Source: a virus. Taken from it: DNA of 24,447 nucleotides. The translations under genes were made by a program, and so were the position numbers. Positions 1-24,447 of this stretch are shown piece after piece (positions within the stretch are counted from its first letter, which is position 1; each line of letters starts with the position of its first letter). Location of the stretch: IMG/VR virus record IMGVR_UViG_3300010379_000055, positions 1-24,447 of that record; one strand, written 5' to 3'. The notes beneath the pieces are model-generated. The model saw only the letters and a list, made by a program, of their open reading frames with translations. It made no database searches and was not told the origin of the DNA.

Positions 1-57
1 CATATCGCCGCTGTCGCTCCGCCGCCGACTGACGCGCATTGGCTTGGCGGTTTGTAA
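1..57 (+). CDS. 3' end of an upstream gene (partial)
   Basis: Reading from base 1 the frame stays open for 18 codons and ends in TAA at 55-57, giving a tail that ends WLGGL. It is followed by a 33-nt gap containing a purine-rich ribosome-binding site for the next gene. The start lies outside the window, so the product cannot be named. The stop position fits the tight packing of the rest of the region, but an 18-codon open frame could be chance. Confidence 0.4.
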   Translation, partial: HIAAVAPPPTDAHWLGGL

Positions 58-90
58 TTTCTTCAACCTCACCCAACGAAAGGAAGTTCT

Positions 91-867
91 ATGTCTCGCA
101 TAACTCGCCTACCAGTGAAAGTGAATCTGCCGAAACTCTGCAATACTATCCGTGAAGCATGGTCGCAGCGTCAGGATTTGGTGAACGCTCACGGCAGTCT
201 CGCGCGGCAATTGAAGTCGATCTGCCGGCGTCATTGCGGCGGCGACAAAGTGAAGGGCACTGCGCTTTTCAAAAAGATGCGGACCGGCGGAAAGGTCGAT
301 CTTGCACCGACTCTCGCCACGATGGTTCTTTTGCAGTCGTATATCGCAATCGGCGTTCAGCGAAAGAGCCAAGAGAAAGTGCTGTGCGAGAATGTCGCGA
401 TGCTGCCTGTTGCCAAGTGGGCGACGAGTATTCGCGGTGTCGCCGATATTGCGTTGGCGAGTCTTATCGGCGAGGCCGGCAATCTGAACGACTACGCCGG
501 CCCGGCGAAATTGTGGAAGCGTTTTGGCGTGGGCTTGGTACAGAATAACAAAGGTGAGTGGGTGCGCCAGCGCAAAGTCATAGACAAGAAGTTGGCGGTC
601 GCAATGGGCTACAGTCCCAAGCGTCGCTCAGTGCTGTGGAATGTCGGCGCGTGCATCATTCGCTCGCGCAAAGGCGCAACCGGCGTCGCTGCCGATCTTC
701 TCGCGTATTACGAATCCGAGAAGAAGCGCGCGATGGAGAAGGGCTGTAAAAAAGGCCACGCTCACCGCCGCGCGCAGAAGCACATGGAGAAGCGGTTGCT
801 TGTCCTGTTATGGCGCGAATGGACAGGCGCGAAGCCGGTCACCAACTACAGCCGGCTTGCGGCATGA
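91..867 (+). CDS. IS110/IS116/IS902 transposase C-terminal-domain protein, phage type
   Basis: 258 aa. Residues 80-110 form a helical stretch. It leads into a helix-hairpin-helix-like segment at 112-147 (SIRGVADIALASLIGEAG, then LWKRFGVGL), which matches the Tnp_2 (IS116/IS110/IS902) domain. A helical basic region follows (SPKRRSVLWNVG at 175-186, KGHAHRRAQKHMEKRLL at 221-237), with S175 and S180 as candidates for the family's catalytic serine. IS110 transposases normally run beyond 300 residues and begin with a RuvC-like DEDD domain; no such acidic motif is visible in the first 100 residues. There are no flanking insertion-sequence ends, and the gene is coupled to its neighbour by an ATGA overlap at 864-867, so it looks like a resident phage gene rather than an active element. 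The SD is AAAGGA just upstream of the ATG. A DNA- or RNA-binding role is inference. Confidence 0.6.
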   Translation: MSRITRLPVKVNLPKLCNTIREAWSQRQDLVNAHGSLARQLKSICRRHCGGDKVKGTALFKKMRTGGKVDLAPTLATMVLLQSYIAIGVQRKSQEKVLCENVAMLPVAKWATSIRGVADIALASLIGEAGNLNDYAGPAKLWKRFGVGLVQNNKGEWVRQRKVIDKKLAVAMGYSPKRRSVLWNVGACIIRSRKGATGVAADLLAYYESEKKRAMEKGCKKGHAHRRAQKHMEKRLLVLLWREWTGAKPVTNYSRLAA

Positions 868-1073
868 CAACGCCGGACGGCAGGGATCAACCGCTGTCCT
901 GGAATGCTGCGATCCGTGCGGCGGCGCGCGTCGCTGAGCTTGATCCTATCGACCCAGGCCCGACGCGCTGCCGCATACGCGACGCGATCTTGAAGCTGAT
1001 CGACCATCATGAGCACCACGCGGAGTTTCACGCGCACTTCGATGAACACTTGCCGGACTCATTGGGGGGATAA
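864..1073 (+). CDS. Hypothetical 69-aa protein
   Basis: The start ATG shares the ATGA overlap with the stop of the IS110-like gene, implying translational coupling. The protein is 69 aa with a helical middle (AAIRAAARVAEL, then RDAILKLIDHHEHHAEFHAH) and is unusually rich in histidine and acidic residues towards the C-terminus. A start further upstream at 810 would overlap the previous gene by 57 nt and is less likely. No family is recognised; the His/Glu cluster could bind metal, but that is only a possibility. Confidence 0.6.
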   Translation: MTTPDGRDQPLSWNAAIRAAARVAELDPIDPGPTRCRIRDAILKLIDHHEHHAEFHAHFDEHLPDSLGG

Positions 1074-1075
1074 GC

Positions 1076-1311
<236 letters not shown>

Positions 1312-1315
<4 letters not shown>

Positions 1316-1545
1316 CCCGAGGCCGACCGCCAAACGTAGCACGCGCCGCCGCCCGCGAAGCCGGGACCGAGACGTACATCGGCCCTGAATGCATATGCGG
1401 CTGCACAGCGCGCTATACGTCAAGCGGCGCGTGCATCGATTGCTCGATTGCGCGCGGTAAGCTGCGCTATCAGAACAATCGCGGGCACGTGCGGATACTC
1501 GATGCGGCGCGCTACCAACGGAGAAAACAAAATGCTGTCAGCTAA
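1312..1545 (+). CDS. Small zinc-knuckle-like protein
   Basis: 77 aa. The centre reads CICGCTARYTSSGACIDCSIARG, with Cys at CxC(G)C and then CxxC about 11 residues later, a pattern typical of small zinc ribbons. The shape, with CG..RY.S.GxCxxC followed by a basic tail, resembles the zinc part of phage HNH-associated or DNA-binding proteins. No HNH motif is present. Its start overlaps the poly-Asp gene stop and its end overlaps the next gene's start at 1532. The molecular function is unknown. Confidence 0.6.
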
Positions 1546-2035
1546 AGAGTTGCAAGAGCGCGGCGAGATGTTGAAACAGCGTTCCTCTTTGATTGACGCA
1601 GACGATCCGCCACAGCCAGAACATAAGGCCGATAAGACGATGCGTTTCGTGCTTTTCTGGCACCATCCGGGCGAAAAAACTGAGGTTAAAGAGACCTACG
1701 AGAAGGTGACCGCTGACCCGGAGAAGTGGTCGCGCGACATTCTTGACTGGTTTAATTCGACTTTGCGGCCCGGCGAACGCAAACGCCTATTCGTTCACTG
1801 CGAAATCGAAGGTGAAGTGCCACCGGCCGAGCACAAATGGTCAAAAACCACGGCGATGACCAAAAGCAATCAATACGGCAGCCCTTATGACGGCATGCAC
1901 TGTGAACGTTGCGGGGTGACAGGCAAGCGGTTCGGAATAGGGCCGGTGGTTAAACTCGACAGCAAATTTCGTCTCAAGGTGTTCAAGCGATGCGACACGT
2001 CGCTTGAATGGCTCAAAACCCACCGTCTGCCATGA
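1532..2035 (+). CDS. Hypothetical protein with C-terminal CxxCG motif
   Basis: 167 aa from the ATG at 1532, chosen because GGAG at 1520-1523 is correctly spaced; a longer frame from 1448 would overlap the previous gene heavily. The N-terminal half is charged and the middle (KWSRDILDWFNSTLRPGERKRLF) looks like a folded alpha/beta segment. The C-terminus carries HCERCGVTGKRF with a further Cys in FKRCDTS, a plausible metal-binding module. No family is recognised. Confidence 0.7.
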   Translation: MLSAKELQERGEMLKQRSSLIDADDPPQPEHKADKTMRFVLFWHHPGEKTEVKETYEKVTADPEKWSRDILDWFNSTLRPGERKRLFVHCEIEGEVPPAEHKWSKTTAMTKSNQYGSPYDGMHCERCGVTGKRFGIGPVVKLDSKFRLKVFKRCDTSLEWLKTHRLP

Positions 2036-2078
2036 CCACAACATCATATCGTGGTCGATAAAATTCCGGCATTAACCA

Positions 2079-2219
2079 ATGGGTGATGATCGAGTTGTGC
2101 CGCCCGACGATTGGCGCTATGCAGAGACTACGACCCGATCACCTACCCCGACTCAGATTGATCAAATGACTGATGCTTATCCGGTTGCCACACACACAAC
2201 GACCACTAATGGAGAATGA
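2079..2219 (+). CDS. 46-aa micro-protein ending in an AYPVATH tail
   Basis: An open frame of 46 codons with a polar, Thr-rich composition (PDDWRYAETTTRS). Its C-terminal part contains AYPVATH, shared with the 30-aa protein encoded at 3074-3166. The stop overlaps the start region of the next gene. No clear SD is visible, which weakens the call; the repeated tail is the main support. Confidence 0.4.
   Translation: MGDDRVVPPDDWRYAETTTRSPTPTQIDQMTDAYPVATHTTTTNGE
2173..2196 (+). repeat. 24-bp direct repeat, copy 1
   Basis: These 24 bases recur exactly at 3135-3158. In both places they lie at the 3' end of a micro-gene and are read in the same frame, giving AYPVATH. Confidence 0.9.
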
Positions 2220-2221
2220 TA

Positions 2222-2455
2222 ATGGAACGCTCGACTGAAATTCCTCTCTCCGATAGCGGCCTCTCGATTACTTGCGGTCGGGATGGTACTTGGCTGCATT
2301 TTAATGCCACGAACGACAAAAGCGCCGCAATCAACGTCGATTTAATGGACAAAGGCGGCATCATCGGCGCAGCTTTGCGGGGTTGGTGCGCTGACCGGCA
2401 AAAACAAGCTGAGCAAATCCGCAGCGACAACGGCCAATTCGGTGTTGGGGCCTAG
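2222..2455 (+). CDS. Hypothetical 77-aa protein
   Basis: The ATG at 2222 is preferred over 2216 because GGAG at 2211-2214 is then 7 nt away. The product begins MERSTEIPLSDSGLSITCG and continues as a beta-like segment (TWLHFNATNDKSAAINVDL) and a basic helix (GWCADRQKQAEQIRS). It ends at TAG, one of only three amber stops used by predicted genes in the window. No family is recognised. Confidence 0.6.
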   Translation: MERSTEIPLSDSGLSITCGRDGTWLHFNATNDKSAAINVDLMDKGGIIGAALRGWCADRQKQAEQIRSDNGQFGVGA

Positions 2456-2705
2456 CGGTAGTGGCTGTGTGTCTAAACCGGATAAGCATGAAATGGCTTT
2501 GATAGCCGGTCTCACCCCGTGTGACCTCGACATGCGACTCGAAATAGCGAAAAAGCTTCGCATTGGCGTGCGACTGACGACCGACGAAGTGGACATCGCG
2601 GACGGTTTGATAAAGACACTGCGAACAATTCGTAACCAGCGCGGTGTTGACAGACATACGCGCGGCTTGTGCAATCACGCGCTCGCTGCTTTTGATGTGA
2701 GATAG
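2442..2705 (+). CDS. Hypothetical protein, helical
   Basis: 87 aa from a GTG at 2442 that overlaps the previous gene by 14 nt. An internal ATG at 2493 (MALIAGLTPCDLDMR) is an alternative start, giving about 70 aa. The body is helical and charged (MRLEIAKKLRIGVRLTTDEV, then GLIKTLRTIRNQRGV). The stop is TAG at 2703-2705. Neither start has a convincing SD, so the 5' end is uncertain. Confidence 0.5.
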   Translation: MLGPSGSGCVSKPDKHEMALIAGLTPCDLDMRLEIAKKLRIGVRLTTDEVDIADGLIKTLRTIRNQRGVDRHTRGLCNHALAAFDVR

Positions 2706-2706
2706 C

Positions 2707-2856
2707 ATGAGCACGAGTCAGCCGAGATGGGACGAGCACGCGATCAAGTTCAAAGCTTATCTGGGCAACACGCGCGGCGTCGTGTCGTGCGATAAGGATG
2801 GCCGCAACTGTTATCACTGCCGGGATGTCGGCGGTGGAATGTGGGACTGCCGATGA
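2707..2856 (+). CDS. Cys-rich 49-aa micro-protein
   Basis: 49 codons beginning one base after the previous stop. The second half holds four Cys residues in the pattern SC-x6-C-x2-C-x9-C (SCDKDGRNCYHCRD ... MWDC), suggestive of a zinc knuckle or a disulfide-stabilised fold. The ATGA overlap with the next micro-gene supports real translation. Function is unknown. Confidence 0.5.
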   Translation: MSTSQPRWDEHAIKFKAYLGNTRGVVSCDKDGRNCYHCRDVGGGMWDCR

Positions 2857-2957
2857 CCATGCGGAAACTTCTAATCATGTCTCACTTCAGCGCCGCGCTC
2901 GCCGGGGCGATCCTTGGCGCGGGACTCGGCGTCGCATTTGCAATGGTGTTCGGATGA
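2853..2957 (+). CDS. 34-aa single-span membrane micro-protein
   Basis: The start overlaps the previous stop in ATGA. After a short basic head (MTMRKLL) the product is one hydrophobic, Gly/Ala-rich helix (FSAALAGAILGAGLGVAFAM), long enough to span a membrane with small-residue packing motifs. Small phage membrane peptides of this size include holin-like, antiholin and superinfection-exclusion factors; which applies here is unknown. Confidence 0.5.
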   Translation: MTMRKLLIMSHFSAALAGAILGAGLGVAFAMVFG

Positions 2958-2981
2958 CCGTGCCTAAAATGGGCCGGTCAT
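2954..2981 (+). other. Strong hairpin at the end of the membrane micro-gene
   Basis: ATGACCG at 2954-2960 pairs with CGGTCAT at 2975-2981, and inside it GCC (2962-2964) pairs with GGC (2972-2974) with one bulged base, giving about 10 paired bases. A T-rich run (3001-3014) follows only after about 20 nt, so it is not a textbook intrinsic terminator. The hairpin covers the ATG of a possible 29-codon frame (2954-3043, stop TAG) that I do not call as a gene. Confidence 0.4.
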
Positions 2982-3073
2982 TCTGGCACTCCACGCCTTT
3001 GTTTTTAAATTTTTGGGGTTGCCGCCTAACACAGACAGGATAGACTGGTGAGGACGGGGAAAAGGAAAAATCA

Positions 3074-3166
3074 ATGAGCGACTTCGGTTCTCCAATAGTC
3101 ATCGGCGGCGATAGACTCGGCGTTCCTATCAAGCATGCTTATCCGGTTGCCACACACAAAGGCTGA
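3074..3166 (+). CDS. 30-aa micro-protein ending AYPVATHKG
   Basis: The ATG at 3074 is preceded by a good purine-rich SD (AAAGGA). The product is 30 aa (MSDFGSPIVIGGDRLGVP, then KHAYPVATHKG). The AYPVATH tail is encoded by a 24-bp stretch identical to one at 2173-2196. The strong SD and the shared peptide support it being expressed. No function is known. Confidence 0.55.
   Translation: MSDFGSPIVIGGDRLGVPIKHAYPVATHKG
3135..3158 (+). repeat. 24-bp direct repeat, copy 2
   Basis: Exact second copy of the 24-bp sequence at 2173-2196, 962 bp downstream, in the same reading frame relative to the local micro-gene. Confidence 0.9.
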
Positions 3167-3194
3167 GAGCCCCTAGCTATAGAGGGTCAACAAA

Positions 3195-3320
3195 ATGAAC
3201 ATCGTTCTCTATGGCTGGCGTCACGTCGAATGCGATAAGTGTTATTACCTTGGCCCCGGTGAAGGGTCTGTTCGCGCCGCCATCAAATCTCACAACGTCC
3301 GGGAGATTGAAAATGTATAA
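3195..3320 (+). CDS. 41-aa hypothetical protein
   Basis: 41 codons with GAGGG upstream of the ATG and an 8-nt overlap with the start of the ASCH gene. The product (MNIVLYGWRHVECDKCYYLG, then GEGSVRAAIKSHNVREIENV) contains CDKC and looks like a short beta-alpha unit. The SD and the overlap suggest translational coupling to the ASCH gene. Confidence 0.55.
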   Translation: MNIVLYGWRHVECDKCYYLGPGEGSVRAAIKSHNVREIENV

Positions 3321-3753
3321 GGCTATTTCGCTGTGGCAACCTTGGGCATCCCTCTGGGTATCAGGTATCAAAATCCATGAGACTCGGCACTGGCCGACAA
3401 AGCATCGGGGATGGCTTGCCGTCCATGCCGCCAAGCGGATCGAGCATGACGGACATAGCCAACGGCTAAATGACATTCTCGACAGCGAGTTCGGCGGCCA
3501 TTGGGGAATGGAATTGCCGAGCGGCGCTATCGTCGGTCGTGTTTTTCTAGTTGATTGCAAGCCGACCGACTCCATGACGTTTCAAACGGAAATGGCAAAG
3601 GACGACTACGAGTGCGGAAATTTTGCGCCGGGTCGCTTTGCTTGGGAGGCCAGCGTATTTGAGGCGTTCCCAAAGCCAATTCCTTACCGTGGTGCGCAAG
3701 GCATGTTCACTGTGCCGGACGAGATCATGCCGAGACTTTACAATGCAGCGTAA
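3313..3753 (+). CDS. ASCH-domain protein
   Basis: 146 aa. The opening AISLWQPWASLWVSGIK, then HETRHWPTKHRGWLAVHAAK, is the hallmark start of ASCH-domain proteins (beta-barrel, PUA-like fold), usually 120-160 aa in phages and bacteria. Later GAIVGRVFLVDC and EASVFEAFPKPIPYRGAQGMF match the expected strands and the closing loop. ASCH domains are linked to RNA or modified-nucleoside binding, and some are ribonucleases or amidohydrolases; the substrate here cannot be told. The ATG at 3313 is chosen because GGGAG is 7 nt upstream and the product starts exactly at the domain. It precedes a methyltransferase cluster. Confidence 0.85.
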   Translation: MYKAISLWQPWASLWVSGIKIHETRHWPTKHRGWLAVHAAKRIEHDGHSQRLNDILDSEFGGHWGMELPSGAIVGRVFLVDCKPTDSMTFQTEMAKDDYECGNFAPGRFAWEASVFEAFPKPIPYRGAQGMFTVPDEIMPRLYNAA

Positions 3754-3862
3754 AGCCCTCGACGCCATCGTGGACAAGGTGCTGCGGTATCGCCCGAAGC
3801 CCAAAACAACGCCCGCGCGCCGACGCAAGCGCGCAGCGGTCAAGCGAGAAAAGTCAAAATGA
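3743..3862 (+). CDS. 39-aa basic protein
   Basis: Overlaps the ASCH gene's 3' end by 11 nt and ends in an ATGA overlap with the next gene. After an amphipathic helix (ALDAIVDKVLRYRPKPK) the tail is almost pure Arg/Lys/Ala (ARRRKRAAVKREK), typical of nucleic-acid-associated peptides. Function unknown. Confidence 0.6.
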   Translation: MQRKALDAIVDKVLRYRPKPKTTPARRRKRAAVKREKSK

Positions 3863-4236
3863 GCCGGAAATGGACTCATGTATATAATTCCCTAATATTT
3901 CGTCCAGACCGGCGTATTTTAGAGGCTTGGGAGATTAAGCGGGGTGGCGATCTTGACGCCCCTAAAGCAGAAAAAGTTGCTGAACGTATCCATGCGGTCC
4001 AGACCAACCTTAAAGCGTATGGAGCTACCAAGGGATTTATAGTGGACGCCGCGAAGTCATATTATCTCCCCTACTATGTTGATGACATCGCAAAGGTTAA
4101 TGTGCCTTTACGCCCTTGGCTTTTGCTTCAAAATAGGCTAGACGAGCATTTTGGTTTTGGAATGGTCGCCATGATAGAGGACGCAAATGCCTATTTCCAG
4201 ACCAAATTCAGAAGTCTCGTTCCCGATGCTCAGTAA
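3859..4236 (+). CDS. Hypothetical 125-aa protein next to the methyltransferase
   Basis: The start overlaps the previous stop in ATGA. The product begins MSRKWTHVYNSLIFRPDRRI and continues with a helical segment (KAEKVAERIHAVQTNLKAYG) and a beta/helix end (FGFGMVAMIEDANAYFQTKF). No catalytic motif or family is recognised. It is moderately AT-richer than its neighbours, and the next gene begins inside its last 50 nt. The neighbourhood suggests DNA modification or its control, but this is context only. Confidence 0.65.
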   Translation: MSRKWTHVYNSLIFRPDRRILEAWEIKRGGDLDAPKAEKVAERIHAVQTNLKAYGATKGFIVDAAKSYYLPYYVDDIAKVNVPLRPWLLLQNRLDEHFGFGMVAMIEDANAYFQTKFRSLVPDAQ

Positions 4237-4807
4237 AAAATACGGGGTAATTTACGCGGACCCCCCGTGGTCTTTCAAAACTTGGAGTGCGAAGGGAACC
4301 GGACGCGGGGCGGTTTCGCATTATGACTGTATGAGCTTTTCAACATTGGCAGCATTGCCGGTTTCCGAGCTTGCTGCCGACGATTGTGCCCTGTTTCTTT
4401 GGGTGGTTGACCCGATGTTGGACAAGGCCTTTGAGCTTATTCAAGCGTGGGGATTCCAATATAAGACGGTCGGCTTTTATTGGGTTAAGCAAAACATGAA
4501 AAGCGACGGCTTCTTTACCGGATTGGGATATTGGACGCGCGCTAATCCAGAGCAGTGCTTGCTGGCGACCAAAGGGAAGCCAATTCGTCTGGCGCGGGAT
4601 GTCCCCCGCCTAATTGTAGCCCCGCGACGCGAGCACAGCCGGAAACCAGATCAAGTTCGCGGTCGAATCGAACGGCTCGTCGGCGGCCCCTATCTTGAAC
4701 TATTTGTGCGGGAGACTCATCCGGGCTGGGATGGCTGGGGAAATCAAATTGGTCTATTCGATAGCGGTTCAGTGGAGACTCGTCGTCAGCCTTCAAATCT
4801 GGCTTGA
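4187..4807 (+). CDS. MT-A70 family adenine-N6 DNA methyltransferase
   Basis: 206 aa. The catalytic DPPW motif is at residues 25-28 (YGVIYADPPWSFKTW). Typical MT-A70 blocks follow: LFLWVVDPMLDKAFEL, WGFQYKTVGFYWVK, a GYWTRANPEQCLLATKG loop, the RREHSRKPDQ segment and the closing WDGWGNQI. This family transfers methyl from S-adenosylmethionine to adenine N6 in DNA or RNA. With no restriction enzyme nearby, it most likely protects phage DNA from host restriction or marks it. The ATG at 4187 has AGAGGA upstream; an internal ATG at 4229 is an alternative. It overlaps the preceding gene by 50 nt. Confidence 0.92.
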   Translation: MPISRPNSEVSFPMLSKKYGVIYADPPWSFKTWSAKGTGRGAVSHYDCMSFSTLAALPVSELAADDCALFLWVVDPMLDKAFELIQAWGFQYKTVGFYWVKQNMKSDGFFTGLGYWTRANPEQCLLATKGKPIRLARDVPRLIVAPRREHSRKPDQVRGRIERLVGGPYLELFVRETHPGWDGWGNQIGLFDSGSVETRRQPSNLA

Positions 4808-4841
4808 CAACAGCTAAATCTTGGGCGTCAAGGGGTAAAGC

Positions 4842-5074
4842 ATGCTATCAAGATCAAACGCGGGGGCGCCGGCAAGACAGGTAACAGTGGCACCGGAGCT
4901 AGGCGCGCTCACCGCCCCGGAATGCACTTGCGAGATTTTCATAAGCCTAGTAAAAAGAAAAACGGTGAGCATCGGCAACTTCCAAAACCACCGATGTCGC
5001 TCGCGATTTGGGACCCAAACAACGATCCGTTTTCACAGTTGGGATACAGTTGGGATGACGTGCGGCGGCGGTAA
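4842..5074 (+). pseudogene. Apparently frameshifted small basic protein gene
   Basis: AGGGG lies 6 nt before the ATG at 4842, but that frame soon looks non-coding. From about 4850 another frame, ending in TAA at 5072-5074, reads like a real protein: IKRGGAGKTGNSGTG, then HLRDFHKPSKKKNGEH and SLAIWDPNNDPFSQLGYSW. One extra A near 4850-4855 would join the well-placed start to this frame and give about 78 aa. The second frame is the methyltransferase's own frame continuing past its TGA, with its first internal ATG at 4922. So this is a sequencing indel, a real frameshift, or a 50-aa gene from 4922. Confidence 0.4.
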
Positions 5075-5102
5075 CGCATTGCACTAGGAATGGAGGACTC
5101 CG

Positions 5103-5210
5103 ATGCAAAGGCCATTCCGCTCTCTCTCCGGGAACTTTCGGAAGGTTGCCCGGCATCCCTCAAATCAACATGGGGAGGGGCTAAAATGGGCCGCTACATT
5201 GATCCAATAA
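5103..5210 (+). CDS. Possible 35-aa micro-protein
   Basis: GGAGG sits 6 nt before the ATG at 5103, a near-ideal ribosome-binding site. The frame (MQRPFRSLSGNFRKVARHPS, then NQHGEGLKWAATLIQ) overlaps the start of the next gene by 25 nt. The alternative ATG at 5090 reads in the frame of the next gene. A short translated ORF that couples ribosomes to 5186 is plausible; whether the peptide matters is unknown. Confidence 0.35.
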   Translation: MQRPFRSLSGNFRKVARHPSNQHGEGLKWAATLIQ

Positions 5211-5506
5211 CCGGGCAACCAATTCCTGAAACCACCGTCGCCAACATTTCGCGTGATGCGACGCGGCCAGTCGAGATGACGGACAATCGCAAAGCGCGGC
5301 AAGGTCTGCAGCCGACTCCGGCCACGCAACCACGGCCGCCGGTAGACCGGCTATCCGGTGCGGCGCAGCCACGACCACAGCCGACACCATCGCGCCCGAG
5401 GATCATGCAAGCGCCGCCACCGCAGCCACAGCGTATTACGAAAGCGGTCATGGACGAAGATTGTGGACCCGGACCCGTGCGGCCGGGCGGTGTTAAAGTG
5501 CGATGA
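5186..5506 (+). CDS. Pro/Gln-rich protein with PGGVKVR tail
   Basis: 106 aa from the ATG at 5186, preceded by a strong GGGGAGGGG. It begins MGRYIDPITGQPIPETTV, then becomes a proline-, arginine- and glutamine-rich disordered stretch. The C-terminus is GPVRPGGVKVR. The protein encoded at 5744-6139 ends GIVKPGGKKVR, so the two unrelated bodies share a tail. It overlaps the next gene in ATGA. No family recognised. Confidence 0.65.
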   Translation: MGRYIDPITGQPIPETTVANISRDATRPVEMTDNRKARQGLQPTPATQPRPPVDRLSGAAQPRPQPTPSRPRIMQAPPPQPQRITKAVMDEDCGPGPVRPGGVKVR

Positions 5507-5760
5507 ACCTTCAACGCTTCGGGCAGCTAGTGCGGATGCTCGCGTCGCCAAACGATAATGAAGTCGTGGGCGCGGCGCGGGCGCTGCAACGGATGTTGAA
5601 GGAAAATAATAGGGACCTAAATGACTTTGCTAAGTGGATTGAAGATAGCAATCTGATGCGACGTGCCTCTGTTCATCACACCGTTGTCGTGCACCACTAC
5701 AACACCAAGCAAGAGCGCAACAATAAATCCGAACAGGCCCGTTATGACCGTAAAATCTGA
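5503..5760 (+). CDS. Hypothetical helical 85-aa protein
   Basis: Start in ATGA overlap with the previous gene. The N-terminal helix (RFGQLVRMLASPNDNEVVGA, then ARALQRMLKENNRDLNDFA) has the look of DUF2786-like or small phage regulatory helices, where a lvrmLaS..dnEvvaAaraL pattern recurs. The C-terminal half is basic and disordered. The next gene starts 17 nt before its stop. Assignment to a named family is uncertain. Confidence 0.6.
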   Translation: MNLQRFGQLVRMLASPNDNEVVGAARALQRMLKENNRDLNDFAKWIEDSNLMRRASVHHTVVVHHYNTKQERNNKSEQARYDRKI

Positions 5761-6139
5761 CGACTGCGTTTGTGAATTCGGCGACATGCATTGCGCGTGT
5801 CTCGCACATGGCCGCGACCGTGACGAGTGCCGGTATTTTCATTTTCCCGCACCGAAGATCGTATCACCACGCGCTCGTTCAACGTTCCTGAATGATCTAC
5901 GGGACCAAGGCGAAACGCGCATCAAGAATCAGCAACGCGAAGGCCGTGAACGCATCGCCGACTCGCAACGCAAGACGGCGAAGCTTTTGAAAACTCCCGG
6001 CGCGATGCGGGACTGGCAGCAAAGCGAAATAAAGGCCACACGCGAACGCGCGAAGGCAGCCGGTCGCATCAAGCCGAATGATCCGCCCGAGGGCATCGGC
6101 CGGGGCATCGTGAAACCCGGCGGCAAGAAAGTTCGTTAA
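5744..6139 (+). CDS. Cys-containing charged protein with PGGKKVR tail
   Basis: 131 aa from the ATG at 5744, which overlaps the previous gene by 17 nt; a longer frame from 5663 would overlap far more. The N-terminus has a cluster CVCEFGDMHCACLAHG with a later Cys, a likely metal site. It is followed by a long charged helix (RIKNQQREGRERIADSQRK) and a basic linker. The C-terminus GIVKPGGKKVR mirrors the tail of the gene at 5186. Function unknown; the shared tail may be a docking signal. Confidence 0.6.
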   Translation: MTVKSDDCVCEFGDMHCACLAHGRDRDECRYFHFPAPKIVSPRARSTFLNDLRDQGETRIKNQQREGRERIADSQRKTAKLLKTPGAMRDWQQSEIKATRERAKAAGRIKPNDPPEGIGRGIVKPGGKKVR

Positions 6140-6247
6140 CTAAAAATCGAAGCGCCTTCAGTGCTTGCCGGAATTCCGTCAATGAATACCCACTTGCCAA
6201 TCGGCCGCTATCCGATACGCTCGCCACAGAACGGAGAGGTAAGTGCG

Positions 6248-6544
6248 ATGCGTGAATTTCAAATTGAAGCGGGCGGCGGCTGGAATAAGTGGGACACAAA
6301 AACAGGAAAGTGTCCGGCAGTGTGGGAGCTTAATGATGTGCAGAGCGCGATGGAAGCCCACGCGCGCCGCTTCTCGACGAAACTCACACTCTCGATTTTC
6401 CGAGACATAACCGGAGTCGATGCTGAAAAAACCACCATCAAGCAATTGCCGAGTAGATTTTTTGGCGCGCTCATTGCCGCATACTGCGACGAGATCGTCG
6501 AACGGCCGAACAAGGTAGAGGCACATGAGCAGCGGAAAACTTGA
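6248..6544 (+). CDS. Hypothetical 98-aa protein
   Basis: The ATG at 6248 is chosen because GGAGAGG ends 7 nt upstream. An in-frame ATG at 6182 would add 22 residues but lacks an SD. The product has a beta-rich opening (REFQIEAGGGWNKWDTKTG) and a helical end (SRFFGALIAAYCDEIVERP). It overlaps the next gene by 20 nt. The 108 nt before the start hold no other convincing gene. Confidence 0.6.
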   Translation: MREFQIEAGGGWNKWDTKTGKCPAVWELNDVQSAMEAHARRFSTKLTLSIFRDITGVDAEKTTIKQLPSRFFGALIAAYCDEIVERPNKVEAHEQRKT

Positions 6545-6821
6545 CCAAGCGTTGCGTTATCTCGCCGAAGCTGGCGAGCTTACCTACATCTCGCTTGCGA
6601 CGAGCGCGGGCAAAGGTAAGCATGGTGTGATCTTCAATGCGGTCTACTCACCCGCGTCAGCATTCGGCAATGGTATTGGCAGCGACGAGGACCCGGTGAA
6701 CGCGATCTTGAAAGCAATTGCCAACAAGCCAATCAAGAAACTTCGGCGCGCGGCCAGACTCGTCGTCATTGCGCCGGGGGAGAAAGATGCGACGCTCGTC
6801 GAGGACCCATTATTCTTATGA
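6525..6821 (+). CDS. Hypothetical 98-aa protein
   Basis: Overlaps both neighbours (20 nt upstream, ATGA downstream). It begins MSSGKLDQALRYLAEAGELT, then has a strand pair (HGVIFNAVYSPASAFGNG) and a helix (DPVNAILKAIANKPIKKLRR) ending in a beta strand. The mixed alpha/beta pattern suggests a compact folded domain; no family is recognised. Confidence 0.6.
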   Translation: MSSGKLDQALRYLAEAGELTYISLATSAGKGKHGVIFNAVYSPASAFGNGIGSDEDPVNAILKAIANKPIKKLRRAARLVVIAPGEKDATLVEDPLFL

Positions 6822-7027
6822 ACGTCGAAAACGTCAAGATCGAACGACGCGGCGGTTTCGAGATAGGTGTCGATCACCCATTCTCAGAAGTTTTCATCAC
6901 CGCTGATAGTAAGCATTATTGCACGCGGTTGTTTCATACCGTGGACGATACTGCATTCGCGCGAGCGGAGCAGGCCGAGCAATTCAAGCGGCGCATTGCG
7001 AGCGGGGAGCGGTCATGGCAAACTTAG
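6818..7027 (+). CDS. Hypothetical 69-aa protein
   Basis: ATGA overlap with the previous gene. It is beta-like at the start (MNVENVKIERRGGFEIGVDH, then FSEVFITADSKHYC) and helical at the end (FARAEQAEQFKRRIASGE). No family recognised. It overlaps the next gene by 13 nt, continuing the coupled run of small genes. Confidence 0.6.
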   Translation: MNVENVKIERRGGFEIGVDHPFSEVFITADSKHYCTRLFHTVDDTAFARAEQAEQFKRRIASGERSWQT

Positions 7028-7212
7028 CGACTCGTGCGAACAACTACACCGAGGCGCTGCGCAAGGCGGCCCGTCTAGGCGTAGCGCACGGCTATACTGG
7101 CGCGCAGTCGGCGTGCCCGTGGACGCGCAAGGACTACGCGCTGCGCTATCAGCAAGGCTACATCCGGGGTGCGAAACAGAGACTTCAGGAGCTACGTCGT
7201 GACAACCATTGA
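7015..7212 (+). CDS. Small protein with RMF/CrpP-like pattern
   Basis: 65 aa from the ATG at 7015. The core (ARLGVAHGYTGAQSACPW, then RYQQGYIRGAKQRLQ) shows the G...A......CPW......Y..GY..G spacing also seen in ribosome modulation factor and CrpP-like small proteins, where an aromatic residue and Gly follow the CP by about 10-15 residues. RMF dimerises ribosomes in stationary phase; a phage version could touch translation or stress. The resemblance is a short pattern only. A longer in-frame start at 6919 would overlap the previous gene extensively. Confidence 0.5.
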   Translation: MANLATRANNYTEALRKAARLGVAHGYTGAQSACPWTRKDYALRYQQGYIRGAKQRLQELRRDNH

Positions 7213-7552
7213 AAAGATTTGGGGTACGACTGAGGCTCTCATTCGCACGCCGATGTTTGAATTACATCGGTTATGCATTCGACCGTACCATCGTTGCTCG
7301 TTGCATGTTCACCGTTTCAAGCACAACGCCTTTTATATTCTCGAAGGCATTCTCTACATCGACTCGATTGTCGGCGACATCGGCGCGCCGGTTGAAGGGG
7401 CGTATCTCGTCGGTGGCGACTCATTCACGGTCGAGCCGGGTGTGAATCATCAATTCCGCACCGGAGCGTTCGGATGTCTTGCGCTCGAAATGTACTACAC
7501 CGAACCGTTGAGTGAGGACATCATTCGGCACAATGTCGGCGGACCTGTATAA
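7199..7552 (+). CDS. Cupin-domain protein
   Basis: 117 aa from a GTG at 7199, with AGGAG 7 nt upstream, overlapping the previous gene by 14 nt. Cupin motif 1 is CSLHVHRFKHNAFYILEG (HxH, with the usual Glu position occupied by His/Asn) and motif 2 is GDSFTVEPGVNHQFRTG (PGxxH). The single-domain size fits small cupins of the mannose-6-phosphate isomerase or sugar-binding type. The metal ligands HxH and the last His are present. A role in sugar or nucleotide-sugar modification, or simply ligand binding, is possible; phage cupins are not common. Confidence 0.8.
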   Translation: MTTIEKIWGTTEALIRTPMFELHRLCIRPYHRCSLHVHRFKHNAFYILEGILYIDSIVGDIGAPVEGAYLVGGDSFTVEPGVNHQFRTGAFGCLALEMYYTEPLSEDIIRHNVGGPV

Positions 7553-7608
7553 AGTGCCAAAATAAATTTTCCGTGATTACAACTTCGAGCAAACAAACAA
7601 GCGCGGCC

Positions 7609-7630
7609 GAAATTCTTCAATGAGAATTTC
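7609..7630 (+). promoter_or_regulatory. AT-rich inverted repeat upstream of a promoter
   Basis: GAAATTCT at 7609-7616 and AGAATTTC at 7623-7630 are perfect reverse complements separated by 6 nt. It lies 29 nt upstream of the extended -10 box at 7659. The spacing and AT content suit a regulator-binding site more than a terminator, since no T-run follows. The rest of 7553-7658 holds no gene I can support. Confidence 0.45.
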
Positions 7631-7658
7631 AAAAATCAAAAATCCGAAAAAGTCGATT

Positions 7659-7667
7659 TGGTATAAT
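7659..7667 (+). promoter_or_regulatory. Extended -10 promoter (TGGTATAAT)
   Basis: A perfect TATAAT at 7662-7667 is preceded by TG plus one base, the extended -10 form that does not need a good -35; none is visible at the right distance. Transcription would start near 7674, just before GGAGG at 7682-7686 and the ATG at 7696, in one of the few real intergenic gaps of the window. Confidence 0.6.
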
Positions 7668-7695
7668 GCGCAATCTTCAATGGAGGATCGACGTT

Positions 7696-8031
7696 ATGCA
7701 AGACGACTTAGACATCCCGGAATTTCTGAAGCGACCGCCCGAGACGGCGGAACAAGCAGACGCGCGGCGCAAGCGGATGCGCAATTGGAAACCGAAGCAA
7801 TCGGAAATCAAAGAGGCGCGCGTTACACAGAACTTCGACCGCGAGGGCCGCCCGCTCCCGCGTAGTATGGATGAAGGATCGTGGGCGTTGCTGCGATCAA
7901 TGGAAAAGGAAGCCGAGCGCAAGGACAAGGCTCAATCGGCTGAACGCTTTCGGCTACTGAAGATCGAGCGCGACGAAAAGCGCCGGATAAAGGCCGAAGC
8001 CAAGGCCACAAAAACTGCTACGGTTTGTTAA
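7696..8031 (+). CDS. Hypothetical charged coiled-coil protein
   Basis: 111 aa from the ATG at 7696, preceded by GGAGG; a start at 7666 would overlap the -10 box. It begins MQDDLDIPEFLKRPPETAE and becomes a long run of Lys/Arg/Glu/Ala helix (KEAERKDKAQSAERFRLLK, then DEKRRIKAEAKATK). It is the first gene after the likely promoter and the last before a strong hairpin, so it may be expressed on its own. No family recognised. Confidence 0.7.
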   Translation: MQDDLDIPEFLKRPPETAEQADARRKRMRNWKPKQSEIKEARVTQNFDREGRPLPRSMDEGSWALLRSMEKEAERKDKAQSAERFRLLKIERDEKRRIKAEAKATKTATVC

Positions 8032-8035
8032 CTAC

Positions 8036-8067
8036 GCGGCGCGATTGTCTCCCGGCAGTCGCGCCGT
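8036..8067 (+). terminator. Strong GC hairpin after the coiled-coil gene
   Basis: CGGCGCGA at 8037-8044 pairs perfectly with TCGCGCCG at 8059-8066, and the stem can continue inward with TTGTC against GGCAG (two wobble pairs), leaving a 4-nt loop. It starts 5 nt after the stop codon. The following bases are TTGTGCTATATT, only partly T-rich, so termination is likely but not certain. Confidence 0.5.
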
Positions 8068-8069
8068 TG

Positions 8070-8078
8070 TGCTATATT
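8070..8078 (+). promoter_or_regulatory. Extended -10 promoter-like box (TGCTATATT)
   Basis: TATATT at 8073-8078, preceded by TG plus one base, directly follows the hairpin and lies 54 nt upstream of the next ATG. No convincing -35 at normal spacing; TTGTCT at 8045-8050 is too far upstream. The arrangement hairpin then -10 box fits a transcript boundary. Confidence 0.4.
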
Positions 8079-8131
8079 GTGCATGAGGAAAATGTCATGC
8101 ACGGACTAGGCCACCATTCGGCGAGTAAGCT

Positions 8132-8671
8132 ATGACTGACGATGCGCTTATTGAACTTAGCCGCCTCGGGCGTGACGCGCTAATAAAAGTCGCGGCGAAA
8201 CACGCGGGCGAACAATTAGGTGAGCTATTTGTTGGATTTGATACTCGGCGCATCTCGACAACTGTATCGCGCGGCCTGGATCGCCGCGCGACTTATTCCG
8301 CACCATCCGGTGCGGCGAGCGCCAACCCATTTTCTAAATCGTACAAGCAACACACGCTATGGGAAACCGCGCGTCGGGCGCGTCTAGGGCTTGCCGTAGT
8401 GATGGCGCTGGCGGGTTCGGCCGGAGTCTCACAGGCGCAGGGCTTCGTCGATTGCAATTTTGTGACCGGCGTCACATGCATGTTCGGCGAGGCTACCGGG
8501 GGACTCGGCAAAGTCATCACCGTTCCGCAACCGCTCGACGCGGACGATCTTCAAGCGCAGCGCGAACGCGAGCGCGCATGGGAAGCGCATTGCCACCCTA
8601 TCGTGGACTTCGACCGCTACGGGGTTGCACGATATACCTACGCACACGCAAGCTGTGAATTTGGTCGATGA
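8132..8671 (+). CDS. Predicted type II membrane protein with Cys-rich outer domain
   Basis: 179 aa. Residues 1-80 are soluble and helical (DDALIELSRLGRDALIKVAA). Residues 81-103 (ARRARLGLAVVMALAGSAGV, then SQAQ) look exactly like a signal peptide or anchor with a basic head and an AQ-G cleavage-like site. Residues 104-179 carry Cys at 108, 116, 154 and 175 and the block RERERAWEAHCHPIVDFDRY. A signal sequence in the middle means either a type II membrane protein or two genes fused through loss of a stop. The outer domain resembles small secreted alphaproteobacterial proteins. It follows a likely promoter. Confidence 0.65.
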   Translation: MTDDALIELSRLGRDALIKVAAKHAGEQLGELFVGFDTRRISTTVSRGLDRRATYSAPSGAASANPFSKSYKQHTLWETARRARLGLAVVMALAGSAGVSQAQGFVDCNFVTGVTCMFGEATGGLGKVITVPQPLDADDLQAQRERERAWEAHCHPIVDFDRYGVARYTYAHASCEFGR

Positions 8672-8784
8672 AGTATTTTCTCGCCCGAGCATCAATGCAG
8701 CTTGAAGCATTCGGATGGCGCGTGTACGCTCTCAGCCTTCGAGTCAACCGGCGGTGCCTGCGGTCATGGGCAGTAAAAAACTGA
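8668..8784 (+). CDS. 38-aa micro-protein
   Basis: ATGA overlap with the preceding gene. The product (MKYFLARASMQLEAFGWRVY, then ALSLRVNRRCLRSWAVKN) is an amphipathic, positively charged helix with several aromatics and could lie on a membrane. The ATGA junction is the main evidence for translation. Confidence 0.4.
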   Translation: MKYFLARASMQLEAFGWRVYALSLRVNRRCLRSWAVKN

Positions 8785-8912
8785 AGCGGCGCAAGCGAAA
8801 GCAGCGCAAGCACTATAAGCTAAAGATTATAAAAAGGCACAAGAATTATAACCCAAAGGTTATCGAACCGGGCGCGAATGGCTACGGCGGCGAGACCCCG
8901 TTCTCGACATGA
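8766..8912 (+). CDS. Very basic 48-aa protein
   Basis: From the ATG at 8766 the product starts MGSKKLKRRKRKQRKHYKLK and stays Lys/Arg-rich to residue 32, then ends PGANGYGGETPFST. A longer start at 8715 would add 17 residues but overlaps the previous ORF more. It overlaps the next gene in ATGA. Likely a nucleic-acid-associated peptide, by charge alone. Confidence 0.5.
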   Translation: MGSKKLKRRKRKQRKHYKLKIIKRHKNYNPKVIEPGANGYGGETPFST

Positions 8913-9232
8913 AGCGCGCCTACAAGCAATCCGAGGACGGCGGTACTCAGTATCCGACGATGCCGATATCATTCACCGCGTGCTGTGACTGCGGTCTCGT
9001 GCACCGGCACGTTATTCACATCATGCCCGACGACTTTGCGGTCCGCGACTCAAAAGGCAAATGGCGTTACGGTCGGCGCGTGCGAATTAAGATTAGTCGG
9101 GATTACCGCAAGACGGCACAGGTCCGCCGTGCTAAATTGCGACGTGGTGAGATTTTCAAGACGTCCGATGGGTGGTATGTCGCGGCGTTCCCGATCAACA
9201 TTCGCAAGATGCAACAGAGGAAATCGAAATGA
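8909..9232 (+). CDS. Hypothetical basic protein with CCDCG motif
   Basis: 107 aa. FTACCDCGLVHRHVIHIM gives three Cys and three His close together, a probable zinc site. The C-terminal half is strongly basic (RDYRKTAQVRRAKLRRGE). Starts and ends in ATGA overlaps. The combination suggests nucleic-acid binding; no family is recognised. Confidence 0.65.
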   Translation: MKRAYKQSEDGGTQYPTMPISFTACCDCGLVHRHVIHIMPDDFAVRDSKGKWRYGRRVRIKISRDYRKTAQVRRAKLRRGEIFKTSDGWYVAAFPINIRKMQQRKSK

Positions 9233-9465
9233 GCGCGCACGCGGGTAGATGCTTCAGAGCTTGGCGGCGCGCCGTCGCTCGCAAATTCCGTCAAGGCAAG
9301 CCGTGGGACTTTCCCATTCGACAAAAAGTTCCGCTCACGTTACGGCCGTTTCTTGAGCACATCGGCCGCAGCGCCACGAAGGAAGCTTTCAGCACAGCGA
9401 TGCATCGCTTGGCAATGGCGCAGAAGCCGCCTGCCTTCCGACGCGCTGCCGCGCGTGGCCGGTAA
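9229..9465 (+). CDS. Hypothetical basic 78-aa protein
   Basis: The ATG at 9229 overlaps the previous stop, with AGAGGA upstream. It is basic throughout (RAWRRAVARKFRQGKPWDFP, later FRRAAARGR) with a helix in the middle (FLEHIGRSATKEAFSTAMHR). Its TAA stop at 9463-9465 is the first three bases of the 14-bp leader element. It is the last gene of the accessory block. Confidence 0.6.
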   Translation: MSAHAGRCFRAWRRAVARKFRQGKPWDFPIRQKVPLTLRPFLEHIGRSATKEAFSTAMHRLAMAQKPPAFRRAAARGR

Positions 9466-9476
9466 TGCCCCGTTGC
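9463..9476 (+). promoter_or_regulatory. 14-bp leader element, copy 1 (TAATGCCCCGTTGC)
   Basis: Identical to 11670-11683 and 12095-12108. It begins with the stop codon of the preceding gene. TTGCTC at 9473-9478 is followed 17 nt later by TAAAGA, so the element may supply a -35 region. The gene downstream starts 64 nt after the element, in a CCATGG context. Confidence 0.6.
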
Positions 9477-9514
9477 TCCGGTTTTCAATCCGGGTTAAAG
9501 ATGGGATGCCCCCT

Positions 9515-9536
9515 GCCTCCAATTCATTTGGGAGGC
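9515..9536 (+). promoter_or_regulatory. Hairpin that buries the SD of the 9541 gene
   Basis: GCCTCC at 9515-9520 is the exact complement of GGAGGC at 9531-9536, with a 10-nt loop. The right arm contains the GGAGG ribosome-binding site of the ATG at 9541. Folding would hide the SD, so initiation could depend on an upstream ribosome, temperature or a binding factor. Confidence 0.5.
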
Positions 9537-9540
9537 CACC

Positions 9541-9765
9541 ATGGCTGTACTTACCACGAAGGCGCGCAAGAACATCCCCGCGAGCAAGTTTGCGCTGCCC
9601 GGCGGCCGTTTCCCCGTCGAGGACAAGCCACACGCGGCGAACGCCAAGGCTCGCGCCACGCAGGGACTTGCCAAGGGCACACTTACCCCGGCCGAAGCAG
9701 CTACCGTTCGACACCGTGCCGACGCCGTGCTTGGCGAGACCGACTCCACCTACCACAACAAATAA
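9541..9765 (+). CDS. DUF6582-like small phage protein
   Basis: 74 aa. LTTKARKNIPASKFALPGGR, then FPVEDKPHAANAKARATQGL and LTPAEAATVRHRADAVLG, match the recurring phage/prophage protein that opens with LTTKAR..LP...FA.P, continues P..D..HA.NA.AR and ends in a short helix (DUF6582-type). It is often found close to virion genes. Function is not established. The SD GGGAGG is 5 nt upstream and can be occluded by a hairpin. Confidence 0.75.
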   Translation: MAVLTTKARKNIPASKFALPGGRFPVEDKPHAANAKARATQGLAKGTLTPAEAATVRHRADAVLGETDSTYHNK

Positions 9766-9769
9766 TTAA

Positions 9770-9796
9770 CTTTCCCGTGCTACAGGTACGGGAAAG
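9770..9796 (+). terminator. Hairpin after the DUF6582-like gene
   Basis: CTTTCCCGT at 9770-9778 and ACGGGAAAG at 9788-9796 are perfect complements with a 9-nt loop that can close slightly further. It starts 4 nt after the stop. No T-run follows; the next SD (GAGG at 9798-9801) is adjacent, so it may act as a leader structure or a transcript end-point rather than a classical terminator. Confidence 0.4.
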
Positions 9797-9809
9797 TGAG
9801 GTAGCGGTC

Positions 9810-10106
9810 ATGGCGAAGGATGCACGCGGACACGGCAGCGACGGGCGCGGCGGCAGTGATGTGGTAGGCAATACTCGTCGCTTCAGTCATGGCACCCCGG
9901 CCGGTATTTCGCTCCACGGGAAATTCTCTGCGGGCCAGCGATCACCGGGCTATCAGCAGGACGACACCAAGCGAACCATTTCTGATTTGCGTTCCCGCCT
10001 TAGCAACACCGGGCCGGGTCATCAGGTCGGGCTACTTCAGGGTATCAGAAATTTTCTCGGCGGCACGGACACACCGAACCGCGCTCCCAACTTCATGAGG
10101 AAGTGA
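9810..10106 (+). CDS. KDxxGHGS-tag protein 1
   Basis: 98 aa. It begins MAKDARGHGSDGRGG, the tag shared with five other genes downstream. The body is polar and flexible (GTPAGISLHGKFSAGQRSPG, then TISDLRSRLSNTGPGHQVG) and ends FLGGTDTPNRAPNFMRK. GAGG lies 8 nt before the ATG. A much longer alternative frame beginning at 9465 runs across the previous gene and is not credible upstream of 9810. No named family; low complexity suggests a disordered protein. Confidence 0.7.
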   Translation: MAKDARGHGSDGRGGSDVVGNTRRFSHGTPAGISLHGKFSAGQRSPGYQQDDTKRTISDLRSRLSNTGPGHQVGLLQGIRNFLGGTDTPNRAPNFMRK

Positions 10107-10107
10107 T

Positions 10108-10182
10108 ATGGCAAAGGACGCGCATGGTCACGGTAGCGAAGCGCATGGCGGACCGGGATCAAGCCGCACCTACAAGGGGTAA
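10108..10182 (+). CDS. KDxxGHGS-tag micro-protein (24 aa)
   Basis: Starts one base after the previous stop with AGGAAG upstream. The whole product is MAKDAHGHGSEAHGGPGSSR followed by TYKG: essentially the tag alone plus a short tail. Its existence as a near-minimal tag protein argues that the tag itself is the functional part, or that this is a remnant of a longer paralogue. Confidence 0.55.
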   Translation: MAKDAHGHGSEAHGGPGSSRTYKG

Positions 10183-10187
10183 TCGCC

Positions 10188-10469
10188 ATGGCGAAGGACT
10201 CCGGTGGTCACGGCAGCGAAAAGCGCGGGGTGCCGACAGGGCAGACGCCCGCCGCACGTGACCGCATCATTCGCAACAAGATGGTCGATCAATCGCATTT
10301 TCCCGTGACCACGGTTTCAGACCGGATGGCCGCGATGGCTCTCGGGCAGAGTCATCCGAAATCTTATGTCTCGCCGCTTGGCGCGAGTTTCGCGGCGGCA
10401 CAGGATCAATTGGACCGAGGACGTAACCTTGCAATGCCGCGCGGGACACCGGGTCGGAGAAAGTCATGA
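10188..10469 (+). CDS. KDxxGHGS-tag protein 2
   Basis: 93 aa, AAGGGG 8 nt upstream. It begins MAKDSGGHGSEKRGV, then has a conserved-looking middle (RDRIIRNKMVDQSHFPVTTV, then SDRMAAMALGQSHPKSY) and a basic, Gly/Pro tail (MPRGTPGRRKS). More structured than its neighbours: predicted helices at about 22-32 and 45-53. Ends in ATGA overlap with the next tagged gene. Confidence 0.7.
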   Translation: MAKDSGGHGSEKRGVPTGQTPAARDRIIRNKMVDQSHFPVTTVSDRMAAMALGQSHPKSYVSPLGASFAAAQDQLDRGRNLAMPRGTPGRRKS

Positions 10470-10783
10470 AGGACGCACAGGGTCACGGTTCGGACGCACG
10501 CGGAGTCGCCGACGCGGCCGCGACCGAAGGGCACATTCCGTCAGTCGGCACACAACTTGATCCGTCTCAGCACACGCAAGTCACGGACTATGATGCGGCG
10601 GGTGCGCTTGCACAGGGCGGCGCTAAGTCGGCTCCGGTTGCCGCGCATCCGGCAATGGCAACTAATCCCCGCTACAATCGAGACGCGGTGAACAATGCCA
10701 TCGCAAGTTCAAACCGCTCCGGTCGCAAGATCGGCGGCCGTGAAGCGAGCCTCATTCACCGGCTCTTGAGCGGAGGGCACTAA
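10466..10783 (+). CDS. KDxxGHGS-tag protein 3
   Basis: 105 aa, ATGA overlap with the preceding gene, GGAGA upstream. It begins MKDAQGHGSDARGV (no Ala after Met), then an Ala/Thr/Gly-rich polar stretch and a C-terminal helix (NPRYNRDAVNNAIASSNRSG, then REASLIHRLLSGGH). The C-terminal GREASLIHRLL could be a short folded element. Function unknown. Confidence 0.7.
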   Translation: MKDAQGHGSDARGVADAAATEGHIPSVGTQLDPSQHTQVTDYDAAGALAQGGAKSAPVAAHPAMATNPRYNRDAVNNAIASSNRSGRKIGGREASLIHRLLSGGH

Positions 10784-10784
10784 C

Positions 10785-10820
10785 ATGGCGAAGGACGCTA
10801 AAGGTCATGGCGATGTTTGA
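10785..10820 (+). CDS. 11-codon mini-ORF carrying a truncated tag
   Basis: GGAGGG lies 7 nt before the ATG, one of the best SDs in the cluster, yet the frame encodes only MAKDAKGHGDV before TGA. The next gene starts inside it (10807 or 10813). Either a tagged gene decayed by frameshift and its SD now serves the next ORF by coupling, or it is a translated leader peptide. Confidence 0.45.
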   Translation: MAKDAKGHGDV

Positions 10821-11205
10821 AAAATCGGAAAAGCCAAAAGGTCCACAACGTGAGCGGAAACCCGGTGAAGCGCCGTTACATCGCATCCCAATCTACGATC
10901 ACAAGGGAAACCAGCGCGGACACGTGGGCCATACCGCGACCGAGGCGACCGTCGCTCGTTTCCTCGGGCGGCGCGGCGCGACTTTGAAACAGAAAGATGG
11001 CCGCAAGGTATGGGTCGGTGATAAGCCGCCGGAGCCGCCGAAGCCGAAATTCCAGAAACCACAGCCGGGCGCGGGTGCGGGCGATGGTCCGAACAACGCA
11101 AATTCGACCGCGGCTCATTCGCTTGAAATTTCACTGAAGGCCGCAAAGGGTAGCACGACAGACAAACCGACAGCGCCCAAAGCTCACGCGAGGCCCGCTC
11201 GATGA
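10813..11205 (+). CDS. Basic protein with a small beta-domain and PKP tail
   Basis: 130 aa from the ATG at 10813, which is 9 nt from AAAGG; an ATG at 10807 would be too close. It is basic at the start (FEKSEKPKGPQRERKPGEAP). A compact middle follows (HRIPIYDHKGNQRGHVGHTA, then TVARFLGRRGATLKQKDGRK and VWVGDK), which looks like a small beta-barrel or RNA-binding-like fold. The C-terminus is disordered and Pro/Lys-rich. It lacks the tag itself but is overlapped by the 11-codon tag ORF. Ends in ATGA with the next tagged gene. Confidence 0.65.
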   Translation: MFEKSEKPKGPQRERKPGEAPLHRIPIYDHKGNQRGHVGHTATEATVARFLGRRGATLKQKDGRKVWVGDKPPEPPKPKFQKPQPGAGAGDGPNNANSTAAHSLEISLKAAKGSTTDKPTAPKAHARPAR

Positions 11206-11672
11206 AAGATGCAAAGGGCCACGGCAGCGAAAAGCGAAGTCAACCCGGTGGTGAGCATCAATCCGGGGTGCGCAATGTTGGGCGGGTCCCAACTGTTTCA
11301 AAGCTTGCGCTTGATACCATCGTCAAGAATGCAAATACGGGATTTTCGGTTAAACCGAATGGATCAATCTAGACTACAGGCTTTCAGGTCGCCGTACAGG
11401 GTCGTACCGATAAAAATCCACTCGACTTGAATAACATTGCCGGACACGTGCAAGCGCATGTCGATGCGAACGCCGACATCTACCGCGATCCGGCAATGCA
11501 CATCGGCGGGCGGTCGTCGCCTTACACGGGTAAGGTTCACTTGGAGCCGTCGCAGAATGTGCCGGATCGGGAAACCGCCGAGCGACTCGGGCGCGAGCGC
11601 GAGCGCGATCAAGTTGAGATTTGGGACAATAAGAATTTGACTAACATTAAGACGGGCGGAACAGGTAAGTAA
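11202..11672 (+). CDS. KDxxGHGS-tag protein 4, interrupted by an in-frame amber codon
   Basis: The frame starts MKDAKGHGSEKRS at the ATGA overlap and runs 56 codons to TAG at 11370-11372, then continues in the same frame with no further stop to TAA at 11672. Residues on both sides of the TAG read as one protein: NTGFSVKPNGSI before it, TTGFQVAVQGRTDKNPLD after it. The C-terminal part (HVQAHVDANADIYRDPAMHI, then ERLGRERERDQVEIWDN) is well folded in style and has no SD of its own, only a TTG at 11427. Full length would be 156 residues. A read-through product, a recent nonsense mutation and a sequencing error are all possible. Confidence 0.55.
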
Positions 11673-11683
11673 TGCCCCGTTGC
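11670..11683 (+). promoter_or_regulatory. 14-bp leader element, copy 2
   Basis: Exact copy of 9463-9476, again starting at the stop codon of the preceding gene. TTGCAT at 11680-11685 is followed 17 nt later by TATCAC (4 of 6 matches to a -10 box). Just after it GGAAGG (11697-11702) can pair with CTTTCC (11708-11713). The next gene starts at 11735 in CCATGG context. Confidence 0.6.
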
Positions 11684-11734
11684 ATTTATCTCTGACGGAA
11701 GGTATCACTTTCCAATACTTTGAGAGGACGTGCC

Positions 11735-11908
11735 ATGGCGAAAGACAGCAAATTCTATGCCGATGCGTGCAACGGCGGCCAGCCGGTGCAGGGCGATGAC
11801 CACGCCGCCGCCGTGCTCGCGCGGGGCAGCAATCGTTCGCAGAAAGTGCCAATAGCGAAGGGCATGAAGGATGTGAACGCGGCGGGTGGCAAGCTCACCG
11901 GTCGGTAA
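11735..11908 (+). CDS. Small protein MAKDSKFYADAC
   Basis: 57 aa, GAGAGGA upstream, ATG at 11735. It begins MAKDSKFYADACNGG, keeping the MAKD of the tag but not GHGS, so it may be a distant relative. The rest (DDHAAAVLARGSNRSQKVPI, then GMKDVNAAGGKLTGR) is polar. It follows the second 14-bp element by 51 nt. No family recognised. Confidence 0.65.
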   Translation: MAKDSKFYADACNGGQPVQGDDHAAAVLARGSNRSQKVPIAKGMKDVNAAGGKLTGR

Positions 11909-11914
11909 CGTGCT

Positions 11915-12094
11915 ATGCCCTTCAAGAAAAAGGGCAAGGATGACTATACCGGGCCGTCCGGTAAGCACTTTGACTTGGCGCAAGTGAAACTTTATTACTC
12001 GCTTGGCGGTAAGTTCCCCGGCCAGAAAAAGCGGGGGAAAGCTCCGGCGCATCAAGCCGGAATACACCGCGCTACCGCCGGAAAATCCCTCTGA
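11915..12094 (+). CDS. Basic 59-aa protein
   Basis: Starts 6 nt after the previous stop. It begins MPFKKKGKDDYTGPSGKHFD, then a hydrophobic patch (LAQVKLYYSLGGKFPG) and a basic tail (KKRGKAPAHQAG). The KLYYSLGGKF segment is the only part that looks folded. It ends in TGA directly followed by the third 14-bp element. Confidence 0.6.
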   Translation: MPFKKKGKDDYTGPSGKHFDLAQVKLYYSLGGKFPGQKKRGKAPAHQAGIHRATAGKSL

Positions 12095-12108
12095 TAATGC
12101 CCCGTTGC
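12095..12108 (+). promoter_or_regulatory. 14-bp leader element, copy 3
   Basis: Exact copy of 9463-9476, placed directly after the TGA stop. TTGCTA at 12105-12110 is followed 17 nt later by TAGGTT. Downstream, TCCA and TGGA around 12147-12158 can form a small hairpin that includes part of the GGAGG SD of the gene at 12169. Confidence 0.6.
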
Positions 12109-12168
12109 TAATTTTCCTCGCCGCCGTTAGGTTTGCGACGATGATTTCCATTTTTGGAGGGTATCGCC

Positions 12169-12621
12169 ATGGCTGAACAAAGTTCAGGCACGAAGCCGAT
12201 GGGTGCGACGGTTGACCCGGCGCAGAAGTCGAGCATCACAACTTCCCCGATCAATCCGCGCTCCGGCGCAGCGAAGAAAACTCAGTCGAGCTTTCCGGTG
12301 CATCCGCAGATGGTGGACCAGCAAAAATTCTCAGGTGCGTCACCGGGTGCTTCCGGCAGCGGACCAGACGCTTCCTCGCCGAACGTCATGGACCCGTCCC
12401 CGCGCGTGACGCTGAAACGGCAGCCGCAAATTCTCAAGACGCCGTGGAACCACTACGACAATCTCGGTCCGAACCGATCCTCGCTCGACGCGAACGCGGC
12501 CGGAAAAGTTCTCAACGATGCCGTACTCTCCGGCTCGACCAAGCTGCCCAATGCTCCGGCATTGAAAACTGATAGCGGCAAAGCCCCGTCTCCGTGGCCT
12601 GCGGCTGACGCTGGTGGCTAA
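12169..12621 (+). CDS. Low-complexity Ser/Pro/Gly-rich protein
   Basis: 150 aa from the ATG at 12169 (GGAGGG 8 nt upstream). It is polar and disordered-looking: MAEQSSGTKPMGATVDPAQK, then SSFPVHPQMVDQQKFSGASP, with one patterned segment (LKTPWNHYDNLGPNRSSLDA) and a helix (AAGKVLNDAVL). FPVHPQMVDQ is reminiscent of VDQSHFPV in tag protein 2. No family recognised; probably a flexible virion or assembly accessory by position. Confidence 0.65.
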   Translation: MAEQSSGTKPMGATVDPAQKSSITTSPINPRSGAAKKTQSSFPVHPQMVDQQKFSGASPGASGSGPDASSPNVMDPSPRVTLKRQPQILKTPWNHYDNLGPNRSSLDANAAGKVLNDAVLSGSTKLPNAPALKTDSGKAPSPWPAADAGG

Positions 12622-12623
12622 CC

Positions 12624-12959
12624 GTGACGCGCGCCTTTCACGGCGCTCGTCAGGGCATTCGGTCCGCGTCTGTTAACGTCGCACCCGGCTTTGACTCGAC
12701 CAATCCGGCGAATATCGCCAAGGCTCCGGCATCGCAAGGTGCCGAGGCCGTTTCTGTTATCGGCCACGGTAACGTGAAACCAGCTTTCGCAGCGGCCGTC
12801 ATGCACAATGATCTATCGGATGACGCGAAACTCGTCGCCAATGGATTGCGGAATGTGCCGATCCATCCGAATCAAGTTGCGGTTGAAGGAAGTGACAAGC
12901 AGGGATGGGGTGGTGACGCCGCGCAGCACGATCCGACCGGACAGGGGTTCGGGACATGA
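12624..12959 (+). CDS. Hypothetical 111-aa protein, GTG start
   Basis: GTG at 12624, two bases after the previous stop. MTRAFHGARQGIRSASVNVA leads to FDSTNPANIAKAPASQGAEA, a central helix (FAAAVMHNDLSDDAKLVANG) and the motif VPIHPNQVAVEG. VPIHP recurs in the gene at 13057 (GDVPIHPGLK). Ends QHDPTGQGFGT in ATGA overlap with a tagged gene. Confidence 0.6.
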   Translation: MTRAFHGARQGIRSASVNVAPGFDSTNPANIAKAPASQGAEAVSVIGHGNVKPAFAAAVMHNDLSDDAKLVANGLRNVPIHPNQVAVEGSDKQGWGGDAAQHDPTGQGFGT

Positions 12960-13060
12960 AGGATGAAAAAGGACATGGCAGCGACTCGCGCACTGGCGGC
13001 GCAGCGCCCGCGCATCAGAGCGACATTGCCAAAATTTTTGCTGTGGGGACACCGCTATGA
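12956..13060 (+). CDS. KDxxGHGS-tag protein 5 (34 aa)
   Basis: ATGA overlap at both ends and AGGGG upstream. The product is MKDEKGHGSDSRTGGAAPAH followed by QSDIAKIFAVGTPL. After the tag a short hydrophobic helix (DIAKIFAV) is the only other feature. It is the last full copy of the tag family in the window. Confidence 0.6.
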   Translation: MKDEKGHGSDSRTGGAAPAHQSDIAKIFAVGTPL

Positions 13061-13548
13061 ACATGACTGGCGGCATAGGTTCGGCACCATTACCGAAGCG
13101 TAATCGCGGTTTGGACTCGACACGGCCGACACAGGATCAGGAAAGCGATCTACCGAATACTGGCGGCACTGCACCGGGCGGTATCGTAGCGTTCATGGGT
13201 CAGGCATCGCAGTGGTCAGAGTCGAACGCGGCGGCACACCGGAATGGTCCGGTCGATATAAATGTCGCCGCAAAGCAGATGGCATTGCATGCCAAAGGGC
13301 AGTCACAAGATGTCGGCCCCGAGGAAAAGGGTGACGTTCCAATTCACCCCGGTTTGAAACCGGGCTTGTTCCGCACCGCGAGAGATGCTAACTACATCTC
13401 CCCGGACGGCAAAGCTGAAGCGCCGTCGCAAACGAATTTGAATTTCTCGGCTGCTGAGACAGGCGGCCATCCATTGTCCCCCGATGGAAAGTCACGAGGC
13501 GAAAGTCCCGAGCGCGAGAAAAATCCGCGCGGAGCGTATCGGCCATGA
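13057..13548 (+). CDS. Hypothetical 163-aa polar protein
   Basis: ATGA overlap at both ends. Gly/Pro/Asn-rich: GSAPLPKRNRGLDSTRPTQD, then a helix (FMGQASQWSESNAAAHRNGP), VDINVAAKQMALHAKGQ, the shared VPIHPGLKPG motif, and a charged, disordered tail (PDGKSRGESPEREKNPRG). No family recognised. It shares the VPIHP motif with the gene at 12624 and a GLDST/GFDST segment, suggesting distant paralogy. Confidence 0.65.
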   Translation: MNMTGGIGSAPLPKRNRGLDSTRPTQDQESDLPNTGGTAPGGIVAFMGQASQWSESNAAAHRNGPVDINVAAKQMALHAKGQSQDVGPEEKGDVPIHPGLKPGLFRTARDANYISPDGKAEAPSQTNLNFSAAETGGHPLSPDGKSRGESPEREKNPRGAYRP

Positions 13549-13691
13549 TCGAAGGTATCGCATCAATCGTTTGGATAGTTGACACGGTCATATCAGTGAT
13601 TGTGCTCTATCGGACTTTTCCCGGCGGTGAAAGCGGTGAAAGCGGTGAAAGCGGTCCGGCATGGGCGCTATATGAAGGATGTGGAGGTTAA
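13545..13691 (+). CDS. 48-aa membrane micro-protein with GES repeat
   Basis: ATGA overlap with the previous gene. Residues 3-21 (EGIASIVWIVDTVISVIVLY) form one hydrophobic span. A GES-GES-GES repeat follows, encoded by three 9-bp units, and then a short tail that ends at the TAA in the SD region of the next gene. Small single-span membrane proteins here could be holin-like or pore-lining, but lysis genes are not otherwise visible. Confidence 0.5.
   Translation: MIEGIASIVWIVDTVISVIVLYRTFPGGESGESGESGPAWALYEGCGG
13626..13652 (+). repeat. 9-bp minisatellite, (GGTGAAAGC)3
   Basis: Three exact tandem 9-bp units encoding Gly-Glu-Ser in the membrane micro-gene. Copy-number change would add or remove GES without a frameshift. 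Confidence 0.9.
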
Positions 13692-13692
13692 A

Positions 13693-13968
13693 ATGGTACA
13701 GGACATCGTAGGATCAAAAATGACCGACTTCGCGTCGGACGCACTGAAGCCCTCGAAAGTCGGATATGGCCAGAACGGTTTCGGTGGCGCGTCGAGCGAT
13801 ACGCCGGGCGAAAAAACTTCGAGTGACTTTCTGCCGGGTCCGGGTACGCCGATCAATGACCAGACGCGGATGTTGCAAAACAGCGGCAAGGAAAAGGTTG
13901 TCTCAGATGCGTTCGGCATGGAGTCGGCGCGAGCGCGACAACCAAACCCGGCCAAGTCGGGAGTGTAA
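13693..13968 (+). CDS. Hypothetical 91-aa polar protein
   Basis: The ATG at 13693 has GGAGG 5 nt upstream. An in-frame ATG at 13672 (MKDVEVK) is an alternative that would restore a tag-like MKD start but overlaps the previous gene. The body MVQDIVGSKMTDFASDALKP, then GFGGASSDTPGEKTSSDF, is polar with one helix (VVSDAFGMESARARQ). No family recognised. Confidence 0.6.
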   Translation: MVQDIVGSKMTDFASDALKPSKVGYGQNGFGGASSDTPGEKTSSDFLPGPGTPINDQTRMLQNSGKEKVVSDAFGMESARARQPNPAKSGV

Positions 13969-13971
13969 GCC

Positions 13972-14298
13972 ATGGCCTTCGGGTCGGCACCGGGCGCGCC
14001 GGCTGCGCCAGCTAAACCGCCGGTCGGCCCCGCGCCGAAAACCGTCACGCTCGCCGAAGCGAGCGCGGCTGGTACTACGGAAGGCGCACCTACGCCTCTG
14101 AGCATGGGTGCGGCACCGGGCACCGGCTTGCCGGGCACGAATAACCCGGCACCGCAAGCGCCGCCTGCCGCGCCGTCCGCTGGCGGCCCTCCCGCCAATC
14201 CACCAGTCGCGCCGCATAACGCGCAGCGTTCGGTCGGTACGCATCAATCTCGTTCGCCTAACAAACGCGGCAATCCGACGTTCGGGATGTCAAAGTAA
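13972..14298 (+). CDS. Ala/Pro/Gly-rich 108-aa protein
   Basis: Starts 3 nt after the previous stop. Nearly all Ala, Pro, Gly and Thr (GSAPGAPAAPAKPPVGPAPK, then PAPQAPPAAPSAGGPPANPP) with a basic end (SRSPNKRGNPTFGMSK). This is a disordered linker-like protein, possibly a virion or assembly accessory. The reverse strand also reads open because of the base composition, but that frame lacks an SD. Confidence 0.6.
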   Translation: MAFGSAPGAPAAPAKPPVGPAPKTVTLAEASAAGTTEGAPTPLSMGAAPGTGLPGTNNPAPQAPPAAPSAGGPPANPPVAPHNAQRSVGTHQSRSPNKRGNPTFGMSK

Positions 14299-14310
14299 CT
14301 CGTATACGAG
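14299..14310 (+). promoter_or_regulatory. 12-bp perfect palindrome after the stop
   Basis: CTCGTATACGAG is its own reverse complement. It begins at the base after the TAA of the preceding gene and ends 7 nt before the next ATG. It could be an operator for a dimeric regulator or a small RNA stem near the SD; no T-run follows. Confidence 0.4.
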
Positions 14311-14317
14311 GCGGGTC

Positions 14318-14521
14318 ATGGTCGAGAACGTGATTTTTCTACACGACCTAATGGGCCGCACGTTCCCGGTGCGAGTTGACGGCATGGAATACCGGCGCGC
14401 AGTTGATCCTAAACTTGGAGATAATCCCGCCGGGCACACTGTCATCACGCTGAATGACGGGCAGCATCTTGAAGTGAAAGAGTCCGAGACCGAAATCGAG
14501 GCACTTATCAAGGCACTGTGA
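14318..14521 (+). CDS. Hypothetical 67-aa beta-rich protein
   Basis: ATG at 14318 with a purine-rich run upstream. The sequence alternates strand-like segments (ENVIFLHDLMGRTFPVRVDG, then AGHTVITLNDGQHLEVKESE) and ends with a helix (TEIEALIKAL). It is compact and not low-complexity, unlike the genes before it, so it may be a small folded assembly factor. No family recognised. Confidence 0.65.
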   Translation: MVENVIFLHDLMGRTFPVRVDGMEYRRAVDPKLGDNPAGHTVITLNDGQHLEVKESETEIEALIKAL

Positions 14522-14591
14522 ACGAATGGCGGATTTGTTGCTCACTTGAAGCGAATGGAGCCGAGGTTTTTAGACCTATCTAACACGTAAC

Positions 14592-14607
14592 GCGCGGATG
14601 GCCGCGC
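14592..14607 (+). other. GC hairpin in the terminase leader
   Basis: GCGCGG at 14592-14597 pairs with CCGCGC at 14602-14607 around a 4-nt loop. The 124 nt between 14521 and the terminase start hold no convincing gene. This hairpin, 38 nt before the ATG, is the only structure I see there. Confidence 0.35.
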
Positions 14608-14645
14608 ACACGGACATGGGTTCGTGCAAAAGTTTGGAGGCTGCC

Positions 14646-15338
14646 ATGGGGCAGGAAGTTGTAAAGCGCAAGCCGGTGCCGCCGGACCGTCTGGTCAAAG
14701 GCCGCTATACGCCGGGCACCCTTCTCCTAATCATAAAACGTGTCGCCATTTCACCGAGTCTTACAGATGTGTGCGAAGCCGCGCGCATCTCAACAGACAC
14801 GCTCGATTATTGGCTCATGCTGAGCAAAACGAAACCGGAGCACAATGCTTTCAATGTTACGATCAATGGTGAGACGCGCCGTTTTCACCAGTGGTACAAC
14901 GAAGCTCGACAGGCGTGCACTAACAAAGTGCTCAATCATGTTTACGAAACAGCATCGGGTCAGGCGCGTGAGCAAAGTCGCTTCCGTGGTCGTCTCGTCT
15001 ATAAAGAGGACCCGGAATTGCTTAAGCTTCTCGGTCCGACGTTCGCGGGCACGTCAGCGGTATATTTGCGCGACGAGAACGGCAATGCGATTCCTGAAGA
15101 TTTCCCATTCCGTGATATGGAAACCGCCCGATGGTGGTTGACATACATGATGCCGGAAACATTCGGCAAAACGCAACGCATCGACGTGACGCATCGAGGC
15201 GGCGTGCTCGTGGTCGGCGCGAAGATGAAGCCCGAGGAATTGGAGCGGTACGCGAACGCTGCGCCTGTGCACGATGTGGAATTCACAGAAGTGCTGCCGG
15301 ATAAGCCGGGCGACGGCGATGACCCGCTACTCAAATGA
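14646..15338 (+). CDS. terS: Terminase small subunit-like DNA-packaging protein
   Basis: 230 aa. The ATG at 14646 is chosen for GGAGG at 14635-14639; a frame from 14598 would begin without an SD. An N-terminal helix-turn-helix is visible at about 36-57 (SPSLTDVCEAARISTDTLDY), typical of small terminases that bind the packaging site. A central helical region (HQWYNEARQACTNKVLNHVY) would oligomerise, and the C-terminus is acidic (VLPDKPGDGDDPLLK). Its position directly before and overlapping the large terminase (ATGA) is the strongest evidence. Small terminases diverge widely, so similarity is by architecture. Confidence 0.75.
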   Translation: MGQEVVKRKPVPPDRLVKGRYTPGTLLLIIKRVAISPSLTDVCEAARISTDTLDYWLMLSKTKPEHNAFNVTINGETRRFHQWYNEARQACTNKVLNHVYETASGQAREQSRFRGRLVYKEDPELLKLLGPTFAGTSAVYLRDENGNAIPEDFPFRDMETARWWLTYMMPETFGKTQRIDVTHRGGVLVVGAKMKPEELERYANAAPVHDVEFTEVLPDKPGDGDDPLLK

Positions 15339-16972
15339 AACCGATCAGACCAAAATATCCGGGTCCGACCGTTTATCGCTTCTTAGAGCGCGACGGTGAA
15401 TTTGTTCCTGTCATCATTGACGATGACGGAAACGAAAAGGAAGTCGTGTGGGCACCGATGCCCGGATCGCAGGATATTTTTCTGCGCTGTGACGACATCG
15501 AAGTTTTACTCGAAGGCAACCGGGGCGGCGGTAAGACAGATACCGCTCTCATGGATTTCTATCAAGATGTTGGCAAAGGCTACGGCGCAAATTGGGTCGG
15601 CGTGCTCATTCGTCAAACCCATCCGATGTTGCGCGACGTGATTGAGAAAAGCAAAAAGCTTTACAAACGTCTGTGCCCGGATGCGTTCTACAATGAGATA
15701 AAATATATGTGGGAATTTCCGGGCGGTGAACGCTTGTACTTTTCTCACTTCAATGCCGAAACTGACTTCGATAATTTCATCGGCCATAACTTCACGTGGA
15801 TATGTTGGGAGGAATTGTCACGGTGGGCGACGCCGACATTTTATCTGCAAATGTTTTCGTGCTTGCGGTCGGCGACGCCGGGAATTCCACGCAAGGTCCG
15901 AGCAACGACAAACCCCTATGGTGTGGGCCACAATTGGATACAAACGCGCTTCAAATTGCAGCAATGGCCGCGCAAGGACAAGGATGGCAAAGTGGTCATC
16001 CTCGGCGAGCGCATTGTTGGCGACCGAGACCCAAAAACCAATCTGTTATATCCGCCACGCCGCGCGATCCATAATGATCTAGCCGAAAATAAAATCTTGA
16101 TGCATACGGACCCGGATTATCTGGCCCGTGTCAGCCAGTCGGCGCGCAATGAGTCGGAACGTCGCGCATGGGTCGAAGGATCATGGGATATAACCGCTGG
16201 CGGAATGTTTGACGACATCTGGTCCGAACTTATGGACATCATCGTGATGGACGAATTCGACATCCCGGTGCACTGGCCGATCTTTCGTGCATACGATCAT
16301 GGATCGAGCAAGCCATGGTCGGTTGGGTATTACGCGGCGAGCGATGGCACCGATCTACCATTGCGCAACGGTAAAGTTCGGTCTACGGTGCGCGGTGATT
16401 TGTTTCGAGTTGGGGAAATTTACGGATGGACCGGCCAAGATAACGAGGGCTTGCGTTTGCCGGTAGCCGAGATCGCAAAACGTATCGTTGAATATGAAAT
16501 CAAACGCGGATGGCGAGACGCGACTACCGGCAAAAGCAAGATCAAACGCGGTCCGGCCGATACTGGCATTTTCGACGACGTGAATGGCGTGTGTATCGCC
16601 AATGACTTCGAGAAGCCGGTCATGGTGCAAGGTAGGAATTTGCCGGGCATCGTATGGGAGAAAGCCGACAAGGGTCCCGGATCACGCGAGCAGGGGTGGG
16701 AGCAAATTCGTAAGCGTCTCACCGCGACCAAGCGACCGCCGAATGGCTATCGAGAAATCCCCGGTCTTTTTATTATGAAAGAGGCCAATGCGCGCGGTGT
16801 TCCGGTGCTAAATCATTGGATTAGAACTGTCCCCGGTTTGCCGCGCGACGAAAAGAAAATAGACGACGTTGATACCGAGGCAGAGGATCACGTCGGCGAT
16901 GAAACGCGGTACGCCTTGCGTTTTGAGCGGAATTGGCATAAGCCGATGTCCGGCCGCGTATCAGGAACCTAA
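15335..16972 (+). CDS. terL: Terminase large subunit (ATPase-nuclease)
   Basis: 545 aa, the usual length. The packaging ATPase has a Walker A at 61-68 (GNRGGGKT), a Walker B at 155-160 (ICWEEL, with Glu-Glu) and the coupling motif TTNP at 191-194. The RNase H-like nuclease half contains D321 (FRAYDHGSSKPWSVGYY), the middle aspartate (GPADTGIFDD, near 409) and the final acidic cluster (AEDHVGDETRYALRF, near 518-522). It drives ATP-dependent packaging of concatemeric DNA into proheads through the portal and cuts it. It overlaps the small subunit in ATGA. All key residues are present, so it should be active. Confidence 0.95.
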   Translation: MKPIRPKYPGPTVYRFLERDGEFVPVIIDDDGNEKEVVWAPMPGSQDIFLRCDDIEVLLEGNRGGGKTDTALMDFYQDVGKGYGANWVGVLIRQTHPMLRDVIEKSKKLYKRLCPDAFYNEIKYMWEFPGGERLYFSHFNAETDFDNFIGHNFTWICWEELSRWATPTFYLQMFSCLRSATPGIPRKVRATTNPYGVGHNWIQTRFKLQQWPRKDKDGKVVILGERIVGDRDPKTNLLYPPRRAIHNDLAENKILMHTDPDYLARVSQSARNESERRAWVEGSWDITAGGMFDDIWSELMDIIVMDEFDIPVHWPIFRAYDHGSSKPWSVGYYAASDGTDLPLRNGKVRSTVRGDLFRVGEIYGWTGQDNEGLRLPVAEIAKRIVEYEIKRGWRDATTGKSKIKRGPADTGIFDDVNGVCIANDFEKPVMVQGRNLPGIVWEKADKGPGSREQGWEQIRKRLTATKRPPNGYREIPGLFIMKEANARGVPVLNHWIRTVPGLPRDEKKIDDVDTEAEDHVGDETRYALRFERNWHKPMSGRVSGT

Positions 16973-17004
16973 AATTAGGGGCATCTGACTTTAGGGGGTT
17001 TTCA

Positions 17005-17472
17005 ATGCCGTATGTTAACCAAAAGCGCCAGTTGTCGTATTGGCGTACCTACAATGCAAATCGGCGGGAGGCTCAAATCCTCTACATGGCGAGCTATGCA
17101 AAACAACCGCACGCTATCGAAGCGCACAAGGAAGCGGACGACCGATGGAAAGCTAAATGGCCCCTTCGACGCATGCTGCGCGTGGCACGCTATAGGGCAA
17201 AGCAAGCGGGACTGGAATTTAATATTACAGAGATGGATTTATCACCGCCGACTCACTGTCCGGTGTTTCCAGAAATTGAGTTGAAATACACAAACCATGG
17301 TCGCGGTGATCAGGCCGGAGCGTCACTAGACAGAAAGGACAATAGCAAAGGCTATGTACGCGGAAACGTCGTTATCATGAGCTTACGTGCTAACCTGCTC
17401 AAGAACGACGGTACGGCCGCCGAACACCGCGCTATTGCAAATTGGATGGAGGCGGCCTTTGGCATTGGATGA
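17005..17472 (+). CDS. HNH-type endonuclease between terminase and portal
   Basis: 155 aa, GGGGG at 16993-16998 before the ATG. A basic, helical N-terminus (KAKWPLRRMLRVARYRAKQA) leads to THCPVFPEIELKY and then ASLDRKDNSKGYVRGNVVIM, SLRANLLKNDGTAAE. The SLDR.D..KGY..GNV..S.RAN..KND signature is that of phage HNH / endonuclease VII-like proteins. Such enzymes act either as homing endonucleases or in packaging and resolution beside the terminase. The first metal-binding Cys cluster is reduced to a single Cys (residue 85), so activity is uncertain. The next gene starts inside its last 8 nt. Confidence 0.7.
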   Translation: MPYVNQKRQLSYWRTYNANRREAQILYMASYAKQPHAIEAHKEADDRWKAKWPLRRMLRVARYRAKQAGLEFNITEMDLSPPTHCPVFPEIELKYTNHGRGDQAGASLDRKDNSKGYVRGNVVIMSLRANLLKNDGTAAEHRAIANWMEAAFGIG

Positions 17473-19108
17473 CAAACACCCTGAATTCATAGCTCGCATC
17501 GGCGAGTGGGTACAGATGCGTGACACGTATGATGGTGAGCGTGCGGTCAAGAAAAAGCGACTCGAATATCTGCCGCCTACTGAAGCAATGACGCAAGACG
17601 GGATGACGACGCCACAATCGCCGGGCTGGCGCGATTATGAAGCATATTTGATGCGCGCGTTTTTCCACGACGTTGTGCACGACTCGGTGAAAGCCATGGT
17701 CGGCATCATGCATATGAAACCCGCGACTATCAAACTGCCGCCGCGCCTATCCGGGATGATGGATAAGGCGACCATTCAAGGCGAAGGCTTGCAGATGCTT
17801 ATTCGCCGGATCAATGAAGCGCAATTAAAATTTGGCCGCTGTGGTTTGCTGGTCGATGCGCCGACAGGTTCGGACCCGAATATGGCGTTGCCATACATCG
17901 CGTTCTATGAACCCGAGCGGATCATCAATTGGGACGCGGGCCGACGCGATGAGGGCCGCAACATGCTAGAACTTGTCGTGCTCGACGAGTCGGGCTTTCA
18001 ACGCGAGGGCTTCACGTGGGTTACCGAGCGTAAACATCGCGTGTTAACACGTGGCGTTCCGCAAAGTTTGGAAAGCGGCTGGACGCGGCCCGACTATGCT
18101 GACAATTTTGCCGTTTGTGTTAAAGTCAATGATATGTCTATGCCCATTCCGCAGGATTTCATTTTCCCGCAGATCGCCGGGCGCTATTTGCAAGACGTGC
18201 CGTTCACGTTCATCGGTTGCAACGATCTTGTGCCCGAGCCGGACGAGCCACCGCTTCTCGGGCTGAGCAATTTGGCATTGGCAATTTATCGCGGCGAAGC
18301 TGACTACCGGCAAACACTATTCCTTCAGGGCCAGCAAACTCTCGTTATCATCGGGCCGCAGGATGAAGCTGACAATCAGCTTCGCGTCGGCGCGAAGGGA
18401 CTTATCAGTTTGCGCCAAGGCAGCGACGCCAAGTATGTCGGCGTAAGTGCGCAGGGCCTTGGCGAAATGCGTCAGTCGATTGCGGCCGATAAACAGGACG
18501 CCGCAACATTCGGCGTTCAATTCATGGACATCGGCAGCGCACGTGGTGAGTCGGGCGAAGCCCTGCGTATTCGTGTCGCTGCGCGCACGACAACTATCTC
18601 GGCTATCGCACAAGCCGCTGGCGCGGGTCTCGAAAACGCTTTGAAGCAATGCGCGGTATGGGTCGGAGAGGACCCGAGCACCGTATCGGTTGTTCCGCAG
18701 ACCGATTTCTCGGACAGCAATGTCGCGGGCGCTGCACTGCTGGCCTTCATGCAAGCGAAGCAACTCGGCTTGCCGCTGAGTCTGAAGTCGATCCACCGTA
18801 TGATGCAGTTGAACGACTTGACAGAAATGGACTTCGACGCGGAGAACGAGCAAATCGAGGACGAGGCCGAGACGCTTATCGGCACGATGGTGCACGGTTC
18901 AAATATCGGCGATACGGACGAGTCATTCCTCGACACACCGCCGACTGGCGGCACGGACCCAGCGAACCCGGACCAAATTATCCCACCTGCCGATCCTGCG
19001 GCCGTCATTCCTCCGAACCGGAACGTTCCGGTTACGCCACATACACGCGGGTCACCTGTCCCCCTGAAACGCAAGGTCGGCCCGAAAGGCGCGTCGGCCG
19101 GGAAGTAA
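17465..19108 (+). CDS. DUF4055-type phage portal protein
   Basis: 547 aa from a TTG at 17465 that overlaps the HNH gene; GGAGG lies 12 nt upstream, which is rather far, but an earlier start would enter the other gene. The opening HPEFIARIGEWVQMRDTYDG, then ERAVKKKRLEYLPPT, and the block LGLSNLALAIYRGEADYRQT, then LFLQGQQTLVIIG, are the characteristic segments of DUF4055 proteins, which occupy the portal position in many siphovirus-like genomes. The protein would form the dodecameric vertex through which the terminase loads DNA. The C-terminal tail is Pro/Asp/Gly-rich and disordered. Confidence 0.85.
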   Translation: MDDKHPEFIARIGEWVQMRDTYDGERAVKKKRLEYLPPTEAMTQDGMTTPQSPGWRDYEAYLMRAFFHDVVHDSVKAMVGIMHMKPATIKLPPRLSGMMDKATIQGEGLQMLIRRINEAQLKFGRCGLLVDAPTGSDPNMALPYIAFYEPERIINWDAGRRDEGRNMLELVVLDESGFQREGFTWVTERKHRVLTRGVPQSLESGWTRPDYADNFAVCVKVNDMSMPIPQDFIFPQIAGRYLQDVPFTFIGCNDLVPEPDEPPLLGLSNLALAIYRGEADYRQTLFLQGQQTLVIIGPQDEADNQLRVGAKGLISLRQGSDAKYVGVSAQGLGEMRQSIAADKQDAATFGVQFMDIGSARGESGEALRIRVAARTTTISAIAQAAGAGLENALKQCAVWVGEDPSTVSVVPQTDFSDSNVAGAALLAFMQAKQLGLPLSLKSIHRMMQLNDLTEMDFDAENEQIEDEAETLIGTMVHGSNIGDTDESFLDTPPTGGTDPANPDQIIPPADPAAVIPPNRNVPVTPHTRGSPVPLKRKVGPKGASAGK

Positions 19109-19111
19109 ATC

Positions 19112-20038
19112 ATGGCCGGAGTCGAGGACGAAGCACGTAATCAGCGCGGTGAGCGGACGACTGGTGGCAGCGGCGGTGAACAAACCGCACAAGCGTCGCG
19201 TGAGCACGCCGCGAAGATCGCAGACGGTCACACATCGCTGAAGGGCTTGCCGCAGACCCCGATGAAATTGAAGGACGGATGGTATACGCCGGGGCCTATG
19301 GGGCGTCTGCATGATGCGGCCGAAGCCTACATGAAATCCGCCGGACTCGATTACAACCCGCCAAAAACTTATCAAATGTCGGACCCGGCACAGGGCGCGC
19401 GGATCGCACAAGCTTTCGAGAATATGAAGCATGACCCGGCTGACCCGGCCGTTAAAGCATCCTATGAGGCGCTCGCAAAAGAAACCATGGCGCAATGGCA
19501 AGCGATCAAAGCAACAGGACTTCAAGTCGATTGGATTAAACCGGGCCAGAAAGACCCGTATGCCGACACGCCACGCTCAGCCGAAATGGATGTGAGCGAG
19601 AATAATCATTGGTGGGGTTTTCCGACCGATGAAGGTTTCGGCAGTGATCCCAACTTGAAAAATAATCCGCTGCTTCAGCCGTCTGGTGAGATCATCGGTG
19701 GCAAGCCTGCACTCATCAACGACGTGTTCCGTATCGTGCACGATATATTTGGACACATCAAAGAGGGTAATGGCTTCTCCCCGAGCGGTGGGGACAATGC
19801 GTGGCGTTCGCACTACGCCATGTACTCTCCCGCCGCTCGACCGGCTATGACGACTGAGACGCGGGGACAAAGCTCGTGGGTCAACTACGGTCCTCACGGT
19901 GCGACTAATCGCGCGGCGCTATATGGTCCTAATGCAATGAATGCGTCCTCGAATACGGGCGGCGGTGTTATCTATGCGCCGCAGAAAATTGGCTTGCTGC
20001 CCGAGTGGGCGCAGGAAGGTGCGAAGGATAAATCATGA
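19112..20038 (+). CDS. Phage polyvalent-type domain protein with HDIFGH and ETRGQ motifs
   Basis: 308 aa, starting 3 nt after the portal gene. The first 55 residues are polar and disordered. The conserved core is ALINDVFRIVHDIFGHIKEG (HDIFGH at 210-215), then GGDNAWRSHYAMYSPAARPA, MTTETRGQSSWVNYGPHG (ETRGQ at 249-253) and YAPQKIGLLPEWAQEG. This set recurs in phage and mobile-element proteins, in large polyvalent proteins and often mis-annotated as a crystallin-motif protein. The HDxxGH and ETRGQ residues look catalytic or metal-binding, but no reaction is known to me. A stand-alone copy next to the portal suggests a protein packaged in or ejected from the virion. Confidence 0.6.
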   Translation: MAGVEDEARNQRGERTTGGSGGEQTAQASREHAAKIADGHTSLKGLPQTPMKLKDGWYTPGPMGRLHDAAEAYMKSAGLDYNPPKTYQMSDPAQGARIAQAFENMKHDPADPAVKASYEALAKETMAQWQAIKATGLQVDWIKPGQKDPYADTPRSAEMDVSENNHWWGFPTDEGFGSDPNLKNNPLLQPSGEIIGGKPALINDVFRIVHDIFGHIKEGNGFSPSGGDNAWRSHYAMYSPAARPAMTTETRGQSSWVNYGPHGATNRAALYGPNAMNASSNTGGGVIYAPQKIGLLPEWAQEGAKDKS

Positions 20039-20607
20039 CAACGAGGCAGGAAATCGCCGCGTGGAATAGTCATCGTCGAGCGCATCGGCTGCAACACTCA
20101 CCGCGTACATTGGCGCGCGAGCGTAGCATTAAGCATGCGAATGCGTGGAATACCGCCATTGCCATACTCGACCAGACCGAGCTTAAGCTACGCGACTTGA
20201 TTGAACGCGAGCTTGCGCCGGTTGCCGGGCTGAGTCACGAGAAATTTGGTGACGCCATGAAAGCTGCTAAAAAGGTCATGCGCAAGATCGAGGGACTGCG
20301 CACGAGCGCATTCAAGAAAGCGTTCCGCCACATCCGTGCTCTCGTGGGTCCGTCGAAGATTGCCGGATATTCACTCGCCACGTTGGCAGCGTCGCTTGCT
20401 CGCGATGACAGGGCACGGATTGACAACGCGGTACGTTCAGGGTTAATAAACGGCCTAAATAGCACGGCAATCGCCCGGCAAGTCGTCGGCAGCGCGGGAA
20501 TGCGCGGTATCGACGGAGTGACGGAAGTCACCCGGCAGCGCATTGCAAGACTTGGCCGTGCAGCGGTTAAGCCGCGTATTCTCCGCAAAAAGGGAAACAA
20601 GCTATGA
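20035..20607 (+). CDS. MuF/SPP1 gp7-like head-morphogenesis protein
   Basis: 190 aa, ATGA overlaps at both ends. It is basic and mostly helical. The segment ARIDNAVRSGLINGLNSTAI, then ARQVVGSAGMRGIDGVTEV, then TRQRIARLGRAAV matches the N-terminal helical part of minor head proteins that sit beside the portal (IxxaixxGlxxGxsxxxIarxixGs...Gv...Tr). The usual C-terminal MuF motif with conserved His/Arg is absent, so it is short. Position after the portal agrees. Moderately sure of the family. Confidence 0.6.
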   Translation: MTTRQEIAAWNSHRRAHRLQHSPRTLARERSIKHANAWNTAIAILDQTELKLRDLIERELAPVAGLSHEKFGDAMKAAKKVMRKIEGLRTSAFKKAFRHIRALVGPSKIAGYSLATLAASLARDDRARIDNAVRSGLINGLNSTAIARQVVGSAGMRGIDGVTEVTRQRIARLGRAAVKPRILRKKGNKL

Positions 20608-20954
20608 ACAAGGAAGTCCTCGGCGGCCTCGCTGCATTAAGCATAATTGTGGCAATATTTATTTTCCACGGCCACCGAAGGCATGGGGTTTCGCCCACCG
20701 CACCGGTTTCAGCGGTCGTTGAAAAGGCAATTCCATTGCCGGGGCCGCGACCGCGCGAGTCGGAGCCGGTGTCGGTTGTGAAACGGCACAAAACATTCGA
20801 GACGGTCGGCACGACGCATGTGACGGCCGAACAATGCGCGCGAGTGAAAGCCGCTGCTGCATATCTATCGAAATCTCAAATTGCCGCCGCCGCCAAGGCG
20901 CAAGGCGCGACAGACGAGCAGATCAGAGCCGCGTTAGTTTGTTTGGCGAAGTAA
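20604..20954 (+). CDS. Single-span membrane protein with helical C-terminal domain
   Basis: 116 aa, ATGA overlap with the previous gene. Residues 5-21 (VLGGLAALSIIVAIFIF) form one membrane span, followed by a basic stop-transfer (HGHRRHG), a Pro-rich linker and a helical, Ala-rich end with two Cys (VTAEQCARVKAAAAYLSKSQ, then DEQIRAALVCLAK). It could be an inner-membrane ejection, holin-like or superinfection factor; the sequence does not decide. Confidence 0.6.
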   Translation: MNKEVLGGLAALSIIVAIFIFHGHRRHGVSPTAPVSAVVEKAIPLPGPRPRESEPVSVVKRHKTFETVGTTHVTAEQCARVKAAAAYLSKSQIAAAAKAQGATDEQIRAALVCLAK

Positions 20955-21009
20955 AGGACCATGTGGTCGCCGTGTCGGATGTCCAGCACGGAGAACGAGG
21001 GAGGCTTCC

Positions 21010-21873
21010 ATGGCGAAGCTTAAGACGATTTACGATACGCAAGAGGAAATCCCGGAGGGTCTCGCCGATTACTACGTCGAGCGCAACGGGAAGTTTGAAC
21101 TGCAAGCCGAGGGAGTCAAGACGCAAGCGGACATCGACCGCGTGCAGGAAGCTCTCCGAAAAGAGAAAACCGATCACAAGGCAACGCGCGAGAAGTTGTC
21201 GGCGTTCGGCGATCTCGATCCGGCTGTCATTCCCGATCAACTCGCCGAGCTTGAAACCGTCAAGACGCAACTCGACGCGGCGATCAAGGACGGCAAAATC
21301 AACCCCGAGGCGCAGCAAGCGCACATCGACGCGGCCGTGAAGCGCGCCCTCGGCCCGAAAGAGCGGGAAGTCACTCAGCTACAGCGTGACCTTGACGCCG
21401 CACGCAAGACGGCCACTGAGAAAGACGCGGAAGTTTCCGCGTTGAATACCAGCATCAAAAAGGGCAAGATCGTCGGCGCTCTGCGCGATGCTGCGGCCGT
21501 GGCGAAAGTCATCCCTTACGCAATCGACGATGCCGTGATGAACGGCACCGACATTTTCGAGATTGGCGAGGATGGCCGCATTCTGACGAAGGACGGCGTA
21601 GGCGTCACGCCGGGCATCGAACCGAAGGAATGGTTGAAGGACATGCAAGAGGCAAAGCCGCACTGGTGGCCGCAATCTGTTGGCGGTGGTTCTGGTGGCG
21701 GACGCGGGAGTCCCGGCAATCGCACCGACAACCCGTGGACGAAAGAGGGCTGGAACCTCACGAAGCAGGGGCAGTACGTTCGCCAGTTCGGCGAAGCAAA
21801 AGCTGCGGAAGCTGCGAAGGCAGCGGGAGTCACGGTCGGTGCGACGAAGCCTGCCGAGAAAGCCGCCGCTTAA
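21010..21873 (+). CDS. Scaffold-like coiled-coil protein
   Basis: 287 aa, with GGGAGG 5 nt before the ATG. The N-terminus is short and folded (YDTQEEIPEGLADYYVERNG), followed by a long charged helical region (QEALRKEKTDHKATREKLSA, then REVTQLQRDLDAARKTATEK) typical of phage scaffolding proteins. The C-terminus contains DNPWTKEGWNLTKQGQYVRQ and an Ala-rich helix (FGEAKAAEAAKAAGVTVG), which recurs at the end of phage scaffold/minor structural proteins. It would guide capsid assembly and then be removed. The Gly-rich linker at about 226-238 is flexible. A major capsid gene is expected next but is not obvious. Confidence 0.7.
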   Translation: MAKLKTIYDTQEEIPEGLADYYVERNGKFELQAEGVKTQADIDRVQEALRKEKTDHKATREKLSAFGDLDPAVIPDQLAELETVKTQLDAAIKDGKINPEAQQAHIDAAVKRALGPKEREVTQLQRDLDAARKTATEKDAEVSALNTSIKKGKIVGALRDAAAVAKVIPYAIDDAVMNGTDIFEIGEDGRILTKDGVGVTPGIEPKEWLKDMQEAKPHWWPQSVGGGSGGGRGSPGNRTDNPWTKEGWNLTKQGQYVRQFGEAKAAEAAKAAGVTVGATKPAEKAAA

Positions 21874-21875
21874 GT

Positions 21876-21936
21876 GTCCCCGGTTAAACGTCGGCACTTA
21901 GCAATAAGTGCCGACGATTACTTCATGCGCGGGGAC
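21876..21936 (+). promoter_or_regulatory. Nested hairpin leader over the SD of the 21941 gene
   Basis: Inner stem: 11 perfectly paired bases, 21889-21899 against 21906-21916, loop of 6. Outer stem: GTCCCCG at 21876-21882 against CGGGGAC at 21930-21936. The right arm of the outer stem is the GGGGA that serves as SD for the ATG at 21941. The structure begins just after the scaffold-like stop (21873). It may set the ratio of the two proteins or act as a transcription terminator with leaky passage. Confidence 0.55.
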
Positions 21937-21940
21937 GGCT

Positions 21941-22540
21941 ATGCCGGTCACATACGAATTCACAGGTCCGAACCCTTGGGATAAAGCGACGTGGGACCCG
22001 CGTGCGCAAATCGAATTCATGCGCGCTACTCGCGCGGATAGTGCATATCGGGGCGACAAGCATGCGCAGGATCGTATAAATCAACGCATAGCACAGTCGG
22101 ACACGAAGGGCATTCCACCGAAGGTGGAAAAGAAAGTTCCGTTCCAAGTCATCATTGAAAAGCGGTTCTATCCAGCAACGTCCGACATAGGCGAAGCGGT
22201 CACGCTTGGTTTTGGCGAGACCGGACCTATGCACGCGGGCAATCAGTACCCGCTTGCGATCTCGTCTCAGGTCGTTACGTTTCCTAGCGCCACGACGCCG
22301 AGTCAGAGCGCATGCGTTGTGCCTGCAACCGGCCACGCGACGGTCACGCTCGAAGATGCTCACGGCAATATTATCTGCATCGTTGAATTTGCCCCGCTCA
22401 TGTTTACGGGCACGTTCGATTGGACTTCTCCCGCCACGACTTATCCGGCAGGTACAATTTTGTATGTGGTCGCTGACGGCGATCCGACACTATCCGGTGT
22501 GACGCTTGCGTTTGTCGGAACAGCGGGTAACGCGCCATGA
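21941..22540 (+). CDS. Hypothetical beta-rich structural protein (199 aa)
   Basis: 199 aa from the ATG at 21941; an upstream in-frame start at 21908 lies inside the hairpin leader and is unlikely. The N-terminal third is polar (EFTGPNPWDKATWDPRAQIE, then RINQRIAQSDTKGIPPKVEK). The rest is beta-type (VPFQVIIEKRFYPATSDIGE, then HATVTLEDAHGNIICIVEFA and PAGTILYVVADGDPTLSGVT). By position after a scaffold this could be capsid, decoration or head-fibre protein, but it does not resemble any major capsid fold I know and is short for one. Confidence 0.65.
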   Translation: MPVTYEFTGPNPWDKATWDPRAQIEFMRATRADSAYRGDKHAQDRINQRIAQSDTKGIPPKVEKKVPFQVIIEKRFYPATSDIGEAVTLGFGETGPMHAGNQYPLAISSQVVTFPSATTPSQSACVVPATGHATVTLEDAHGNIICIVEFAPLMFTGTFDWTSPATTYPAGTILYVVADGDPTLSGVTLAFVGTAGNAP

Positions 22541-24447
22541 CCTTTCAAGTCGATACCGCAAATATACTTTCAAACTCGGCGGCGGTAGGCACGAGCAGCG
22601 TAGGCGTGACTAATTTTTCGACGGCTGTCGCGGGGGAAGTTCTTATTGCGCTCGTCGCCACGTCAACGAGCGGCGGCTACATCACTACCTCGACGTGGAC
22701 TTCGACGGGCGTGACATGGACTTTGCGCAAGCGCGAACAATTCCAATTTACGCCGATTACGACGGTGATTTATGTGACCTTGGAGGAATGGTACGCGACT
22801 CCGAGTGGATCGCTAACAAATGAAACGATAACCGCAAATCTGAGCGGTACAATGGCCGGAAGCGGGCAAGGGGCGGCGATCACAGTTTTTGGCATTGAGG
22901 GTGCGAACACCACCACTCCGTTTGATCCTAATTCGTCACTGCCTTCAGCGGGGGAAACGAATACTGCTTCGGCTAACGGATCGTTCTCAACGACCGAAGC
23001 GAACACTATTGCGTTCTTAGCCGAAGTAGGTCAAAGTATTGGCGTTCCAAGCGGCACCACACTTATAGGTGATCCGCTACTGGGCGGCGGCAATGAGGGA
23101 CGCCTAGATAGTTTCTTTAAAGCGTACACAAGCGCGCAAACAAACAATACTAATTTTGTACTATCATCTGCGCCAAATTGGGCGTGGATCACGGATGCCG
23201 TTCAGGAAGCCGCATCGGCGGACATCGCCAACCCGGTCGTCACAAACCTGAAAAAGATCACGCAAACTTTTGATGCGATCAGCGGAACGGCAGCGGCGAT
23301 CACCACAACACTGAAGTCTATCACGCAAAAATTCACGGCGGTCGAAACTGGCGCTCATATCGCGCAGACATTCCCCGGTTTTGGCAAAGCCACGCAAAAA
23401 TTGCTCATGAACAACGCGCCGCTGCCGCTCGATGGCATCGCATGGAATTTCACAAACTCTGGCGATACGGTTAACGCGACTCTGACGACATTGCAATCAG
23501 CGGATACGATCATTGTTAGTGTGGCAACGGTCACGGCGGGTAGTAGTTCGCCGTCTGTGACTGGCGTGTCGGGTGGTGGATTGGGGTGGTCTCGGCGAAC
23601 CGCCGTGAATAGTCAAGCGCCTTTCTCACACGCCGGTTCGGAATATTACAATTCTATCGAGGAATGGTTCACAGTTTCGCCGGTGCCAGTTACAAATTTA
23701 GTCATCACGGCGACGATCAATGCGAATTTGAGCGGTAATTTTACCGGCGGCGATCCGGGCAATGGGCCAATCCTGTCTATCCTTGCATTTGGCTTGCCGG
23801 GTTTGAACACGCAAGCTGGTAATCCTTATGATCCGAACGTTAGCTTGCCCATCGCTGGCGTGCAATCAACCGACACAAACGTAACGGCTGAATACTCGAC
23901 GAATGAAGCGAGCACCTACGCGGTCTTGTTCATGACCGAAGAAAGCATCGACAATGGCCCGACTGGCGCGACAAATCTATTGACGCTACAACAAGCGCAA
24001 GGGACTAACGAGGCTGGCACCTATTGGGGTTATCATCAGGGCTGGATATTAAAAAATACTTCGGTCCAAACCAATTCTCAGAATTTATATTTGAGCAGTG
24101 TGGATGCGGGCGACGAGTATATAATTGACGCTTTCGATCTTTCTCTGACAGACGCGACGAATATTAAAACGACGCTGGCCGCGATCACGCAGACACTTGA
24201 TGCACTCGAAGTTGAGCCGACTCGTATCGTGACGACGCTCAAGGCGATCACGCAGACACCTGATGCACTCGAAGTTGAGCCGACTCGTATCGTGACGACG
24301 CTCAAGGCGATCACGCAGACACTTGATGCACTCGAAGTTGAGCCGACTCGTATCGTGACGACGCTCAAGGCGATCACGCAGACACTTGACGCACTCGAAG
24401 TTGAGCCGACTCGTATCGTGACGACGCTCAAGGCGATCACGCAGACA
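22537..24447 (+). CDS. Surface / receptor-binding-like repetitive protein (3' end outside window)
   Basis: Open from the ATG at 22537 (ATGA overlap) with no stop to the window end, at least 637 codons. The N-terminal domain (to about residue 220) is Ser/Thr/Gly-rich and beta-like, with EEWYATPSGSLTN, ITANLSGTMAGSG, FGIEGANTTTPFDPNSSLPS. A second domain at about 300-525 repeats the plan: EEWFTVSPVPVTN, ITATINANLSGNF, FGLPGLNTQAGNPYDPNVSL. Between them and after the second lie 21-residue helical repeats (for example LKAITQTLDALEVEPTRIVT). Such duplicated beta domains with repeats are typical of phage tail fibres, tailspikes or head fibres that bind host surfaces. No enzyme motif is seen. Confidence 0.65.
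   Translation, partial: MTFQVDTANILSNSAAVGTSSVGVTNFSTAVAGEVLIALVATSTSGGYITTSTWTSTGVTWTLRKREQFQFTPITTVIYVTLEEWYATPSGSLTNETITANLSGTMAGSGQGAAITVFGIEGANTTTPFDPNSSLPSAGETNTASANGSFSTTEANTIAFLAEVGQSIGVPSGTTLIGDPLLGGGNEGRLDSFFKAYTSAQTNNTNFVLSSAPNWAWITDAVQEAASADIANPVVTNLKKITQTFDAISGTAAAITTTLKSITQKFTAVETGAHIAQTFPGFGKATQKLLMNNAPLPLDGIAWNFTNSGDTVNATLTTLQSADTIIVSVATVTAGSSSPSVTGVSGGGLGWSRRTAVNSQAPFSHAGSEYYNSIEEWFTVSPVPVTNLVITATINANLSGNFTGGDPGNGPILSILAFGLPGLNTQAGNPYDPNVSLPIAGVQSTDTNVTAEYSTNEASTYAVLFMTEESIDNGPTGATNLLTLQQAQGTNEAGTYWGYHQGWILKNTSVQTNSQNLYLSSVDAGDEYIIDAFDLSLTDATNIKTTLAAITQTLDALEVEPTRIVTTLKAITQTPDALEVEPTRIVTTLKAITQTLDALEVEPTRIVTTLKAITQTLDALEVEPTRIVTTLKAITQT
24181..24447 (+). repeat. 63-bp tandem repeat (21 aa), four full units and part of a fifth
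   Basis: Units begin at 24181, 24244, 24307, 24370 and 24433, each 63 bp and almost identical (one C/T change in unit 2 turns Leu into Pro, one silent change in unit 4). The window ends inside the fifth. Two older, diverged copies with the same 63-bp spacing occur at 23257 and 23320 (ITQTFDAI and ITQKFTAV), so the repeat is an old feature that has recently re-amplified. Confidence 0.95.

What the first reader, a model, noticed from the sequence alone, without database searches (positions are those of the whole stretch)
9810..13060. A family of tagged proteins: M(A)KDxxGHGS at the N-terminus of six genes plus a mini-ORF
Genes at 9810, 10108, 10188, 10466, 11202 and 12956 all begin with (A)KDxxGHGS then D/E and usually a basic residue with Gly; 10785 has MAKDAKGHGDV. 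Bodies after the tag are unrelated and low-complexity, and one (24 aa) is little more than the tag. The tag's codons differ among copies (GHGS is ggacacggcagc, ggtcacggtagc, ggtcacggttcg, ggacatggcagc), so the peptide rather than the DNA is conserved. I infer a common targeting or docking signal, for instance for packing into the capsid or binding a shared partner, in the cassette just before the terminase.
Basis: partly seen in the sequence, partly recalled or inferred. Interest (0 to 1): 0.85.

Follow-up and report, generated by a model that had tools for sequence, protein, structure and literature searches.

The report
Shared address tag on phage proteins
A little-known phage lineage starts dozens of otherwise unrelated small proteins with the same nine-residue peptide, and their gene positions, chemistry and domains suggest it is an address label that puts effector proteins into the virus particle for delivery to the next host cell, although no particle has yet been examined.

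Summary
M(A/S/P)KDxxGHGS[D/E/N]xRGG starts six window genes; none are expected by chance. Related IMG/VR contigs give 272 distinct tagged N-termini with dozens of body families. In 12 long contigs all 94 matches lie on the terminase strand, in only two places: 1–9 kb upstream of the terminase (86), or just after the tape-measure gene (8). Tagged proteins are small (median 122 aa), basic (93%) and almost cysteine-free: 7 Cys in 26,227 residues, against 0.92% in other ORFs of these contigs. Several carry effector-type domains (ADP-ribosyltransferase, GNAT, ParB-like, HEIGH peptidase-like). The most widespread tagged body is an uncharacterised domain of large phage polyvalent-type proteins. Bodies can swap tags: one relative uses MW[ST]DEARxA..AR instead. 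The slot after the portal carries a third tag, RDxHGRWTxGG. Homologous bodies found outside the cassette lack the tag.

Best reading (about 0.65): an N-terminal virion-incorporation tag, functionally like T4's capsid-targeting sequence but unrelated in sequence, on a fast-changing arsenal of delivered effectors. Packaging itself is not shown. In the window three of the seven tags sit on broken genes: a 24-aa deletion remnant, a bare tag, and a gene cut by an in-frame TAG.

The parts
9810..10106 (+). Tagged gene MAKDARGHGSDGRGG..., 98 aa; body family with T(I/V)SDLRxRLxxTGPGHxxGLLQGIxN, tagged in 12 loci
10108..10182 (+). 24-aa tagged ORF MAKDAHGHGSEAHGGPGSSRTYKG; deletion remnant of a ~150-aa tagged family ending GSSRTYKG
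   Evidence: shared C-terminus and gene order in L003, L012, L034
10188..10469 (+). Tagged gene MAKDSGGHGSEKRG..., 93 aa; family also in L012 and L064
10466..10783 (+). Tagged gene MKDAQGHGSDARG..., 105 aa, with KSAPVxxH and C-terminal KIGGxEAxxIHRLL modules
10785..10820 (+). Bare tag mini-ORF MAKDAKGHGDV, relic
10807..11205 (+). Conserved untagged cassette gene, basic; no cysteine here and 8 of 9 family members cysteine-free
11202..11672 (+). Tagged gene MKDAKGHGSEKRS... + E domain, interrupted by in-frame TAG at 11370-11372; intact and tagged in relatives
11735..11908 (+). Cassette gene MAKDSKFYADACNGG...; only the MAKDSK part of the tag, with the KSxxVP module
12169..12621 (+). Untagged cassette gene present in nearly all tag-bearing loci; 24 of 25 family members cysteine-free
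12624..12959 (+). Untagged conserved cassette gene, cysteine-free
12956..13060 (+). Tagged short gene MKDEKGHGSDSRTGG...AHQSDI, 34 aa, in a variable slot
13057..13548 (+). Untagged conserved cassette gene, cysteine-free
14598..15338 (+). Terminase small subunit (weak PHROG match; position)
15335..16972 (+). Terminase large subunit
17387..19108 (+). Portal protein (DUF4055)
19112..20038 (+). Post-portal protein, cysteine-free, degenerate third-type tag MAGVEDEARNQRGERTTGG; matches phrog_3170 positions 187-259
20035..20607 (+). Head morphogenesis (MuF-like) protein
21010..21873 (+). Head scaffolding protein, cysteine-free

Best explanation
The N-terminal peptide (A)KDxxGHGS[D/E/N]xRGG is a disordered address tag that directs many small, interchangeable phage proteins into the virion during assembly, so that they are delivered with the DNA and act at once on the next host (host take-over, counter-defence). 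The cassette before the terminase and the slot after the tape-measure gene are docking bays: any effector gene that acquires the tag becomes cargo. Shown here: the tag is peptide-level and N-terminal, occurs in two virion-gene sites, sits on dozens of body families including known effector-type domains, goes with a strong absence of cysteine, and can be replaced by another tag on the same body. Inferred: physical packaging, ejection, the receptor, and the host targets.
For: (1) Position: 94 of 94 motif matches in 12 contigs (1.08 Mb) are on the TerL strand, with 0 on the other strand and 0 in the backwards control; 86 lie within 9.1 kb upstream of TerL and 8 between the tape-measure gene and the next large (~860-890 aa) tail-region gene. 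(2) Tag-blind sample: of 14 loci found by the portal alone with at least 6.2 kb upstream, 13 have the tag; the 14th (L181) has an alternative tag on four genes and RDAKGHGS on one. (3) Chemistry: 214/217 tagged proteins lack cysteine, against 68/235 other ORFs; scaffold, MuF-like and post-portal proteins are also cysteine-free, TerL is not; 93% of tagged proteins are net basic. (4) Cargo: ART-PolyVal 8.7e-14, Arr 7.4e-7, GNAT 7.3e-8, ParB-like 4.1e-6, HEIGH peptidase-like 0.003, the kind of domains described for delivered phage polyvalent proteins (PMC5512222). (5) The commonest tagged body matches phrog_3170 positions 290-397; the window's post-portal gene matches 187-259; both hit one 433-aa mycobacteriophage protein. 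(6) AlphaFold: residues 1-23 (tag) unstructured, body folded. (7) Homologues outside the cassette lack the tag. (8) Other phage groups have a single tagged gene beside portal/scaffold, TerL or TerS.
Against: No virion proteomics, no cultured member, no identified receptor. Cultured relatives with the same terminase and portal (RDJL3, NP1) lack the cassette, so it is not essential for assembly. Most tagged bodies have no recognised domain, and the peptidase match is below Pfam's cut-off with a poor model. Untagged cassette genes are equally cysteine-free, so that signature is not specific to the tag. Some codon bias (AAA, first GGA, CAC, AGC) leaves room for a nucleic-acid role.
Confidence: 0.65

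Rival explanations
1. The tag is a docking or localisation signal that acts inside the infected cell (binding a host or phage hub protein, the nucleoid or an assembly site) without incorporation into the virion.
For: No virion data exist. The tag occurs in phages with different portals and capsids (P22-like L052 and L083, and others), which would fit a common host partner.
Against: Tags are confined to head and tail gene neighbourhoods, with no match elsewhere in the 12 long contigs, and the proteins share the cysteine-free signature of head-interior proteins.
Confidence: 0.2
2. The conserved element acts as DNA or RNA: a recombination seam that lets gene bodies shuffle, or a translation-start enhancer.
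For: Bodies behave as a shuffled cassette array; AAA and some codons are preferred near the start; some starts overlap preceding stops.
Against: 63 DNA spellings of GHGS in 228 tags, third-position information of 0.27-0.45 bits at the two Gly codons, always in frame and N-terminal; a different peptide (MW[ST]DEAR...) replaces it on the same body.
Confidence: 0.08
3. The shared N-terminus is only a leftover of tandem duplication, with no present function.
For: Cassettes are tandem arrays with decayed members (10108, 10785, 11202 in the window).
Against: Residues K, D, G, H, G stay fixed in 228 tags while bodies form dozens of families; the tag recurs in unrelated phage groups; homologues outside the cassette lack it.
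Confidence: 0.04

Closest known systems
Capsid targeting sequence (CTS) of phage T4 internal proteins IPI-III and Alt (PMC9026906)
   Same: A ~10-residue N-terminal sequence shared by otherwise divergent, small, basic, fast-evolving proteins that are packaged in the head and delivered (with Alt, an ADP-ribosyltransferase, also packaged); sufficient to target foreign proteins in T4.
   Different: No sequence likeness, no T4-type cleavage motif in the tag, no prohead protease identified in the window; a siphophage-type gene order; up to 13 tags per contig; a second site after the tape-measure gene; alternative tags on the same bodies.
Polyvalent proteins of phages (Iyer et al. 2017, PMC5512222) and MuF-linked effectors
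   Same: Same domain repertoire (ART, GNAT, ParB-like, metallopeptidase) encoded beside portal and head genes; the commonest tagged body is a domain of such proteins.
   Different: Here the domains are mostly separate small proteins, each with its own copy of one tag, instead of one large multidomain chain.
Mycobacterium phage (Bixzunavirus) 433-aa protein, e.g. Dietrick gp98 (phrog_3170)
   Same: Contains both the domain of the window's post-portal protein and the tagged E domain.
   Different: The two domains are fused and carry no KDxxGHGS tag; function unknown.

Membership tests
T4-type capsid targeting sequence | Short N-terminal sequence shared by several otherwise divergent cargo proteins | tested here: met
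   272 distinct tagged N-termini; dozens of body families
T4-type capsid targeting sequence | Small, basic cargo | tested here: met
   Median 122 aa, 93% net positive
T4-type capsid targeting sequence | Cleavage by a prohead protease at a hydrophobic-x-Glu site in the propeptide | tested here: not met
   Consensus KDA[K/L]GHGS[NDE]xRGG has no such site; no protease recognised among the window's head genes. The cleavage rule is partly from my own knowledge.
T4-type capsid targeting sequence | Demonstrated incorporation in the head and ejection | not testable with these tools
   Needs virion proteomics or fusions
Polyvalent proteins | 2 to 15 domains in one polypeptide | tested here: not met
   Lineage tagged proteins are mostly 74-167 aa, single-module
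Polyvalent proteins | Effector domain repertoire (ART, GNAT, MPTase, ParB-like) | tested here: met
   the peptidase match is weak
Subtilisin-type proteases (DxxGHGT motif) | Catalytic-domain context around D/KxxGHGT | tested here: not met
   Bacterial-genome hits L073 and L076 look subtilase-like and were excluded; phage tags are N-terminal on unrelated bodies

The most novel reading that the evidence does not exclude
A modular virion-loading code: phages of this lineage use at least three short, partly interchangeable N-terminal address tags (KDxxGHGS..RGG; W[ST]DEARxA..AR; RDxHGRWTxGG) that sort effectors to different virion stations (head bay before the terminase, post-portal slot, tail bay after the tape measure), so that a multidomain polyvalent effector is replaced by a library of separate tagged single-domain effectors. 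Tags 1 and 3 share the pattern [KR]DxxG[HR]x[ST] and take the same place before the E domain in different phages.
Probability: 0.35. Interest if true: 0.9.

Novelty: new variant of a known kind. Interest (0 to 1): 0.78.

Why it matters
If the tag loads proteins into the particle, one regular expression lists the delivered arsenal of a whole phage lineage, including dozens of families with no known domain that become strong candidates for early host take-over or anti-defence proteins. It would also give a short, portable peptide for loading chosen enzymes into siphophage-like particles, as the T4 sequence does for T4, and would show that virion address tags evolved more than once and can be swapped. 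The full-text library holds no paper with the tag strings searched, and no PHROG model was returned for the window's tagged proteins.

Tried and rejected
+1 frameshift joining the 10785 tag to the 10807 gene: rejected, because homologues of 10807 never carry a tag. Genome hits as hosts: most of the 11 bacterial-genome matches are chance or subtilase motifs; only two Hyphomicrobiales MAG contigs (L072, L078) carry true tags, and 397 genomes of that order gave no other match, so the host is only suggested. tblastn of the tag alone against cultured phages and plasmids: no match (short queries are insensitive). Solved structures for the E domain: none at E 0.001; best VIA-align Z 3.9, treated as no information. 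Predicted structure of the HEIGH peptidase-like protein: pLDDT 55, not used. Search for virion proteomics in relatives: none found that bears on the cassette. A wider DNA scan for tag 2 gave few loci; in two of the four (L188, L190) the motif is internal to another protein. L059 tag: internal to a 1684-aa ORF in an unrelated contig, treated as an exception.
Full report
WHAT WAS CLAIMED AND WHETHER IT IS THERE. The window is a 24,447-base IMG/VR virus record. The tag M(A)KDxxGHGS is encoded at the stated starts of 9810, 10108, 10188, 10466, 11202 and 12956, with a variant mini-ORF at 10785. The degenerate DNA pattern matches six times and never in 100 shuffles.

THE WINDOW IN DETAIL. The genes after the cassette are a weakly matched terminase small subunit, terminase large subunit, DUF4055 portal, a post-portal protein, a MuF-like head protein and a scaffold. 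The nearest cultured phages, Roseobacter phage RDJL3 and the Nipunavirus NP1, share terminase and portal (about 47-49% identity) and start the block with terminase genes; no tag cassette is annotated in the stretch shown. Three of the seven tags sit on broken genes. 10108-10182 reads MAKDAHGHGSEAHGGPGSSRTYKG: tag plus the last eight residues of a ~150-aa tagged family (L003, L012) that also follows the 9810-type gene in L003, L012 and L034. 10785 is a bare tag. 11202-11672 is one gene cut by an in-frame TAG at 11370-11372; relatives have it intact and tagged.

HOW WIDESPREAD. Pattern scans gave 45, 40 and 34 stretches in viral contigs, many with 4-10 tags; some of these are single-tag or chance matches. 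In a first set, 239 of 242 [KR][DE]xxGHG matches were at an N-terminus; the three others are RD-type matches within longer frames. The current count is 272 distinct tagged N-termini. The bodies form 92 clusters at 60% coverage, 71 of them singletons (this set still includes about a dozen excluded false positives). Recurring sub-motifs exceed shuffles: HxxG[VIT] in 91 proteins against 15 expected, KSx(2-4)PxH in 45 against 0.8.

A SAMPLE NOT CHOSEN BY THE TAG. Searching with the portal alone gave 14 loci with at least 6.2 kb upstream. Thirteen have the tag in the expected place, none on the opposite strand (some of these contigs are near-identical). The fourteenth, L181, has four genes starting M(A)W[ST]DEARxA[AS]xxAR, one of them the E-domain gene, and one starting (M)RDAKGHGS. 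The second tag is also N-terminal on single genes of L005, L012 and L036. Thus the same body can carry either tag.

WHERE THE TAGS ARE. In 12 contigs of 62-127 kb there are 94 core-motif matches, all on the TerL strand, none on the other strand, none for the pattern read backwards. Eighty-six lie within 9.1 kb upstream of TerL. The other eight, in five contigs, lie between the tape-measure gene and the next large tail-region gene. Other phage groups carry one tagged gene between portal and scaffold/major head gene (L052), just upstream of TerL (L083), at TerS (L058, L053), or right after a portal 35% identical to the window's (L057).

CHEMISTRY. Tagged proteins have 7 cysteines in 26,227 residues, four of them in one frame that looks spurious (L015:11870). 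Other ORFs of the same contigs have 0.92% cysteine and TerL 1.15%; scaffold, MuF-like and post-portal proteins have none. 93% of tagged proteins are net basic. The Cys-free count is 214/217 against 68/235 (Fisher p about 1e-62). This fits residence in an oxidising extracellular particle or passage through a narrow channel, but untagged cassette genes share it, and relatedness among sequences inflates the p-value.

CARGO. Pfam and PHROGs recognise ART-PolyVal (8.7e-14), rifampin-type ART (7.4e-7), GNAT (7.3e-8), ParB-like domains (PHROG 4.1e-6; Pfam 2.7e-4 at the tail site) and a weak HEIGH peptidase (0.003). The HNH protein L039 has a tag-like start but was left out of the lineage counts. The most widespread tagged body, the E domain, matches phrog_3170 positions 290-397, while the window's post-portal gene matches 187-259 of the same family. 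Both regions hit one 433-aa protein of Bixzunavirus phages (Dietrick gp98). The fold search links the E domain to large phage proteins, one with a zeta-toxin domain and one named XkdF; the post-portal domain lies in a protein annotated 'large polyvalent protein' in Planktothrix phage Pag-Yong1.

STRUCTURE OF THE TAG. In the AlphaFold model of a tagged E protein, residues 1-23 have pLDDT under 50 and most of the rest is near 90: a flexible peptide on a folded domain.

SAME BODIES WITHOUT THE TAG. Homologues of tagged bodies number 281 tagged and 53 untagged ORFs. Many of the untagged ones are contig-edge fragments, two have GHG changed to GRG (L028, L040), and others lie outside the tag array (for example untagged copies of the module of L011:6530-6787 in L056 and L031, both with a cysteine that the tagged versions lack). 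The tag therefore goes with gene location and not with fold.

A THIRD TAG. The gene after the portal begins M(T/A)F(D)PNExRDxHGRWTxGG in over a dozen contigs, with different bodies of about 200-920 aa, all cysteine-free, including an ART-like one recognised by eye (FHGTT..., L169, L174). The window's own version is degenerate (MAGVEDEARNQRGERTTGG). Tags 1 and 3 share [KR]DxxG[HR]x[ST], and in L135-L137 the E domain is directly preceded by RDAHGRWSTSGG. That the two are related is only a suggestion.

PEPTIDE OR NUCLEIC ACID. 63 DNA spellings of GHGS occur among 228 tags, and the Gly third positions are nearly free. Same-codon pairs within a contig are somewhat more frequent than body codon usage predicts, consistent with shared descent or start-region bias. 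A nucleic-acid role is unlikely but not excluded.

MECHANISM AND CONFIDENCE. Most likely the tag is an address label for incorporation in the virion. [quoted passage not shown] The systems are unrelated in sequence and the T4 cleavage step has no counterpart here, so this is 'works like', not 'is a member'. Packaging, delivery and receptor are inferences.

Noticed in passing
window 11370-11372: In-frame TAG inside an otherwise intact, conserved tagged gene; nonsense mutation, sequencing error or suppressed stop.
   Followed up: partly
L181 4490-6320, L036 (minus strand) 1522, L005 417, L012 (minus strand) 4432: A second N-terminal tag, M(A)W[ST][DE]EARxA[AS]xxxR, on genes of the same cassettes, including the E-domain gene.
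   Followed up: partly
window 19112; L005 11469, L033 8862, L038 9155, L161 11897 and 12778, L164 11710: A third N-terminal motif, RDxHGRWTxGG, on large cysteine-free proteins in the slot after the portal, with variable bodies.
   Followed up: partly
window 21010-21873 and 21908-22540: The scaffold's C-terminal NPWxKxxWN... segment recurs just downstream of the scaffold gene in 10 of 12 long contigs; in the window the next gene starts with a similar NPWDKATWD, possibly a shared head-binding motif.
   Followed up: no
window 10466-10783 C-terminus; L050, L058; Rhizobium phage RHph_Y1_11 58061-58168: A ~36-aa C-terminal module (AVxxAIASSxRxGxKIGGKEAxxIHRLLKG) recurs on several tagged proteins and as an unannotated stretch between genes in a cultured Rhizobium phage.
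   Followed up: partly
window 17005-17472: An ORF resembling a small endonuclease lies between TerL and portal and overlaps the portal ORF; similar ORFs appear in only some relatives.
   Followed up: no
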